60,814 nucleotides of DNA, taken from Anaerolineae bacterium. GTDB lineage: Bacteria > Chloroflexota > Anaerolineae > Anaerolineales > Villigracilaceae. This document shows, piece by piece, positions 1 through 60,814 of the stretch. Position 1 is the stretch's first letter. Each line of letters starts with the position of its first letter. Made by a program: the position numbers and the translations under genes. The stretch is taken from assembly GCA_003130845.1 (NCBI GenBank), contig QEXW01000102.1, forward strand, positions 1-60,814, given 5' to 3'. The notes under the pieces are model-generated. The model was not told where the DNA came from, searched no databases, and worked only from the letters and a program-made list of their open reading frames with translations.

Positions 1-977
1 ATGCGCGGGTCGAGCAGGGCCAGCAGGACATCGGAAACGAAGGTGCCGATGACGGTGAGGACGCTCAACAAGAGCAGGAAACCGGCGGCAACGTACATAT
101 CTTGCTGCGCCAGCGCGTTGTACAACACCGGGCCGGAGGTGGGCAGGTTGAGAACAATGGCCACAATGACCTCGCCGGAGATGAGACCGGGTAGCATCCA
201 GCCCAGGGTGCTGACGAACGGATTGAGCGCATGGCGGACGGGATATTTCCAGAGCAGGCGTGCTTCTGAAAGTCCTTTGGCGCGGGCGGTATCCACATAG
301 GGCTTATTTAATTCATCGAGCAGATTGGCGCGCAGGGTGCGAATCAGCCCCGCCGTGCCGCCAACGCCAATCACCACCATCGGAATCCAAACATGCTGGA
401 GCAAATCCAACATTCTCTCCACGCTCCATGGAGCGTTGGCGAACTCTTTGGAATACAGGCCGATAGCGGCTACCCCAAAGTATTTGTAAGAGATATACAA
501 ACACACCAGCGCCAGCAGGAAACTCGGCACAGCCAGGCCAACGAACCCGATGCCGCTGATGATGTAATCGCCGATGGAATATTTTTTGACCGCTGAGTAA
601 ATCCCGATGGGCAGGGAGACTATCCAAACGAACATGAACGAGGAAAGCGAGAGCAGGAAAGTCGCCGGCAGCCGCTCAGAAATGATTTTGATGGCGTCCT
701 CGCGAAACGTGAACGAGTAACCAAATTCGCCGCGCAGGATGATTTTGCCTATCCATTTGATATATTGGACCGGCATTGGGTCATCCAAACCATACAAATC
801 TTTGAGCTTTTGCACGGTGGCCGGGTCGGGCGATTGCCCACCCTGCGAAGTCATGCGGGTGATTAACTGGTCCACATAATCACCGGGCGGCAGTTGGATG
901 ATAATGAAGGCCAGAATGGAGATGATGAAGACCGTAAAAATCATCGTCACGAACCGGCGCAAGAGAAATTGACGCAT
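1..977 (-). CDS. ABC transporter permease, DppB/OppB type (3' end cut by the window)
   Basis: Inner-membrane permease of a family-5 (peptide/nickel/oligosaccharide) importer. The frame begins at an ATG at 975-977 behind a good ribosome-binding site (AAGGTGAG) and runs 325 codons to the window edge. It starts MRQFLLRRFVTMIF, has the typical first membrane segment, the periplasmic PGD segment after it, further hydrophobic segments, and the EAA cytoplasmic loop (YVDTARAKGLSESRLLW) that docks on the ATPase. The last visible residues, ALLDPR, are the normal C-terminus of this family, so only a few residues are missing. It follows the lipoprotein gene at 1035-3086 on the same strand and very probably forms one operon with it; further permease and ATPase genes would lie to the left. 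The substrate cannot be read from the sequence. Confidence 0.93.
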   Translation of the reverse strand, partial: MRQFLLRRFVTMIFTVFIISILAFIIIQLPPGDYVDQLITRMTSQGGQSPDPATVQKLKDLYGLDDPMPVQYIKWIGKIILRGEFGYSFTFREDAIKIISERLPATFLLSLSSFMFVWIVSLPIGIYSAVKKYSIGDYIISGIGFVGLAVPSFLLALVCLYISYKYFGVAAIGLYSKEFANAPWSVERMLDLLQHVWIPMVVIGVGGTAGLIRTLRANLLDELNKPYVDTARAKGLSEARLLWKYPVRHALNPFVSTLGWMLPGLISGEVIVAIVLNLPTSGPVLYNALAQQDMYVAAGFLLLLSVLTVIGTFVSDVLLALLDPR

Positions 978-998
978 AGCTCACCTTCTTAGAGGGGG

Positions 999-1030
999 GC
1001 CTGCCCCGGCCCTTGCGGACCGGAGCAGGC
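999..1030 (-). other. Intercistronic stem-loop between binding protein and permease
   Basis: GCCTGC (999-1004) and CCGG (1006-1009) pair with CCGG (1020-1023) and GCAGGC (1025-1030), giving a stem of 6 plus 4 pairs with one opposed mismatch. No T-run follows on the minus strand, so it is not a terminator. Such hairpins after binding-protein genes commonly stabilise the upstream message, so that the binding protein is made in excess over the permease; that role is inferred here. Confidence 0.55.
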
Positions 1031-1034
1031 AATG

Positions 1035-3086
1035 CTATGGAGGAGAAACCGAAGAGTATTGTTTGATGTACCACTGTTCGGGGTACAGAATTTTGAACAC
1101 GCCTTCAATCCAGCCAACATACCAGGAGTCGGCGAAGTTACCAATGCGCGCGTTGTAAGGTTGCAGGCTGGTGCCGCCCTGGTAGCCGCCAATGCCGTAG
1201 AACTGCTCGGTGGCAAATTCGATGACTTTCTTCATCGCGGCAATTTGCTCTTCCTGGGTGGGCTTGGAGATGGCGTCATTGTACTGCTGGCGGGCATCCA
1301 ACACCCACTGCGGGGGTTCCACTTCGCCTTCGATGCCGGTCGTGCCGCGCTGCTTGAACCACCACAAGTTCCAGCCGTTGCTGTAGTGACCGTATTGCTC
1401 AAAGGGGACGTAGTTGCGCGGGTCGAGCATGGCGGTCAGGCCGGCGCCGCCTTCACCGGTGCTGAGGAAGGCTTCCACCTGGTTGGTCTTCCAGACGGTC
1501 TCCCACTGCTGGTCGGGCATGGCGTTCATCTGGGCATCCAGGCCAACTGCGCGCAGGTATTCGACGGTCTTTTCGCCAACCTGGGTGTTGTTGGGAGCCC
1601 AAGTCCAGTTGTTGATAACAACCAAGATAATCTTGAAAGGCTTACCATCCGGGCCGAGGCGCATTCCGTTGGCGTCTTTGTTCGGCAGAACCTTATCGAG
1701 ATATTCGTTGGCTTTGGCCAGGTCGTATTCCAGGTATTGCTTGCTGCACTTTTCGTTGAAGAGCGGCGAGGATGGCTGCGGACAAATCTGCGAGGGATAG
1801 CCCTGACCCTGATTGAACAGGTCAATCAATTCTTCGCGGTTGATGGCATACGAAACACCGATGCGGAAGTTCTTATCAGAGAAAACGGCGCCTTTTTCGG
1901 GGTGAGTCCAGTTGAATTGCAATACATAACCGTTTGCGCCATCGCCAAGCATTTCGCTTAGAGCTAGTTTACCGGCATCAGCAGCTTCGATATATTGCGG
2001 GCGGGCATCGGAGGGCGGGTCTTTGATGAGGTCAATATCGCCATTCAGCAGGGCCAGCAGGCGCGCCTGGTCATCCTGGAAGGAAGTGCCGACTAGCTTG
2101 TCAATGTATGGCAGCTGATTGCCCTTGTCGTCCACTTTCCAATAATAGGGGTTGCGTTCCATGACAATGGTCGTGCCAGCGCCCAACGGTTGGACAACGC
2201 GCCAAGGGCCAATGGTGGGGAGGTCAGGGTTGCGGAAGAAGGCCGCATCGGGGTCACCCCAGTTGGCAGGGGCTTTGGCGAAGAACAGCGCTACCCAGCT
2301 TTCTTGCCCTTCGGCTTTTACTAATTCATCAATCTTATCGTTGTATTTGGCATGGAATTGCTTGAGGTAGTGTTTAGGATACATGGCAAACTGGCGGCCC
2401 TGCCACTCGGCCAAAATCATGGGGAAAGTGCCATAGGACTTGGGGAAGATGAATTTGACGGTGTAATCATCCACCTTCTCGAACTTAAAGTCCTTAGCCA
2501 TGTCGCTTGGGCACCAGTCTGCGCCAAAGCCAGCCGGGCTCAGGTCGGGGTCCATCAAGAAGTCTTCAACGTAGAAAGCAATGTCGTCGGCGGTGAAGGG
2601 TTCGCCATCACTCCACTTCATGCCCTTGCGCAGTTTAGCAGTCCAGACCGACGAGTCGGCGTTGGCATCCAGGCTTTCGAGAATATTCGGTTCGACGCCG
2701 GAGAAGTCGGGCTTCCAGCTAGTCAGGTGCTCCCAGCCGGCCAAGTAGAGCATACCGCCCCAGGCGGCGCTGCCACCCGTGAAGCCGAATTGCAATTCGC
2801 CGCCATAGACACCGGTCTCTTTGAAGGGCGTCACGACGCGCGGGTTTTCGGGCAGGCGTTCGTCAACAGGCGGGAGTTTGCCAGCCTGAACCAGTTCTGC
2901 GGTCATCGGCGATTCGTTGTACTTCGAAGCAGGAGCGATGGGCTGTTCAGCCGTCGGGGCTTCGGTTGCCTGGGCGGGCGCAGCGGGTTGAGTGGGTTGT
3001 TCAGCCACAGGGGTTGGTTGCCCGCAAGCGCTCAGCACAAAAGCAAACGCGAGCAAAAGGCTCAGCAAGATATTAAGTTTACGCAT
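1035..3086 (-). CDS. ABC transporter substrate-binding lipoprotein, family 5
   Basis: Extracytoplasmic lipid-anchored binding protein for the importer whose permease follows. The start is set by ATG at 3084-3086 with TTTGGAGG upstream, and the protein then opens with a signal peptide and lipobox (LSAC, Cys21). A longer frame to 3206 exists but its extra 40 residues would destroy the signal peptide. After a Thr/Pro/Ala/Gln/Glu-rich linker (about residues 22-55) comes the family-5 fold with TAKLRKGMKWSDGEPFTADD near residue 155, the usual signature region. At 683 residues it is larger than most dipeptide-binding members and in the range of the family-5 proteins that bind oligosaccharides. LacI regulators directly upstream also point to a sugar ligand, but this is inference. 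Confidence 0.93.
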   Translation of the reverse strand: MRKLNILLSLLLAFAFVLSACGQPTPVAEQPTQPAAPAQATEAPTAEQPIAPASKYNESPMTAELVQAGKLPPVDERLPENPRVVTPFKETGVYGGELQFGFTGGSAAWGGMLYLAGWEHLTSWKPDFSGVEPNILESLDANADSSVWTAKLRKGMKWSDGEPFTADDIAFYVEDFLMDPDLSPAGFGADWCPSDMAKDFKFEKVDDYTVKFIFPKSYGTFPMILAEWQGRQFAMYPKHYLKQFHAKYNDKIDELVKAEGQESWVALFFAKAPANWGDPDAAFFRNPDLPTIGPWRVVQPLGAGTTIVMERNPYYWKVDDKGNQLPYIDKLVGTSFQDDQARLLALLNGDIDLIKDPPSDARPQYIEAADAGKLALSEMLGDGANGYVLQFNWTHPEKGAVFSDKNFRIGVSYAINREELIDLFNQGQGYPSQICPQPSSPLFNEKCSKQYLEYDLAKANEYLDKVLPNKDANGMRLGPDGKPFKIILVVINNWTWAPNNTQVGEKTVEYLRAVGLDAQMNAMPDQQWETVWKTNQVEAFLSTGEGGAGLTAMLDPRNYVPFEQYGHYSNGWNLWWFKQRGTTGIEGEVEPPQWVLDARQQYNDAISKPTQEEQIAAMKKVIEFATEQFYGIGGYQGGTSLQPYNARIGNFADSWYVGWIEGVFKILYPEQWYIKQYSSVSPP

Positions 3087-3156
3087 GGGTTCCTCCAAAT
3101 AGGTTGAAAAAGGTAGTCGGACCAAAAGTAGGGTAGTGATTTCTTTTCTCTCTGGT

Positions 3157-3166
3157 GGTGCGCACC
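3157..3166. promoter_or_regulatory. Candidate LacI-type operator upstream of the binding-protein gene
   Basis: A perfect 10-bp palindrome GGTGCGCACC with the central CG typical of LacI-family operators lies between the LacI gene and the binding-protein gene, 71 bp upstream of the latter. Only a short palindrome, so it may be chance. Confidence 0.3.
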
Positions 3167-3186
3167 TCCTGAAAGGAAGACAATCG

Positions 3187-4224
3187 TTAAAAAGAGGGAT
3201 GGGCAACGCTGTCGCGAATCACCAGGTCGGTAGAAAGGACCGTGGTAATTTTTGGCTGTAACGGATTACGTGCCCGTTCAATAAGCGCCTGTACGCCTAG
3301 CGACCCCATCCAGCTTTTGTGAACATGGATGGTGGTCAGTGCGGGTGTTGTTTCGCCAGCCAGGTCAATGTTATCGAAGCCAATGATGGAAATATCTTGC
3401 GGGACTTTCAGCCCCAATTCACGAATGGCGTTGAGCGCGCCGATAGCAGTTTCATCGTTGCAACAAAATAAGGCTGTGACTTGTCGCTCGTGTCCGAGCA
3501 GTTTCCAGGCAGCCTCCTGACCGCCCAAGCGAGAAAGCTCGGTCTCGACAATGAACGGAGACAACCCGTATTCGCTCAGTGTCTCCAAATAGCCGCGTTT
3601 TCGCTGGTGGATACTGGGCGGCGAGAGCGGATTCCAGCCGGCCAGCCCAATGCGGGTATGCCCATTCTCGATAAGATATGTGACCGCCTTTCGCGCACCG
3701 CCCAAGTTATCGGTCACAATGCTGTCGCATTGTAGGTTAGGCGCGTAACTATCCACCAACACAATCGGCAGGTCCGATTTGCGCCGCACCATTTGCACGG
3801 TGTCATCAATAAAAGCGCCTGCCATAATCAGACCGTCTATCTTTTGCTGGTCAATCATGGCAGGCCATTGCACGGGATGGTTGCTGGCATCGACTTCGAT
3901 ATTCGCTACCATCAGGCTGATGTTGTGGCGCTGACAGGTGTTGGTAACGCCTAACTGAATGCGTGAGTAGAAAGGGTTGATATTCCAGGCCAGACCCAAA
4001 TCGTGCTTAATCAACAGACCAATCACGCCAATCTGCATATCATTTTGTTGGCGCGGCTTCAATTTGAATGCATACCCGAGTGAAATGGCCACATCCATCA
4101 CCCGCGCGCGCGTTTCAGGCGAAACCGTTGGACGGTCATTCAGCGCCGCCGAGACGGTACCAACCGACACACCGGCGATTTCGGCGATTTCTTTGAGCGT
4201 GGGGGACGGAGCAGACGTGGACAT
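3187..4224 (-). CDS. LacI-family transcriptional regulator (proximal copy)
   Basis: DNA-binding repressor with an effector-sensing periplasmic-binding-protein-like domain. The N-terminal helix-turn-helix is LKEIAEIAGVSVGTVSAALN (about residues 11-30) followed by the hinge region YAFKLK; the C-terminal domain includes SDLPIVLVDSY, FCCNDETAIGALNAI and ISIIGFDNIDLA. The start is the ATG at 4224; an in-frame TTG at 4230 would add two residues. It lies 100 bp upstream of the binding-protein gene on the same strand, so it probably controls that importer, and palindromes at its own promoter suggest autoregulation. It is closely similar in organisation to the LacI gene at 4576-5610: both share IHVHK(S/N)WMG(S/I)LGV near the C-terminus, suggesting a tandem duplication. 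Confidence 0.93.
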   Translation of the reverse strand: MSTSAPSPTLKEIAEIAGVSVGTVSAALNDRPTVSPETRARVMDVAISLGYAFKLKPRQQNDMQIGVIGLLIKHDLGLAWNINPFYSRIQLGVTNTCQRHNISLMVANIEVDASNHPVQWPAMIDQQKIDGLIMAGAFIDDTVQMVRRKSDLPIVLVDSYAPNLQCDSIVTDNLGGARKAVTYLIENGHTRIGLAGWNPLSPPSIHQRKRGYLETLSEYGLSPFIVETELSRLGGQEAAWKLLGHERQVTALFCCNDETAIGALNAIRELGLKVPQDISIIGFDNIDLAGETTPALTTIHVHKSWMGSLGVQALIERARNPLQPKITTVLSTDLVIRDSVAHPSF

Positions 4225-4236
4225 TTTCAAATAAAA

Positions 4237-4301
4237 ATTGAATATTCATTTGAAATTTCAAATTTCAATTGAATATTAGCATTAAATTAACAAAAGTTCA
4301 A
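4237..4301 (-). promoter_or_regulatory. Promoter and operator cluster of the proximal LacI gene
   Basis: On the minus strand TTGAAC (4296-4301), a 17-bp spacer and TAATAT (4273-4278) form a good sigma-70-type promoter with a start site near 4266. Just downstream lies a perfect 16-bp palindrome, ATTTGAAATTTCAAAT (4248-4263). The decamer ATTGAATATT occurs twice, at 4237-4246 and 4268-4277, the second overlapping the -10 box, and TGAATATTCA (4239-4248) is itself palindromic. This arrangement would let a dimeric repressor block its own promoter. Which repressor binds is not known. Confidence 0.6.
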
Positions 4302-4575
4302 CAGAGTAACGCTCTCTATGACATTTGCCAGGACAAATTATGATTAAAGTCATATCATCTCAACAAAAAATGAGCCGTTTGGCTCGGTTGGGTTAACAAA
4401 CGATGAAGGAGTGGTAGGGGCTGCGTAAAACAATTTTTTTTGAAATTTCCCTCACCGCGACTTTCCCCCGCAGAAAGAGGGAATAACCTTAAGACAGCAT
4501 TAAACCCCTACCCTCGTGGGTAGGGGCAAGAGCGAGAACGGAGAATCAAATTTTGCAAAAAGTTCAGCGCAGAGC
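4302..4575. other. Non-coding spacer between the two LacI genes
   Basis: With 4231-4301 this completes the 345-base gene-free stretch. It is AT-rich near 4360-4450, with no credible reading frame, and holds a terminator-like hairpin at 4505-4526. I see nothing else in it. Confidence 0.6.
4497..4526 (-). terminator. Probable terminator after the distal LacI gene
   Basis: CCCCTACCC (4505-4513) and GGGTAGGGG (4518-4526) form a perfect 9-bp stem with a 4-base loop, about 50 bp after the stop of the LacI gene at 4576. On the minus strand it is followed only by TTTAAT, so termination may be weak. Confidence 0.5.
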
Positions 4576-5610
4576 CTAGTGACGTAGCGGGGCAGTGCTT
4601 TCGCGGATTACCAGCTGGGTTGAAACCAGCGTAGTGGACTTTGGCTTTTCAGGGTGTGCGGCGCGTTCGAGTAGTAAGCGCACGCCTAAAATGCCCATCC
4701 AATTTTTGTGAACGTGAATGGTGGTCAGTGGCGGGGAGAGTTCGCCGGCCAGAGCAATGTTATCGAAGCCAACCACCGAAACATCGTGCGGCACGTTCAA
4801 TCCCAACTCCTGTGCGGCGGCCATAGCGCCGGCAGCGGTATCATCATTGCAAGCAAACAGGGCGGTGATTTCAGGATGCTGTTTGAGTAAAACCAACGCT
4901 TCCCGATAGACCTCCGCACGAGAAAGCTTAGAATTCGCAACGTAGCGCGCGTCAAACAGCCCGTGTTCCCCCATCACCCGCATATATGTTTTGCGCCGCT
5001 CTAGAATGCTTGGCGGGCAACTCTCCTGTGAGCCAAGCAAGGCAATCCGGCGATGACCCAACGAAAGCAAGTGATTTAAAGCCAGCTCTACCCCTTGAAC
5101 GTTATCGGTGAGAATGCTATCGAAGGGAAGGCTAGGGGCGTAACTATCCACCAAGATGGTCGGCAAATTCAACTTTTGCTTGGCAGCATAAGCCGCTGCT
5201 TCGAGCTGGGTTCCCAAGAAAATCAGCCCATTGACCATCTGATTATCGAGCATGGCTGGCCACTCCACCGGGCGATTCTCGGGGTTCACTTCAATGCTTG
5301 AGACCATTAACCCTATGCCCAATTTGCGGCACTCCGTCTCAATACCAGAAATGATGTGACTATAAAACGGGTTGGCCAAGGCAGGTTCACCCACATCATG
5401 TTTACAAAGAACACCAATGACCGAAATTGTTGGCATGCGCTGAACAGCATGTTCGCGTCGCTCTTTCAGGACGTAGCCGAGGGTCCGTGCTGCGTCTAAC
5501 ACGCGACTGCGCGTTTCTTCCGTCACCTTGGGGTTGTTGTTCAGCGCCTGCGAGGCTGTCCCCACCGAAACCCCGGCCAGTTTGGCCACATCTTGCAATG
5601 TGATTGGCAT
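4576..5610 (-). CDS. LacI-family transcriptional regulator (distal copy)
   Basis: Second LacI-type repressor, 344 residues from the ATG at 5610. The helix-turn-helix ITLQDVAKLAGVSVGTASQA occupies about residues 3-22 and the effector domain follows with LPTILVDSYAPSLPFDSI, FACNDDTAAGAMAAA and VSVVGFDNIALAGE. An ATG at 5619 would add three residues, but the AAGG motif lies at the right distance for 5610. The close match to the neighbouring LacI protein, including IHVHKNWMG, indicates paralogues. The pair may sense two related sugars or cross-regulate. It is transcribed divergently from the acyl-CoA dehydrogenase gene. Confidence 0.93.
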   Translation of the reverse strand: MPITLQDVAKLAGVSVGTASQALNNNPKVTEETRSRVLDAARTLGYVLKERREHAVQRMPTISVIGVLCKHDVGEPALANPFYSHIISGIETECRKLGIGLMVSSIEVNPENRPVEWPAMLDNQMVNGLIFLGTQLEAAAYAAKQKLNLPTILVDSYAPSLPFDSILTDNVQGVELALNHLLSLGHRRIALLGSQESCPPSILERRKTYMRVMGEHGLFDARYVANSKLSRAEVYREALVLLKQHPEITALFACNDDTAAGAMAAAQELGLNVPHDVSVVGFDNIALAGELSPPLTTIHVHKNWMGILGVRLLLERAAHPEKPKSTTLVSTQLVIRESTAPLRH

Positions 5611-5632
5611 AACCAACATCCTTGTTTGCGTA

Positions 5633-5676
5633 ATAATCTGCGATGATTATACTTCGTTCCTTGCTCACGGTATAAT
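5633..5676. promoter_or_regulatory. Divergent promoters for the LacI and acyl-CoA dehydrogenase genes
   Basis: A perfect TATAAT faces left at 5646-5651 (for the LacI gene) and another faces right at 5671-5676 (for the dehydrogenase), only 19 bp apart, so polymerases bound at the two sites should exclude each other. Neither has a clear -35 box. The inverted repeat ATAATC (5633-5638) / GATTAT (5645-5650) overlaps the left-facing -10 box and is a candidate LacI operator. Confidence 0.55.
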
Positions 5677-5712
5677 AACCTAAGTTTCTCTCAATTTGCC
5701 GAAGGAGGAAGC

Positions 5713-6882
5713 ATGAGTGACCTGGCCATTTACCCGCTGAGCGAGGAACATAAAATGCTGCGTGATGCAGCGCGGGATTTTGCAAAGAAAGAAATCGCGC
5801 CGATTGCCGCTGCATTCGATGAAAGCGGCGAGTTTCCCCACCAAACCATCAAAAAGATGGGAGAAATGGGATTCATGGGCATCGAAGTGCCAGAAGAATA
5901 CGGCGGCGCAGGGATGGACACGCTGTCCTATGTCCTGGCGTTGGAAGAAATCTCGGCAGCCGATGCCTCGCACGGCGTCATCATGTCGGTCAACAACTCG
6001 CTATATTGCTATGGCCTTCTCAAATTTGGCACAGAAGCGCAAAAAAAGAAGTTCATCACACCGGTCGCTTCTGGCAAGGCGATTGGCGCCTACTCCTTAA
6101 CTGAGCCGATGAGTGGCTCCGATGCAGGCACGATGAAAAGCCGTGCCGTGCGGGACGGTGATTTTTATGTACTCAACGGGCGAAAATCTTGGGTCACCAG
6201 CGGCCCCGTTGCCGATTATATTGTGGTCTTTATGATGACCGACCCAGAAAAAAAGCACAAAGGCATTTCCGCTTTTCTAGTGGAAGGCAACACGCCTGGC
6301 CTGGTGCGCGGCAAGAAGGAGCCAAAACTCGGCATTCGCGCTTCCGCCACGAGCGAACTCATCTTTGAGGACTGCCGCGTGCCGGCCGAAAATTTGCTTG
6401 GAGCAGAAGGCGAAGGCTTCAAAATTGCGATGACGGTGCTAGATGCCGGTCGGATTGGCATTGCCGCCCAAGCACTCGGGATTGCCCGCGCCGCCTATGA
6501 AGCAGCACGTGAGTATGCCGCTCAACGACAGGCATTTGGTCAACCCATCGGCGCCTTTCAAGGCACCGGCTTTAAGATCGCTGATATGAAAACGCGCATC
6601 GAAGCCGCCCGGCTGCTGACCTATAATGCAGCTCTTAAGAAAGAGCGCGCCAAACAGACCGGCGAACGCTTTACGCAAGAAGCGGCAATGGCAAAGCTCT
6701 TTGCGTCCGAAACGGCCATGTACGTCACCCATGCTGCCGTGCAAATTCACGGCGGAATGGGGTATAGCAAAGAACTTCCAGTGGAACGCTACTTCCGCGA
6801 TGCCAAAATTACCGAAATTTATGAAGGGACCAGTGAAATTCAGCGCTTGGTGATTTCACGCGCCGAATTAGGATTTAAATAA
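5713..6882 (+). CDS. Acyl-CoA dehydrogenase
   Basis: FAD-dependent flavoprotein that introduces a trans-2 double bond into an acyl-CoA and passes electrons to ETF. Full length at 389 residues. The first family signature is seen as YSLTEPMSGSDAGTMKSRAV (about residues 134-153), the second as QIHGGMGYSKELPVERYFRD, and the catalytic base is Glu371 in YEGTSEIQR, the placement of short- and medium-chain enzymes. GAAGGAGGA precedes the ATG. It stands 6 bp before a methyltransferase gene on the same strand. The acyl-CoA carboxylase genes further downstream fit fatty-acid, branched-chain or propionate metabolism, but the chain-length preference cannot be read off. Confidence 0.95.
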   Translation: MSDLAIYPLSEEHKMLRDAARDFAKKEIAPIAAAFDESGEFPHQTIKKMGEMGFMGIEVPEEYGGAGMDTLSYVLALEEISAADASHGVIMSVNNSLYCYGLLKFGTEAQKKKFITPVASGKAIGAYSLTEPMSGSDAGTMKSRAVRDGDFYVLNGRKSWVTSGPVADYIVVFMMTDPEKKHKGISAFLVEGNTPGLVRGKKEPKLGIRASATSELIFEDCRVPAENLLGAEGEGFKIAMTVLDAGRIGIAAQALGIARAAYEAAREYAAQRQAFGQPIGAFQGTGFKIADMKTRIEAARLLTYNAALKKERAKQTGERFTQEAAMAKLFASETAMYVTHAAVQIHGGMGYSKELPVERYFRDAKITEIYEGTSEIQRLVISRAELGFK

Positions 6883-6887
6883 GCACA

Positions 6888-7538
6888 ATGCCGATCCAGT
6901 CTCCGCCTGACCTATGGGATACCTTCTGGGCCGAGCATGCCTCCCCCTCCAACCTATTTCACCGCCTGCTTTGGCTGGTGCGCTTCCTCTTTTCCAGCGC
7001 ATACGCTCAAAAAATGGCACAATTCGTTGGCAACCATCCCATTTCATCACTCCTCGAAGTGGGATGCGGCTCGGCACGCACCCTGCACTACTTGGAACAT
7101 CGCTTGGGCGCTAAAAAATGTTTTGCTTTCGATCTTTCGCCCCAAGCGATTAAACTAACACACACGCTCAGCCCACACTTTCACACTGCCGTTGCCAACG
7201 TGCTGGCCCTGCCCTTGCCCGCAGAGAGCATGGATGTCAGTTTTAGCATTGGTCTGATCGAACACTTTAGCCGTGAGACGGCACATGCCATGATGTGCGA
7301 AAAAGTCCGTGTTACGCGCAAGGGTGGGGTGGTGGCGGTGATGGTCCCGTGGAAAAGTTCCATCTATAACTTGCTGGTGCGGCGCGCCTTCGGCAAGTAT
7401 TGGCCATTTGGCGATGAATATCCCTTTCGGCGCAAGGAGCTGGCCGAGCTTTTACAAGTACTCGGTCTGCAAGAGATAACCGTTTTTGTCATTCATGGAA
7501 GCACTTTGCTTGGCATAGGCCGCAAACCAAACTTATGA
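6888..7538 (+). CDS. Class I SAM-dependent methyltransferase
   Basis: Rossmann-fold methyltransferase of 216 residues. Motif I is LLEVGCGSARTLHYLEH (about residues 50-66), the acidic motif II is FAFDLS, and FSIGLIEHFSR corresponds to the motif IV region. The acceptor is unknown. It begins 6 bp after the dehydrogenase stop and its own stop overlaps the start of the following glycosyltransferase (ATGA), so translational coupling with that gene is likely. This suggests a role in modifying a lipid-linked sugar or a surface glycan, which remains an inference. Confidence 0.85.
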   Translation: MPIQSPPDLWDTFWAEHASPSNLFHRLLWLVRFLFSSAYAQKMAQFVGNHPISSLLEVGCGSARTLHYLEHRLGAKKCFAFDLSPQAIKLTHTLSPHFHTAVANVLALPLPAESMDVSFSIGLIEHFSRETAHAMMCEKVRVTRKGGVVAVMVPWKSSIYNLLVRRAFGKYWPFGDEYPFRRKELAELLQVLGLQEITVFVIHGSTLLGIGRKPNL

Positions 7539-9616
7539 AACGTTTCATCGAATACATCGGTATCAGCAAAGAAAAACGTGGCGGAACAATACTGCTGGCA
7601 CTTGCCCTGACAACAGCGGCCATAGCACAAATCACACTCGGTCTTTCCTATTCCCAAGACCCAGCATACTGGAACGTTCGCGAATGGCTGATCGCGCTTG
7701 GAAACAATACCACCCCCGTGCCTGGGCTTTCTCTCTACGTGCTCGCTGCCATTTTACTGATTTTGAGCACACGAGCCTTGGGATGGAATGTATCTCCTCT
7801 ACAAATAGAGCAGATAAAAACCACAGCACACTCCTTTGCGCCGCCACGCTATGGTTTTTGGCTAACTGCCATCGGGCTAGCCTTGCTGGCAGCTAGCTAT
7901 ACCGCCCAACCCACCGAAGCCCAAGAAAACGGCTACGCCCTTGCCCTTACCTGGCTGCTAAGTCTGGTGTTATTCACCTATAGTGTTCTGCGAGAGAGCA
8001 GTTGTCACCTCCCACGCTGGCAAGATTGGCGCGCTGCACTGCAACAAAATCGCCTGGAAATACTGGGAGTCATATTTGTGCTGCTTTTGGCGCTGATCTT
8101 TCGCGCCTACGATGTGGAAATTCACCCCTACTCGATGATGAACGACGAAGGAGAAATGGGAAAGGGCGCGCTTTGTCTTTTGCGCGGTGAGTGCCAAAAT
8201 ATTTTTGCCATTGGGTGGGCATCTCAACCCTACCTGGCTTACGTGCCCTATGCGCTCAGCGTAGGTGTTTTGGGCAACGAAAATGCTCTGCCTGTACGCT
8301 TGGTGAGCGTCCTCAGCGGGACGCTGGCGGTTCTGTTTCCCTATCTCTTGGCTCGTGAGATGTTCGGCAAATCTATGGCGTTCGTTGCTTCGATGGTGTT
8401 AGCCGCTTTGCCATATCATGTTCACTTTAGCAGGCTGGGAGTAGATAACATAGCCGATTCACTCACCTCGGCACTCGTCCTCTGGTTGGTATGGCGCGGA
8501 ATCCGTTCCGGGACAGTAGGATGGTATCTGCTGGCAGGCATTGTTTCTGGCTTGTGCTTTTATACTTACCCCGGCAGCCGCGTGGCGCCGGTGCTTGGAC
8601 TGCTCATGTGGACTTGGGCGGCACTGACTCAACACGGCCTGCTGCGTACACAGTGGCGCAACCTAGTGGCTGGTTTGGTTGTGGCTCTACTCACGGTTGC
8701 CCCGCTCATGGGAACATACCAGAGCAACAAAGAATTTAATCAGCGCCTGGATAGCGTTGGTTTGTTGCAAAACAACCGGCTGCAAGAAGAAATGAACTTC
8801 ACCGGCCTGAACGCAGCACAAGTATTGACAGTGCAATTTTTCAAATCAGCATTGGTCTTCATCAATACCGATGGACCGTTCCAATTCTTCAGCACCCCGC
8901 GAGCATATTTCACACCCGTCGCGGCGCTCTTTCTCATGCTCGGTTTGACCATTGCAATCTGGAAATTTTATGATGTCCGCTTTCTGGGTGTGCTGGCCTG
9001 GTTCTTTGCACCGCTGGTACTTGGTTCAACCCTGACCGTTGGACCGCCAAGCAACCAACGGATGCTAGGAAGCGCACCAGCAGCCGCCCTGCTGGTTGCC
9101 TTGGGGATTGTAACGATTACTCAGCTGCTGGGCAATCTCAGCCAATTCACACGGCGCTTGGCCCCACTCTTGTTGACGGCCTTCCTGGCCTTCAACCTCT
9201 ATCAAGACACACATTTTTACTTTGTAGAATATCGTCAGGGTCATTTTTTTGAGGACCTGAACAACGAAATCACCTACGAATCGCGAACGCTCATCCGCTC
9301 ACTACCCAAAAACGGACGACTGTTCCTGATTGGCGAACCCATGACTCGTGTTCACTACGGCAACTTTGGATACTTTGCCCCAGAAATTGAAAAATATGAC
9401 TTTAACCAGGTAACACGCGAGACGTTGGCCTCTTTGCCGCGCGATCAAGATGCGCTTTTTCTTGCCATCCCAGCCAGAGAAGCGGAATTGCGTCAAATCG
9501 CCGCCTGGCTTCCAGGAGGGCAGTGGATTGCCGAACACCGACGCAATCAACCGGAATATCCGCTCTATTTCGCTTACAAACTAAGCAAAGAACAGTTACA
9601 ATCCTTTGTGCCATGA
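7535..9616 (+). CDS. Multi-pass membrane glycosyltransferase, GT39/ArnT-like
   Basis: A 693-residue integral membrane protein with about a dozen hydrophobic segments and a C-terminal soluble part of about 120 residues. The segment HPYSMMNDEGEMGKGA (about residue 200) carries the acidic DE pair typical of the first outer loop of dolichyl/polyprenyl-phosphate-dependent GT-C enzymes, and LPYHVHFSRLGVDNIADSLT is a further GT39-like region. These enzymes take a sugar from a polyprenyl phosphate and transfer it outside the membrane. The start overlaps the preceding methyltransferase by ATGA and the end overlaps the next glycosyltransferase likewise. Acceptor and donor are unknown. Confidence 0.82.
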   Translation: MKRFIEYIGISKEKRGGTILLALALTTAAIAQITLGLSYSQDPAYWNVREWLIALGNNTTPVPGLSLYVLAAILLILSTRALGWNVSPLQIEQIKTTAHSFAPPRYGFWLTAIGLALLAASYTAQPTEAQENGYALALTWLLSLVLFTYSVLRESSCHLPRWQDWRAALQQNRLEILGVIFVLLLALIFRAYDVEIHPYSMMNDEGEMGKGALCLLRGECQNIFAIGWASQPYLAYVPYALSVGVLGNENALPVRLVSVLSGTLAVLFPYLLAREMFGKSMAFVASMVLAALPYHVHFSRLGVDNIADSLTSALVLWLVWRGIRSGTVGWYLLAGIVSGLCFYTYPGSRVAPVLGLLMWTWAALTQHGLLRTQWRNLVAGLVVALLTVAPLMGTYQSNKEFNQRLDSVGLLQNNRLQEEMNFTGLNAAQVLTVQFFKSALVFINTDGPFQFFSTPRAYFTPVAALFLMLGLTIAIWKFYDVRFLGVLAWFFAPLVLGSTLTVGPPSNQRMLGSAPAAALLVALGIVTITQLLGNLSQFTRRLAPLLLTAFLAFNLYQDTHFYFVEYRQGHFFEDLNNEITYESRTLIRSLPKNGRLFLIGEPMTRVHYGNFGYFAPEIEKYDFNQVTRETLASLPRDQDALFLAIPAREAELRQIAAWLPGGQWIAEHRRNQPEYPLYFAYKLSKEQLQSFVP

Positions 9617-12165
9617 CGACAGAATACCTCATCACACTGCTGGTTACACTGCTAAGCATGGCCGCCTTGGATTACTTGTTGTTGCTCGCCCGCCGCAAAA
9701 CAAGTCACTTATCGGCAGAGCATACACTGCGCCCATTCCGCCAGCAAATAACAGCTTGGCTCCAACAGATACAGAACAAACTGTTCTCATTTTGGAAGCG
9801 CGTCTCACAAGAACCACCTACCCAACCAGACGGGCTAGATTCTCAAGAGCAAGCGCGAGCAAGTGAAATGTCATCTCCTCTGACAACAACAGGCAGTCAA
9901 ATCACAGCCGAATATGAGATTCCCGCCGGGCAAAACGTAGCACACATCCGCATCCAGGCAGAAATCCCGCCTCAAAGTGTGCTCCACATCACCATCTCTA
10001 CCGACAAACAAGGTCGCGCTTCGATTGGCCACAAAACTTGGAAATTGCCCTCTCCAAACCTGTATCCCCTAAAGCGGTTACCGCTCCCCAATTTGCAATC
10101 TGGTCTGCACAGCCTGTTGGCTATGCCCGCCGAAAAGCTCGCGGTTTGGCTGTTTGGGTTCGCACTATGCACCTACTTGCTAACACGGCTAATTGGCCTG
10201 ACCGATTTTCCAATCTATTTCTTTGGCGATGAAGCCATCCAAACGACAACCGCTGCCGACCTAATACGAGATGGGTTGCGAGGTCCGCGCGGCATCTTCC
10301 TGCCCACCTACTTTCAAAACGGCCTATACTTCAACTTAAGCACCAGTGTATATCTGCAAGTCATCCCCTACCTGCTGTTCGGAAAGTCCATCTTCGTCAC
10401 ACGCGCCACTTCGGTACTTATCACCTTGCTGGCCGCGGTCTCGGTTGGGTTGATTTTGCGAGATTTTTTGGGCGCAAAACGTTGGTGGCTCGGAACGCTC
10501 TTGCTTTCGATTGTTCCGGCCTGGTTTTTGCACTCACGCACCGCCTTCGAAACCGTGCTTTTCGTCTCGTTTTATGCCGCTTTTCTGTACTTTTACCTGG
10601 TTTACCGCCTGCGCAATCCGCAGCAAGTCTATTGGGCAGTTGTGTTCGCCGGCTTGGCCTTCTATTCCTATAGCCCAGGGCAGCTTGTACTGGCTGTGAC
10701 CGGCATCTTGCTGTTTTTGAACGACTTACCCTATCACTGGAAACAGCGCGAGACCCTGCTCAAGGCCCTTGGAATTCTAGCTTTGTTTGCCTTGCCCTAT
10801 CTGCGCTTCCGGTTAACAGTCGAGTACGCACCGCTTGACCACTTGCGCTCCCTTGGTTCATACTGGGTGCAACCAACTCCACTTTCTGACAAATTGGCGC
10901 GCTTTATCAGCGAATACCTGCGTGGCCTTAGCCCAAGTTACTGGTTTTTTGACTCGCCGGACATGGCACGTCATCAAATGCGCGGGTATGGACATATCTC
11001 CTTGTGGTTTGCCCCCTTTTTGCTGACCGGCCTATGCCTAGCACTTTGGCGCCGGCGCTCATCCGCCAGCCGAGTCGTCTTACTTGCGGCGCTGGCCTCG
11101 CCCGCCGGTGCAGCCTTGGCAGAAATCGGCATCACCCGCGCTTTGGTATTTGTCATCCCCGTCAGTGTACTGGCTGCTCTAGGGATGGATGGAATGCTGA
11201 CAGCCGTGGAATCACTCTCAAAGCGCTTAGAGCCAAAGCCCCTCTCTCAAAATTTGCTCTCGCTGCTGGTCTTCGTGCCGCTCGTATCCCTCAATCTGGC
11301 CATGTTGACCGATGCCCTGCGCAATGGGCCGACCTGGTACACCGATTATGGACTGTATGGCATGCAATACGGCGCAAAACAAATCTACCAAGACACGGTT
11401 GTTCCCACCCTGCAAAAAGACCCCCAGGCGCGCTTCTATATCACGCCCTCTTGGGCCAACGGCGCAGAACACTTCGTCAGCTTCTTTGTGCCGCGTGAAT
11501 TCCAATCGCGTGTAGCGCTTGGACAGGTATACGACTTTATCCGCCCGGAATCTCCTTTCAGTGAACATGATTACTTCGTAGCAACCTGGCTAGAATTTGA
11601 GAAAATCAAAGCCGACCCGAAATTCACCCAAATAACTATACACACCACCATTCCCTACCCCAACGGCGAAATCGGTTTTTACGTATTCACTGCCCGCCTC
11701 TCTGAAAACATTCGCCAACTCTTGGCCGAAGAAGACCTACAGCGCCGCACACCGGTCGAACAGACAGTCGAATGGATGGGACAAAGCGTGCGCATCCGGC
11801 ACTCTCAGCTGAGTGGCGGGAGACTGCAAGATGTGCTGGATGGAGACCCAGAAACCCTGGCGCGTGGCGAACGCGCTAACCCTATCTTATATGAATTTTT
11901 CTTTAGCCAGCCAATTAATGCCACCGAGCTGATTCTGACCACCGGCTCAATGCGCGATTTCGATGTGTTGGTGTTGGTGTACCCGCTGGGAGAGAAAAAT
12001 CCAGTCGAATATAGCATAAACTACAAAGACCTGCCCGACGACCCAACTGTCACCATTCGCTTCGAAAACGGGCCAGCGCAATTTGACCACATCGTTCTTT
12101 TTATCAAAGACAACAATCAGGGCGAAATCGCCCAGGTTCACGTTCGGGAGATTCAGTTCCGATGA
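9613..12165 (+). CDS. Large membrane glycosyltransferase, GT39-like, with extra soluble domains
   Basis: An 850-residue protein. The start is the ATG at 9613, which overlaps the previous stop (ATGA); an in-frame upstream extension to 9523 is not needed. It has one N-terminal membrane segment, a polar linker, a small beta-rich part near residues 95-150, then the multi-pass GT-C core with FPIYFFGDEAIQTTTAADLI (about residue 200) and about ten hydrophobic segments. The last 130 residues look like a beta-sandwich (SQLSGGRLQDVLDGDPETLA, then VREIQFR at the end), perhaps carbohydrate-binding or discoidin-like. It is the second GT-C protein of a coupled gene run and may act on the same glycan. Confidence 0.8.
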   Translation: MTTEYLITLLVTLLSMAALDYLLLLARRKTSHLSAEHTLRPFRQQITAWLQQIQNKLFSFWKRVSQEPPTQPDGLDSQEQARASEMSSPLTTTGSQITAEYEIPAGQNVAHIRIQAEIPPQSVLHITISTDKQGRASIGHKTWKLPSPNLYPLKRLPLPNLQSGLHSLLAMPAEKLAVWLFGFALCTYLLTRLIGLTDFPIYFFGDEAIQTTTAADLIRDGLRGPRGIFLPTYFQNGLYFNLSTSVYLQVIPYLLFGKSIFVTRATSVLITLLAAVSVGLILRDFLGAKRWWLGTLLLSIVPAWFLHSRTAFETVLFVSFYAAFLYFYLVYRLRNPQQVYWAVVFAGLAFYSYSPGQLVLAVTGILLFLNDLPYHWKQRETLLKALGILALFALPYLRFRLTVEYAPLDHLRSLGSYWVQPTPLSDKLARFISEYLRGLSPSYWFFDSPDMARHQMRGYGHISLWFAPFLLTGLCLALWRRRSSASRVVLLAALASPAGAALAEIGITRALVFVIPVSVLAALGMDGMLTAVESLSKRLEPKPLSQNLLSLLVFVPLVSLNLAMLTDALRNGPTWYTDYGLYGMQYGAKQIYQDTVVPTLQKDPQARFYITPSWANGAEHFVSFFVPREFQSRVALGQVYDFIRPESPFSEHDYFVATWLEFEKIKADPKFTQITIHTTIPYPNGEIGFYVFTARLSENIRQLLAEEDLQRRTPVEQTVEWMGQSVRIRHSQLSGGRLQDVLDGDPETLARGERANPILYEFFFSQPINATELILTTGSMRDFDVLVLVYPLGEKNPVEYSINYKDLPDDPTVTIRFENGPAQFDHIVLFIKDNNQGEIAQVHVREIQFR

Positions 12166-13190
12166 AAGCCATTCTCTTCCATCAACACGGCGGCCCCGAA
12201 GTTCTGGAGTACGCCGATTTTCCCACCCCTGTCCCTGGACCAGGCGAAGTGCTGATTCGCTTGCGCGCCGCCGCCCTGAATCGGCTCGACCTATGGGTGC
12301 GCAACGGTTGGCCAGGCATTCGGCTAGAATACCCACACATCCCTGGCGCCGATGGTGCCGGAGAAATCGCTGCGCTTGGGGATGGTGTCAGCGGCTGGCA
12401 AATCGGAGAACGGGTTGTCATCAACGCCAATCTCGGCTGTGGGGATTGCGAAATGTGTCGCGCCGGAAAGGATAACCTATGCGCCCGCTGGGGCCTGCTG
12501 GGTGAAACCCGCCGCGGAACCTATTGCGAATACATTGCCCTGCCACCCCGTCAGTTGTTCCGCTTGCCGGCCGAGTTCGACTTTCATAAAGCCGCTGCCG
12601 CAGGATTAGTGTATCTGACCGCCTGGCATTCGCTCGTCACGCGCGGCAACCTACAAGCGGGTGAAACGGTTGTGATTGTCGGCGCTTCAGGTGGAGTCAA
12701 CACAGCCAGTATCGCCATTGCAAAATACTTGGGAGCGCGGGTCATTGTGATTGGGTCCGATGCGAATAAACTCCAACTGGCCGAATCGCTTGGCGCAGAT
12801 GTCTTAATTAACCGCACTCAGCAGCCAGAGTGGCACAAAGCCGTTTTCGAGGCAACCAACAAACAAGGCGCCGATGTGGTCGTAGACAATGTCGGCACGA
12901 CGTTCCCCCTCTCCTTCCGTGCCGCACGCAAAGGCGGCAGAATTCTCACCGTTGGCAACACCGGCGGAGCAAAGTTTGAAATTGACAACCGCTTTATTTT
13001 CGGCAAACATTTGAGCCTGCTTGGTTCCACAATGGGCACCTTGCGCGACTTTGAACAAGTTATGCAGTTGGTAACAACCAATCAACTGCCCATCGCGCTC
13101 GACCAGACCTTTGCTCTGCATGAAGCACGCCAGGCACATCAACGGCTAGAAAGCGGCATGCAACTGGGTAAAATTACGCTGCAAATCTAG
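12162..13190 (+). CDS. Medium-chain dehydrogenase/reductase, quinone-oxidoreductase-like with a zinc loop
   Basis: NAD(P)H-dependent oxidoreductase of 342 residues. The GroES-like half is followed by a Rossmann half with VVIVGASGGVNTASIAIAK (about residue 170). The four structural-zinc cysteines are present as Cys93, Cys96, Cys99 and Cys107. The residues that normally hold the catalytic zinc are not: the Cys position reads ALNRLDLW and the GHE motif reads PGADGAG. It therefore keeps the structural zinc loop while resembling the zinc-free quinone reductases in its active site. Its start overlaps the preceding glycosyltransferase stop by ATGA. Substrate unknown. Confidence 0.85.
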   Translation: MKAILFHQHGGPEVLEYADFPTPVPGPGEVLIRLRAAALNRLDLWVRNGWPGIRLEYPHIPGADGAGEIAALGDGVSGWQIGERVVINANLGCGDCEMCRAGKDNLCARWGLLGETRRGTYCEYIALPPRQLFRLPAEFDFHKAAAAGLVYLTAWHSLVTRGNLQAGETVVIVGASGGVNTASIAIAKYLGARVIVIGSDANKLQLAESLGADVLINRTQQPEWHKAVFEATNKQGADVVVDNVGTTFPLSFRAARKGGRILTVGNTGGAKFEIDNRFIFGKHLSLLGSTMGTLRDFEQVMQLVTTNQLPIALDQTFALHEARQAHQRLESGMQLGKITLQI

Positions 13191-13271
13191 CAACCCCTGG
13201 CGTTACAGCTCGTCTGATACTTATCCATGAACATCCCTACAAATTTCAACCCCTGAAACACCGAGGTTCTT

Positions 13272-15350
13272 TTGGCTTTCCTAAAACGCTTTCACTGGTT
13301 TGAATTAACGCTCATCTTCGTCGTGATGAGCGTGCATCTCTATGCGGCTTTTTCAGCCCCACACAACTTCTCGATGCGCTGGTTTGTGCGCGATGATGCC
13401 TATTACTACTTCAAAGTGGCGCAAAATATCAGCGAAGGACGCGGCTCAACCTTTGATGGAATTAACCCGACCAATGGCTATCACCCTCTTTGGACGCTGG
13501 TGTGTGTCCCGATTTTTGCCCTAGCGCGTTTTGACCTGATTCTACCTCTACGGGTTTTACTGGTCGTCATGGCAATTTTCAGTGTCATCGCCTCTATTCT
13601 GCTCTTTCGCTTGCTCAAAAAACCTGTTGGGGAACCCTTAGCGATGCTGGCCGCCGCCTATTGGGGGCTGGATATGCACATCCACGCCACCATCACCCAG
13701 CAAGGGCTAGAAACCGGGCTAGTCGCGCTGTCTGTGTTATTGCTCCTGCGCCTCATGCAAGTCCTAGAACAAAAAGAAACTCTGGACAGCAAAGATTACA
13801 TCAAACTGGCCTTGGTTGCTTTGTTTGTTCTCTTCAGTCGTCTAGATGGAATCTACCTGGTGCTTATCGCCGGTGTATGGATAGTCTTTCGGCGCACCCC
13901 CCTTCGTTATCTCGTCCCGCTTGATTTCGTCCTGGTTTTTGGCAGCATTGTCACCGCCTATATGCAACGAGCCGGTCTGAAACTGTATATGATAGTGTTT
14001 GACGATTCTGCCATTGTAATGAGCGCTATCACCTTTGTCTTTCAGGCGGTCATTTTTTATCTTATCGGCCTATATGAACACCCCAAAACACAGAGCATCC
14101 GTCAGATAGTCACGCGAACTCTGCTGGGAATCACACTAACCGCAATCGCGGCAGCATCTGTGATGTTGTTGCTGCGCGCTCTTGGCCTGGCCCAAATGCC
14201 TCGCGCAGTTCCCCTGCTCTATTGGGGCATCATGTTCGTGCTGACACTTGCAACACGTCTCATCTTGCGAACAATTTCTCTGCGTTCGGAAGAAGCGCCA
14301 TCCCATCTTTCTTTTTGGGAAGGGATAAAACATCAATTGGCACGTATCCCTAATTGGCTACACGCAGGATTTTTGTATTACGGCATTCTGGCCGGCGGCC
14401 TGCTCACCTACATGCTCATCAACTATTTGCTGTTCAACACATTTATGCCGGTCAGCGGGCAAATCAAACGATGGTGGGGTACGTTGCCCGGAAATGCCTA
14501 TGGTGGCGGCGCAAAAACTATCTTGGATGTTTACACTCTCGATCCCACTCACTCCCAGAGTTGGGGCCTGCTCACCCAGCCACTCTACACCTGGCTGCAA
14601 GCCAACGCGCCGGACGAAGCAACGCTCAACACCTGGTATTGGACTGCCCTCATCGCGTTACTTGCCCTCTGGACCCTGCTCATCCTAACCAACCGAGCCC
14701 GTAGTTTGCCGCGCTTCTTCCAAACCGGCTTTATTCCGCTCTTTTTGAGTGCCTATATTCATGGCTTCCTGTACGCCGCAATGGGCTATGCCGCTTCGCA
14801 CGAATGGTATTGGACAACGCAGATGGTCTCATTGGTGCTCGCAGGCATATTGGCGTTGCGTAGTTTGATTGACCGATTACCCAAGCAACAGGCAGTGAAA
14901 ATGACAGTTTGGGGTTTAACGGGAGTTCTCAGCATACTACTCGCTTACAACTTTTCCAGCACCATTATCCGCCGCATGCCCTACCACAGCCCGTATGAGG
15001 GACAACCTTACCTGGATATGCTCACTATCTTGGAAGGCTATACCGAAGAAGGTGCAACCATTGGTCTGACGGGCGGTGGAAGTGTTGGGTACTTTATTCG
15101 CAACCGCACCATCGTCAACATGGATGGCTTAATTAATTCATACGCCTATTTTCAGGCGCTCAAAGCGGGGCAGGCTTCTCGCTACCTAGAGGAAATGGGG
15201 CTAGACTACGTTTTTGCCAATTTGTATATCATCACACATAGCCCACCATACGACCAGCAGTTCCAAGAAGAACAGTTCATCCCCGTGCCAGGCGCACCCA
15301 AATACGGGCAAAAAGAACTACTCAAGTTTTACCCCAAGAAAGCAGAGTGA
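13272..15350 (+). CDS. Membrane glycosyltransferase-like protein, GT39 type
   Basis: A 692-residue multi-pass membrane protein. The start is TTG at 13272, supported by GAGG five bases upstream; the first in-frame ATG would cut off the first membrane segment. The outer-loop region WFVRDDAYYYFKVAQNISEG and INPTNGYHPLWTL (about residues 40-75) is characteristic of GT-C proteins common in Chloroflexota, with Asp-Asp as the likely metal and phosphate site. The C-terminal 130 residues are soluble. It begins 81 bp after the oxidoreductase gene and its stop overlaps the next small gene (GTGA). Substrate unknown. Confidence 0.8.
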   Translation: MAFLKRFHWFELTLIFVVMSVHLYAAFSAPHNFSMRWFVRDDAYYYFKVAQNISEGRGSTFDGINPTNGYHPLWTLVCVPIFALARFDLILPLRVLLVVMAIFSVIASILLFRLLKKPVGEPLAMLAAAYWGLDMHIHATITQQGLETGLVALSVLLLLRLMQVLEQKETLDSKDYIKLALVALFVLFSRLDGIYLVLIAGVWIVFRRTPLRYLVPLDFVLVFGSIVTAYMQRAGLKLYMIVFDDSAIVMSAITFVFQAVIFYLIGLYEHPKTQSIRQIVTRTLLGITLTAIAAASVMLLLRALGLAQMPRAVPLLYWGIMFVLTLATRLILRTISLRSEEAPSHLSFWEGIKHQLARIPNWLHAGFLYYGILAGGLLTYMLINYLLFNTFMPVSGQIKRWWGTLPGNAYGGGAKTILDVYTLDPTHSQSWGLLTQPLYTWLQANAPDEATLNTWYWTALIALLALWTLLILTNRARSLPRFFQTGFIPLFLSAYIHGFLYAAMGYAASHEWYWTTQMVSLVLAGILALRSLIDRLPKQQAVKMTVWGLTGVLSILLAYNFSSTIIRRMPYHSPYEGQPYLDMLTILEGYTEEGATIGLTGGGSVGYFIRNRTIVNMDGLINSYAYFQALKAGQASRYLEEMGLDYVFANLYIITHSPPYDQQFQEEQFIPVPGAPKYGQKELLKFYPKKAE

Positions 15351-15775
15351 ACGCTAGGACCAAACAGGACCGCATCCGAATGATTTCAGAACGCCCCCTC
15401 CGCGTAACTATCGTATCGGTATTCGTGTTATCTATCACGGCCTGGAATGCCATGCGCACCTATGGTGCGATAGCAAACTGGAACATCTTGAGAGAATTTG
15501 GCGCATCACCCGCCTATATAATGGCCACAGGTCTCGTATGGACGATGGCAGGCATGTGGTTGGCGTATGTGCTGTGGACGAGAAAACGCTCTGCTTTTTG
15601 GAGCAGTCTAGTGCTGGCGGGGCTATACTTCACTTGGTACTGGCTCGACCGACTATTCGTCCAAAGCTCGCCTGCGCCTAATTTCATCTTTGCAAGTGCA
15701 GTTTCTACACTGCTATTGGCTCTCTTTATTCTTGGCATCGTTTGGGCAAAATCGTTCTTTGAACAAGAGCGATGA
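15347..15775 (+). CDS. Small four-helix membrane protein of unknown function
   Basis: 142 residues with about four hydrophobic segments: near residues 19-40, 55-75, 83-103 and 115-136. The start is GTG at 15347, overlapping the stop of the preceding glycosyltransferase gene by four bases, which argues for a real coupled gene. I recognise no family. Its position suggests an accessory of the glycosyltransferase. Confidence 0.7.
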   Translation: MNARTKQDRIRMISERPLRVTIVSVFVLSITAWNAMRTYGAIANWNILREFGASPAYIMATGLVWTMAGMWLAYVLWTRKRSAFWSSLVLAGLYFTWYWLDRLFVQSSPAPNFIFASAVSTLLLALFILGIVWAKSFFEQER

Positions 15776-15841
15776 GAAAGTGGCGCAAAAAACCCAAAAT
15801 TGCAGCGTTGACGAATGACAAACATCCTCAAGGAGAGATGA

Positions 15842-17416
15842 ATGAGTGACACGAATACCGCACAACCTCTAGCAAATGCCCGCATTCAAGCGCTGCGTGA
15901 ACGCAAAGCACGCGCACGGATGGGTGGCGGAGCGGAACGGATTGAAGCCCAGCACAAACGCGGAAAATTGACGGCACGGGAACGAATTGATTTATTGCTA
16001 GACAAAGGCTCTTTCCGAGAAATTGATGCATTTGTCGTCCACCGCACACATGATTTCGGCTTGGATAAACAAAAATACCCCTCCGACAGCGTGGTCACCG
16101 GCTGGGGAACGATTGACGGACGCTTAGTGTACGTCTTTTCACAAGATTTCACCGTGTTTGGCGGCTCACTAGGTGAAGTCCATGCCGAAAAAGTCGTCAA
16201 AATCCTGGATATGGCCATGAAAAACGGCGCTCCCGTCATCGGTCTCAACGATTCAGGCGGCGCACGCATTCAAGAAGGGGTGGTTTCGCTGGGCGGCTAT
16301 GCCGATATTTTCCTGCGCAACACCCTTGCCAGCGGAGTCATCCCACAAATTTCAGCCATCATGGGACCATGCGCTGGCGGAGCAGTATATTCTCCGGCGC
16401 TGACCGATTTTATCTTCATGGTGCGCAACTCTTCATACATGTTTGTCACCGGTCCCGATGTGGTCAAAGCGGTGACGCACGAAGAAGTGACACAAGAAGA
16501 ATTAGGCGGCGCCAGCGTCCATTCGGAAAAATCAGGCGTCTGTCACGTAGCCGCTGACAGCGAGGCTGATACACTCTATCTCATTCGCAAGCTCATCGGC
16601 TACATTCCCCAAAACAACATGGAAGATCCGCCCTATGTTAACACAGGCGACGACCCGCTGCGGATGGATGAAACGCTCGACACGCTTATCCCCGATGACG
16701 CGGTGAAGCCCTACGACATGAAAGAAGTGATTCGCCGGATTGTTGATAACGGTGAGTTCTTCGAAATTCATGAAAACTACGCGATGAACGTGGTCGTTGG
16801 CTTTGCGCGGCTGGGGGGCCATTCGGTGGGGATTGTCGCCAACCAACCGGCAGTTCTGGCAGGCGTGTTAGATATTGACGCCAGCGAAAAAGCAGCGCGC
16901 TTCATCCGCTTCTGCGATGCATTCAACATTCCGATTGTAACCTTCGAGGACGTGCCAGGCTTCCTACCCGGCACAGTGCAGGAACATGGCGGGATTATCC
17001 GCTCAGGCGCCAAACTGCTGTACGCCTACTGCGAAGCGACCGTGCCGAAACTAACCGTCATCACCCGCAAAGCCTATGGCGGCGCTTACTGCGTTATGTC
17101 GAGCAAACATATTCGGGGAGATGTCAATTTTGCTTGGCCAACCGCCGAAATTGCCGTCATGGGTCCAGATGGTGCGGTGAGCATCGTTTTTCGCCGCGAG
17201 CTGGAAAAAGCAGAAGACCCACTGACGCGCAAAAATGAACTGGTGGCAGAATATCGTGAGAAATTTGCTAACCCGTATGTCGCAGCCGAACGCGGTTATA
17301 TTGACGATGTTATCGAACCCAAAGAAACCCGTCCGCGCCTGATTAACGCCCTGGAAATGCTCCAAAACAAGCGCGACTCTAACCCGGCCAAGAAACACGG
17401 CAACATTCCACTGTAA
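15842..17416 (+). CDS. pccB: Acyl-CoA carboxylase carboxyltransferase subunit (propionyl/acetyl-CoA)
   Basis: Transfers carboxyl from carboxybiotin to an acyl-CoA, giving methylmalonyl- or malonyl-CoA. Full length at 524 residues with both crotonase-like halves: [19 protein letters not shown] and [16 protein letters not shown] in the first, [19 protein letters not shown] and [13 protein letters not shown] in the second, and the typical ending [14 protein letters not shown] precedes the ATG at 15842. In Streptomyces PccB the residue after GGAY is an Asp that favours propionyl-CoA; here it is Cys417, so the substrate range is open. Biotin carboxylase and biotin carrier genes follow on the same strand. 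Confidence 0.94.
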
Positions 17417-17500
17417 ATACAGAATATCAATCAGCCTGGGTCATTCCTCTCCCATGTATCACTCGATATTGATCTCGCATCCTTTCGTGATGGAGTTTCC

Positions 17501-19003
17501 ATGTTCAAAAAAGTTCTGATTGCCAATCGCGGAGAAATTGCGGTACGGGTCATCCGCGCCTGCCGAGAAGTAGGGCTGGAAACAGTCGCTGTCTTTTCGG
17601 AGGCCGACCGCCAGGCGCTCCATGTCCGCCTAGCTGATGAAGCCTACTTGCTCGGGCCGGCGCCCTCGCGGGAATCCTACCTGCGGATGGATAAAATTTT
17701 GGAAATTGCCCGCAAAGCCGGCGCAGATGCCATTCACCCTGGCTATGGCTTCTTAGCCGAGCGCGAGGAGTTTGCAGCAGCCTGTGCGGACAATGGTATC
17801 ACCTTCATCGGGCCCAAACCCTCTTCGATTGCAGCGATGGGCGATAAAATGACCGCCCGCGAGACGGTCCGCAAAGCCGGGGTACCAGTTGTACCAGGCA
17901 CAGAAGATGTGGGCAACCTGAGCGATGACGACCTAGTAGCGATTGCTCCAAAAATTGGTTTTCCGTTATTGATTAAGGCCACCGCCGGCGGAGGCGGCAA
18001 GGGAATGCGCGAAGTGCGCACCCTGGAAGAGATGCCCGACCTGCTAAAAGCGGCGCGCCGAGAAGCCGAATCGGCCTTTGGTGATGGCAACGTGTATTTG
18101 GAAAAACTCGTCACCGGCGCGCGGCATATCGAAATCCAAATCTTGGCCGATGCACACGGCAACGTGATTCACCTAGGCGAACGCGATTGCTCCATTCAGC
18201 GCCGTCACCAGAAACTGGTTGAAGAAGCGCCGTCTCCGATTATGGACGAGGATCTGCGCCAGCGAATGGGCGCCGTAGCCGTCAAAGCGGCCCAAGCCGT
18301 AGACTACGTCAACGCTGGGACAATTGAATTTCTGGTAGATAAAGACCGCAATTTCTATTTTCTGGAGATGAACACCCGCTTGCAAGTCGAACATCCTGTC
18401 ACCGAAATGGTCACAGGGGTAGATATTGTCAAAGAGCAAATTCGCATTGCGCGCGGGCGCCCCTTACAATATCAACAAGAAGACATTCGCTTCAACGGCG
18501 CAGCCATCGAGTGCCGAATCAATGCGGAAGACCCGTATAACAACTTTATGCCCTCTACCGGGCGCATCACCCACAGTTTGTTACCAACCGGACCAGGTGT
18601 ACGGGTAGATACAGGCGTTTATCCTGGCTTTGAAATTACCCCCTTCTACGACCCGATGATTTCAAAACTGATCGTATGGGGTGAAACCCGCGCCCAAGCC
18701 ATTCTGCGCATGCGACGCGCTCTGGAAGAGTACCGCATTGTGGGCGTACGCACAAACATTCCTTTCCACCAAACGCTCATGGACAGTCACCGCTTTATGG
18801 GCGGGCAATATGACACACGCTTTGTGGAAGAACGTTTTGCCATTCAGGAAGAACGCGACCCTGCCATGATGGAAATCGCTGCCGTATTAGCAACACTTGC
18901 CGCACACCGTGAGACTGAGCGAGCCGCACAGTTCGTGCAGCGCAATGAGCGTGATACTTCTAACTGGAAATGGGTGGGACGATGGGAACGAATGCACCGG
19001 TGA
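17501..19003 (+). CDS. accC: Biotin carboxylase subunit of acyl-CoA carboxylase
   Basis: ATP-dependent carboxylation of the biotin on the carrier protein. Full length at 500 residues. It opens FKKVLIANRGEIAVRVIRAC, carries the ATP-grasp glycine loop ATAGGGGKGMREV (about residue 165), the biotin-carboxylase signature around GERDCSIQRRHQKLVEEAPS (about residue 227) and the metal-binding FLEMNTRLQVEHPVTE (about residue 288). The last 50 residues extend a little past the standard end of the family. GGAG lies seven bases before the ATG. It is 84 bp behind the carboxyltransferase gene and 29 bp before the carrier gene. Confidence 0.96.
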   Translation: MFKKVLIANRGEIAVRVIRACREVGLETVAVFSEADRQALHVRLADEAYLLGPAPSRESYLRMDKILEIARKAGADAIHPGYGFLAEREEFAAACADNGITFIGPKPSSIAAMGDKMTARETVRKAGVPVVPGTEDVGNLSDDDLVAIAPKIGFPLLIKATAGGGGKGMREVRTLEEMPDLLKAARREAESAFGDGNVYLEKLVTGARHIEIQILADAHGNVIHLGERDCSIQRRHQKLVEEAPSPIMDEDLRQRMGAVAVKAAQAVDYVNAGTIEFLVDKDRNFYFLEMNTRLQVEHPVTEMVTGVDIVKEQIRIARGRPLQYQQEDIRFNGAAIECRINAEDPYNNFMPSTGRITHSLLPTGPGVRVDTGVYPGFEITPFYDPMISKLIVWGETRAQAILRMRRALEEYRIVGVRTNIPFHQTLMDSHRFMGGQYDTRFVEERFAIQEERDPAMMEIAAVLATLAAHRETERAAQFVQRNERDTSNWKWVGRWERMHR

Positions 19004-19032
19004 GACGAGCAACCGTTTGAAGCGAGGCCAAA

Positions 19033-19527
19033 ATGAAATATGTGACCACGATCGAAGGCAAAGAATATAACATCGAAATTGTAGACGAGAAGCACATTCG
19101 CTTAAATGACCAAGTGCTGGAAGTAGATTTGGTCTCGGTAAACGGTCAACCGGTTTACTCGCTTCTTCTCGGTGGCAAATCCTACGAGGCCTACATCTAC
19201 CCTGAAGAAAAAGAGTGGCAGGTCTTGTTACACGGCCAACAATACAAAGCCACAGTAGAAGATGAACGCGAAAAACGACTGAAAACCGCCGGCGGAGCGC
19301 GCGCCGAAACAGGAGAGTTTCACCTCAAAGCGCCGATGCCAGGCTTAGTGGTGAGCGTGCCGGTCGAAGAAGGTCAAACGATTAAGAAAGGCCAAGTATT
19401 GCTCATCCTCGAATCAATGAAAATGCAAAACGAATTGAAATCGCCTCGCGATGGAACCGTGCACCGCATCCGTGTTCGACCAGGTGAAAGTGTAGAACAA
19501 CGGCAAACGTTGCTCAGCGTCATGTGA
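19033..19527 (+). CDS. Biotin carboxyl carrier protein
   Basis: 164-residue carrier whose C-terminal 75 residues are a biotinyl domain: KAPMPGLVVSVPVEEGQTIK followed by LESMKMQNE, with Lys130 the expected biotinylation site. The N-terminal half (about residues 1-80) is beta-rich and resembles the part that docks the carrier on the carboxylase in BT-domain-containing enzymes. It completes the carboxylase operon. A MoxR ATPase gene starts 12 bp later, so transcription probably continues. Confidence 0.94.
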   Translation: MKYVTTIEGKEYNIEIVDEKHIRLNDQVLEVDLVSVNGQPVYSLLLGGKSYEAYIYPEEKEWQVLLHGQQYKATVEDEREKRLKTAGGARAETGEFHLKAPMPGLVVSVPVEEGQTIKKGQVLLILESMKMQNELKSPRDGTVHRIRVRPGESVEQRQTLLSVM

Positions 19528-19539
19528 AAGAATGCCGAA

Positions 19540-20487
19540 ATGGACATCTCTTCTTTTGGTGCCAATCTGCTGGAAAACCTAGAAAAAGTGATTGTAGGCA
19601 AACGGAATGCCCTCGAACTGGTGGTCATTGGCCTACTCTGCCAAGGGCACGTTCTCATCGAAGATGTGCCGGGCGTGGGGAAGACCATGATGGCACGCGC
19701 CATTGCCAAGTCGGTTGGATGCTCATTCAATCGAGTGCAGTTCACACCCGATATGCTTCCTTCAGACTTAACGGGTGTTTCCATTTTCAACCAGGAGACG
19801 CGTCAGTTCGAATTCCGCCCAGGCCCTATTTTTGGACAGGTTATTTTGGCTGACGAAATCAACCGCGCTACGCCCAAAACCCAAGCCGCATTGCTAGAAG
19901 CAATGGAGGAACGGCAAGTGACGATAGATGGTGTCACCCATCCCCTACCGCGTCCGTTCCTGGTGTTGGCGACCCAGAACCCGATTGAATACGAAGGCAC
20001 ATTCCCCCTGCCCGAAGCACAACTCGACCGGTTTTTGTTACGCGTACGGCTGGGGTATCCCAATCTATCGGATGAAATTGCTGTCTTGGAAGGTCAGCAG
20101 TTACGGCACCCCATCGAAAACATTGCTCCCGTCTATTCGGCTGAAGAGGTATTGGCGGCTGCCGAGGCGGTGAAAGCCATCTATGTTGCGCCACCTGTCA
20201 AGCGATATATTGTAGAACTGACGCACCGCACCCGTAATAGCGCCGATGTGTATTTGGGCGCCAGTCCACGCGGGTCACTAGCGCTCTTTCGTGCAGGGCA
20301 AGCACGCGCCGCTCTCAATGGACGCAACTATGTCCTACCCGATGACATCAAAGCGCTGGCGCAATCCATTCTGGCACACCGCATCATCGTCAGCCCAGCA
20401 GCCCGGCTGCGCGAAGTGACCGCTGAGCGCATTGTACAAGAAATTGTGCTGGCCGTGCCGGTTCCGGGCGGCAGCTTCACGACCTAA
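19540..20487 (+). CDS. MoxR-family AAA+ ATPase
   Basis: 315 residues. Walker A is GVGKTMMA (about residues 46-53), Walker [21 protein letters not shown], and sensor 1 lies in [25 protein letters not shown]. The C-terminal lid follows. MoxR ATPases act as chaperones that insert cofactors or assemble complexes, usually with a DUF58 protein and a von Willebrand factor A protein. Here the DUF58 gene starts one base after the stop, but no separate VWA gene is in the cluster. Confidence 0.93.
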
Positions 20488-20488
20488 C

Positions 20489-21814
20489 ATGCGACAACGC
20501 CACACGGGCTGGCTCATATTCTTCATCACCCTCCTCATCGGCGGTCTTGGAATGGCCGCCACAGGGGCAGCGTTATATGTCCGGCTAGTCTATTTAAGCG
20601 CGTTGCTCTTGCTTTCTGCCTGGCTATGGGCCAAGATTTCACTGTGGCGCGTAGGCATCCTACGCAAAGCGCGTTCCCTGCGGGCCAGTGTAGGGGATAT
20701 TTTTGAAGAAACGTTTGAGATTTCCAATGCTTCAGGCTTACCCCGCTTGTTTTTAGAAGTAGAAAATCGCTCCTCTCTGCCACAAGCGGCCGGCTCACGC
20801 GTAGTAACCATGCTTTCGGCCGGAGAGACGCGTACCTATCTGGCACGCACCTGGCTTACGCGGCGTGGTGCATTCCCCCTCGGGCCAACCGTTCTGCGTT
20901 CTGGTGACCCGTTCGGTTTTTTTACGGTGAGTCGCACCTTTCCTGCCGAAGATTCCCTTTTGGTTTTACCTCTCATTTTGCCCATCAGTGCTTTTCCCTC
21001 GCCGCCTGGCCTGCTTCCTGGCGGCAAGGCCATTCAGCGCAAGGCCTATGAAGTGACCCCACACGCAGCCGGTGTGCGCGAATACACAACCGGCGACCCA
21101 CTCAAGCGTATTCATTGGCCATCAACCGCCCGGCGTGGCCAATTGATGGTTAAAGAATTTGAGCAAGACCCACAAGCCGAATTATGGCTTTTTCTGGATG
21201 CGCAAAGCGGCATTCATGCCGAGAAAAGCGATGAACCAGCGCCAATCTGGAATGATTGGATGTTCGTTCGGCGCCCTAAAATTAAACTTCCGGCCTCTAC
21301 GCTCGAATATAGCGTATGTTTAGCAGCCTCTCTGGCACACTATTTCATCCAGCAACGCCGCGCGGTCGGTTTGGTGACCAACGGCCCGGTCTATACCGTC
21401 ATTCCAGCCGAGCGCAGTGAGCGCCAAGAAAGCAAAATCCTAGAAACGCTGGCTTTTGTGCACGCAGCAGGTGAACTCTCGCTTGCCAGCCTGGTGGATT
21501 TGCAAGCGCCGCGTATGCCGCTTGGCTCTAGTGCAGTACTCATTACGCCTTCAGGCCGCGATGATGTGCTGCTTGCGGTAGAATTGCTCCAACGTCGCGG
21601 GTTGCGCCCTTTGATTCTTTTGCTAATGGCAGAAAGCTTCGGTGGTAAAGCCAGCACAGAGGCCTTAGCAACCAAACTAGAAAAACGCAGCCTACCACTC
21701 TGTAAAATCTACAAAGGCACCGACCTGACAGACACGTTGCAGAGATTTGCAAATTTACACAAAGGATTGGAGAATCGCCCTTGGCAGATAATTTCGTCAT
21801 CCCTCTCGACTTAA
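20489..21814 (+). CDS. DUF58-domain membrane protein
   Basis: 441 residues from the ATG at 20489, one base after the MoxR stop. Two hydrophobic segments near the N-terminus (about residues 8-50) anchor it, followed by a beta-rich part and the DUF58 core with VREYTTGDPLKRIHWPSTAR (about residue 195), the most conserved motif of the family. DUF58 proteins are thought to work with MoxR in a folding or assembly role. The 3' end overlaps the next gene by 34 bp. Confidence 0.9.
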   Translation: MRQRHTGWLIFFITLLIGGLGMAATGAALYVRLVYLSALLLLSAWLWAKISLWRVGILRKARSLRASVGDIFEETFEISNASGLPRLFLEVENRSSLPQAAGSRVVTMLSAGETRTYLARTWLTRRGAFPLGPTVLRSGDPFGFFTVSRTFPAEDSLLVLPLILPISAFPSPPGLLPGGKAIQRKAYEVTPHAAGVREYTTGDPLKRIHWPSTARRGQLMVKEFEQDPQAELWLFLDAQSGIHAEKSDEPAPIWNDWMFVRRPKIKLPASTLEYSVCLAASLAHYFIQQRRAVGLVTNGPVYTVIPAERSERQESKILETLAFVHAAGELSLASLVDLQAPRMPLGSSAVLITPSGRDDVLLAVELLQRRGLRPLILLLMAESFGGKASTEALATKLEKRSLPLCKIYKGTDLTDTLQRFANLHKGLENRPWQIISSSLST

Positions 21815-22692
21815 ACTTTCAAGGTCAGCCACACGCGATTGCCTCGTATTTGCTCAAACATAGCACCGGCATTGTCTTGATAGAATCCGGCCCCGGCTCG
21901 ACCATTCCGGCACTTACCCAAGCATTGGCTGCGCATGGCTACCGGCTACAAGACATCACACACGTTTTTCTAACGCATATTCACTTGGACCACGCTGGCG
22001 CGGCAGGATACCTGGCTCGGCAAGGCGCACAGATTTTCGTTCATCCGGTAGGTGCGCCTCACATGCTCAACCCAGAAAAACTGCTTGCCAGTGCAACCCG
22101 CATTTATGGCGACTTGATGCAACCACTGTGGGGCGATTTTCTGCCCGTTCCCGCAGAAAAACTCACCGTTCTAGAAGATAACCAAGAAATTACCATCGGT
22201 CACTTACGGTTGATAGCGCTCAACACACCCGGACACGCCGAACATCACTTTGCTTACCTATTCGACGACCTGTGCTTCAGCGGCGACATTGGCGCAGTGC
22301 GCATTGCGAACCATCGCTATATGCGTTTACCCATGCCCCCGCCAGAATTTCACCTGGAAAAATGGCGTGAAAGTGTCCTACGCCTACAAAAACTCGGCTT
22401 TCGGCGCATTGCTCCGACACATTTTGGCATCTTCGAGGATGTAGACTGGCATCTGCAAGCAATTTTGCGAAGCTTAGATGAAGTCGAACGCTGGCTATTA
22501 GAAACCATGCCTACCGACCCTTCTGCCGAGGAACTGCGTGAAAAATTCGTCGCTTGGATGGAAGCCAGCGGTCGAGCAGCCGGGCTAACAGATGAAGAAA
22601 TCCAGGCCTATCGTCTGGCCAATCCACTTTCGATGAGTGCAGATGGGTTACAACGCTATTGGAAGAAGGTGAGAAACGCCACGCCCCTTTAA
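21781..22692 (+). CDS. MBL-fold metallo-hydrolase
   Basis: 303 residues. The start is TTG at 21781, with GGAG eight bases upstream, inside the DUF58 gene. The zinc motif HxHxDH is seen at His66, His68, Asp70 and His71 (THIHLDHAG); further ligands are His in NTPGHAEHHF and Asp in CFSGDIGAV. The C-terminal helical part resembles glyoxalase-II-like and ribonuclease-Z-unrelated hydrolases acting on small thioesters or lactones. The reaction is unknown. Its overlap with DUF58 suggests it belongs to that cluster. Confidence 0.88.
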   Translation: MADNFVIPLDLNFQGQPHAIASYLLKHSTGIVLIESGPGSTIPALTQALAAHGYRLQDITHVFLTHIHLDHAGAAGYLARQGAQIFVHPVGAPHMLNPEKLLASATRIYGDLMQPLWGDFLPVPAEKLTVLEDNQEITIGHLRLIALNTPGHAEHHFAYLFDDLCFSGDIGAVRIANHRYMRLPMPPPEFHLEKWRESVLRLQKLGFRRIAPTHFGIFEDVDWHLQAILRSLDEVERWLLETMPTDPSAEELREKFVAWMEASGRAAGLTDEEIQAYRLANPLSMSADGLQRYWKKVRNATPL

Positions 22693-22742
22693 GCACACAC
22701 CAACCCTGCCACCCACCTAGCGACAAAAGCGCAGCGCACGTT

Positions 22743-22782
22743 TTGACAGAACAGAAAAGCACAGCATGATACAATCCTGCCT
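22743..22782 (+). promoter_or_regulatory. Candidate leaderless promoter of ruvA
   Basis: TACAAT (22770-22775) ends seven bases before the ruvA ATG, so a transcript would begin at or next to the start codon. There is no ribosome-binding site upstream of the ATG. A TTGACA lies at 22743-22748, but the 21-bp spacing is too long for a standard pair. Confidence 0.4.
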
Positions 22783-23358
22783 ATGATTACTACCTTGCGC
22801 GGTGAAATTACACAAATTGAAGAAACCGCTCTCGTGATTGAGGTCGGCGGTGTGGGGCTACGCGTGTTCACCCCCAAGCCATTGCTAACAAAGTTTCAGG
22901 CAGGTGAGATGGTGCTGCTACATACCCATCTCATCGTGCGCGAAAATGAACTCTCGCTCTATGGATTTGAAACCATTGCCGACCGGCAATTATTCATTAC
23001 CTTGCTTGGCGTAGATGGTGTGGGGCCGAAAGTGGCGCTCTCGGTGCTTTCAACCCTCAATTTGGAGGCTGTCCAGCGCGCCATCTTCAGTGAAGAACCC
23101 GACTTACTCAGCCGCGTGCCAGGGGTAGGGAAGAAAACCGCTCAAAAAATGGTCCTTTACCTAAAAGACCGGCTCAAACCGGTCAGCGGGCTGGAAAAAA
23201 TGGCGGCGATGTCGGAAACCGACTCGGAAGTGCTGGCCGCACTGACCGCCCTCGGCTATTCAGTCATTGAGGCGCAGTCAGCCTTGCAATCCATTCCCAA
23301 AGATGCCCCCGATGATGTAGAAGAGAGATTGCGCCTGGCATTAGGCTATTTCCAATAA
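22783..23358 (+). CDS. ruvA: Holliday junction branch-migration protein RuvA
   Basis: 191 residues, normal for RuvA. The N-terminal OB domain (MITTLRGEITQIEET, then VGLRVFTP) is followed by the two helix-hairpin-helix motifs, LLGVDGVGPKVALSVL (about residue 72) and RVPGVGKKTAQKMVLYL (about residue 108), and the mobile C-terminal domain that contacts RuvB. RuvA binds four-way DNA junctions as a tetramer. Neither ruvB nor ruvC is in the window. A terminator follows directly after the gene. Confidence 0.96.
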   Translation: MITTLRGEITQIEETALVIEVGGVGLRVFTPKPLLTKFQAGEMVLLHTHLIVRENELSLYGFETIADRQLFITLLGVDGVGPKVALSVLSTLNLEAVQRAIFSEEPDLLSRVPGVGKKTAQKMVLYLKDRLKPVSGLEKMAAMSETDSEVLAALTALGYSVIEAQSALQSIPKDAPDDVEERLRLALGYFQ

Positions 23359-23386
23359 AATTCATTGACAGCGAGCGAATTTCATG

Positions 23387-23412
23387 TGCGGGAGGCATCT
23401 CCCGCATTTTTT
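23387..23412 (+). terminator. Intrinsic terminator between ruvA and proC
   Basis: GCGGGAG (23388-23394) and CTCCCGC (23399-23405) pair over a 4-base loop, extended by one T-A pair, and six T residues follow (23407-23412). The T-run is immediately followed by GGAGGAG, the ribosome-binding site of proC, so the hairpin may also act as an attenuator for proC. Confidence 0.8.
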
Positions 23413-23422
23413 GGAGGAGAAC

Positions 23423-24292
23423 ATGCTGAATAAAAAAATTGCATTTATCGGTTCTGGCGCCATGGGCGAGGCGATGATTGCCGGTCTGCTTCGCCAAGGA
23501 TTGGCACAACCCGAGCATTTGCTCACCGCTGATGTTCATGCAGCGCGCGTGAGCGATTTACAACACCGCTACGGCACCCACCCATTTACAGACAACCGGG
23601 AAGCCGCATCACAAGCCGATTTGGTCGTGCTTTCGGTCAAGCCACAACGTCTGACAGAAGTGCTTAAAGGGTTACGAGGCGCTATTCCAACGCATGCGCT
23701 GGTCCTTTCGATTGTCGCTGGAGCCAAAATGAGCAAAATTTCTCATGGATTAAGTCACGAAGCGGTGGTACGCTCCATGCCCAACACGCCTGCACAAATT
23801 GGACAAGGCATTACCGTTTGGATACCATCACCGGCAGTAACCGAACCGCAAAAAACACTGGCACGCCAACTGCTGAGCGCGCTGGGCAAAGAAATCGAAG
23901 TGGACGATGAGAATTACCTAGACATGGCCACGGCACTCTCCGGCACAGGACCGGCCTATATCTTCCTGTTTATGGAGGCGATGATTGACGCCGGGGTTCA
24001 CATGGGATTCTCACGCCAGGTGGCAGAACAACTCGTGGTAGAAACCATCAAAGGGTCGGTGGCTTATTTTGAAGCACGCAATCACAAAGACCAAGTGCAC
24101 GTAGCCGCCCTGCGCAATCAGGTCACATCGCCCGGTGGCACAACCGCCCAAGCACTCTATTACCTAGAAAAAGCCGGCTTTCGCACAGCCGTCTCACGCG
24201 CCATTTGGGCCGCGTATGAACGCTCGATTGAGTTAGGCAAAGAAAAAACCGTACACATCCCTGAAACCAATTCAGGCACAGGCGGAGAGTAG
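23423..24292 (+). CDS. proC: Pyrroline-5-carboxylate reductase
   Basis: Last step of proline synthesis: reduces pyrroline-5-carboxylate with NAD(P)H. 289 residues from the ATG at 23423, with GGAGGAG upstream. The Rossmann motif IAFIGSGAMGEAMIAGLL opens the protein, RSMPNTPAQIGQG is the conserved middle region, and the family signature runs through ALSGTGPAYIFLFMEAMIDA and LRNQVTSPGGTTAQALYYLE. An in-frame extension to 23384 would place the terminator hairpin inside the gene and is unlikely. Confidence 0.96.
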   Translation: MLNKKIAFIGSGAMGEAMIAGLLRQGLAQPEHLLTADVHAARVSDLQHRYGTHPFTDNREAASQADLVVLSVKPQRLTEVLKGLRGAIPTHALVLSIVAGAKMSKISHGLSHEAVVRSMPNTPAQIGQGITVWIPSPAVTEPQKTLARQLLSALGKEIEVDDENYLDMATALSGTGPAYIFLFMEAMIDAGVHMGFSRQVAEQLVVETIKGSVAYFEARNHKDQVHVAALRNQVTSPGGTTAQALYYLEKAGFRTAVSRAIWAAYERSIELGKEKTVHIPETNSGTGGE

Positions 24293-24339
24293 CAAAACCA
24301 ACGAATCTGTGCTTTAATTGGGCGACAGGAGGCTCTCGT

Positions 24340-25755
24340 ATGTGGACAGAATATGTCAATGCGGTCAGTATCGAGCAAGCAACCCAAATTCTCGCCCAAA
24401 AAGGCGCTGCAGCACGCCTGATTGCAGGCGGTACCGATTTGATACTGGAACTAGAACGTGGCTTGCGGCCTGGGATCGAAACGGTGATTGACATAAGCCG
24501 CATCCCTGGCTTGGACCGCATCAGCCTGGATGAAGATGGGTTCATCCATTTAGGAGCCTTAGTAACGCACAATCACTGCGCAGCCAGCAAACTGATTCGC
24601 GAGAAAGCCTACCCCCTGGCGCGCGCTGCCTGGGAAGTCGGCGCGCCCCAAATCCGCAATCGCGGTACGATTGCCGGCAATCTAATCACCGCTTCACCGG
24701 CCAACGATACGATTACACCCTTGATGGCGCTGGATGCGAGTGTTACATTGCAATCGGTGCGCGGCAGCCGCCAGGTCAAACTGCGCGATTTCTATATGGG
24801 TGTGCGGAAAACAATCATGCAGCCCGACGAAATGTTGGTTGAAATTTCGTTCAAAGGCTTAGAAGCCAACCAAAAAGGAACCTTCATCAAAGTTGCATTG
24901 CGCCGCGCCCAGGCCATTTCGGTCGTCAACCTGGCCATCGTGCTGACCCTACATGGAAAAACAGTCCAACAAGCCAGTCTCACGCTTGGAGCCGTTGCCC
25001 CGACCATTATCCATGCAGAGGAAACAGAAGCATTTCTGATTGGCAAGGAACTGACCGAGGAGGTGATTGCCCAAGCCGCCCTGCTGACACAAAATGCGGC
25101 TCGCCCCATAGACGACATTCGCGCCTCGGCCGATTACCGCCGCGAGATGGTGCGGGTGTTCACCATGCGTGGACTGAAGTCGTTGCGCGATGGACAGGAA
25201 CAAGCGGGGATGCCGCAGCATCCGGTCACCTTAATGGGAGAACACCCCGCAGAAAACAACCGGTTTTCAAGCCAGCCCTTCTCTCAAGGGTCAGTGATTC
25301 GCACCAAAATTAACGGCCAAGCGTATGCCTTCCACACCGGTTTTGAAAAGACATTGCTGCGCCTGTTGCGTGAAGAGGCCGGCTTAATTGGGACAAAGGA
25401 AGGCTGTGCCGAGGGCGAGTGCGGCGCCTGCACTGTATTCCTGGATGGAATGGCAGTGATGGCCTGCATGGTGCCTGCACCGCGCGCCGACGGTGCCGAA
25501 ATAGTGACGGTCGAAGGGCTGGCCACAGACGAGCAATTACATCCCGTGCAACAAGCATTTATCCAAGACGGCGCCGTCCAGTGTGGCTACTGCACGCCCG
25601 GCTTTCTGATGTCGGCTGCCAAGCTGCTAGAAGAACGCCCTGCCCCGAGCAGAGATGAAATTGAACAAGCAATTACCGGTAACTTATGCCGCTGCACCGG
25701 CTATTACAAGATTGTACAAGCCATCGAAGATGCAGCCAAATTGCAAGCGAGGTAA
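24340..25755 (+). CDS. Fused FAD and 2Fe-2S subunits of a molybdenum hydroxylase
   Basis: 471 residues with two subunits of the xanthine-dehydrogenase/CO-dehydrogenase family in one chain. Residues 1-290 are the FAD-binding medium subunit (LIAGGTDLILELERG near 27; NRGTIAGNLITASPANDT near 107). Residues 318-468 are the small iron-sulfur subunit, with Cys356, 361, 364 and 376 for the plant-type cluster and Cys415, 418, 450 and 452 for the second cluster. AGGAGG precedes the ATG. The order FAD then Fe-S is the reverse of XdhA-type fusions. The molybdopterin-binding subunit that carries the active site is absent from the window, so this half must work with a subunit encoded elsewhere. Substrate unknown. 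Confidence 0.93.
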   Translation: MWTEYVNAVSIEQATQILAQKGAAARLIAGGTDLILELERGLRPGIETVIDISRIPGLDRISLDEDGFIHLGALVTHNHCAASKLIREKAYPLARAAWEVGAPQIRNRGTIAGNLITASPANDTITPLMALDASVTLQSVRGSRQVKLRDFYMGVRKTIMQPDEMLVEISFKGLEANQKGTFIKVALRRAQAISVVNLAIVLTLHGKTVQQASLTLGAVAPTIIHAEETEAFLIGKELTEEVIAQAALLTQNAARPIDDIRASADYRREMVRVFTMRGLKSLRDGQEQAGMPQHPVTLMGEHPAENNRFSSQPFSQGSVIRTKINGQAYAFHTGFEKTLLRLLREEAGLIGTKEGCAEGECGACTVFLDGMAVMACMVPAPRADGAEIVTVEGLATDEQLHPVQQAFIQDGAVQCGYCTPGFLMSAAKLLEERPAPSRDEIEQAITGNLCRCTGYYKIVQAIEDAAKLQAR

Positions 25756-25757
25756 AC

Positions 25758-26180
25758 ATGCCCCAAAAATATCAGACATACCAGAAGAAAGAATTTGTCC
25801 GGCCTTATACCATCCACCCTGCCTGGCGCGGAATCGGATGCATTATGATGGTGTTGGTGCCAATTATGGCTTGGGCGGCGGCCATGGTAGCCATTGAGAT
25901 AGGGCTGACACAAGGTTGGCCGTTTATGTACGAACTGCGCGGCACAGTTCGCCTGCCAGAGATTCTCTACTCCTTGCCCCTCATCAAAGAGATAGCCGGC
26001 TTTATCTCCAGCATTCCCAACCTGCGCGCGTTTTTGCTGTTCTTTGTGCTCTTCCTCATCGTCTTTTCGGGCATTCTTTCGGTCATCTACGCTGTCATCT
26101 ACCGCATGTTTGGCCCGCCACGCTATACTCCGCTCGATGCACCCCCGCCCAAAGTAAAAGCCAAACGATATACACGCTAA
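25758..26180 (+). CDS. Small membrane protein of unknown function
   Basis: 140 residues from the ATG at 25758, two bases after the preceding stop, with GAGG upstream. Two long hydrophobic segments are visible (about residues 25-50 and 90-118) with a polar N-terminus and a basic C-terminal tail. I recognise no family. Spacing suggests it is cotranscribed with the FAD/Fe-S fusion gene. Confidence 0.72.
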   Translation: MPQKYQTYQKKEFVRPYTIHPAWRGIGCIMMVLVPIMAWAAAMVAIEIGLTQGWPFMYELRGTVRLPEILYSLPLIKEIAGFISSIPNLRAFLLFFVLFLIVFSGILSVIYAVIYRMFGPPRYTPLDAPPPKVKAKRYTR

Positions 26181-26196
26181 GTCTGAGCTCGGATGC

Positions 26197-26224
26197 TTGA
26201 CGTAAACTCCACTTCGGTTACAAT
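26197..26224 (+). promoter_or_regulatory. Promoter of tRNA-Leu
   Basis: TTGACG (26197-26202), a 16-bp spacer and TACAAT (26219-26224) place the start site a few bases before the tRNA at 26236. It is one of the best promoter matches in the window. Confidence 0.7.
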
Positions 26225-26235
26225 ATAAGTCCCCT

Positions 26236-26319
26236 GGGGCGATGGCGGAATCGGCAGACGCAACAGACTTAAAATCTGTCGGTGGCAACACCGTGTGGGT
26301 TCGACCCCCACTCGCCCTA
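26236..26319 (+). tRNA. tRNA-Leu (anticodon TAA)
   Basis: Full cloverleaf with a class II variable arm. The acceptor stem GGGGCGA (26236-26242) pairs with TCGCCCT (26312-26318), with a G-T first pair. The anticodon stem ACAGA/TCTGT encloses the loop CTTAAAA with TAA at 26270-26272. The variable arm is CGGTG-GCAA-CACCG, and the T arm GTGGG-TTCGACC-CCCAC. No CCA is encoded. It reads UUA and UUG leucine codons. Confidence 0.96.
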
Positions 26320-26353
26320 CTTCTTTGCCCTTACGCCCTCTCGAAAGGCACAC

Positions 26354-27505
26354 ATGTACTTCGACCGCGCCCTGCTCGAAGACCTAGAAGATAAAACGCT
26401 GGCTCCTTATGGCATGCGCAGCCGTAACAGCCAAGGCCGTGCGTATCTCGATAGCGAGCCAGAATATCGCACCTCCTTTCAGCGTGACCGCGACCGCATT
26501 CTGCACACCACTGCTTTTCGACGGCTAGAATACAAAACGCAAGTCTTTATCAACTACGAGGGCGATTACTTCCGCACCCGCCTGACTCATACCCTAGAAG
26601 TGGCACAAATTGGCCGTACACTCGCTCGCGCCTTGGGTGGCAATCAGGACTTGGTGGAAGCCATCTGCCTGGCGCACGACCTCGGCCACTCGCCCTTTGG
26701 TCACTCTGGCGAAGTCGCACTCAACCGGTTGATGAAAGATGCTGGCGGCTTCGACCACAACCGGCAATCCTTTCGCATCGTCACCGAACTCGAACAACGC
26801 TATCCAGAATTTCCCGGCCTCAACCTGACCTGGGAAGTGCGTGAAGGTATTGTCAAGCACGAATCGGAATATGATGTCGCGGATGCACGTGAATTCAACC
26901 CAGAACTGCGCGGCAATTTAGAAACACAAATTGCCAACGTGGCCGATGAACTGGCTTATACCACCCACGACCTGGATGACGGCCTGCGCTCTGGCCTAAT
27001 CACCCCGCACATGCTGGAAGGCATTGCCATCTGGGAAATTCTCAAAGAAACTTTCGGCTGGCGCGGCCCTCTGCTCGATGACATTGAACGACACCGCATG
27101 ATTCGCCACTTGGTTGGCCTGCTCGTAACCGATATGGTCCAGGCAACCGACCAGCGACTCAAAGAAAGCGGCGCCAAATCACCGCTCGATATTCAAAAAC
27201 TTGAGTATAACGTGGTTGGCTTCAGTGACGAAATGCGCCGCCGCAATCGAGAATTAAAAGATTTTCTGTATCAAAATCTGTATCGCCACTACCGCGTGAT
27301 GCGCATGCAAGTAAAAGCCGAACAAATCATCACCAATCTATTCAACGCTTATCGCGAAGAACCTGCCATCTTACCCACACAATACCAAAAATTAATCCCC
27401 CTGCGCGGCTTAGAACGTACCATCTGCGATTACATCGCCGGAATGACCGACCGCTTTGCAATTGAAGAACATCAACGTTTGTTTGACCCCTTCCTGAAGC
27501 CCTAA
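26354..27505 (+). CDS. dgt: dGTPase-like HD-domain triphosphohydrolase
   Basis: 383 residues from the ATG at 26354 (AAGG upstream); a longer frame begins inside the tRNA and is rejected. Opens with the family-typical block RNSQGRAYLDSEPEYRTSFQ and RDRDRILHTTAFRRLEYKTQ. The HD metal site is spread over RLTHTLEVAQIGRTLA and AICLAHDLGHSPFGHSGE, with a later Asp in NVADELAYTTHDLDDG. The enzyme splits dNTPs to deoxynucleosides and triphosphate. Members of this length are usually classed as deoxyguanosinetriphosphate triphosphohydrolase-like; the nucleotide preference is not visible. Confidence 0.94.
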   Translation: MYFDRALLEDLEDKTLAPYGMRSRNSQGRAYLDSEPEYRTSFQRDRDRILHTTAFRRLEYKTQVFINYEGDYFRTRLTHTLEVAQIGRTLARALGGNQDLVEAICLAHDLGHSPFGHSGEVALNRLMKDAGGFDHNRQSFRIVTELEQRYPEFPGLNLTWEVREGIVKHESEYDVADAREFNPELRGNLETQIANVADELAYTTHDLDDGLRSGLITPHMLEGIAIWEILKETFGWRGPLLDDIERHRMIRHLVGLLVTDMVQATDQRLKESGAKSPLDIQKLEYNVVGFSDEMRRRNRELKDFLYQNLYRHYRVMRMQVKAEQIITNLFNAYREEPAILPTQYQKLIPLRGLERTICDYIAGMTDRFAIEEHQRLFDPFLKP

Positions 27506-27529
27506 AACTGTCATTCACATCCTCAATCG

Positions 27530-27565
27530 CTCCGGGCAGCAGGAAACTTCCCGGAGTTTTATTTT
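27530..27565 (+). terminator. Intrinsic terminator between dgt and greA
   Basis: CTCCGGG (27530-27536) and CCCGGAG (27550-27556) pair perfectly over a 13-base loop and TTTTATTTT follows. The ribosome-binding site of greA begins about ten bases later, so greA depends on read-through or on a promoter within this stretch. Confidence 0.75.
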
Positions 27566-27583
27566 CGTTGTTAAGGAGGACAC

Positions 27584-28048
27584 ATGCCCGAACCCATCTA
27601 CCTGACCGCCGAAGGCGCAGAACGACTAAAAGCGGAGCTGGCCGACCTGAAAGGGCCGCAACGCGAAGCCCTTGCCAAACGCCTGCGTGAAGCAATTCAA
27701 ATGGGTGACCTTTCGGAAAATGCCGATTACCATAAGGCCAAAGAAGACCAAGCTTTCCTGGAGGGACGCATCCAAGAACTAGAGTACATTCTCTCTGCGG
27801 CGGAAATCATCGAACATGCCGCTTCGAGAGATGTGGTTAGCGTGGGTGTAACGGTCACGGTGCAGGAAGATGACTTTGAGCCAGAAAAATATCACATCGT
27901 TGGCGCCAAAGAAGCCGACCCCCGTGCCGGAAAAATTTCCAACGAGTCGCCCATTGGCCGCGCCCTGATGGACCACCGCGTCGGTGATGTGGTCGAAGCC
28001 CAAACCCCTGGCGGCACCATCCGCTTAAAAATTCTAGCCATCGAGTGA
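27584..28048 (+). CDS. greA: Transcription elongation factor GreA
   Basis: 154 residues, the standard length. The N-terminal coiled coil contains AIQMGDLSENADYHKAKEDQ (about residues 38-57), whose acidic tip enters the polymerase channel and triggers cleavage of backtracked RNA. The C-terminal globular domain follows, with SPIGRALMDHRVGDVVEAQT. AAGGAGG precedes the ATG. A terminator follows. Confidence 0.97.
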   Translation: MPEPIYLTAEGAERLKAELADLKGPQREALAKRLREAIQMGDLSENADYHKAKEDQAFLEGRIQELEYILSAAEIIEHAASRDVVSVGVTVTVQEDDFEPEKYHIVGAKEADPRAGKISNESPIGRALMDHRVGDVVEAQTPGGTIRLKILAIE

Positions 28049-28087
28049 TACCGCTCTTTCAAAACCACTCTGCCATGTGTGCCTATC

Positions 28088-28119
28088 TTCGCCTACCCGT
28101 GCGGGTGGGCGAATTCTTT
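28088..28119 (+). terminator. Terminator hairpin after greA
   Basis: TTCGCCTACCCG (28088-28099) pairs with CGGGTGGGCGAA (28102-28113) with one G-T wobble, giving a nearly 12-bp stem on a minimal loop, followed by TTCTTT. The T-run is interrupted, so strength is uncertain. Confidence 0.6.
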
Positions 28120-28147
28120 GCATTCACTGGTACAATTTGCGCACGTC

Positions 28148-28153
28148 TATACT
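28148..28153 (+). promoter_or_regulatory. Candidate -10 box for lspA
   Basis: TATACT at 28148-28153, a one-base variant of the consensus, lies 13 bases before the lspA start, with a second possible box TACAAT at 28131-28136 preceded by TG. No clear -35 box. The transcript would have a very short leader. Confidence 0.35.
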
Positions 28154-28166
28154 TTATGGAGGTCGT

Positions 28167-28721
28167 TTGAATTCTATTCTGACTTATCTCAACCTGTTTT
28201 TGACAACAAGCATAGTCATCGGGCTAGACCAGTTCACCAAAGCGCTCGTTCGGGCACACATTCCGCTTGGCCACACCTGGCTGCCCCAGGGATGGGAATG
28301 GCTAGAGCCATACGCCCGCTTTGTGCATTGGTACAACACAGGGGCCGCTTTTGGCATGTTTCAGGGTTTTGGTTGGGTCTTCACAATCTTGGCATTCGTA
28401 GTCGCCGCATTGATTATCTACTACTACCCGCAAGTGCACCCCGAAGATTGGTGGCTGCGTCTCGCTATGGGGCTGCAACTGGGCGGCGCACTCGGTAACG
28501 TGATTGACCGCCTGATATTTAATGGCCGTGTCACCGATTTCATCTCGGTAGGCGCTTTCCCCGTTTTTAACGTGGCCGATTCGAGCATTACGATTGGTGT
28601 TCTGATTTTGCTCTTAGGGGTATGGTACAAAGAAATCCTACTCCAAAAACCCGTTAGCGCCGAAACCAAACCCACAGAAGAACATTCGCCCCAACCCTCG
28701 GCGGAGGAAACGCGTGAGTGA
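28167..28721 (+). CDS. lspA: Lipoprotein signal peptidase (signal peptidase II)
   Basis: Membrane aspartyl protease that cuts the signal peptide of lipoproteins after lipid attachment, as needed for the two binding-protein lipoproteins in this window. 184 residues from TTG at 28167, chosen because GGAGG stands just upstream and the N-terminus then begins directly with the first membrane segment; a longer frame to 28077 adds an unlikely 30 residues. Conserved parts are LDQFTKALVR, HWYNTGAAFGMFQ, GNVIDRL and FNVADSSIT; the two catalytic Asp are in the last two. The last 30 residues are a polar, Pro/Glu-rich tail. It overlaps the next gene by 8 bp. Confidence 0.94.
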   Translation: MNSILTYLNLFLTTSIVIGLDQFTKALVRAHIPLGHTWLPQGWEWLEPYARFVHWYNTGAAFGMFQGFGWVFTILAFVVAALIIYYYPQVHPEDWWLRLAMGLQLGGALGNVIDRLIFNGRVTDFISVGAFPVFNVADSSITIGVLILLLGVWYKEILLQKPVSAETKPTEEHSPQPSAEETRE

Positions 28722-29637
28722 CCGAGTCGAAACCTTTCGATTCAAAGGGCCGCAACCAGAACGGTTAGACAAATTCCTGACAACCTGCCTGCCAGAGTTC
28801 TCACGGGCGCGCATTCAGGGGTTGATTGACGATGGTTTTGTGGAAATCAACGGACAAACAGCCCGCAAAGGCGGAATCAAACTAGAAGGTGGCGAACATT
28901 TGCGGGTACGAATTCCCCCGCCCCAGCCCAGCGGCTTGATTCCCGAAGCGATTCCTCTGGCCATCCTGTTTGAAAACGAGGACTTGCTGATACTCAACAA
29001 ACCCGCAGGGATGGTAGTACACCCTGCAGCAGGACATGATAGCGGCACCTTAGTGCATGCCGTGTTAGGACATGACCCGGAAATTGAAGGCATTGGCGGG
29101 GAAGAACGCCCGGGCATTGTTCATCGGCTGGATAAAGACACCAGCGGTGTGATTGTGATTGCCAAAAACGAGCGTGCCCACCGCTGGCTGACTGAGCAAT
29201 TCAAAGCGCGCCAAGTGGAAAAAACATACCTGGCCTTGGTGGATGGTAAGCCGCCTACGCCTACCGGGCGCATCGAAGCCCCAATTGGCCGCGACCCGCA
29301 CGATCGCAAGAAAATGGCCATCGTCAGACCCGAAAAAGGGCGTGAAGCAATCAGTGAATATAAAACTTTAGAAAGTTTTCCACGTCACACCCTGCTGGAG
29401 GTACATCCTTTCACGGGGCGCACACACCAAATTCGCCTGCATTGCGCCTTCATTGGCTGTCCCATTGTTGCTGATACTACATACGGTTATCGCAAGCCAT
29501 CCCTAGACCTGCATCGTCATTTTCTGCACGCCTGGCGGCTCAAACTCACCTTGCCAGGCGAATCAAAAGCGCGCCTGTTCGAAGCCCCTTTGCCGCACGA
29601 ACTGATACAGGTGCTAGAAAGATTGCGAAACAGATAA
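28714..29637 (+). CDS. rluD: RluD/RluA-family 23S rRNA pseudouridine synthase
   Basis: 307 residues from GTG at 28714 with GGAGGA upstream, overlapping lspA. An N-terminal S4 RNA-binding domain (ERLDKFLTTCLPEFSRARIQ, about residues 13-32) precedes the catalytic domain with NKPAGMVVHP and the family signature HRLDKDTSGVIVIAKN, in which the Asp is the nucleophile. The second conserved block is HPFTGRTHQIRLH. The coupling of lspA and an rluD-like gene is common across bacteria. Exact uridine targets are inferred only from family. Confidence 0.93.
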   Translation: MSDRVETFRFKGPQPERLDKFLTTCLPEFSRARIQGLIDDGFVEINGQTARKGGIKLEGGEHLRVRIPPPQPSGLIPEAIPLAILFENEDLLILNKPAGMVVHPAAGHDSGTLVHAVLGHDPEIEGIGGEERPGIVHRLDKDTSGVIVIAKNERAHRWLTEQFKARQVEKTYLALVDGKPPTPTGRIEAPIGRDPHDRKKMAIVRPEKGREAISEYKTLESFPRHTLLEVHPFTGRTHQIRLHCAFIGCPIVADTTYGYRKPSLDLHRHFLHAWRLKLTLPGESKARLFEAPLPHELIQVLERLRNR

Positions 29638-29670
29638 GCGCCGAGGGGGCCGCTAGCCACGTCAGCCTTT

Positions 29671-30510
29671 TTAGCGTACCACCAAACGTTGGTAGACTTC
29701 GGGTCTTCTCTGCTGCAAAAGGGGAAATAAACGCCGCCATTCCGTCATGGCCTGCGGGTCCAACGTAGCGCTAATCACTTCTTCCCGCTCGCGGCTGGCC
29801 TGCGCAATCACACGACCCGCTGGGTCGCAAACAAAACTTGACCCGTAAAATGTCACTCCTTCTACCCCCACACGGTTCGCCGCCGCAATAAACACACCAC
29901 TTGCAATGGCCTGGCCGCGCATCACCGTCTGCCAGGCCTGGCAGGTATCGGTCGCCGGGCTGGTCGGCTCGGAACCAATGGCAGTTGGATAGAAGATGAA
30001 CTCGGCACCCTCCAACGCATAACAGCGAGAGAGTTCTGGAAACCACTGGTCATAACAGGTCGGGATGGCAATGCGCACACCCAAAACTTGGTGAATTGGA
30101 AATTGGTCGCTACCGCGAAAAAAGTGGTTTTCATGATAGCCCTCACCCTGCGGAATATGAATCTTGCGCGTAAAACCATATAAATTCCCTTGCGGGTCAT
30201 ACAGGGTGGCCGTATCCCAATAACGCGCACCGTCGCGCTCGAAAATGCTACCGATGATATAAACCCGATGCTCTCGCGCCAAGGCTCCCAAAAATTGGTG
30301 CGTGGGGCCTCCTTCCAACGGCTCAGCCCATTCAAAACCGCTTGGGTCAAGCGTGCTGGCAAAGTACGGAGAGATGGTAAACTCTTGTAAGCACACCAGC
30401 TGCGCTCCTAAGGCACAGGCTTCGGCAATTTTACGGCGATACATTTCCTGCATTGCCAGCCGAGAACCCGGCCAACGAACTTGAACAAGCGAAATGGTAA
30501 GTTTTTTCAT
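29671..30510 (-). CDS. aguB: N-carbamoylputrescine amidase (nitrilase superfamily)
   Basis: Hydrolyses N-carbamoylputrescine to putrescine, CO2 and ammonia. 279 residues from the ATG at 30510 with GAGG upstream. The catalytic triad of the nitrilase fold is visible: Glu in [13 protein letters not shown], Lys in [14 protein letters not shown], Cys in [12 protein letters not shown]. The Cys context and the GEGYHE motif are those of the AguB group. It is divergent from agmatine deiminase, which makes its substrate, so the assignment is firm. Confidence 0.93.
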
Positions 30511-30526
30511 CGGAACCTCGCAAAAC

Positions 30527-30547
30527 AAAATGGAGTTTCCCCATTTT
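30527..30547. promoter_or_regulatory. Inverted repeat between aguB and aguA
   Basis: AAAATGG (30527-30533) and CCATTTT (30541-30547) form a perfect 7-bp inverted repeat with a 7-base centre in the 61-bp region from which both agmatine genes diverge. Its central position suits an operator controlling both; a hairpin is also possible. Confidence 0.45.
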
Positions 30548-30571
30548 ACTCTTGCTCGCAGGAGGACGGAA

Positions 30572-31660
30572 ATGTCTCAAACGCTTCCCTCTACACCCCG
30601 TGCCGATGGTTTCTTTATGCCGGCCGAATTCAGTCCACACCGCCAAACCTGGATGCTCTGGCCACAGCGCCCCGATACCTGGCGCTTAGGCGCCAAACCC
30701 GCACAAAAGGCTTTCAGCGCGGTGGCGTGTGCCATTGCCCAATTCGAGCCGGTGACCGTTGGAGTCAATCACAATCAATACGCCAACGCCCGCGCCATGC
30801 TGCCACCACAAGTGCGCGTGGTTGAACTTTCGAGCAACGATAGTTGGATGCGCGACTGCGGCCCAACGTTTGTCATCAATGCACAGGGGCAAACACGCGG
30901 TGTAGATTGGATGTTTAACGCCTGGGGCGGTCTTTACAACGGACTATATTTTCCCTGGGATTTGGACGAGATGATTGCGCAAAAAGTGCTGGAAATCGAG
31001 CAAGTAGACCGTTACCGCGCACCACTGGTGCTAGAAGGCGGCTCGATTCACGTGGACGGCGAAGGCACCTGCCTGACCACGGCAGAATGTCTACTCAGTC
31101 CGGGGCGCAACCCGCACTTATCACAACAGGACATTGAAAATTACCTTAAGGAATATCTCAATATCGAAAAAGTCTTATGGATTCCGCGCGGTGTGTACAA
31201 CGATGAAACCAGCGGCCATGTGGATAACCTGGCTTGCTTCCTACGTCCAGGCGAAATCGCCCTGACCTGGACAGAGGACAAAAGCGACCCGCAATACGAG
31301 CGCTCCGCTGAAGCATTAGAGTACCTACTTTCACAGACGGATGCCAAAGGACGCAAACTCACCGTGCACACCATCCACCAGCCTGGGCCGCTCTTCCTAA
31401 CAGCAGAAGAAGCCGAAGGCATAGATGCAGTTGCCGGCGCCCTGCCTCGCCGCGCCGGTGAGCGGCTGGCGGGTTCATACATCAACTTTTACTTCTGCAA
31501 CGGCGGGGTGATTGTGCCGACCTTTGACGACCCACACGATGCCGCCGCCCTGACAACACTGCAACGCTTACTCCCCGAGCGGCGCGTTGTTGGCATTCCG
31601 GCGCGGGAAATTTTACTCGGTGGAGGCAATATTCACTGTATTACACAGCAACAACCATGA
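30572..31660 (+). CDS. aguA: Agmatine deiminase
   Basis: Converts agmatine to N-carbamoylputrescine and ammonia. 362 residues from the ATG at 30572 with AGGAGG upstream. Typical parts are [20 protein letters not shown] near the N-terminus, [43 protein letters not shown] with the active-site His and Asp, and the C-terminal [11 protein letters not shown] with the catalytic Cys. A frame extending to 30494 would overlap the divergent aguB gene and is rejected. Confidence 0.96.
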
Positions 31661-31677
31661 TAAAATTTGTCTGACAA
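31658..31677 (+). promoter_or_regulatory. Extended -10 promoter and dyad before the carbamate kinase gene
   Basis: TGATAAAAT (31658-31666) is an extended -10 box that overlaps the aguA stop codon. It is followed at once by the dyad TTGTC-T-GACAA (31667-31677), where a bound regulator would block transcription start. No -35 box is evident. Confidence 0.4.
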
Positions 31678-31709
31678 TTTTTTCAACCTCATCTTCCCCA
31701 GGAGACCCC

Positions 31710-32678
31710 ATGACCCAGAGAAAACTCGCTGTCATCGCCATCGGCGGCAATTCGCTCATCAAGGACGAAAAACACGTCACCGTCGAGAGCCAATACGAAG
31801 CCGCTAAAGAGACCTGTATGCACATTGCCGACATGATTGAACAAGGTTGGGATGTTGCCATTGGTCACGGCAATGGCCCGCAAGTTGGTTTCATCCTACG
31901 CCGCTCGGAAATCGCGGCCAAAGTGGCTGGCATGCACGAAGTGCCGCTGGATGTATGCGGCGCAGATAGCCAGGGCGCCATTGGGTATGCCCTACAGCAA
32001 AATTTACAAAATATTCTGTATCAACGCGGCATCAAAAAGAAGGTCGTCACGGTCATCACGCAAGTGTTGGTGGACAAAGACGACCCAGCCTTCAAAAACC
32101 CCACCAAACCCATCGGTGGGTTCATGGATGAAGCCGAAGCCAAACGCCGTCAGGCCGAAATGGGCTGGAATGTCGTTGAAGACGCTGGACGCGGCTGGCG
32201 GCGCGTCGTTGCCTCACCGCTCCCCAAAGAGATTGTGGAACTCGAAACAGTGCAAACCCTGCTCAACCAAGGCATCATCACTGTGACCGTTGGCGGCGGC
32301 GGGATTCCGGTGATTGACCCTGGTGACGGCAACTATCGTGGTGTAGCCGCCGTGATTGATAAAGACTACGCTTCCTCGCTGCTGGCGCGCGAAATCGGCG
32401 CCGAGCTATTCGTCATCTCCACCGCCGTTGAAAAAGTTGCGCTCAACTTTGGCAAGCCCGACCAGAAATGGGTGGATAAAATGACCCTCTCCGAAGCCAA
32501 ACGCTACTTGGCCGAAGGCACACATTTTGCCAAAGGCTCGATGGCCCCCAAAATTCAAGCCATCATCTGGTATCTCGAAGCCATGCCACACGGCAAAGCA
32601 CTCATCACCAATCCCGAAAACCTGGGCCGCGCCCTGCAAGGTGAGACCGGCACCTGGATTGTCCCAGACGGGCAATAA
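31710..32678 (+). CDS. arcC: Carbamate kinase
   Basis: Transfers phosphate between carbamoyl phosphate and ADP, normally yielding ATP in fermentation of arginine, agmatine or allantoin. 322 residues from the ATG at 31710 (AGGAG upstream). Opens LAVIAIGGNSLI, with GHGNGPQVGFILRRSEIA, GGGGIPVI and AAVIDKDYASSLLA as family-typical segments and STAVEKVALNFGKPDQKW later on. It follows aguA by 49 bp. No carbamoyltransferase that would feed it is in the window. Confidence 0.95.
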   Translation: MTQRKLAVIAIGGNSLIKDEKHVTVESQYEAAKETCMHIADMIEQGWDVAIGHGNGPQVGFILRRSEIAAKVAGMHEVPLDVCGADSQGAIGYALQQNLQNILYQRGIKKKVVTVITQVLVDKDDPAFKNPTKPIGGFMDEAEAKRRQAEMGWNVVEDAGRGWRRVVASPLPKEIVELETVQTLLNQGIITVTVGGGGIPVIDPGDGNYRGVAAVIDKDYASSLLAREIGAELFVISTAVEKVALNFGKPDQKWVDKMTLSEAKRYLAEGTHFAKGSMAPKIQAIIWYLEAMPHGKALITNPENLGRALQGETGTWIVPDGQ

Positions 32679-32700
32679 ATCAGACGTCAAGCACCTTCGA

Positions 32701-32743
32701 ACAAGCTGTCTGCTGCGTCAAGATGAGCAGGCAGCTTGTTTTG
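32701..32743 (+). terminator. Intrinsic terminator after the carbamate kinase gene
   Basis: ACAAGCTGTCTGCT (32701-32714) pairs with AGCAGGCAGCTTGT (32726-32739) with a single G-T wobble, a 14-bp stem on an 11-base loop, followed by TTTT. Immediately downstream TATACT (32747-32752) may be the -10 box of the next gene. Confidence 0.8.
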
Positions 32744-32810
32744 CGTTATACTTCCGTCCGCTCCGTATCACCAATTCATCCAATACTCCTTGAGACACTC
32801 ACCCTACTCC

Positions 32811-33662
32811 ATGCCATCGCCTCGCGTTTTACTCAGTATAGATTATGAACCCTGGTTTGCCCTCACGCGCCGCTACGATGCACTGCGCGACTCCTTGCAG
32901 CGCCGCACGTTGGATGGCGGCTTTACGCGTCAGGCGCTCGACCCCCTCCTTGACTTGCTCGGCGGCGCCCGAACCAGCATCTACCTGGTCGGCGAAATTG
33001 CTGAATGGTACCCCGAAGTGCCCGAAAAAATCGTGGCGGCCGGGCATGAACTCGGCCTGCATTGTCAATTTCATCGTCCACTGGTAGATGAGAAGGAACT
33101 CAACCAAGACCTAAACGCCTCAGCCGGTTGGCGCGCTCAGTACAACGTACTAGGCTACCGCGCCCCTATGGTTGGCATCAGCGAAGCAGCCTATCCGTTG
33201 CTGCACCAGGCTGGTTTTCTCTACAGTTCTTCAATCTACGCCCCAAGTGGCAACTTACATCGCAAAAATGGCATCTGGGAATTACCGGTTAGCACACTCT
33301 CCCTGCGCCAACGCCCAACCCAACTCAACGCCCCGCGCCATTTCTCCACCCGTTTGCTGGCTGCCGGCGAAGTGCCGTATGGTTCTAGCTTCATGATTGG
33401 CCTGATGCCAAGCCTGATATTAAAAATCCTAGAACAAGAATTGCAAGCAGGCTTAAGCCCGGTCATCATCCTGCATCCATACGAGATTGTCCGGCCCGAA
33501 AAATTTGTGCGCCTGCTAGGACGAGACCTTATCACACATCCCCTCTTACTCCCCTTCACGCTAGATAAATCGGCTTTTCTCAAAACGTTGCTCCGGCATT
33601 TCCCGGTCTCTCCGCTCTTGGATTACATCGAAGAAATTCGCCTGCGTAAAACGGAGCCATAG
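32811..33662 (+). CDS. Polysaccharide deacetylase-family protein
   Basis: 283 residues of the NodB-homology fold. Motif 1 reads LSIDYEPWF (about residue 7), a variant of the DVE motif found in the DUF3473-linked deacetylases; motif 2 is GHELGLHCQFHR (about residue 86), with the metal-binding histidines; GYRAPMVGISEAAYPLLHQAG (about residue 122) is motif 3. YEIVRPEKFVRLLGRDL near the end resembles the C-terminal part of the same family. The start at 32811 has no good ribosome-binding site, so it is less certain. A FemAB-like gene follows after 3 bp. The probable substrate is an N-acetylated exopolysaccharide or cell-wall sugar. Confidence 0.82.
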   Translation: MPSPRVLLSIDYEPWFALTRRYDALRDSLQRRTLDGGFTRQALDPLLDLLGGARTSIYLVGEIAEWYPEVPEKIVAAGHELGLHCQFHRPLVDEKELNQDLNASAGWRAQYNVLGYRAPMVGISEAAYPLLHQAGFLYSSSIYAPSGNLHRKNGIWELPVSTLSLRQRPTQLNAPRHFSTRLLAAGEVPYGSSFMIGLMPSLILKILEQELQAGLSPVIILHPYEIVRPEKFVRLLGRDLITHPLLLPFTLDKSAFLKTLLRHFPVSPLLDYIEEIRLRKTEP

Positions 33663-33665
33663 CCC

Positions 33666-34706
33666 ATGAGCATCATCCTCCGCCAACTCACTCCCAATGA
33701 ACCTGCCAACTGGCCCGCAGCCCTCACCGACCCGGCCACCTTTACCGCACTCGATACCTGGTCAAATTTTGTGCGCAGCGTGTATCAATTCCCCATTTAC
33801 CGCTTCGAGACCGAAGTAGAAGGTCAAGTCACCGGCTTACTCGCCCTAACCCACATCCGACACCCACTTTTTGGTAATTACCTGGTTACCTCGCCTTTCG
33901 GTTCTTACGGCGGGTTTGCCTACGCGGATGAGACCTCGCGCGATGTATTGCTTGCGGCAGCCCAGCAGATTGCTACAGACTTAAGAACCGATTACGTCAA
34001 CCTGCGCTTTCTGACATCTGACCCTACCCCACCGGCTGGTTGGGTACAACATCCCATCTACTGCACCTACTTGCTTGATCTGACGGCTGACACCGAATCC
34101 CTTTTGCGCACCTTTTCATCCGACCATCGCAACCACATTCGCAAATCACTCAAAAAAGGATTTCAAATCCGGTTTGGCGGAGTGGAACTGCTCGATGACA
34201 CCTACCAGGCCCTGGCACGTTCGATGCACGAGCTGGGCTCGCCCTATCACGCCAAACTGTACCTACAGCGAATGGCTGAATTTTTAGGCGAGAGACTAGA
34301 ATTTGTTGTGCTTTATGCACCGAACAGCAATCTAGCCGGCGCCGGGGTTTTCATCCAGCATGGCCACACGGTCACCAACTTACATGCCAACATCTTACGT
34401 GCCTATCGCACCGACTATGCCGGAGAATTTCTGTATTGGAAAGTGATCGAACGATACGCGCAACGCGGATTCAAAGTATACGACATTGGCCGCAGCCTGG
34501 TTGGGTCGGGCAATGAGACCTTCAAAATGAAATGGCGGCCACGACGCCAGGCGCTGGCCTATTGGTATGCGCTCAAACCCGGCACGCCACTCCCTGCTCT
34601 TAACCAGAAAAACCCCAAATTCCAACTTGCCATTGCCGCATGGAAGCGATTGCCAGCCCCTATCGTCCGTATCCTTGGCCCCTTTCTCATTCGTGGCTTG
34701 GCTTAA
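33666..34706 (+). CDS. FemAB/GNAT-like peptidyl or acyl transferase
   Basis: 346 residues with two GNAT-like halves. The segment SSDHRNHIRKSLKKGFQIRF (about residue 155) and the later YDIGRSLVGSGNETFKMKW (about residue 277) match the pattern of FemAB-related proteins associated with exopolysaccharide and exosortase loci. It starts 3 bp after the deacetylase gene and ends 1 bp before the next GNAT gene, so the three are almost certainly one operon. The acyl or aminoacyl donor is unknown. Confidence 0.8.
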   Translation: MSIILRQLTPNEPANWPAALTDPATFTALDTWSNFVRSVYQFPIYRFETEVEGQVTGLLALTHIRHPLFGNYLVTSPFGSYGGFAYADETSRDVLLAAAQQIATDLRTDYVNLRFLTSDPTPPAGWVQHPIYCTYLLDLTADTESLLRTFSSDHRNHIRKSLKKGFQIRFGGVELLDDTYQALARSMHELGSPYHAKLYLQRMAEFLGERLEFVVLYAPNSNLAGAGVFIQHGHTVTNLHANILRAYRTDYAGEFLYWKVIERYAQRGFKVYDIGRSLVGSGNETFKMKWRPRRQALAYWYALKPGTPLPALNQKNPKFQLAIAAWKRLPAPIVRILGPFLIRGLA

Positions 34707-34707
34707 C

Positions 34708-35358
34708 ATGACTGAAATCATCCATCTCTCCCAGTTGCCCGCCAATCTACTCCCCGCCCTAACCGACTTGCACCTGGCTACGATGCCGACTCTGCTCACC
34801 GAACTGGGCAAACCCTTCGTGCTGCGCTACTATCAACTCGCCCAAGCTGACCCCACTGTCATCGCCTTGGTAGCGCGGTCAACCGCTTCGCATCCATTAC
34901 CGAGTACAGCGCTCCCGCCCTCAAGCGGCGAGAACGATTTACTGGGCTACTGCCTCGGCTCTCCCTGCCCATCTTCACTAACGGCCCGGCTGCGTTCCCC
35001 TGCCGCTTGGTTTGCCAAACACATACTCTCCGCAACCTTTTCTCATCCTAGCGTTTTACTGCAACTGGCTCAATCCACTCTCTTTGCTTCAAAAGCCAAC
35101 ACCTTGCAACCCGGCCAGATTGAATTAACCTACATCGGCGTTGCCCCCCAAGCGCGGGGATACGGCCTAGGCACAAAATTGCTCACCGCCTTTGCCGAAA
35201 GCGCGCAAAAAACGGGTTACACCAGCATCGCCCTGAGTGTTGAAACTGACAACCTGCCTGCCCTAGCGCTTTATGCGAAATTCGGCTTTCGGATTACTCA
35301 AACGTTTACCGAAGGCCGCTATCACCGGCACCGCATGGAATATCGGCTGGGCACTTAG
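34708..35358 (+). CDS. GNAT-family N-acetyltransferase
   Basis: 216 residues from the ATG at 34708. The acetyl-CoA-binding motif is IGVAPQARGYGLGTKLLTAF (about residue 143), followed by SIALSVETDNLPALALYAKF, the normal end of a GNAT fold. An insertion rich in Ser and Pro (about residues 60-75) separates the first strands. The start lies one base after the FemAB-like stop. Its stop codon overlaps that of the convergent recQ gene. Substrate unknown; context suggests surface-sugar modification. Confidence 0.85.
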   Translation: MTEIIHLSQLPANLLPALTDLHLATMPTLLTELGKPFVLRYYQLAQADPTVIALVARSTASHPLPSTALPPSSGENDLLGYCLGSPCPSSLTARLRSPAAWFAKHILSATFSHPSVLLQLAQSTLFASKANTLQPGQIELTYIGVAPQARGYGLGTKLLTAFAESAQKTGYTSIALSVETDNLPALALYAKFGFRITQTFTEGRYHRHRMEYRLGT

Positions 35359-37526
35359 ACGGTTTTCTGGCTCAAATACAGCAAGCGTAAAATTCTCAGT
35401 TCATCGTAACTGACCCGGCCGGCAAATTTCTCAAAAATTGGCTTGAGAAACGCCGCCCCAAGTTCATCAAAGGCTTGAAAGACCTGATTCTGCTCTGCAG
35501 GGGTACTCGTTGCGAAAGCCCGCAAACTCTCATCAAAACGCAGGGGATGCCCGGCAGTCGCATAACGCACCAAATCGTCTACAATTTTTTCCTGACTGAG
35601 ATGAAAGCGCTCTACAAGCTGCTGCAAACTGGCTCCATCATTAAAAGTCTTGCCCACCAACATATAACGCCGCTTAGCATCCTCCTTGGAGCGTGTGGCA
35701 GTTTTTTCAGAGCGCGTTTCTTTTTCCGTCAAGCCGTGCTTCCTGCAATAGTCACGAATCACTTGCAAGAACACCGGCCCGTACTGATTCAACTTGGCCA
35801 TCCCCACGCCGCTTATCTTGAGCAAACTCTCACGCGACTGCGGATAATACGCCGCCATTTCCACCAACGTCTTATCAGAAAAAATCACATACGGCGGCAC
35901 ACCGGCTTGGTCAGCCATTTCCTTGCGCTTTTGTCGTAACAAAGCAAATAGGGCGTGATTATAGTCCAATTCCGACTTGCGGATTTCCCTGCTGGGAGAG
36001 CATTCCTGCGCTGGCTGTAACTGCCCGTAGATGGGGCTTCGTTTTCTCAGAGCCTCCAGCGCTTTCTCGGTTAGGCTAAGGGTGCGAAATTCTTCATCCT
36101 GTTTGAGATAGCCCATCTGAAGCAACTGTCGCGCCAAGTACAGCCACTGCTTTTCGGTTAGGTCTGCACCGATCCCATAGGTTGAAAGTTTGTCATGCCC
36201 CAGCCGTAAAATACGCTCACTTTTCGAGCCACGCAGCACATCAATCACATGCCCTGCCCCAAATCGCTCGCCGGTGCGTTTGACACAGGATAGGAACTTT
36301 TGAGCGGGGATGGTCACATCCGCCAAAACAGGCGGCGCAGCGGTACAGTTATCGCAGTTGTTGCACTTGGTAGCCAGATAAGGTTCACCAAAATACTGCA
36401 AAAGCGGTTTGCGGCGGCAGGTCTGCTCGTCTTCGGCATATTTCATCATAGCATTCAACTGCTGCATTGCCACCTGGCGTTCATTCCCCTGCTTTTTATC
36501 AATGAAATAACGAAGTTTGGCCGCATCGCTATAGCTATACAGCAAGAGACAATGCGCCGGTAAACCATCACGGCCAGCGCGGCCAATTTCCTGATAATAC
36601 CCCTCTATGCTTTTAGGCAAATCGTAGTGAATTACAAAGCGCACATTCGGCTTGTTAATGCCCATCCCAAACGCAATCGTCGCAACCATGATTTGTACAT
36701 TGTCACGAATAAAGTCTTCTTGGTTGCGGCGGCGTTCGCTGTCCTCCAATCCAGCATGGTAAGGCCGCACGGAATAGCCTCTCTGCACCAAGGCCGCCGC
36801 CAACTCATCCACCTGCTTGCGTGAAAAACAATAAATGATTCCCGATTGGTCCTTGAACCGCTCTAAGAAACGTAACGTTTGACGCAGTGGTTCGGTTTTT
36901 GGGGATACTTGGATATACAGATTTTCACGGTTAAAGCTAGCAACAAATTCATTCGCACGGGAAAACCCCAGGCTGCGAACAATATCGGCACGCACGCGCG
37001 GCGTGGCCGTGGCGGTCAATGCCAAACAAACCGCCCTGGGATACCGACGACGCACTTCCACCAATTGACGATATTCAGGCCGAAAGTCATGCCCCCATTC
37101 CGAAATACAGTGTGCTTCATCAATCGTCAACAAATCCACCTGGAGTGTATCTAACAAACTGAACAAGCGTGGCGTGAGCAGCGTCTCAGGCGCCACGTAT
37201 AACAGCTTGGCCTGCCCACGGCGGATATGTTCCATGTTTGCAGCATACGCTTCTGGCGAAAGAGTCGAGTTCAGATACAGCGCCGGAATACCATAGGCTT
37301 GTAATTGCTCCACCTGGTCTTTCATCAGAGCAATCAGCGGCGAAACGACCACCGTCAATCCGCTAAACATCAAAGCAGGAATCTGATAGCAGAGCGACTT
37401 GCCACCGCCGGTGGGCATCACCACCAGACTATCACGTCGCGCCAACACATTTTCTATCACCTGGCGCTGCAGCGGACGAAACGTATCATAACCAAAAACC
37501 GTTTTGAGAATCTCTTGGGGCGTCAT
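35355..37526 (-). CDS. recQ: ATP-dependent DNA helicase RecQ
   Basis: 723 residues from the ATG at 37526; the protein then opens like other RecQ (EILKTVFGYDTFRPLQRQVI). Walker A is MPTGGGKSLCYQIPA, the DEAH box TIDEAHCISEWGHDFRPEYR. Helicase motifs IV-VI follow, including IAFGMGINKPNVRFVIHYD and QEIGRAGRDG. The zinc-binding cysteines are in CRRKPLLQYFGE and KCNNCDNC; then come the winged-helix part and an HRDC domain (LRQKRKEMADQAGVPPYVIF). A further 120-residue C-terminal stretch resembles the helix-turn-helix tail of long RecQ proteins. Unwinds DNA 3' to 5' in recombination repair. Confidence 0.96.
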   Translation of the reverse strand: MTPQEILKTVFGYDTFRPLQRQVIENVLARRDSLVVMPTGGGKSLCYQIPALMFSGLTVVVSPLIALMKDQVEQLQAYGIPALYLNSTLSPEAYAANMEHIRRGQAKLLYVAPETLLTPRLFSLLDTLQVDLLTIDEAHCISEWGHDFRPEYRQLVEVRRRYPRAVCLALTATATPRVRADIVRSLGFSRANEFVASFNRENLYIQVSPKTEPLRQTLRFLERFKDQSGIIYCFSRKQVDELAAALVQRGYSVRPYHAGLEDSERRRNQEDFIRDNVQIMVATIAFGMGINKPNVRFVIHYDLPKSIEGYYQEIGRAGRDGLPAHCLLLYSYSDAAKLRYFIDKKQGNERQVAMQQLNAMMKYAEDEQTCRRKPLLQYFGEPYLATKCNNCDNCTAAPPVLADVTIPAQKFLSCVKRTGERFGAGHVIDVLRGSKSERILRLGHDKLSTYGIGADLTEKQWLYLARQLLQMGYLKQDEEFRTLSLTEKALEALRKRSPIYGQLQPAQECSPSREIRKSELDYNHALFALLRQKRKEMADQAGVPPYVIFSDKTLVEMAAYYPQSRESLLKISGVGMAKLNQYGPVFLQVIRDYCRKHGLTEKETRSEKTATRSKEDAKRRYMLVGKTFNDGASLQQLVERFHLSQEKIVDDLVRYATAGHPLRFDESLRAFATSTPAEQNQVFQAFDELGAAFLKPIFEKFAGRVSYDELRILRLLYLSQKTV

Positions 37527-37611
37527 CACGCGCCGATTATATCGCAAGCGGTTCATCGTCTTGCGGGGGACATGGTATGATTTAGTCCATCCTACCCTAA
37601 GAGAAACCAGC

Positions 37612-39636
37612 ATGGCCCTGCGCTCCAGACTATCCGCTTTTGCCCTTCATCCGGCCACTTTTCTTTTCCTTCTGTCACTTCTCGCCTACGCCCCCTTCTT
37701 TTGGGAGCGCGGCTTTTATTGGGACGAAGCCCCCTGGACCTGGATTTACTACCGCCTAGGCCCGGCCGCCCTCACCCAAACCTTCTCCACCAGCCGCCCG
37801 TTCTGGGGCATGATTTATCAGATGACCTTGCCGCTTGTCGGCCCACAGCCCTGGATTTGGCAAATTCTGATGATTGCCCTGCGCTGGCTGACCGCCATCC
37901 TGGTCTGGCAATTGTTCAGCCGCCTCCTTCCCCAATCGCGCCTGCCATTGTGGACTGCTGCGCTCTTCTTGGTGTACCCCGCGCTTGGGCAAAATTTCAT
38001 CGCGCTAATGTACACCCACTTCTACATTGTACTCAACGCCTTCTTGCTCTCTCTGTATTTCAGCGTGCTTGCCATCCAAAAAAAGAATTGGCGTTGGCAT
38101 ATTCCGGCCTTGGTGTTCGCCGCCATCAATCTCTTGACGATGGAGTATTTCTACTTTCTTGAATTTTTGCGCCTGGCACTTTTGTGGCTCTTAATGGATA
38201 CACCGCTCAAAGCCCGGCTGCGCCGCGTAGCGTTAACAGCCCTGCCGTACTTATTGAATTTCCTGTTAATCACTACTTGGCGCGCCTTCTTCTTCACCAA
38301 CCAAAACGCCAGTTACAACTACCAAACCCTCGAAGACCTACGTGCCAATTTCTTGTGGGGGATGGCAAAACTGCTCTGGAACATGCTCCAAGCCTTTTGG
38401 ACAACCGTACCCTTAGCCTGGCTCTTCCCCTTCGAACCGGTGAATATCTCCACGCTTGGTCTGTTCACCACCATCGGAGCCTATACTCTCTCCTTAATCG
38501 CCACCCTGTTGACTGGGCTTTACTTTCGTCACCATCCCACCGCATTTCTCACGCGCCACGAATTGCGCAGCACGCTGCTGCTTGGTCTGCTGGCCTGGCT
38601 GTTGGGTGGCGGCGCATTTTGGTTAGTGGGCGAGCGCACCCTACCCCAACTTCACTTCTCTGCCGACCGCTTTACACTTTCCTTCATGCTCGGTTCCAGC
38701 CTCATCCTGACTGCCCTGTTGGGGCTTCTCTCCCGTTTCCCGCGCCTGCAACTCACCCTGCTGGCCCTGTTCATTGGCTTTTCGGTCGGCAAACACTTTC
38801 AAACCAACGCCACCTACCGACGCGATTGGGAAACACAACGTGCTTTCTTTTGGCAGCTCACATGGCGCGCACCTTCGCTGGAGCCTGGCACAACCATCCT
38901 GACCAACGACCTCCCCCTGACGGTCTTTAGCGACAATTCACTCTCCGGCCCGCTCAACTGGATTTATAACGCATCCCTATCGTCCAACCCGCAGCGTCTG
39001 GACCCGGGCATGAACTATATTCTATATTTTGTCACCGTCCGCGCACAAGAAGGCCGCGCCCTGGCAGGCAAACTAGAACCTGGCCATTCCTTTGCCCAAA
39101 ATTACCTGGCAACAACATTTTACGGTAACACCTCCAAAATACTTGTCGTAAATTTCAACCCGCCTGGCTGTGTCCGCGTCCTAGACCCAGAAATTGACCC
39201 CCTCAACAAACTGCTTGACGCAAATTTGCGCGCGGCCGCCTTCCTCAGCAACCCCGCCCTGGTGCGGCAATCCCCTGCAGCACGCCTGCCAGCATTCTAC
39301 CAACCAGAAAGTCCCCACACTTGGTGCTACTACTTCTCCAAAGCCGAGCTTGCCCGCCAAAATAGAGACTGGCAAAGCATTATCGCGTTGCATCAGCAAG
39401 CACAAGCCCTGGGTGATTACCCCAACGACCCCTTGGAAAACTTCGTCTTCATTGAAGCCTACGCCCACCTGGGCGAATGGAAACAAGCACGCACCCTCAC
39501 CCGTGAAACATACCGCGTCTCGCGCGAGTTTCTGCGCCCAACATTGTGTGCGCTTTGGGGCCGCATAGCGCGCGAAGTGCCAGACAGCACACAGATGGTG
39601 CAATCTGTACGCGACGACTTAAGTTGCAACCCTTAA
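37612..39636 (+). CDS. Large membrane protein, probable GT-C glycosyltransferase
   Basis: 674 residues from the ATG at 37612; the longer frame starts within recQ sequence. About twelve hydrophobic segments are followed by a soluble C-terminal part of about 240 residues. ERGFYWDEAPWTWIYYRLG (about residue 30) places Asp-Glu in the first outer loop as in GT39 enzymes. The last 90 residues (WQSIIALHQQAQALGDYPND, then YAHLGEWKQARTLTRETY) look like a pair of TPR-like helical repeats. TGGTATGAT at 37572-37580 may be an extended -10 box. Acceptor unknown. Confidence 0.75.
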   Translation: MALRSRLSAFALHPATFLFLLSLLAYAPFFWERGFYWDEAPWTWIYYRLGPAALTQTFSTSRPFWGMIYQMTLPLVGPQPWIWQILMIALRWLTAILVWQLFSRLLPQSRLPLWTAALFLVYPALGQNFIALMYTHFYIVLNAFLLSLYFSVLAIQKKNWRWHIPALVFAAINLLTMEYFYFLEFLRLALLWLLMDTPLKARLRRVALTALPYLLNFLLITTWRAFFFTNQNASYNYQTLEDLRANFLWGMAKLLWNMLQAFWTTVPLAWLFPFEPVNISTLGLFTTIGAYTLSLIATLLTGLYFRHHPTAFLTRHELRSTLLLGLLAWLLGGGAFWLVGERTLPQLHFSADRFTLSFMLGSSLILTALLGLLSRFPRLQLTLLALFIGFSVGKHFQTNATYRRDWETQRAFFWQLTWRAPSLEPGTTILTNDLPLTVFSDNSLSGPLNWIYNASLSSNPQRLDPGMNYILYFVTVRAQEGRALAGKLEPGHSFAQNYLATTFYGNTSKILVVNFNPPGCVRVLDPEIDPLNKLLDANLRAAAFLSNPALVRQSPAARLPAFYQPESPHTWCYYFSKAELARQNRDWQSIIALHQQAQALGDYPNDPLENFVFIEAYAHLGEWKQARTLTRETYRVSREFLRPTLCALWGRIAREVPDSTQMVQSVRDDLSCNP

Positions 39637-39663
39637 AACGCTATTGACCAACCTTCTCATCAA

Positions 39664-39698
39664 TGATATATTAATCATATAAATAATCCGATTAATCA
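39664..39698. promoter_or_regulatory. Candidate operators of the FadR-type regulator
   Basis: The octamer ATTAATCA occurs at 39670-39677 and 39691-39698, exactly 21 bp apart, that is two helical turns. The first sits in the inverted repeat TGAT-ATATTA-ATCA (39664-39677), the second in the palindrome GATTAATC (39690-39697). The stretch is AT-rich and probably contains the promoter. Spacing on one DNA face suits binding of a dimer pair. Confidence 0.5.
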
Positions 39699-39717
39699 AA
39701 TTTATCGAAGTAATCCA

Positions 39718-40392
39718 ATGGCCGCAAACCACCTTTCAGAATTCATGCGCTACTTAGCCACCCATGCCGAAGCTGAAAACGGTCTGCCGCCATTGAGCGC
39801 CCTGAGCGAAGAATTAGGCGTCAGCGTGGCCAGCCTGCGTGAGCAACTCGAAGTAGCGCGCGCTCTTGGCCTGGTAGATGTGCGCCCGCGCACGGGCATT
39901 CGCCGGCTGCCGTATGCCTTTCTACCTGCTGTACGGCAGAGCGTGGGCTACGCCATGGCGCTGGATGAAACCAACTTTCAACGCTTTGCCGACCTGCGCA
40001 AACATGTCGAAGCAGCCTACTGGCATGAAGCAGTCGCCAAACTGACCCCCGAAGACCGCGAGAAATTACAGCACATCGTAACCCGTGCCTGGGAAAAATT
40101 AAACGGCCGCCCCATTCAAATTCCGCACGAGGAACACAAACAGTTACACCTGATTATCTACGGGCGGCTAGAAAATCCCTTCGTTAGCGGCATTCTCGAG
40201 GCCTATTGGGAAGCCTACGAGTCCATCGGCCTAAACGTCTTTACCGACTATGCCTATCTGCGCGAAGTATGGGGCTATCACCAGCGCATGGTGGACTCAA
40301 TTTGCAGCGGCGATTTCCAAAGCGGCTACCAAGCCCTAGTCGAACACGCAGATATGCTGGCGGATTTGCTCGACCATCGCCCAGGGAAGTGA
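39718..40392 (+). CDS. FadR-subfamily GntR transcriptional regulator
   Basis: 224 residues. The winged helix-turn-helix covers about residues 5-68 (LSALSEELGVSVASLREQLE, then GLVDVRPRTGIRRL). The all-helical FCD effector domain follows, with likely metal ligands in DLRKHVEAAYWHE, EEHKQLHLIIY, WGYHQRMVD and LVEHADML. FCD regulators respond to organic acids or acyl-CoA. It stands just upstream of the korA-korB pair on the same strand and most likely controls it. Confidence 0.92.
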   Translation: MAANHLSEFMRYLATHAEAENGLPPLSALSEELGVSVASLREQLEVARALGLVDVRPRTGIRRLPYAFLPAVRQSVGYAMALDETNFQRFADLRKHVEAAYWHEAVAKLTPEDREKLQHIVTRAWEKLNGRPIQIPHEEHKQLHLIIYGRLENPFVSGILEAYWEAYESIGLNVFTDYAYLREVWGYHQRMVDSICSGDFQSGYQALVEHADMLADLLDHRPGK

Positions 40393-40451
40393 GAAAATAA
40401 GCAGGTAAACAGGCAACCGGAAAACTGCCTAGTACACGTCAGAGGAGAGAT

Positions 40452-42248
40452 ATGACCCAACGTATCGTCAATGATTTTTCGATAACGGTCGGCACACCCA
40501 ACGGTTCGGGAAGTTCGACCGCCAACAACACCATCTTGCGCGCCTTGTTCAAAATGGGAATTCCTGTTTCGGGCAAGAATCTGTTTCCATCGAATATTCA
40601 AGGATTACCCACCTGGTACACCATTCGCGTCAACAAAGATGGGTTTATCGCCCGGCGAGCCAGCCATGAAATCATGGTGGCCATGAACCCCAATTCGTTC
40701 ACACGCGACCTGGCCGATGTAGCGCCCGGCGGTGCATTCTTCTATGCGGACGACATCAAGTTGCCCATCAACCGTTCCGACATCAGCATTTACCCCATGC
40801 CGGTCAAACAACTGGTGCGCTCTAACCCGGAAATCCCGGCCAACCTGCGCGACCTGGTGGCCAACATGGTATATGTGGGCATCCTGGCACACATGATTGG
40901 TATAGATATTGAAAAAATCAAATTAGCGCTCAAATTCCATTTCAAGAACAAGGAAAAACCCATTGCGCTCAACATGAGCATGGTAAAAGCGGGTGCCGAG
41001 TGGGCCGCTGCCAATCTAACCAAAACCGACCCATTCTACGTTGAGCCGATGAACAAAACCGAAGGCCTGATTATGGCGGATGGCAATACCGCTGCCGCGC
41101 TCGGTGCCATTTACGGTGGCGTGCAATTCGCCTCGTGGTATCCCATCACTCCGGCCTCCAGCCTGGCCGAATCACTCAACGAATACCTTCCCATGCTACG
41201 CCGCACACCCGAAGGCAAAAACACCTTCGCCGTCGTCCAGGCAGAAGATGAACTCGCCGCAATCGGGATGTGTGTTGGCGCCGGCTGGGCAGGCCTGCGT
41301 GCCATGACTTCCACCTCCGGCCCAGGCATGAGCCTGATGACCGAATACGCTGGCTTGGCTTACTTTGCCGAAGTGCCGCTTGTCATCTGGGATGTGCAAC
41401 GCATGGGGCCAAGCACAGGTTTGCCCACGCGCACATCGCAGGGAGATGTAGCCTTTGTCGCCAATATGGGACACGGCGACATCGATTCGCTCATTTTGTT
41501 ACCCGGCTCCATCAAAGAGTGCTTTGAATTCGGTTGGCGCGCCTTCGATATTGCTGAGCGCTTGCAAACCCCCGTCTACGTCCTCTCAGACCTCGACTTT
41601 GGCATGAACCAGTGGATGAGCGAACCGTTCGAATATCCCAATGTGCCTATGGACCGTGGCAAAGTCCTATGGGAAGAAGACCTAGAGCAACTCAAAGGCG
41701 ACTGGGGCCGGTATCGGGATGTGGACGGAGATGGCATCCCTTACCGCACTTTACCGGGCAATACACACCCGGCAAGCGCCTACTTCACACGCGGCACAGG
41801 TCACACCCCCGAAGCGCGCTACTCCGAAGAACCCCATGTTTGGGTGGCAAAAATGGAACGCCTGAAAAAGAAATACGAAACGGCCAAACAATATCTGCCG
41901 CGTGCTGTCATCCAAAAAGTAGATGGTGCAAAATTCGGCATCATTGCCTTCGGTTCCACCGACCCGGCGGTAGAGGAAGCCCGCGCCTATCTGGAACAAG
42001 AACACGGCCTAAAAAGCGATTACCTGCGTCTGCGGGCTATCCCTTTCACCGAAGATGTCAGCCAATTCATCGCCGAACACGAGCGCGTCTATGTTGTAGA
42101 AATCAACCGCGATGGACAATTACAACAACTCTTGAGCATCAAGCACCCCCAACATGCCACGCGGCTGGTTCCCATCGCCTACAGCGACGGCCTACCCCCC
42201 ACGGCACAGTGGATTTGGTCGGCCATTCTGGAACAGGAGGAGAAATAA
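40452..42248 (+). CDS. korA: 2-oxoacid:acceptor oxidoreductase, fused gamma-alpha subunit
   Basis: Oxidative decarboxylation of a 2-oxoacid to acyl-CoA with ferredoxin or a similar acceptor. 598 residues, the length of a gamma-alpha fusion. The gamma domain is about residues 1-190 (GSGSSTANNTILRALFKMGI near the start). The alpha domain begins near 205 and carries ASWYPITPASSLAESLNEYL and QAEDELAAIGMCVGAGWAGL. The middle has STSGPGMSLMTEYAGLAYFA. GAGGAGA precedes the ATG. The likely substrate is 2-oxoglutarate, but other 2-oxoacids are possible. The beta subunit follows after one base. Confidence 0.94.
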   Translation: MTQRIVNDFSITVGTPNGSGSSTANNTILRALFKMGIPVSGKNLFPSNIQGLPTWYTIRVNKDGFIARRASHEIMVAMNPNSFTRDLADVAPGGAFFYADDIKLPINRSDISIYPMPVKQLVRSNPEIPANLRDLVANMVYVGILAHMIGIDIEKIKLALKFHFKNKEKPIALNMSMVKAGAEWAAANLTKTDPFYVEPMNKTEGLIMADGNTAAALGAIYGGVQFASWYPITPASSLAESLNEYLPMLRRTPEGKNTFAVVQAEDELAAIGMCVGAGWAGLRAMTSTSGPGMSLMTEYAGLAYFAEVPLVIWDVQRMGPSTGLPTRTSQGDVAFVANMGHGDIDSLILLPGSIKECFEFGWRAFDIAERLQTPVYVLSDLDFGMNQWMSEPFEYPNVPMDRGKVLWEEDLEQLKGDWGRYRDVDGDGIPYRTLPGNTHPASAYFTRGTGHTPEARYSEEPHVWVAKMERLKKKYETAKQYLPRAVIQKVDGAKFGIIAFGSTDPAVEEARAYLEQEHGLKSDYLRLRAIPFTEDVSQFIAEHERVYVVEINRDGQLQQLLSIKHPQHATRLVPIAYSDGLPPTAQWIWSAILEQEEK

Positions 42249-42249
42249 T

Positions 42250-43344
42250 ATGAGCGAAGCACTCCCCATGGCCGGCGCGGCGGCGCAGGTTAACGCCGTC
42301 GGCCTAAGCAAAAATGATTACCGCGGCAATCCCACCACCTTGTGCCAAGGTTGTGGCCACAACTCCATTGCCAACCAAATTATTGCTGCCTGTTACGAAG
42401 CCAACGTTGTACCGGAAAAAATTGTCAAATTTTCGGGCATTGGATGCTCAAGCAAAAGCCCCACGTACTTCCTCAACCGTTCCTTTGGCTTTAACAGCCT
42501 GCACGGACGCATGCCCTCCTTGGCAACCGGTGCCTTATTTGGCGATTATCGCCTCAAAGGGTTGGGCGTCTCTGGTGATGGCGACAGCGCTAGCATCGGC
42601 ATGGGACAATTCAAACATGCTATGCGCCGCAATGTCAACATGGTCTACATTGTTGAAAACAACGGCGTCTATGGTCTTACCAAAGGCCAATTCTCTGCCA
42701 CTGCCGATAAAGGGCTAGAACTCAAAAAACAAGGCACCAATCTCTATTTACCCGTTGATATTTGCATGGAAGCGCTGGCCTCGCGCGCCACCTTTGTAGC
42801 ACGCCTGTTTGCAGGCAACGCCAAACAAGTCAAAGAAGTATTGAAAGCCGCCTTATCACATAAAGGCATCGCTGTGCTAGACATCATCAGCCCGTGCGTT
42901 ACCTTCAACAACCAAGAAAGCAGCTACTACTCCTATAGCTTTGGCAAAGAGCGTGAAGACCCTCTGCACGATATTTCGTTCCATGCCGCTTCGGAAGGGC
43001 CGCAAAGCACCATTTCCTACGTGCCGCCCAAACCAGAAATCATGCTCGAAGCCGATATGGTAGATGGTGAAATTCGCGAAGTGGCCCTACACGACGGCTC
43101 ACGCATTGTCCTCAAGGCGCTGGACAAAGATTACGACCCCCACAACCGCCTAGAAGCCATGCGCGTCCTAGAAGAAGCGCACGCCAACAACTACCTGGTG
43201 ACCGGCCTGTTGTACATCGCTCCAGAAAGCCCCTCGCTCACCGATTTATACAACCTGGTAGAAACGCCCCTCAATCGCCTAACCGAACAAGAGTTGCGCC
43301 CGGCGCCAGAGACCATTCACAAAATCAACGCGCTGATGTTCTAA
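42250..43344 (+). CDS. korB: 2-oxoacid:acceptor oxidoreductase, beta subunit
   Basis: Thiamine-diphosphate-binding subunit, 364 residues from the ATG at 42250, one base after korA, with GGAGGAG upstream. CQGCGHNSIANQII near residue 33 and FSGIGCSSKSP supply the conserved Cys residues for the single 4Fe-4S cluster; the thiamine-diphosphate motif is GLGVSGDGDSASIGMG through IVENNGVYGLTKGQ. No delta (ferredoxin-like) subunit accompanies the pair, as in two-subunit KorAB enzymes. A strong terminator follows. Confidence 0.95.
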   Translation: MSEALPMAGAAAQVNAVGLSKNDYRGNPTTLCQGCGHNSIANQIIAACYEANVVPEKIVKFSGIGCSSKSPTYFLNRSFGFNSLHGRMPSLATGALFGDYRLKGLGVSGDGDSASIGMGQFKHAMRRNVNMVYIVENNGVYGLTKGQFSATADKGLELKKQGTNLYLPVDICMEALASRATFVARLFAGNAKQVKEVLKAALSHKGIAVLDIISPCVTFNNQESSYYSYSFGKEREDPLHDISFHAASEGPQSTISYVPPKPEIMLEADMVDGEIREVALHDGSRIVLKALDKDYDPHNRLEAMRVLEEAHANNYLVTGLLYIAPESPSLTDLYNLVETPLNRLTEQELRPAPETIHKINALMF

Positions 43345-43350
43345 CCCCCA

Positions 43351-43388
43351 CATCCCGAAGGCCTGCATCCCTTCGGGATGTTTTCTTT
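43351..43388 (+). terminator. Intrinsic terminator after korB
   Basis: CATCCCGAAGG (43351-43361) pairs perfectly with CCTTCGGGATG (43370-43380) over an 8-base loop, followed by TTTTCTTT. The stem core TCCCGAAGG/CCTTCGGGA recurs in the pyrG leader at 53883-53936. Confidence 0.9.
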
Positions 43389-43418
43389 ACCTGAGTCCTG
43401 CAAAAACAGGCATTTCAG

Positions 43419-43649
43419 ATGAGTCTAGAACTTCTCATCGGCATTCTCGGCATCTTGGTGGACCTAGCACTGGCACACAAAGCCATGTCGCACCTGGATG
43501 GTTTACTGAAGTTTACGGCTGGCTTCGTATTCGTCTTTGGCTTCATCGGACTGCTTTGGACACTCTTTTCGACCGAAACAGCCGAATTGCTCACCGGTAT
43601 ATACCTACTGGGGTTAATCATCTGGTATATTAGCAAAGAAGAGAAATAA
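43419..43649 (+). CDS. Very small membrane protein of unknown function
   Basis: 76 residues with two or three hydrophobic segments (about 4-20, 32-52 and 55-72) and a charged end KEEK. An AGG lies about eight bases upstream of the ATG at 43419, just after the korB terminator. No family recognised. The hydrophobic pattern and the absence of a competing frame favour a real gene. Confidence 0.55.
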   Translation: MSLELLIGILGILVDLALAHKAMSHLDGLLKFTAGFVFVFGFIGLLWTLFSTETAELLTGIYLLGLIIWYISKEEK

Positions 43650-43686
43650 CCCATACAAACCTATCCAAGCTCAAACCCTGCCTTTC

Positions 43687-44103
43687 ATGTCTTCGTCCTT
43701 TACAATTCCTGAAGAAGAAATCCACCTCGAATTCACGCGGGCTGGCGGGCCTGGCGGACAAAACGTGAACAAAGTTGCTACAGCCGTGCAATTGCGCTTC
43801 GATATTCGTCAATCCCCTTCCTTGCCAGAAGATGTCAAAACGCGCCTGATGACCTTGGCCGGCAAACGTGTCACCGAAGATGGCATTCTCATTCTGCAAT
43901 CAAGAACCTACCGTACCCAAGAACAAAACCGAGCGGAAGTGCTGCTGCGCTTTCAAGACCTGCTCCAGCACGCCGCACAACGCCCCAAAACACGCCGCCC
44001 CACCCGCCCAGGGGTTACCGCCAAAGCGGCGCGCTTGTTTGCAAAACGACGCCGCGCAGAAATCAAACGCATTCGCCAATACAACCCGGAAGAGTGGGAA
44101 TAA
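43687..44103 (+). CDS. arfB: Peptidyl-tRNA hydrolase ArfB-like (stalled-ribosome rescue)
   Basis: 138 residues. The GGQ catalytic loop of class I release factors is present as TRAGGPGGQNVNKVATAV (about residues 17-34). There is no codon-recognition domain; instead a basic C-terminal tail (GVTAKAARLFAKRRRAEIKR) can enter the empty mRNA channel, as in ArfB/YaeJ. It frees peptides from ribosomes stalled on broken messages. Confidence 0.93.
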   Translation: MSSSFTIPEEEIHLEFTRAGGPGGQNVNKVATAVQLRFDIRQSPSLPEDVKTRLMTLAGKRVTEDGILILQSRTYRTQEQNRAEVLLRFQDLLQHAAQRPKTRRPTRPGVTAKAARLFAKRRRAEIKRIRQYNPEEWE

Positions 44104-44142
44104 AAATCATTAGCACGATTCGCATCAAAGGATTTGCAACGT

Positions 44143-44973
44143 ATGGAAACCACCTTTAACGTCAACGGGCAGCGGCTCGTCGCCACCATCGAGGGTAACT
44201 CCCAAAAACCACCGCTCTTCCTCATTCACGGCTGGATGTCGCATCGCGGCGTGTGGAGGCAAACCCTCCCCCAACTAGAAGAAAAATATTACTGCATCGC
44301 ACTGGACCTGCTCGGATTTGGCCACAGCGATAAACCAGAAGATGGAGATTACAGCATCCAAATGCAAGGACGGCGCATTCTTGCCATTGCAGATGCGCTT
44401 GGGTTACAAAAATTTTCCCTGCTCGGCCATTCTATGGGCGGACAAATCGCCATGTGCATTGCAGCCATGCTTGCACCAGAACGGGTAGAAAAACTGGTAA
44501 GTGTAGCCGGCGTGGTGACAGGACAACTCTCGGACCTGGTAGAAAAGCAAGTCTATCCGCTGGTGAAATTCGGCTACAAGCGCCCCTGGGTATACCGTCT
44601 CAGCCGAGCATTGATGCACAACCGTTTATACGTTAATTGGGCGTTTCGGCCCTGGTTTTACGATATTCGCAAAATACCGTTGCGTGATTTCAACCTAGAC
44701 CGCCATTTTGCCCTCAACCCCGCCGGTCACATCTCCATTTATCAAGCCGGCCAAGCCATTCACAATTTAGACATCAGCAAACACCTGCGCAAAATAAAGG
44801 CCTATACCCTCCTCATTTACGGAGAGAACGACTTGACCGTGCCGATAGAGCAGGCCTACATCGCCCAAACAGCCATTCCGAACAATGACCTAGCCATTCT
44901 CAAAAAATGTGGTCACTTCCCCATGTTCGAAAAAACCGGGCAATATCTGCGTGCGCTGGGCATGGCGCTTTAA
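44143..44973 (+). CDS. Alpha/beta-fold hydrolase
   Basis: 276 residues from the ATG at 44143; AAAGGA lies ten bases upstream, while the in-frame TTG at 44134 is too close to it. The oxyanion segment is LFLIHGWMSH, the nucleophile Ser lies in LLGHSMGGQIAM (about residue 93), the acid in IYGENDLTVPIE and the His in KKCGHFPMFEK near the end. A helical cap sits between. The family includes esterases, lipases and C-C hydrolases, so the substrate is open. It ends two bases before the convergent ABC ATPase gene. Confidence 0.9.
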   Translation: METTFNVNGQRLVATIEGNSQKPPLFLIHGWMSHRGVWRQTLPQLEEKYYCIALDLLGFGHSDKPEDGDYSIQMQGRRILAIADALGLQKFSLLGHSMGGQIAMCIAAMLAPERVEKLVSVAGVVTGQLSDLVEKQVYPLVKFGYKRPWVYRLSRALMHNRLYVNWAFRPWFYDIRKIPLRDFNLDRHFALNPAGHISIYQAGQAIHNLDISKHLRKIKAYTLLIYGENDLTVPIEQAYIAQTAIPNNDLAILKKCGHFPMFEKTGQYLRALGMAL

Positions 44974-44975
44974 CT

Positions 44976-46052
44976 CTAAAGAGCGGTAGATTCCACCCGC
45001 AAACAGGCTGTCGAATGGGTTGCGCTTAACTGCACATAGGCCGGGTCCGTCATTCGGCAGGCATCCATCGCCAACGGACAACGCGGGTGAAACCGACAAC
45101 CGGTAGGCAGATGGATGGGATTAGGCGCTTCACCCTGCAAAATAACCCGCTCGCGACGCAGACGAGGATTCGGCACAGGAACAACCGAAAGCAACGCCCT
45201 GGTATACGGATGCTGAGGATTTTTCAACACTTCAGCCGTGCGCCCTATCTCCACGATACGCCCCAAGTACATCACAGCAAGTCGATCGGCAAAGTAAGCC
45301 ACTGTGCCCAAATCATGGGTAATAAACACAATACTGACCCCACGCTTGTTTCGCAAGTCGTGCAAAAGATTGAGAATTTCTGCGCGTATGGAAACATCGA
45401 GCATAGAAACAGGCTCATCGGCAATCAACAGTTTCGGCTCTAACACCATCGCCCCAGCAATCACCACGCGCTGACGCTGTCCGCCAGAAAGCTCGTGCGG
45501 ATAGCGCAGGAAATACTCTTCCGCCGGGCGCAAACCGGCATCCTCTAAGGCATTTCTAACCCGTTGGATTTTTTCAGCCCGTCCACGCGCCAGGCCATGC
45601 ACCACCAACGGTTCGGCCACAATCTCAAAGATGGTGGCGCGTGGATTAAGCGACTCGTAGGGGTCCTGAAAAATCATCTGCGCTTGCTGACGAAACTGTT
45701 TAAACGACAAACGCGGCAGGCTTTGCTGTTCACGGGTGCCAATTGCGCCTGATTCAAGAGGAACCAAGCCAGCCTGCAAGCGCCGTTCTCGCGCCCCAAT
45801 TTGCCGGCCATTAAACAAAATCTTGCCCCCGGTTTCCTCTTCCAAACCAATCAGCGTACGGGCAATGGTCGTTTTGCCACAGCCTGATTCACCAACGATT
45901 GCCAATATTTCCCCATGCAACAGGGTAAAGGACACATCATCCACAGCCTTAATCAGACCAGGAGGTCGGCGCAAAAGCAAATCGCCGAGTGATTGCCCCA
46001 CCGGAAAATATTTGCGGAGATTTTCAACAAGTAGCAAAGGCTCTTGAGTCAT
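44976..46052 (-). CDS. Peptide/nickel-type ABC transporter ATPase, DppF type
   Basis: 358 residues. Walker [10 protein letters not shown] (about residue 53), Q-loop MIFQDPYESLNPRATIFEI, signature ELSGGQRQRVVIAGAM, Walker B LLIADEPVSMLD and switch His in FITHDLGTVAYFA. The C-terminal oligopeptide/dipeptide domain carries a Cys cluster (GCRFHPRCPLAMDACR and the last Cys near the end), which may bind a 4Fe-4S cluster as in DppD/DppF. It has the longer insertion before the Q-loop (GLVPLESGAIGTREQQSLPR) sometimes seen in this subfamily. Last gene of the five-gene importer. Confidence 0.94.
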   Translation of the reverse strand: MTQEPLLLVENLRKYFPVGQSLGDLLLRRPPGLIKAVDDVSFTLLHGEILAIVGESGCGKTTIARTLIGLEEETGGKILFNGRQIGARERRLQAGLVPLESGAIGTREQQSLPRLSFKQFRQQAQMIFQDPYESLNPRATIFEIVAEPLVVHGLARGRAEKIQRVRNALEDAGLRPAEEYFLRYPHELSGGQRQRVVIAGAMVLEPKLLIADEPVSMLDVSIRAEILNLLHDLRNKRGVSIVFITHDLGTVAYFADRLAVMYLGRIVEIGRTAEVLKNPQHPYTRALLSVVPVPNPRLRRERVILQGEAPNPIHLPTGCRFHPRCPLAMDACRMTDPAYVQLSATHSTACLRVESTAL

Positions 46053-46061
46053 CGCTTGTAG

Positions 46062-47027
46062 TTAAGATTTGCAAAGATGACAAGCAGAGAAGTGCCCTGG
46101 AGCAATTTCCAACAAAGGCGGAGCTTCCGAGGCGCATTGGGGCAGGCAAACGTGGCAACGGGGTGCAAACCGACAACCAGGCGGCAACTCGCTTAGGCGA
46201 GGCGGCGCACCTGGGATAGAGGCAAGCGAAGCGACAGGCTGTGCTAAGTCAGGAAACGCTTCGAGCAACTTTTGGGTATACGGATGCTGCGGATTGTTAA
46301 AAATCCGGTCGACCGGGCCATATTCGGCCACCTTACCGCCGTACATCACCACCACCATATCACACATTTCGGCCACCACGCCCAAATCATGCGTGACAAG
46401 CACAATCGCCAAACCCATCTTTCTTTGGATATTCCCCAACAACTCCAAAATTTGCGCCTGAACCATCACATCCAAAGCCGTCGTTGGCTCATCAGCAAAC
46501 AAGATGCAAGGAGAACAAGCCAGCGCCATGGCAATCATCGCGCGCTGGCGCATACCACCAGAATACTGAAAAGGATACTGCACACCCCGTTCCTTCGGAA
46601 TGCCAACCAGCTCGAGCAATTCGCCGGTCCGCGCTTCAGCCTCCCGGCGAGGCATCAAGCCATGCAGGGTGATTGCCTCGCAAATTTGCTCTCCAACCGA
46701 CATGACCGGATTAAGTGCATTCATGGCGCCCTGAAAGACAATCGCTATCTCCTTCCAGCGATATTCGCGCATTTGACGCTCACTCAGGGCAAGCAAATCT
46801 AAACCGCGAAACAAAACTCGACCGCTAATTTGCGCCTGCGTGGGCAAAAGTCGCAAAATAGACATCAAGACGGTCGTCTTGCCACATCCCGATTCACCGA
46901 CCAAGCCAATGGTTTGCCCTGGATAGACATCAAAAGAAACATCTTCCAACGCGCGCGCCGCCCCTTTGCCGGGGAGCAAAAACTCAGTCGTCAGATGACG
47001 AACCTGTAACAACGGCATTTCAGCCAT
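46062..47027 (-). CDS. Peptide/nickel-type ABC transporter ATPase, DppD type
   Basis: 321 residues. Walker [15 protein letters not shown] (about residue 44), Q-loop [20 protein letters not shown], signature [16 protein letters not shown], Walker [13 protein letters not shown] and switch His in [13 protein letters not shown]. The C-terminal substrate-type domain with [15 protein letters not shown] follows. It starts within the end of the permease gene (8-bp overlap) and pairs with the DppF-type ATPase as the energising heterodimer. Confidence 0.95.
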
Positions 47028-47979
47028 AAGCGCCCTCTCCTTCTAATGGTCGAACACGAACATCGCCTTCTAAATGATGGGCTGTCAGACGAGGGTTGAG
47101 CATTTCCTCCAGCACATTCCCTAACAAAACGCAACCCAGCGAGACCCATACAATCGCCAAGCCAGGAGGTAGATAAAACCACCACGCACCATTGCTGATG
47201 GCATTCCGGTCGAAGGCAAAGTTCAACATTGTTCCCCACGAAGGTTGGGTTGGGTCTCCCAACCCCAAGAAGGATAGCCCCGATTCAATCAGAATAGCGG
47301 TGGAAAGAATGAGAACGGTATTGGCAACAATTAGTGGCATCAGTTGCGGCAAGATATGTCTGCGAATGATATGAAAATGACCAGCCCCAATGGCCCGCGC
47401 TCGCGCCACAAATTGACGCTCCTTAATGCTCAAGACCTGAGAGCGAACCAAACGCGCGGTACTCGTCCAGTACAGCAACCCGATGACCAAGATAAGTACC
47501 ACAAGAGGCGAGATTTTCAACTCCATCTGACGCAACGTGGCCACCAACACCAGCATGAGAGGCAGGTCAGGAATGACCAATAGGACATCGGTAACGCGCA
47601 TAATCAGAGTATCTATCCAACCACCAAAATACCCTGCCAAAATGCCCAGTAGACTGCCAATAAACATGGCAATAAAACCGGCCAATAACCCGACAAGCAA
47701 CGAAATGCGCGCACCATAGACGAGTTGCGTCCACACATCGCGCCCAGCATCATCTGTGCCAAGCGGGCCATGCACTGCAGGCGGCGCAAAGGTCAAGCCA
47801 CGTCCGGTCGCGTCCCGAATGACCAGAGATGGTTCATAAGGCGAAAGAAATGGAGCAAAAAGAGCGATTAACACAGCCGAAAGCAATAAAAAAGCACCAA
47901 TCATGCCCATCCGGTTGTGGCGGAAGACTCTCCAAAATTCGCGCAAATTACGCCAAAAAAGAAGCCAAGATTCACGCAT
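47020..47979 (-). CDS. Peptide/nickel-type ABC transporter permease, DppC type
   Basis: 319 residues with six hydrophobic segments and the N-terminal domain of this type (FWRVFRHNRMGMIGAFLLLS). The coupling loop is SIKERQFVARARAIGAGHFHIIRRHILPQ, the EAA region. GPLGTDDAGRDVWTQLVYGARISL is the usual conserved first outer loop. It forms the pore with the DppB-type permease encoded just upstream. Confidence 0.95.
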   Translation of the reverse strand: MRESWLLFWRNLREFWRVFRHNRMGMIGAFLLLSAVLIALFAPFLSPYEPSLVIRDATGRGLTFAPPAVHGPLGTDDAGRDVWTQLVYGARISLLVGLLAGFIAMFIGSLLGILAGYFGGWIDTLIMRVTDVLLVIPDLPLMLVLVATLRQMELKISPLVVLILVIGLLYWTSTARLVRSQVLSIKERQFVARARAIGAGHFHIIRRHILPQLMPLIVANTVLILSTAILIESGLSFLGLGDPTQPSWGTMLNFAFDRNAISNGAWWFYLPPGLAIVWVSLGCVLLGNVLEEMLNPRLTAHHLEGDVRVRPLEGEGAYG

Positions 47980-48031
47980 TCGAGACTGACATCCTGTTCA
48001 GCAGCTCAAAACCAAACACCTTGCGACTAAC

Positions 48032-49009
48032 TCAATTCGCTTTCACGCGCGGGTCAAGCGCTGTATATAAAATATCGGCCAAAAAATTGGCAACAATCAC
48101 ACTCACCGCCAACAACAAAAACGCACCTTGCAACAGCGGATAATCCTGCTTCACAAGCGCTGTTTGAAAGAGTTTACCCAGTCCATCGTACGAAAACACG
48201 GTCTCAATATAGATTGCGCCAGATACCGTAAAGCCCAAATTAAGCGCAACGATAGTCACAATCGGCAGCATGGCATTTTTGAGCGCATGCCGCCACAACA
48301 CCTGCCACGGACTCATCCCCTTGGCCTTGGCAGTCAGGATGTAATCTTCGCTCAAAACTTCCAAGATAGAAGAACGCATAATCAGCATATACTCACCCAA
48401 ATACAGAATGGTCAACGTCAGGGTCGGCAGGACAAGATGGCGTGCAAGGTCAGGCAAAACAGTATAAAGTGGCTTACCAACATTTTCAGGGCTGACAATG
48501 CCACCGGTCGGCAGCCCCAACCAAGAACTGCCCGCTGCCAACAAAATGATTCCCAGCCAAAAGGTAGGCGTAGCCCAAGCAATCAGTGAAAACGTTAATG
48601 CCGCTACATCGAAAACAGTTTTGCGTTTCCAACCGGCAAACAACCCCAAGAACACGCCCAAGATGATTGAGAGCAGCTGGCCCAAGCCAATCAGCAGCAA
48701 GGTATTGCCTAGTTTAGACATCAGAATTTCGGCCACCGGGCGACGCAACGACCAAGAAATGCCCAAATTCCCTTGCGCCCACTGCCTAAGAGTATCCAGG
48801 AACTGGTCGGGGAAAATTGGCTTATCTAAGCCGAATTGTTGACGTAAGGCTTGCTGCGCTTCTGCCGAAATTTTGACATTACGCCCAATCACTGCGCGCA
48901 CCGGGTCGCCAGGTAAAACGCGAAACAGGACAAAGTTGATGACCAACACCACAAAAATCGTCACCAACGCAAAAATCAATTTGCGCAGCAGATAAGTGCG
49001 GCGAGACAT
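48032..49009 (-). CDS. Peptide/nickel-type ABC transporter permease, DppB type
   Basis: 325 residues with six hydrophobic segments. Opens RTYLLRKLIFALVTIFVVLV and RVLPGDPVRAV, typical of DppB. The EAA loop is YILTAKAKGMSPWQVLWRHA and the end LADILYTALDPRVKAN is canonical. The start overlaps the stop of the binding-protein gene by one base (TAATG), so the two are translationally coupled. Confidence 0.95.
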   Translation of the reverse strand: MSRRTYLLRKLIFALVTIFVVLVINFVLFRVLPGDPVRAVIGRNVKISAEAQQALRQQFGLDKPIFPDQFLDTLRQWAQGNLGISWSLRRPVAEILMSKLGNTLLLIGLGQLLSIILGVFLGLFAGWKRKTVFDVAALTFSLIAWATPTFWLGIILLAAGSSWLGLPTGGIVSPENVGKPLYTVLPDLARHLVLPTLTLTILYLGEYMLIMRSSILEVLSEDYILTAKAKGMSPWQVLWRHALKNAMLPIVTIVALNLGFTVSGAIYIETVFSYDGLGKLFQTALVKQDYPLLQGAFLLLAVSVIVANFLADILYTALDPRVKAN

Positions 49010-50643
49010 TACTTGACCGGCTCGACGTTCATAAGAGATTGGAATGAATCAATACCGGCTGGATACTGGATAAACCCGGTAAAGCGGTCAGAGCGATAGG
49101 CCTGTAAGGTATTGTCGTACCACAAAACAATGTAAGGACGGTCATTTAATAAAATTTCTTGCATTTGCCAAATAATTTTCTGGCGTTCCTTCTCATCCAG
49201 CGTGCGCTGTTGTTTGGCATACAACTCATCGTACACGGGATTAGAGTAACCACTATCACTCCAGCCACCTTCAACATATTGCGCACTGGTCAGCACGCTC
49301 AACATAAAATCCGGGTCAGGGTCTGCCCCCCAGCCCCAAATCACCATGTCATAATCAGCGTTCGGATTGGTGGCTACAATCAAACTATCAGGGTCAACTG
49401 CCGACGGGGTGGCTTGTATGCCAATTTTGCCCAACCAGGTCGCAATCATATCGGCGGCGCGCGGATAATTGGAACTATCGGAAGGAAATTGCAGGCGAAA
49501 TTCCAAACGCACACCATCTTTCGCGCGAATACCATCGGACTGCTTGAGATAACCTGCTTCCTCTAAAATGCGATTGGCCTGTTCCAAATTGAACTCGACA
49601 TCCTTAATTTCACGGTTGAACCAAAAGCCGCCTCCCAATGAAGGCGGAATAACGCTCAAGCCAGGCATGCCTTGCCCCTGCAAGACGACATCTACCAAAT
49701 CTTGTTTATTAATCGCTGTGGCAATGGCCAAGCGCACTGCCGGGTCCGTGATGGCCGGGTTACGATTTGGAGCCGGGTCATGGTCCTCGGGAGCAGAATT
49801 AAGAATCAATTGACTTAAAGAACGTCCGGTCAATGAAACCGCCGTTACCCCTTTCATCTCCTTAACAGACTGAAAAGCACTGGTCGGAACCTCGGCGGCC
49901 AGTTCAATATCACCCACGCGCAGTGCCTGAATCAGAGCATCGCTGTTATCAAACGTGCGGTAAATCAGCTGGTCAATCTTTGCACGACCGCCGAAATAAT
50001 CACGGTTGGTCTCCAGGAGAATCACGCGTTGGTCTTTGTCGAGCGTTTTGATTTTAAATGGCCCACTGCCAACCGGATTGAAGTTGGTAAAGTTTTGCAA
50101 CTCTTCAGGTGTGCTAAAACCCTTGAAATCTTCAGGATAGACGATATACAAAAACGCCAGGCGGGATTCCATGTTACTAATCGGATGTTCCAATTCGATT
50201 TCCACCGTGCGTTCATCCCGCACACGCGCTTGCTTAAACCCCAAGACATACCCGGAAGTCGTCACCCAGCCATCTGGATTTTGAATAAACGTATTGATAT
50301 TCCAAGCCACTTGTTCAGCCGTCAAAGCCTCGCCATTATGCCACTTGATGTTCGGGCGCAAGGTAAAAGTCCACAACAGACCATCCGGCGAAACCGTCCA
50401 CGCTTCGGCGAGCGAACCAACATAATCTCCGTTGGGCGCTTCGGTTGTCAGCGTCGAGTACACCAAGTCAAACATCGTATACGACTCAGTAAGAAAGGCA
50501 TAGGCAGGATTCAGCGTATCCGGAAAACCTAGCCAGCCAACCCGAAGCACAACCGGTTGATTTTGTTCGGAGGAAGCAGATGGCGCCCCACAACCCACCA
50601 GAAACAGAACCAACCCGAGCAATCCAAAAGCTAGTCTTTTCAT
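49009..50643 (-). CDS. Peptide/nickel-type ABC transporter substrate-binding lipoprotein
   Basis: 544 residues. A short signal peptide ends in the lipobox LVGC (Cys18). The family-5 signature appears as WTFTLRPNIKWHNGEALTAE (about residue 90). IWGWGADPDPDFMLSVLTSA (about residue 425) is the ligand-pocket region of this fold. First gene of a five-gene operon (binding protein, two permeases, two ATPases) with very tight spacing. The divergent S9 peptidase gene beside it fits uptake of peptides, but the ligand is not proven. Confidence 0.94.
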   Translation of the reverse strand: MKRLAFGLLGLVLFLVGCGAPSASSEQNQPVVLRVGWLGFPDTLNPAYAFLTESYTMFDLVYSTLTTEAPNGDYVGSLAEAWTVSPDGLLWTFTLRPNIKWHNGEALTAEQVAWNINTFIQNPDGWVTTSGYVLGFKQARVRDERTVEIELEHPISNMESRLAFLYIVYPEDFKGFSTPEELQNFTNFNPVGSGPFKIKTLDKDQRVILLETNRDYFGGRAKIDQLIYRTFDNSDALIQALRVGDIELAAEVPTSAFQSVKEMKGVTAVSLTGRSLSQLILNSAPEDHDPAPNRNPAITDPAVRLAIATAINKQDLVDVVLQGQGMPGLSVIPPSLGGGFWFNREIKDVEFNLEQANRILEEAGYLKQSDGIRAKDGVRLEFRLQFPSDSSNYPRAADMIATWLGKIGIQATPSAVDPDSLIVATNPNADYDMVIWGWGADPDPDFMLSVLTSAQYVEGGWSDSGYSNPVYDELYAKQQRTLDEKERQKIIWQMQEILLNDRPYIVLWYDNTLQAYRSDRFTGFIQYPAGIDSFQSLMNVEPVK

Positions 50644-50765
50644 CTCCTCTTCTCCTCAAGCAAGCACTATAGTCAAAAACCGACTTGTTCCTATTCATTT
50701 TACATGATAATCATCGAAAGGACATGAAACTTTCATTCGCCCCCTCAATTCCTGCCAACATCCCG

Positions 50766-50789
50766 TATACTTAGGTTATGGAGGAAGTT
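50766..50789 (+). promoter_or_regulatory. Candidate -10 box and start region of the S9 peptidase gene
   Basis: TATACT (50766-50771) is followed six bases later by ATG (50778), then GGAGG (50780-50784) and a second in-frame ATG at 50790. If transcription begins at the first ATG the gene could start leaderless there; the GGAGG favours 50790. Confidence 0.4.
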
Positions 50790-52649
50790 ATGCCCAAACC
50801 CATCGAACGAACCGAAAAATACGAGCGTAACGGCTGGCCCTCTCTGCCGCGCCCCGACGTTAAGCCCCCCTCTGGCTGGAGCCTAGAAGCACTGACGGCG
50901 CTCAAGCGCATCCGCAACCACCACCTGGCGCCCGATGGAAAACAAATTGCTTTCATCTGGGATGCAGATGACCGCTCCGATGTGTACATCATGCCAGCAG
51001 AAGGCGGTTGGCCAGCACAAATTTCCACCGACCGAGGCCCAACACTCTTCTGGAACGATGAAATTCCGCAGTGGTCGCCAGATAGCAAAACGGTAGCCTA
51101 TACCAGTCAAGGGCACGTTTACCTCGCCAACACCAACGGAACCCTGCCTAAAAAGTTGCTTGCGTACGCCCAAGCCAGCGGAGAGCCGCGTTGGATGCCG
51201 GATGGAAACCATCTCATCATCAGTCTAGAGTATGAGGACGCCGACCAACTGGCGCTGGTCAATTTGGCTGGCACAGAATTGCGCTTACTGACCCATAGCA
51301 ATGACGGAGACCACTGGGACGCACGTCCCGCTCCCGATGGCAAATCGGTCGCCTTCGTTTTCCGCCGCTACGATGACTTGAACCGCACCGACATTTGCCT
51401 AATCAACTTGGAAACCGGCGAAATTCACACAATATATGGCAAGCCCCAAACCCGTGCTTGGCATCCCCGCTGGTCACCCAACGGTGAATGGTTAGCCTTC
51501 CTCTCGCAGGAAGAAGGTCACGACGACTTGTGGATAGCGCACCCCGATGGCAGCGGCCTGCGGCAAATGACGCGGCTTGGCCTGGATGTGGTGGAGTTCG
51601 CCTGGGCGCCAAACGGCAAATCCATTGCTGCCACGCTCAATCGCGGCGGTTCATTCGAACTCGCGCTGATTACCCCCAAAACTGGCCACGCCGACATCCT
51701 GCGCGACCTACCCGGCATTCACAGCAATCCCAATTGGTCGCCGGGTGGCGTATTCCTGACGTTTGAATTTGAAAGTCCCACACAATTTCCTGACCTGTAT
51801 CGAATTCACACTGCCACAGGCGAGGTCACCCAACTGACCTTTTCCACCCCGCCTTGGCTCGCAGCGGCCAAACCGGTCATGCCTGAAGCGGTCACGTACC
51901 CCACCTTCGATGGCATAAACATTCCCGCCTTCTTGTATCGTCCCGAAAAACCCAACGGCGCAGCGATTGTTTCGGTGCATGGCGGCCCTTCATCCCAAGA
52001 AACCCTATATTGGAACGAACTAACCCAATACTTGGTAGCCAAAGGGTACACTGTCCTCGCCCCCAACTATCGCGGTTCAACCGGCTACGGTGTGGAATTT
52101 GAACATCGCAATTACGGGGATTGGGGAGGCGGCGATACCCAAGATTGCCTATACGCTGCCGAATACCTGAAAACCTTGCCCGGTCTGGACCCATCGCGCT
52201 TTGCCATTATGGGAGGCAGCTACGGCGGCTACATGGTCAATTGCTGCCTGGCACGCGACCCACAATACCGATACGCATGCGGAATTGCCAAATACGGCGA
52301 TGCCGACCTGGTCAGCTCGTGGGCGCTCTGCTCGCGCGAACTGCGCTACTATACAGAAATCTTCCTGGGACATCCGAGCAAAAACCGCACAGCGTACCTA
52401 CAAGGTTCGCCCATCCTACAAGCCGAAAATGTGCAAAAGCCCATTCTGCTCTTGCACGGCCTAAAAGATGACATCGTGCCACCAGAAGCCAGCGAGGAAT
52501 GGGCTGAAGCCCTCAAACGATATGGCAAAACCTTTGAGTACAAAACCTATGCCGAAGAACCACACGGCTTCGTCCGCCGCGCCGCCATGTTAGATGCCTA
52601 CCGCCGGATAGAGCAATTTTTAGATTGGTACCTGCTGCCCCCTGCCTGA
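50790..52649 (+). CDS. S9-family prolyl oligopeptidase-like serine peptidase
   Basis: 619 residues from the ATG at 50790 (GGAGG five bases upstream). Residues 40-350 are a beta-propeller of WD40/PD40-like blades (PQWSPDSKTVAYTS, PRWSPNGEWLAFLS, NWSPGGVFLTFEF). The C-terminal alpha/beta-hydrolase domain carries Ser477 in GGSYGGYM, Asp560 in GLKDDIVPPE and His592 in EEPHGF as the catalytic triad. Such acylaminoacyl-peptidase-type enzymes cut short peptides. No signal peptide, so it acts in the cytoplasm, perhaps on peptides brought in by the importer encoded divergently. Confidence 0.93.
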   Translation: MPKPIERTEKYERNGWPSLPRPDVKPPSGWSLEALTALKRIRNHHLAPDGKQIAFIWDADDRSDVYIMPAEGGWPAQISTDRGPTLFWNDEIPQWSPDSKTVAYTSQGHVYLANTNGTLPKKLLAYAQASGEPRWMPDGNHLIISLEYEDADQLALVNLAGTELRLLTHSNDGDHWDARPAPDGKSVAFVFRRYDDLNRTDICLINLETGEIHTIYGKPQTRAWHPRWSPNGEWLAFLSQEEGHDDLWIAHPDGSGLRQMTRLGLDVVEFAWAPNGKSIAATLNRGGSFELALITPKTGHADILRDLPGIHSNPNWSPGGVFLTFEFESPTQFPDLYRIHTATGEVTQLTFSTPPWLAAAKPVMPEAVTYPTFDGINIPAFLYRPEKPNGAAIVSVHGGPSSQETLYWNELTQYLVAKGYTVLAPNYRGSTGYGVEFEHRNYGDWGGGDTQDCLYAAEYLKTLPGLDPSRFAIMGGSYGGYMVNCCLARDPQYRYACGIAKYGDADLVSSWALCSRELRYYTEIFLGHPSKNRTAYLQGSPILQAENVQKPILLLHGLKDDIVPPEASEEWAEALKRYGKTFEYKTYAEEPHGFVRRAAMLDAYRRIEQFLDWYLLPPA

Positions 52650-52682
52650 AACCACCCGCCAAGCGACCCACTTTTTTAGCCC

Positions 52683-53864
52683 ATGACCCATTTTTTTCGT
52701 TTTGACCACCTAACTTGGCCCGAAGTCGCCGACCTGCCGCGTGAGATGCCGCTCATCCTCCCGTTAGGAAATGGCTATCAGGAAGCCCAAATTGCCAAAG
52801 CCCTACACCATCCACCCCAAATCGGCCTACTACCGGCTTTTCCGTTTGGTTGGCGCGGCTCTGGGCTAGAAGTATCTGAGACGATTCTTAGCCAATACTT
52901 GAACAATCTGCTCAACAGCCTGCAAGAAGACGGTTTCACACGAATATATCTCTTACTTCCTCCCCCCATTGACCTAGAAATAAAACACACCCAACTCCAC
53001 CTAGCACCCGCCTCCCCCCAACCGACACCCACGCCCCCTGTGCTTCCTCCTGACAGCGAGCGCGGCAAAGTAATCCTGTTGCCCATCGGCCACACAGAAC
53101 AACACGCCTATCACCTGCCGCTGGCGGTAGATACCATCATCATAGAAGCCATTGCCCAGGGTGCAGCAAACGCAGCGCCGAATTTTGGCTACACGCTGCC
53201 GGCAATGCCCTATGGCGTCAGCACCCACCGCGATTCGTTCGCCGGCACCCTAAACGCCGGTGGGCGTACTTTCGAGGACTTCTGGCTAGAAGTGATTAAC
53301 ACACTGGTTGGACGTGGCTTCGACAAGTTCTACCTGATGAGCGGGCATGGCGGCAACATGTCATTCCTGGTCAACATCACCAAATATGCCGGCGACCGCC
53401 ACAAACGCATCTTTTGCGCTACCGCCTTTCTACACACAGCAGGTCCGGCCGGAGCCGCCGCCCTGGCACGCTACCGCCAATCCCCCATCGGCGGGATGGG
53501 GCATGCCTGCGAACTAGAGACTTCCATGATGTTAGCCCTGCGGCCTGACCTGGTTCACATGGAACGTGTCGTAGATGATACCGACTTCATTGCCACACCC
53601 TCATACTACATGGATTGGATTGAAGGCGGTGCGCTCATCGCCAACCCTCCCTGGGACGACGACACCATCTCCGGCGCGTATGGCGCCGGCAGCCTCGGCA
53701 CAGCAGAAAAAGGCCACCGGTGGCTAGAGGTCGCCATCGCTGAAAAAGTGCAACACATTTACGAAATTCACGAACAACAGCAGCGACGCGAAGCACGCCG
53801 TCAGGCCGGCTTTGGTCACTGGAGAAAAAAGATACAACACACAAATTCAGAAAACGCCGTATAA
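52683..53864 (+). CDS. Creatininase-family amidohydrolase with a degenerate N-terminal half
   Basis: 393 residues. Residues 128-370 are a complete creatininase fold: VILLPIGHTEQHAYHLPLAV with metal ligands Glu139, His141 and Asp150, the core PAMPYGVSTHRDSFAGTL, and LMSGHGGN with His222. Upstream, residues 10-97 repeat the same layout in reduced form: LTWPEVADLP, LILPLGNGYQEA, PAFPFGWRGSGLEVSETILS, and DGFTRIYLLLPPP, but the metal ligands are lost. A Pro-rich linker (about 102-123) joins the two. The family includes creatinine amidohydrolase and mycofactocin MftE-like peptidases; the substrate here is unknown. It starts 33 bp after the S9 peptidase gene and is probably cotranscribed. Confidence 0.88.
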   Translation: MTHFFRFDHLTWPEVADLPREMPLILPLGNGYQEAQIAKALHHPPQIGLLPAFPFGWRGSGLEVSETILSQYLNNLLNSLQEDGFTRIYLLLPPPIDLEIKHTQLHLAPASPQPTPTPPVLPPDSERGKVILLPIGHTEQHAYHLPLAVDTIIIEAIAQGAANAAPNFGYTLPAMPYGVSTHRDSFAGTLNAGGRTFEDFWLEVINTLVGRGFDKFYLMSGHGGNMSFLVNITKYAGDRHKRIFCATAFLHTAGPAGAAALARYRQSPIGGMGHACELETSMMLALRPDLVHMERVVDDTDFIATPSYYMDWIEGGALIANPPWDDDTISGAYGAGSLGTAEKGHRWLEVAIAEKVQHIYEIHEQQQRREARRQAGFGHWRKKIQHTNSENAV

Positions 53865-53865
53865 T
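53860..53865 (+). promoter_or_regulatory. Candidate -10 box for pyrG
   Basis: A perfect TATAAT at 53860-53865 overlaps the stop codon of the creatininase-family gene. A transcript starting near 53872 would carry the hairpin at 53883-53936 in its leader. No convincing -35 box. Confidence 0.5.
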
Positions 53866-53882
53866 CGGCGCGTGTTGACCTG

Positions 53883-53936
53883 CGTCCCGAAGGTTGCCAG
53901 CGAATCAGATCTGACTCGTCTTCAACCTTCGGGACG
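53883..53936 (+). promoter_or_regulatory. Structured leader of pyrG
   Basis: CGTCCCGAAGGTTG (53883-53896) pairs perfectly with CAACCTTCGGGACG (53923-53936), a 14-bp stem that encloses a perfect inner palindrome TCAGATCTGA (53905-53914). No T-run follows on either strand, so a simple terminator is unlikely. The stem ends 22 bases before the ribosome-binding site. It may be a cis-acting RNA control of pyrG or a transcript-stabilising fold. No known class matches. Confidence 0.5.
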
Positions 53937-53966
53937 ATGTTTGTGACATTCAAAAAGCGAGGACGA

Positions 53967-55595
<1,629 letters not shown>

Positions 55596-55604
55596 CTCCA
55601 GGAC

Positions 55605-56435
55605 TCAAATCCACTCCGCCTTTTTTACTACATACGAATCATAAACCCGCCGCAACAAGCGCGCGATTTCTCCCACTTGCCCACTACCAACGGGTTGATT
55701 TTCAATCTGCGTCACCGGCACAACCCCGCGCCCACTTGAGGTAATAAAAGCCTCATCCCACGCCGCCAATTCATCCACACGTGGGGGACGGTATGCGATG
55801 CCGATGCCATTCGCGCGCGCCAGGCGCAGCACGTAGCGGCGCGTCACCCCGAGCAAAATCCCCTCGCGGGCAGTGAAAATCGTGCCAGCGCGGACGGCGT
55901 AGAAATTGCTCGTCAGGCCTTCGAGAATCTTGCCGTTGCGGGTCATCAGGGCTTCGTACGCGCCGCTCTGCTGCAGAAACGCCCGCGCCGCCTCACTCTC
56001 GCCGATGAAAGCGGTTGTCTTCAGGCGGGGCGTTTTGCGCTCTACCGGCGCAAACATCACCCGCACCCCGTGCTGATAGACCGTTTCATCCGGGGCGCGG
56101 AGCGGTTCGAGCGCCAGGAACAGCGTCCCGGCCTCTTGGGTGGTTGAAAGCGTCACGCGTACGCGGGCCTCTTCGGCCGGGAAAGCAGCCAGCACCTCCC
56201 GCAGCGCGGCGCGCAACCCGGCGGGGCTGGAGAGCGCCCGAATCCCCAGCGCGGGCAGCGGGGCGTACAATCGGTCCAGGTGCATTTCCAGGCCAAGCAC
56301 CTTCCTGCGCCCGGCATACGTGCGAAAGGTGGAATACAATCCTTGTGGCAACTGGCGCGAAACCGCATCCAGCGCAGAAACATCTGACAGGGCAATTTCG
56401 TGAAGGTCAGGGGTCAGCGCATATACCTTGAGCAT
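55605..56435 (-). CDS. Class IV PLP-dependent aminotransferase-fold protein
   Basis: 276 residues. The likely PLP lysine lies in PRLKTTAFIGESEAAR (about residue 138), with ALMTRNGKILEGLTSNFYAV (about residue 160) and EGILLGVTRRYVLRLA downstream, the family-typical cofactor region; EAFITSSGRGVVPVTQI closes the fold. Members include branched-chain aminotransferase, D-amino-acid aminotransferase and 4-amino-4-deoxychorismate lyase; I cannot choose. The middle of the gene is visibly richer in G and C than the genes upstream, which may mark different ancestry. The ATG is preceded by TAGAAT six bases upstream and has no ribosome-binding site, so it may be leaderless. Confidence 0.85.
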   Translation of the reverse strand: MLKVYALTPDLHEIALSDVSALDAVSRQLPQGLYSTFRTYAGRRKVLGLEMHLDRLYAPLPALGIRALSSPAGLRAALREVLAAFPAEEARVRVTLSTTQEAGTLFLALEPLRAPDETVYQHGVRVMFAPVERKTPRLKTTAFIGESEAARAFLQQSGAYEALMTRNGKILEGLTSNFYAVRAGTIFTAREGILLGVTRRYVLRLARANGIGIAYRPPRVDELAAWDEAFITSSGRGVVPVTQIENQPVGSGQVGEIARLLRRVYDSYVVKKAEWI

Positions 56436-56441
56436 AGATAC

Positions 56442-56447
56442 ATTCTA
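56442..56447 (-). promoter_or_regulatory. Candidate -10 box of the class IV aminotransferase gene
   Basis: TAGAAT on the minus strand ends six bases before the ATG, implying a leaderless message. No clear -35 box. Confidence 0.4.
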
Positions 56448-56460
56448 CCGCAAGCCAGCC

Positions 56461-56482
56461 TTTTTAGACATATATCTAAAAA
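56461..56482. promoter_or_regulatory. Inverted repeat beside the exporter promoter
   Basis: TTTTTAGA (56461-56468) and TCTAAAAA (56475-56482) form a perfect 8-bp inverted repeat just upstream of the -35 box of the exporter leader and within the region upstream of the divergent aminotransferase gene. It is a candidate operator for a repressor; none is encoded nearby. Confidence 0.45.
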
Positions 56483-56487
56483 AATCC

Positions 56488-56517
56488 TTGACAATTCAAG
56501 GAAAGCAATGATAAACT
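56488..56517 (+). promoter_or_regulatory. Promoter of the exporter leader
   Basis: TTGACA (56488-56493) is a perfect -35 box. TAAACT (56512-56517), 18 bp away and preceded by TG at 56509-56510, is an extended -10 box. Start site expected near 56524, upstream of the leader reading frame. Confidence 0.7.
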
Positions 56518-56559
56518 CGTTCGCGTTAATCTCATTCTCTCGAAAGGAGGCCGCACTTC

Positions 56560-56640
56560 ATGGTGTACAACATCGTTTCTCGTTTTGCTCCCGTTTCTGG
56601 CGTGTTTGTACGTCCTCGGAGTGCGCCTGTTGACAGATAG
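56560..56640 (+). CDS. Leader peptide of the ABC exporter operon, 26 residues
   Basis: A 26-codon frame starting MVYNIVSRFAPV and ending SAPVDR before TAG. It has the best ribosome-binding site of the region (AAAGGAGG, ending nine bases before the ATG), directly after a strong promoter and before an intrinsic terminator. Its last codons (21-25) form one arm of an alternative hairpin that excludes the terminator. The design is that of a regulatory leader peptide whose translation decides transcription of the exporter genes, like bmrB in Bacillus subtilis. The peptide itself resembles nothing I know. Confidence 0.72.
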   Translation: MVYNIVSRFAPVSGVFVRPRSAPVDR

Positions 56641-56684
56641 CCGTCAACCTCCTGTGTCTGTGTAGTTCACAAGTCACGGCGCAC
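56621..56684 (+). promoter_or_regulatory. Predicted antiterminator pairing
   Basis: GTGCGCC (56621-56627) can pair with GGCGCAC (56678-56684), and TGAC (56631-56634) with GTCA (56673-56676), a bulged 11-bp helix that uses the 5' arm and loop of the terminator. Within it GTTGAC (56629-56634) and GTCAAC (56643-56648) form a competing smaller hairpin. A ribosome paused before about codon 17 would leave the first arm free; one that reaches the stop would cover it. Confidence 0.6.
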
Positions 56685-56703
56685 CCACGCCGTGACTTTT
56701 TTT
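56671..56703 (+). terminator. Intrinsic terminator (attenuator) before the exporter genes
   Basis: AAGTCACGGCG (56671-56681) pairs perfectly with CGCCGTGACTT (56688-56698) on a 6-base loop, and seven T residues follow (56697-56703). It lies between the leader peptide and the first exporter gene, so transcription of the exporter must pass it. Confidence 0.92.
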
Positions 56704-56761
56704 ATTGTCTCTACGGCATCGCTTCTGCACATCGGAACCTGGCCATTTTATGGAGAACAGT

Positions 56762-58603
56762 ATGGCAACTCTCACATCCTCTCAACCTTCTACCTATTTC
56801 GACTTTCGCCGTGTCATCCACCATAACCGCCTGAACGGCTTATGGCAAGCGATGAGCGGCTACCGCTTGCCGTATCTCGGCGCGGTCATTACGCTCATGA
56901 TTTCTGCGCTTGCCAAAACCGCCGCGCTGTTGTTGTTGCGCTACTTTGCCGACTTAGTGGGCGGTGCAGCCCAACCTATCGGCGGAAATTTACAAAGCGC
57001 CTTCTTCTACATTGGCTTAGGATTTGTCAGTCTAGCCGCACTGGAGGGGGGATTTGCCTTCCTCTCCGGTCGCCTGGCAGCCTATACAGCAGAAAACATC
57101 ACCCGCCGCTTGCGCAACTTTTTATTCGACCACATTCAGCGCCTGAGTTTTTCCTACCACAGCAAGACGCCCACCGGTGACCTGATTGAACGAGTCACTT
57201 CGGACGTGGACACATTGCGCCGCTTCTTCAACGAGCACGCCATCGGCATCGGGCGCATCCTGCTCTTGTTCTTTGTCAACTGGTTTGCCATTCTCAGCCT
57301 CGACCTGGAACTCGGCCTGGTTTCCGTCATCGCCATTCCGCCCATTCTGCTCGTTTCGGTATGGTTCTTTAAGCGAGTGACCAAAGCCTACGAAGCCTAT
57401 CAAGAACAAGAGGCCGCGCTCTCCACCGCCTTGCAAGAAAACCTGACCGGCGTGCGCGTGGTGAAAGCCTTTGCGCGCCAGGATTACGAAAAAGGCAAGT
57501 TCGAAAAGGAAAACTGGGCCAAGTACCTGAAAGGCAAACTGCTGCTCTTCATGCACTCGCTCTTCTGGCCGCTTTCAGACATCGTGCTGGGCCTGCAAAT
57601 GCTGGGCGGGTTCGTCTTTGCGGGCGTCATGGTCATCAACGGCGAAATCACCGTTGGCACGTACCTGGCCTATGCCGGGCTGGTGGTGTGGCTCATCTGG
57701 CCGATTCGCAATCTGGGCCGCCTGATTGTAGATACTTCCACCGGCATGGTCTCCTATGGCCGCCTGCTCGCCATCATGAAAGAAAACCAGGAAGACCTAG
57801 AGAGCGGCAAAGTGCAGCCAACACAGCCGGTGCGCGGCGAAATTACGTTTGAAAACGTGTCGTTCATGTACTCCGATGGCGAAACCGATGTGTTACGGAA
57901 CGTGTCCTTTTCGGTCAAGCCGGGGCAATCGGTTGCTCTGATTGGCTCCACCGGCTCAGGCAAGACCTCGCTGGTCAACCTGCTGCCGCGCTTCCATGAG
58001 TACACCGGCGGGCGCATCCTGCTAGATGGAATTGAACTGAAAGACTACCCGCGCCGCTACCTGCGTCAGCAAATCGGCATCGTGGAACAAGAACCGTTCC
58101 TGTTCAGCCGCTCCATCCGCGAGAACATCGCGCTGGGGGTTCAGCGTCCGGTGACGGACGAGGAAATCGAAGCCGCCGCCCGCACCGCCGCCATCCACGA
58201 TTCCATTATGAGCTTTCCCGATGGCTACCGCACGATTGTCGGCGAAAAGGGCGTCACCCTCTCCGGCGGACAAAAACAGCGCGTGGCGATTGCCCGCACC
58301 ATCCTGAAGAACCCGCGCATCCTGATTTTGGATGATTCGACCTCCAGCGTGGATACCGAAACCGAAGCAGAAATCCGCGCTGCGCTGAACAACCTGATGC
58401 AAGACCGCACCACCTTCATCATCGCCCACCGCATTCAATCGGTGATGAACGCGGATTTGATTCTGGTGCTGGACAAGGGGCAGGTCATCCAGATGGGAAC
58501 GCACGAGCAACTGGTCGCCCAGGATGGCATGTACCGCAAAATTTACGATATCCAAACCCGAGTCGAGGACGAACTGGAACATGAACTCGCCTCGATTGAA
58601 TAA
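56762..58603 (+). CDS. Heterodimeric ABC exporter half, subunit with degenerate Walker B
   Basis: 613 residues from the ATG at 56762, with TGGAG six bases upstream; a frame to 56705 would start next to the terminator. Six membrane helices (about residues 50-320) precede the ATPase domain. Walker A is GSTGSGKT (395-402), signature LSGGQ (500-504). Walker B reads ILDDSTSS with Asp525 where the catalytic Glu should be, so this subunit forms the inactive half of the degenerate site, as in TM287, BmrC and LmrC-type exporters. Probable role: drug or lipid export together with the partner encoded 51 bp downstream. Confidence 0.93.
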   Translation: MATLTSSQPSTYFDFRRVIHHNRLNGLWQAMSGYRLPYLGAVITLMISALAKTAALLLLRYFADLVGGAAQPIGGNLQSAFFYIGLGFVSLAALEGGFAFLSGRLAAYTAENITRRLRNFLFDHIQRLSFSYHSKTPTGDLIERVTSDVDTLRRFFNEHAIGIGRILLLFFVNWFAILSLDLELGLVSVIAIPPILLVSVWFFKRVTKAYEAYQEQEAALSTALQENLTGVRVVKAFARQDYEKGKFEKENWAKYLKGKLLLFMHSLFWPLSDIVLGLQMLGGFVFAGVMVINGEITVGTYLAYAGLVVWLIWPIRNLGRLIVDTSTGMVSYGRLLAIMKENQEDLESGKVQPTQPVRGEITFENVSFMYSDGETDVLRNVSFSVKPGQSVALIGSTGSGKTSLVNLLPRFHEYTGGRILLDGIELKDYPRRYLRQQIGIVEQEPFLFSRSIRENIALGVQRPVTDEEIEAAARTAAIHDSIMSFPDGYRTIVGEKGVTLSGGQKQRVAIARTILKNPRILILDDSTSSVDTETEAEIRAALNNLMQDRTTFIIAHRIQSVMNADLILVLDKGQVIQMGTHEQLVAQDGMYRKIYDIQTRVEDELEHELASIE

Positions 58604-58654
58604 TCAGATGCAAATCCATTACTTCGTATTGCACCATTTTGCATGGGAGACAGT

Positions 58655-60478
58655 ATGTCTGACGAACTGTACGAACTCGAAGAAGAAGAGCATACCAGCC
58701 CGTTGACGGGGGCCACCTTTCGGCGCATTCTCGGCCTGTTGCGGCCTCACTGGCTGTGGGTGGTCGGCTTCGTCGTCACCATTGGCCTGACCTCGGCGCT
58801 GGATTCGCTCTTTACGTATATCAACAAACACATGATTGACGACGGCATGATGATGGGCGATACCGCTACGCTTTATCGGCTGGCAATCTATTACGGCGTC
58901 TTACAGCTCATTCAGGCCGGGTTGGTGTTCTCGTTCATTTACTTAGCCGGTGTGTTGGGCGAGCGCATTCAATATGACCTGCGCAAGGCCATGTTCGCCC
59001 ACCTGCAAGACCTTTCGCTCTCGTATTACGCCCAAAACGCAGTGGGGCGGCTGATGGCGCGCGTCACGTCCGATTCGGGGCGCGTGGCCGACCTGATGAC
59101 CTGGGGGCTGGTAGATACCACCTGGGCGTTCATGAACATCATCACGGCCACGTTCTTCATGCTGCTCATCAACTGGCAGCTGGCGCTGGTGGTCTTCGCT
59201 ATTGTGCCGCTCCTGTTCTACATTGCCGTGCAGTTTCGCAAGAAAATCCTGGTGGAATACCGTACGTCGCGGCGCGCCAACTCCAAAATCACCGGGGCAT
59301 ACAACGAAAATATTCAGGGTGTCCGTGTGGTGAAGGCCTTAGGACGAGAAGAAGAAAACCTACAAGAATTTCAGGTTCTGACCAACAACATGTACCGCGC
59401 TTCCTACCGCGCGGCCTGGCTTTCGGCCCTCTTCTTACCCACCGTACAGGTCATTGCAGCACTAGCGCTGGGCGTCATCGTGTGGTATGGCGGCTTCCAG
59501 GCCGAAGCCGGCCTGCTGACGATTGGCGGGATTCACGCCTTTGTCTCGTATCTCACTTTCATCATGTGGCCGGTGCAAGACCTGGCGCGCGTCTATGCCG
59601 AAATGCAGCATTCCATCGCTTCAGCCGAGCGCATCTTCAAACTGCTGGATACCGAGCCGGAAGTGCGTAACCGCCCAGGCGCAGTGGAGGCCGAAACCCT
59701 GCTGGGCGAAATCATCTTCGAGAACGTCAGTTTCTATTACGAAGAGCGCAAACCGGTGCTGACCAATTTCAACTTGCGGGTGCAGCCGGGCGAAACCATC
59801 GCCATCGTCGGGCCGACCGGCGGCGGCAAATCCACCATCGTCAACCTGCTGTGCCGCTTCTACGAACCGCGCAGCGGGCGCATCCTCATCAACGGGCGCG
59901 ATTACACCGAATACACACTACAAAGCATCCACAGCAAAATCGGCATCGTGCTGCAAACCCCGCATTTGTTCAGCGGCACAGTGCGCGAGAACATCCGCTA
60001 CGGGCGGCTTTCTGCCACCGACCAAGAAGTAGAAGAGGCGGCCAAAATCGCCGGCGCACATGATTTCATTATGACCCTTGAAAAAGGCTACGACCAGAAC
60101 GTAGGCGAAGGCGGCAACCTGCTCTCGGTGGGGCAAAAGCAACTCATCAGCCTGGCACGCGCCGTGCTGGCCAAACCGGAGCTTTTCATCATGGATGAAG
60201 CCACCTCCAGCGTGGATACACTCACCGAGGCGCTCATCCAAAAAGGCATGGAGAACCTGATGAAAGGCCGCACATCCTTCGTCATTGCCCACCGCTTAAG
60301 CACCATCAAACGCGCCGACCGAATCTTGGTCATCGAAAACGGGCGCATCGCCGAGATGGGCACCCACGCCGAGCTCTTGCGCCTACGCGGACAGTATTAC
60401 CGACTATACACCCAACAATTCAAGTTCGAGCGTGAGTTAGAATACTCCGCCGCCGCACTCGTGCCGGTGATTAAGTAG
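58655..60478 (+). CDS. Heterodimeric ABC exporter half, subunit with catalytic Glu
   Basis: 607 residues from the ATG at 58655 (GGGAGA just upstream, similar to the start of its partner gene). An acidic N-terminus (EELYEL-type run of Glu) leads into six membrane helices and the ATPase domain with Walker A GPTGGGKS (386-393) and Walker B IMDEATSS with the catalytic Glu515. Its signature is degenerate: LSVGQ (490-494) replaces LSGGQ. That signature faces the partner's Asp525 Walker B, so one ATP site is degenerate and the other consistent, the rule in heterodimeric exporters such as TM287/288 and BmrCD. Confidence 0.93.
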   Translation: MSDELYELEEEEHTSPLTGATFRRILGLLRPHWLWVVGFVVTIGLTSALDSLFTYINKHMIDDGMMMGDTATLYRLAIYYGVLQLIQAGLVFSFIYLAGVLGERIQYDLRKAMFAHLQDLSLSYYAQNAVGRLMARVTSDSGRVADLMTWGLVDTTWAFMNIITATFFMLLINWQLALVVFAIVPLLFYIAVQFRKKILVEYRTSRRANSKITGAYNENIQGVRVVKALGREEENLQEFQVLTNNMYRASYRAAWLSALFLPTVQVIAALALGVIVWYGGFQAEAGLLTIGGIHAFVSYLTFIMWPVQDLARVYAEMQHSIASAERIFKLLDTEPEVRNRPGAVEAETLLGEIIFENVSFYYEERKPVLTNFNLRVQPGETIAIVGPTGGGKSTIVNLLCRFYEPRSGRILINGRDYTEYTLQSIHSKIGIVLQTPHLFSGTVRENIRYGRLSATDQEVEEAAKIAGAHDFIMTLEKGYDQNVGEGGNLLSVGQKQLISLARAVLAKPELFIMDEATSSVDTLTEALIQKGMENLMKGRTSFVIAHRLSTIKRADRILVIENGRIAEMGTHAELLRLRGQYYRLYTQQFKFERELEYSAAALVPVIK

Positions 60479-60507
60479 GACAACTCCAAAGGAGTTGTCC
60501 TTTTTTT
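60477..60507 (+). terminator. Intrinsic terminator after the exporter operon
   Basis: AGGACAACTCC (60477-60487) pairs perfectly with GGAGTTGTCCT (60491-60501) on a 3-base loop, followed by six more T. The stem begins inside the stop codon. A possible promoter for the next gene overlaps it: TTGTCC (60495-60500), 16 bp, TATACT (60517-60522). Confidence 0.93.
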
Positions 60508-60576
60508 AAATTACGCTATACTTTACATATCGGTGCCAGATTAATTCTCGCCACGTCGCGCCCAAAGGGGAAAGCC

Positions 60577-60814
60577 ATGTCCCACTCCCTCTCCCAACCC
60601 ACCTCGCTCACCTGCCCGCGCTGCAGCGCAACCGTCCAAGCCGAAGTCTGGCTGATCGTAGACGCCGCCGAACGCCCGGACCTGCTCGAAAAGGCCAAAG
60701 AGGGCCGCCTGCACGAAATCGCCTGCCCACAGTGCGGCCCCCTTGGCCAGGTTGACGCCCCGCTCCTGCTCTACTTCCCAAACACCCCTCTCCCCTTGGG
60801 GGAGGGGTCGGGGG
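60577..60814 (+). CDS. CpXC-domain protein (3' end cut by the window)
   Basis: 79 codons are visible from the ATG at 60577 with AGGGG upstream. Two zinc-binding pairs, CPRC (residues 13-16) and CPQCG (about 52-56), with a helical stretch between them, are the CpXC pattern, a small domain common in Chloroflexota and Firmicutes with unknown role. The last visible codons read TPLPLGEGSG out of a G/C palindrome at 60785-60807 that looks like a repeat element rather than native coding sequence. The remainder lies outside the window. Confidence 0.75.
   Translation, partial: MSHSLSQPTSLTCPRCSATVQAEVWLIVDAAERPDLLEKAKEGRLHEIACPQCGPLGQVDAPLLLYFPNTPLPLGEGSG
60785..60807. repeat. Palindromic G/C element inside the CpXC gene
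   Basis: CCCCTCTCCC and GGGGGAGGGG form a 10-bp stem with one G-T pair over a 3-base loop. Sequences of the type CTCTCCCC-TTGG-GGGAGAG are widespread as dispersed repeats in bacterial genomes. Only one copy is seen in this window, so the repeat nature is inferred. Confidence 0.4.

Follow-up and report, generated by a model that had tools for sequence, protein, structure and literature searches.

A putative ribosome-controlled transcription attenuator in front of an ABC exporter pair, and its recurrence as an RNA family in Anaerolineae

The leader region of about 180 nt in front of a pair of ABC exporter genes in the window (the whole 60,814-nt stretch of DNA that was analyzed) probably acts as a ribosome-controlled transcription attenuator. 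It would follow the switching order of the trp attenuator, with its sensing end located at the leader's own ribosome-binding site; we put the probability of this reading at roughly 75%. Homologous copies of the element precede genes of at least seven types, and one RNA family appears to wire a ribosome-stress regulon, with copies in front of resistance and ribosome-care genes.

Leader region and exporter pair

The leader region lies on the plus strand, between a divergent ORF on the minus strand (55605–56435) and the exporter genes. Its promoter (56488–56517), as read directly from the sequence, consists of a −35 box TTGACA (56488–56493) and a −10 box TAAACT (56512–56517) separated by an 18-nt spacer, and agrees with the consensus at 10 of 12 positions. 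A ribosome-binding site, AAAGGAGG (56543–56550), also a direct read, whose columns are conserved in the exporter alignment A1 described below, precedes a leader ORF of 26 codons, MVYNIVSRFAPVSGVFVRPRSAPVDR, plus TAG (56560–56640; ATG at 56560, TAG at 56638–56640), which is supported by frame conservation and dN/dS. Farther downstream, the terminator scan and covariation identify a predicted intrinsic terminator (56671–56705), with an 11-bp stem (arms 56671–56681 and 56688–56698), the 6-nt loop CACCCA, and a T tract of seven T at 56697–56703, the first two of which lie within the stem.

Several segments of this region can pair with one another. E1, GGCCGCACTTC (56549–56559), is located between the Shine-Dalgarno (SD) sequence and the start codon, as indicated by pairing scores, covariation and folding. 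E2, GGAGTGCGCC (56618–56627), covers codons 20–23 (R-S-A-P) and can take either E1 or E3 as its partner. E3, GGCGCAC (56678–56684), is part of the terminator, where it extends from the 5′ arm into the loop, and is the partner of E2 in the putative antiterminator, while the 3′ arm of the terminator constitutes E4. In the window, CGCACTTC of E1 pairs with GGAGTGCG of E2 (8 bp), and GG pairs on past a one-base bulge. The initial annotation, which was made from the sequence alone, had proposed an alternative pairing of 7+4 bp between leader and terminator. Both parts are present in the window, with GTGCGCC (56621–56627) facing GGCGCAC (56678–56684) in the 7-bp block and TGAC (56631–56634) facing GTCA (56673–56676) in the additional 4 bp. 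However, the conserved part is the 7-bp block; the leader-side bases of the extra 4 bp also make a conserved hairpin, P2 (GTTGAC-AGATAGCC-GTCAAC, 56629–56648; fold and covariation), which holds the leader stop codon in its loop. This stop codon is 10 nt past the E2 core in the window, and 10 or 13 nt past it in most copies. Three features go beyond what had been annotated: the E1:E2 pairing, by which the leader's ribosome site would be hidden; the P2 hairpin; and the recurrence before many other genes.

The leader fold is more stable than its shuffled versions (z = −3.6; 0 of 200 shuffles as stable). By itself, a terminator scan of the sequence does not rise above chance (3 sites, compared to a shuffle mean of 3.0), while the same scan finds 3 promoter-like sites against 0.7 in shuffles. 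The element is nevertheless judged to be real, since the decisive evidence is conservation and not the terminator scan alone. An Rfam scan of the whole window gave a tRNA (26236–26319) as its sole match, and Rfam 15 gave three chance-level matches at 56400–56800 (best E = 4.5), all far below the gathering scores. The leader peptide has no second match in the window's own genome. A 7-bp palindrome with a 4-nt loop (TCCTTGACAATTCAAGGA, 56485–56502) overlaps the −35 box and could be an operator; by eye, it is missing from the nearest homologue (L002).

The genes that follow encode the first half (56762–58603, plus strand, 613 residues) and the second half (58643–60478, plus strand, 611 residues) of an ABC exporter, both of which fall in the ABCB-type exporter superfamily according to similarity and profile searches. 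By eye, the Walker B motif of the first half, LILDDSTSSVD, has an aspartate for the catalytic glutamate, while the second half has the Walker B motif LFIMDEATSSVD with the glutamate and the signature LSVGQ. Aspartate in place of the Walker B glutamate in one half only is a mark of heterodimeric exporters with a degenerate site. The two adjacent halves bear the marks of such a heterodimeric exporter, with one degenerate ATP site, in agreement with the initial annotation. Among half-size exporters of solved structure, TM_0288, 5mkk, 6raf and Sav1866 rank high for both halves; we take entries 5mkk and 6raf to be TmrAB. The second half also matches YheH (BmrD) with an E-value of 4e-104. None of the 25 best NCBIfam models for each half reaches its cut-off.

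Conservation of the leader frame and of the pairings

A search for the exporter in 101 related genomes, the window's own among them, gave 71 loci, or 70 after L031, a duplicate of L001, had been dropped. The promoter, the 26-codon frame and the 11-bp terminator with its seven T hold at the coordinates first annotated, and the block recurs in 52 of the 70 orthologous loci, according to a pattern that requires an SD sequence and a start codon, with an ORF that extends across the core GTGCGCC or a near variant of it. The 18 loci without the element by this pattern include L038, which covariance model R1 (see below) does match, and L046, which is truncated by the end of its contig; most of the others belong to more distant exporters. 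At the corresponding place in 46 of the 52 loci, there is a TTGAC(N) box followed 17–18 nt downstream by a −10-like hexamer. One frame through E2 is shared by 50 of the 52 exporter leaders, the exceptions being L029 and L056, and P-x-R-S-A-P-V-D-R is the end of many of them. The leader of L029 has its frame shifted against E2; the stop of the usual frame is lost, and another in the new frame lies close to its position.

The leader frame that had been proposed from the window is borne out in the wider family as well. Across the copies preceding exporters, GNAT acetyltransferases and MFS pumps, the same frame through E2 is kept in 114 of 116 copies; the start-to-E2 distance in these classes takes 17 different values, 15 of which are in one frame. 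In contrast, the non-coding spacer between E2 and the terminator, which serves as a control, spreads evenly over the three frames (39/39/38). Counted from the first base of the E2 core, the stop codon begins 14–21 nt downstream in 128 of 138 copies. This distance is kept by all 9 RsgA copies and by 6 of the 7 DrrA-like copies, several of them in other frames: five of the nine RsgA leaders read E2 in another frame, mostly as W-A-R-L, and three of the seven DrrA-like leaders read it in the third frame, as Y-C-A-C. Since the classes read E2 in different frames but keep the stop, it is the place of the stop, and not the peptide end, that they share. A ribosome ending at this conserved stop would cover E2. 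As far as sequence can tell, the conservation of the frame, together with an SD sequence that is conserved in most copies, indicates that the leader ORF is translated. RsgA-class leaders such as those of L170, L180 and L184, in which E2 is read as A-W-A-R-L, have V-rich N-terminal parts such as ASVVVQV.

The pairings were assessed in alignment A1, which consists of 39 of the 52 exporter elements; the other 13, mostly long or divergent, were left out (L025, L027, L033, L040, L047, L050, L052, L056, L058, L062, L063, L068 and L069). P2 and the terminator together have 90 cells with changes on both sides, compared to a shuffle mean of 28. All 7 pairs of the P2 consensus helix change on both sides, with 81% of cells paired, while P2 is weaker in the wider sets (61% and 63% of cells paired). 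In the E1:E2 helix, 89.1% of cells pair, compared to 85.9% in shuffles and 27–53% when the helix is slid, and 11 cells change on both sides, compared to 4.3 in shuffles. The antiterminator helix E2:E3 is compatible with A1, but nearly invariant and hence not informative there: 91.0% of cells are paired against 90.6% in shuffles, with 91 of 500 shuffles as high, and 72–76% of cells still pair when the helix is slid by 2 columns. In A2, an alignment of 101 rows that was fitted to the structure, E1:E2 is paired in 92.8% of cells, with both-side changes at 6 of 7 pairs. A2, and hence the covariance model R2 built from it, includes one spurious antisense row (L150:341–446).

Throughout the family, E1 between the SD sequence and the start codon reads GGCGCACTTC or a variant, which is complementary to E2, while E3, which sits in the 5′ arm of the terminator and often also in its loop (GGYGCACTCC), is complementary to the same E2. 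A swap test, which requires no structural alignment, compared the best helix that each E2 forms with its own E1 or E3 to those formed with the E1 or E3 of other copies. Among 138 copies, the scores were 21.3 (own) and 18.5 (swapped) for E1:E2, and 18.9 and 17.3 for E2:E3, with 0 of 5000 permutations, which keep the common descent of the copies in, reaching the observed mean in either case. The covariation of the antiterminator, which A1 was too invariant to reveal, is thus seen in the wider family. In the 41 copies with an E2 other than GTGCGCC, the difference is larger, with own scores of 20.4 and 18.7 against swapped scores of 16.0 and 15.3. Among 34 copies from other orders, the corresponding values are 18.0 against 16.1 for E1:E2 and 19.9 against 17.3 for E2:E3 (0 of 5000 permutations each). 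Despite the relatedness of the copies, several different compensated E2 states are present, such as GTGCGTC, TTGCGCC, GCGCGCC and GTTTGCC. Compensated variants include L218 (E2 GGAGTTTGCCTG with E3 TGGGCAAACTCC), L131 (E2 GTGCGTCT with E1 AGACGCAC) and L179 (14 bp).

The set of 138 comprises 89 + 49 copies, from which L050 (a duplicate), L033 and L047 (terminator badly placed by the finder), 11 of the 101 A2 rows without a recognized leader, and L157 without a recognized terminator had been dropped. Likewise, 6 of the 40 rows of the other-order alignment, A3, without a recognized leader were dropped to give the set of 34. E1 is poor or absent in L013, L019 and L020. Taken together, the comparisons show the anatomy of the element and its conservation, the covariation of E1:E2, P2, the terminator and E2:E3, and the constancy of the leader frame and stop position.

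In six copies (L194, L281, L283, L192, L183 and L222), the leader starts about 7–9 nt after a −10-like box, without an SD sequence or E1. These leaders look leaderless; by eye, the copies retain E2, the stop and the terminator, and five of the six precede ABC-F genes.

Proposed switch and competing readings

In attenuators of the trp type, element 1 can pair with 2, 2 with 3, and 3 with 4; expression is off without translation or with a ribosome at the stop over element 2, and on when the ribosome is held over element 1. The element described here would share with them both the order E1:E2, E2:E3, E3:E4 and the on/off logic. It differs in that its element 1 lies at the leader start, rather than at regulatory codons near the leader end, in that no codon is repeated, and in that the genes under its control would encode resistance and ribosome factors.

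As long as the leader carries no ribosome, E1 would pair with E2 first, because E1 and E2 are made first; the leader start would be hidden, the E3:E4 terminator would form, and the exporter would be off. During normal translation, the ribosome would reach the stop codon, where its footprint would cover E2, so that the terminator would again form and the exporter stay off. A ribosome held at the start codon or at early codons would instead cover E1 and leave E2 free to pair with E3 before E4 is made, thereby blocking the terminator and allowing transcription of the exporter. What the switch responds to is probably early translation that is slowed or arrested, for example by ribosome-targeting antibiotics; it is the nature of the downstream genes that points to ribosome-targeting inhibitors. 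We infer this order of events, the signal, and the working of the terminator and antiterminator in the cell.

The folding of partial transcripts is consistent with the induced state. With the start region masked and before E4 is made, the E2 core is predicted to pair with E3 (at least 4 pairs expected) in 132 of 138 copies, compared to 121 of 552 folds with a shuffled E2. A ribosome mask at the stop reduces E2:E3 to 1 of 138, a result that is nearly built in, as the mask covers most of E2. Without a ribosome, and also before E4, the equilibrium fold has E1:E2 (at least 4 pairs) in 51 of 138 copies and E2:E3 in 67 of 138. This mixed state means that the off state without ribosomes would have to rest on kinetics, and it is the least certain step of the switch. 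Once E4 is included, the terminator is on average the prevailing structure in each of the three states (mean of 8.9–10.3 E3:E4 pairs), and antitermination must therefore be kinetic as well.

Drug-specific sensing by the N-terminal part of the leader peptide would be a refinement of this RNA switch, not an alternative to it. Arrest at about codons 7–11, with motifs such as IFVP, FIP or MTP before the exporter, would give each copy its own antibiotic response. Proline occurs within codons 8–12 in 31 of 49 exporter leaders, compared to 6 of 49 for codons 2–6, and the leader part before E2 is under mild constraint, with a dN/dS of 0.59 in 20 pairs of copies. However, the proline may be due to shared descent, and this part differs greatly in both length and sequence, among leaders of one gene class as well as from class to class, which leaves such sensing possible but doubtful. 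By eye, the proline often follows I, V, F or T. The N-terminal motifs IFVP and SVVV are, we presume, similar to motifs of Erm leaders.

The conservation of R-S-A-P was at first taken as the mark of a regulatory nascent peptide, whose C-terminal ...R-S-A-P-V-D-R would arrest the ribosome alone or together with a drug, as RAPP or RAPG does, and so set the switch. R-S-A-P-like ends recur in many leaders, AGA codons preserve the arginine in L063, L155 and L215, and arrest peptides of the RAPP kind are known, as described in the accessible parts of two reports (PMC10951233, PMC10987492). What set this reading back is that the S-A-P codons are E2 and the V-D-R codons are the P2 stem, such that RNA pairing can explain their conservation, and that the RsgA and DrrA-like leaders mentioned above, as well as L029, read E2 in other frames while keeping E2 and the stop position. 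The arginine is also replaced by W (L007), T (L248), L (L207), Q (L241) or C (L214), and a RAPP or RAPG C-terminus is not found in the window, which has R-S-A-P-V, RAPG being present in L052 alone among the exporter leaders listed. Furthermore, arrest at A-P would place the ribosome over E2 and favor the terminator, which is the wrong direction for induction. We consider C-terminal arrest improbable. Because the reading frame across this RNA element differs from one gene class to another, RNA pairing rather than the peptide can explain the conserved leader end, and the element offers a clean case of this explanation for a conserved leader-peptide end.

A riboswitch-like RNA that binds a ligand or protein, and in which the ORF is incidental, would account for a conserved structure with a terminator, but it is very unlikely given a frame that is kept through indels next to a frameless spacer, SD and stop positions that are conserved in most copies, and the lack of any Rfam family in the window element. 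Amino-acid attenuation through uncharged tRNA, as in the trp or his operons, would explain alternative hairpins in the same order and can be set aside almost entirely, as no single-codon run stands out in the leaders listed and the genes are exporters, acetyltransferases and ribosome factors rather than biosynthetic enzymes.

The ribosome-controlled attenuator favored here was likened in the initial annotation to bmrB-bmrCD of Bacillus subtilis. In that system, the promoter is under the control of AbrB. According to the accessible part of the report on that system, its terminator lies inside a 53-codon leader ORF, and it is induced by 50S-targeting drugs, including lincomycin, erythromycin and chloramphenicol, with leader translation needed (PMC4191407). 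The resemblance holds for the design, as both would have a translated leader ORF (predicted here), alternative terminator, antiterminator and predicted anti-antiterminator structures, and a multidrug ABC exporter pair. It does not extend to the position of the terminator, whose arms (56671–56698) lie past the stop codon of the 26-codon ORF, and not within the coding region as in bmrB. The present element also belongs to another phylum, has as its E1 the spacer of the leader's ribosome site, and is a member of an RNA family common to many gene types.

A ribosome held at the start codon of an upstream ORF, as proposed here, has a parallel in toiL-topAI of Escherichia coli. In the available portion of that study, the upstream ORF senses several classes of ribosome inhibitors, with start-codon arrest by tetracycline and, by the paper's reasoning, by retapamulin (PMC12121999). 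toiL acts on translation start and Rho-dependent termination, as far as the same portion describes it, whereas an intrinsic terminator and an antiterminator would be used here.

Distribution of the element and the genes behind it

R1, a covariance model built from the exporter-leader element, matches in 77 of the 101 relatives. A single genome has as many as 6 copies, while the window's own genome gives one match. Across the phylum, R1 matches 34 of 400 genomes; the near-restriction to one order that this implied was overturned by R2, which matches 168 of 396 genomes of the class Anaerolineae. Outside the window's order, R2 matches 134 of about 359 genomes of the class, and across the phylum 40 of 400 genomes, three of them outside the class.

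One hundred further copies were taken for analysis of the downstream genes, leaving out 14 weak R1 matches (E-values, which are rough for these models, of 2e-4 to 4e-3) and exporter-linked matches in genomes first met in the R1 search of the phylum. Genes were labeled by the best BLAST label among the first two downstream ORFs. The copies precede GNAT acetyltransferases (50), ABC exporters (15), DrrA-like ABC ATPases (10), RsgA (9), MFS pumps (5), ABC-F proteins (4), RIO kinases (2) and an RNHCP protein (1), with no label in 4. Among these four, L153 is followed by a GNAT gene by Pfam, and the third ORF of L202 encodes an exporter; L201 is truncated where its contig ends, and the gene after L176 carries no label. 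Representatives agree with the labels in that RsgA passes NCBIfam and Pfam, while RIO, GNAT and MFS proteins pass Pfam. Three ABC-F proteins score 455, 435 and 439 bits against an NCBIfam cut-off of 380 for a ribosomal-protection-like family. The DrrA-like ATPases fall below the NCBIfam cut-off for DrrA (e.g. 260 against 312).

A second set consists of 40 of the best R2 matches outside the window's order, without three second matches of genomes already sampled and without G218. These copies precede DrrA-like ATPases (10), GNAT acetyltransferases (7), ABC exporters (7), ABC-F proteins (4), RIO kinases (3) and RsgA (3), with six unlabeled. Two of the six (L237, L262) have GNAT genes by Pfam, L245 starts with an ABC-2 permease, L238 has an RtcB gene in second place (see below), and in L240 and L246 the contig ends early. 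The labeled gene is sometimes the second ORF: in L247, a GNAT gene precedes that for ABC-F, and in L244, the GNAT gene comes after one for a HAD hydrolase. At ten weaker places (rough E-values of 3e-6 to 3e-4), including the three outside the class, the first ORF encodes a GNAT, DrrA-like, RIO or ABC-F protein in nine, and the tenth, L280, lies near a contig border. The gene labels were made from the first hundred copies themselves, and the 50 later loci are independent of that choice.

From this distribution, we think it rather likely that Anaerolineae, with outliers in other Chloroflexota, run much of their response to ribosome stress and drugs by one family of RNA attenuators that reads ribosome occupancy at the leader start, with no transcription factor shared among the genes. 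Each gene behind a copy, whether for an exporter, MFS pump, GNAT acetyltransferase, ABC-F protein, RsgA or RIO kinase, would be switched on locally. If so, the regulon would be wired like the T-box regulon, with the ribosome as the ligand. The WhiB7 regulon of mycobacteria (PMC10727445), a joint response to ribosome-targeting drugs of the kind proposed here, runs through one transcription factor. In the present case, each transcription unit would instead have a cis RNA element of its own, with no protein in common.

Leader-ORF attenuators of resistance genes have usually been described gene by gene, whereas here a single homologous element serves many gene types, in a class known largely from metagenome assemblies. 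The genes behind the element, such as those for GNAT acetyltransferases and RIO kinases, are candidate resistance or ribosome-rescue factors. Among the matches listed in a search of the Chloroflexota and Anaerolineae literature on leader peptides, attenuation, antitermination and RNA motifs, no such element appears in the titles and abstract beginnings, a scope that excludes most subscription papers and bioRxiv preprints. Nor is it mentioned in the passages located in two surveys, of which one has no occurrence of Chloroflex- in its main text (PMC2965389) and the other names Chloroflexi-1 and pan only (PMC2864571). As far as the literature searched reaches, attenuation by a leader ORF is a known kind of control, and the gene-spanning family, the design of E1 and the phylum are new.

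A few copies have features of their own. In L181, L192 and L268, the element is followed by a second terminator-like, GC-rich inverted repeat that is similar to the first. L238, from another order, has an RtcB RNA ligase gene as its second downstream ORF, which would fit a response to ribosome damage. L275 lies in a 13.7-Mb genome outside the class (G446), before a GNAT gene, and has GTGCGTCC in the place of E2 matched by GGACGCAC in the place of E1; transfer or a wider distribution of the element are both possible.
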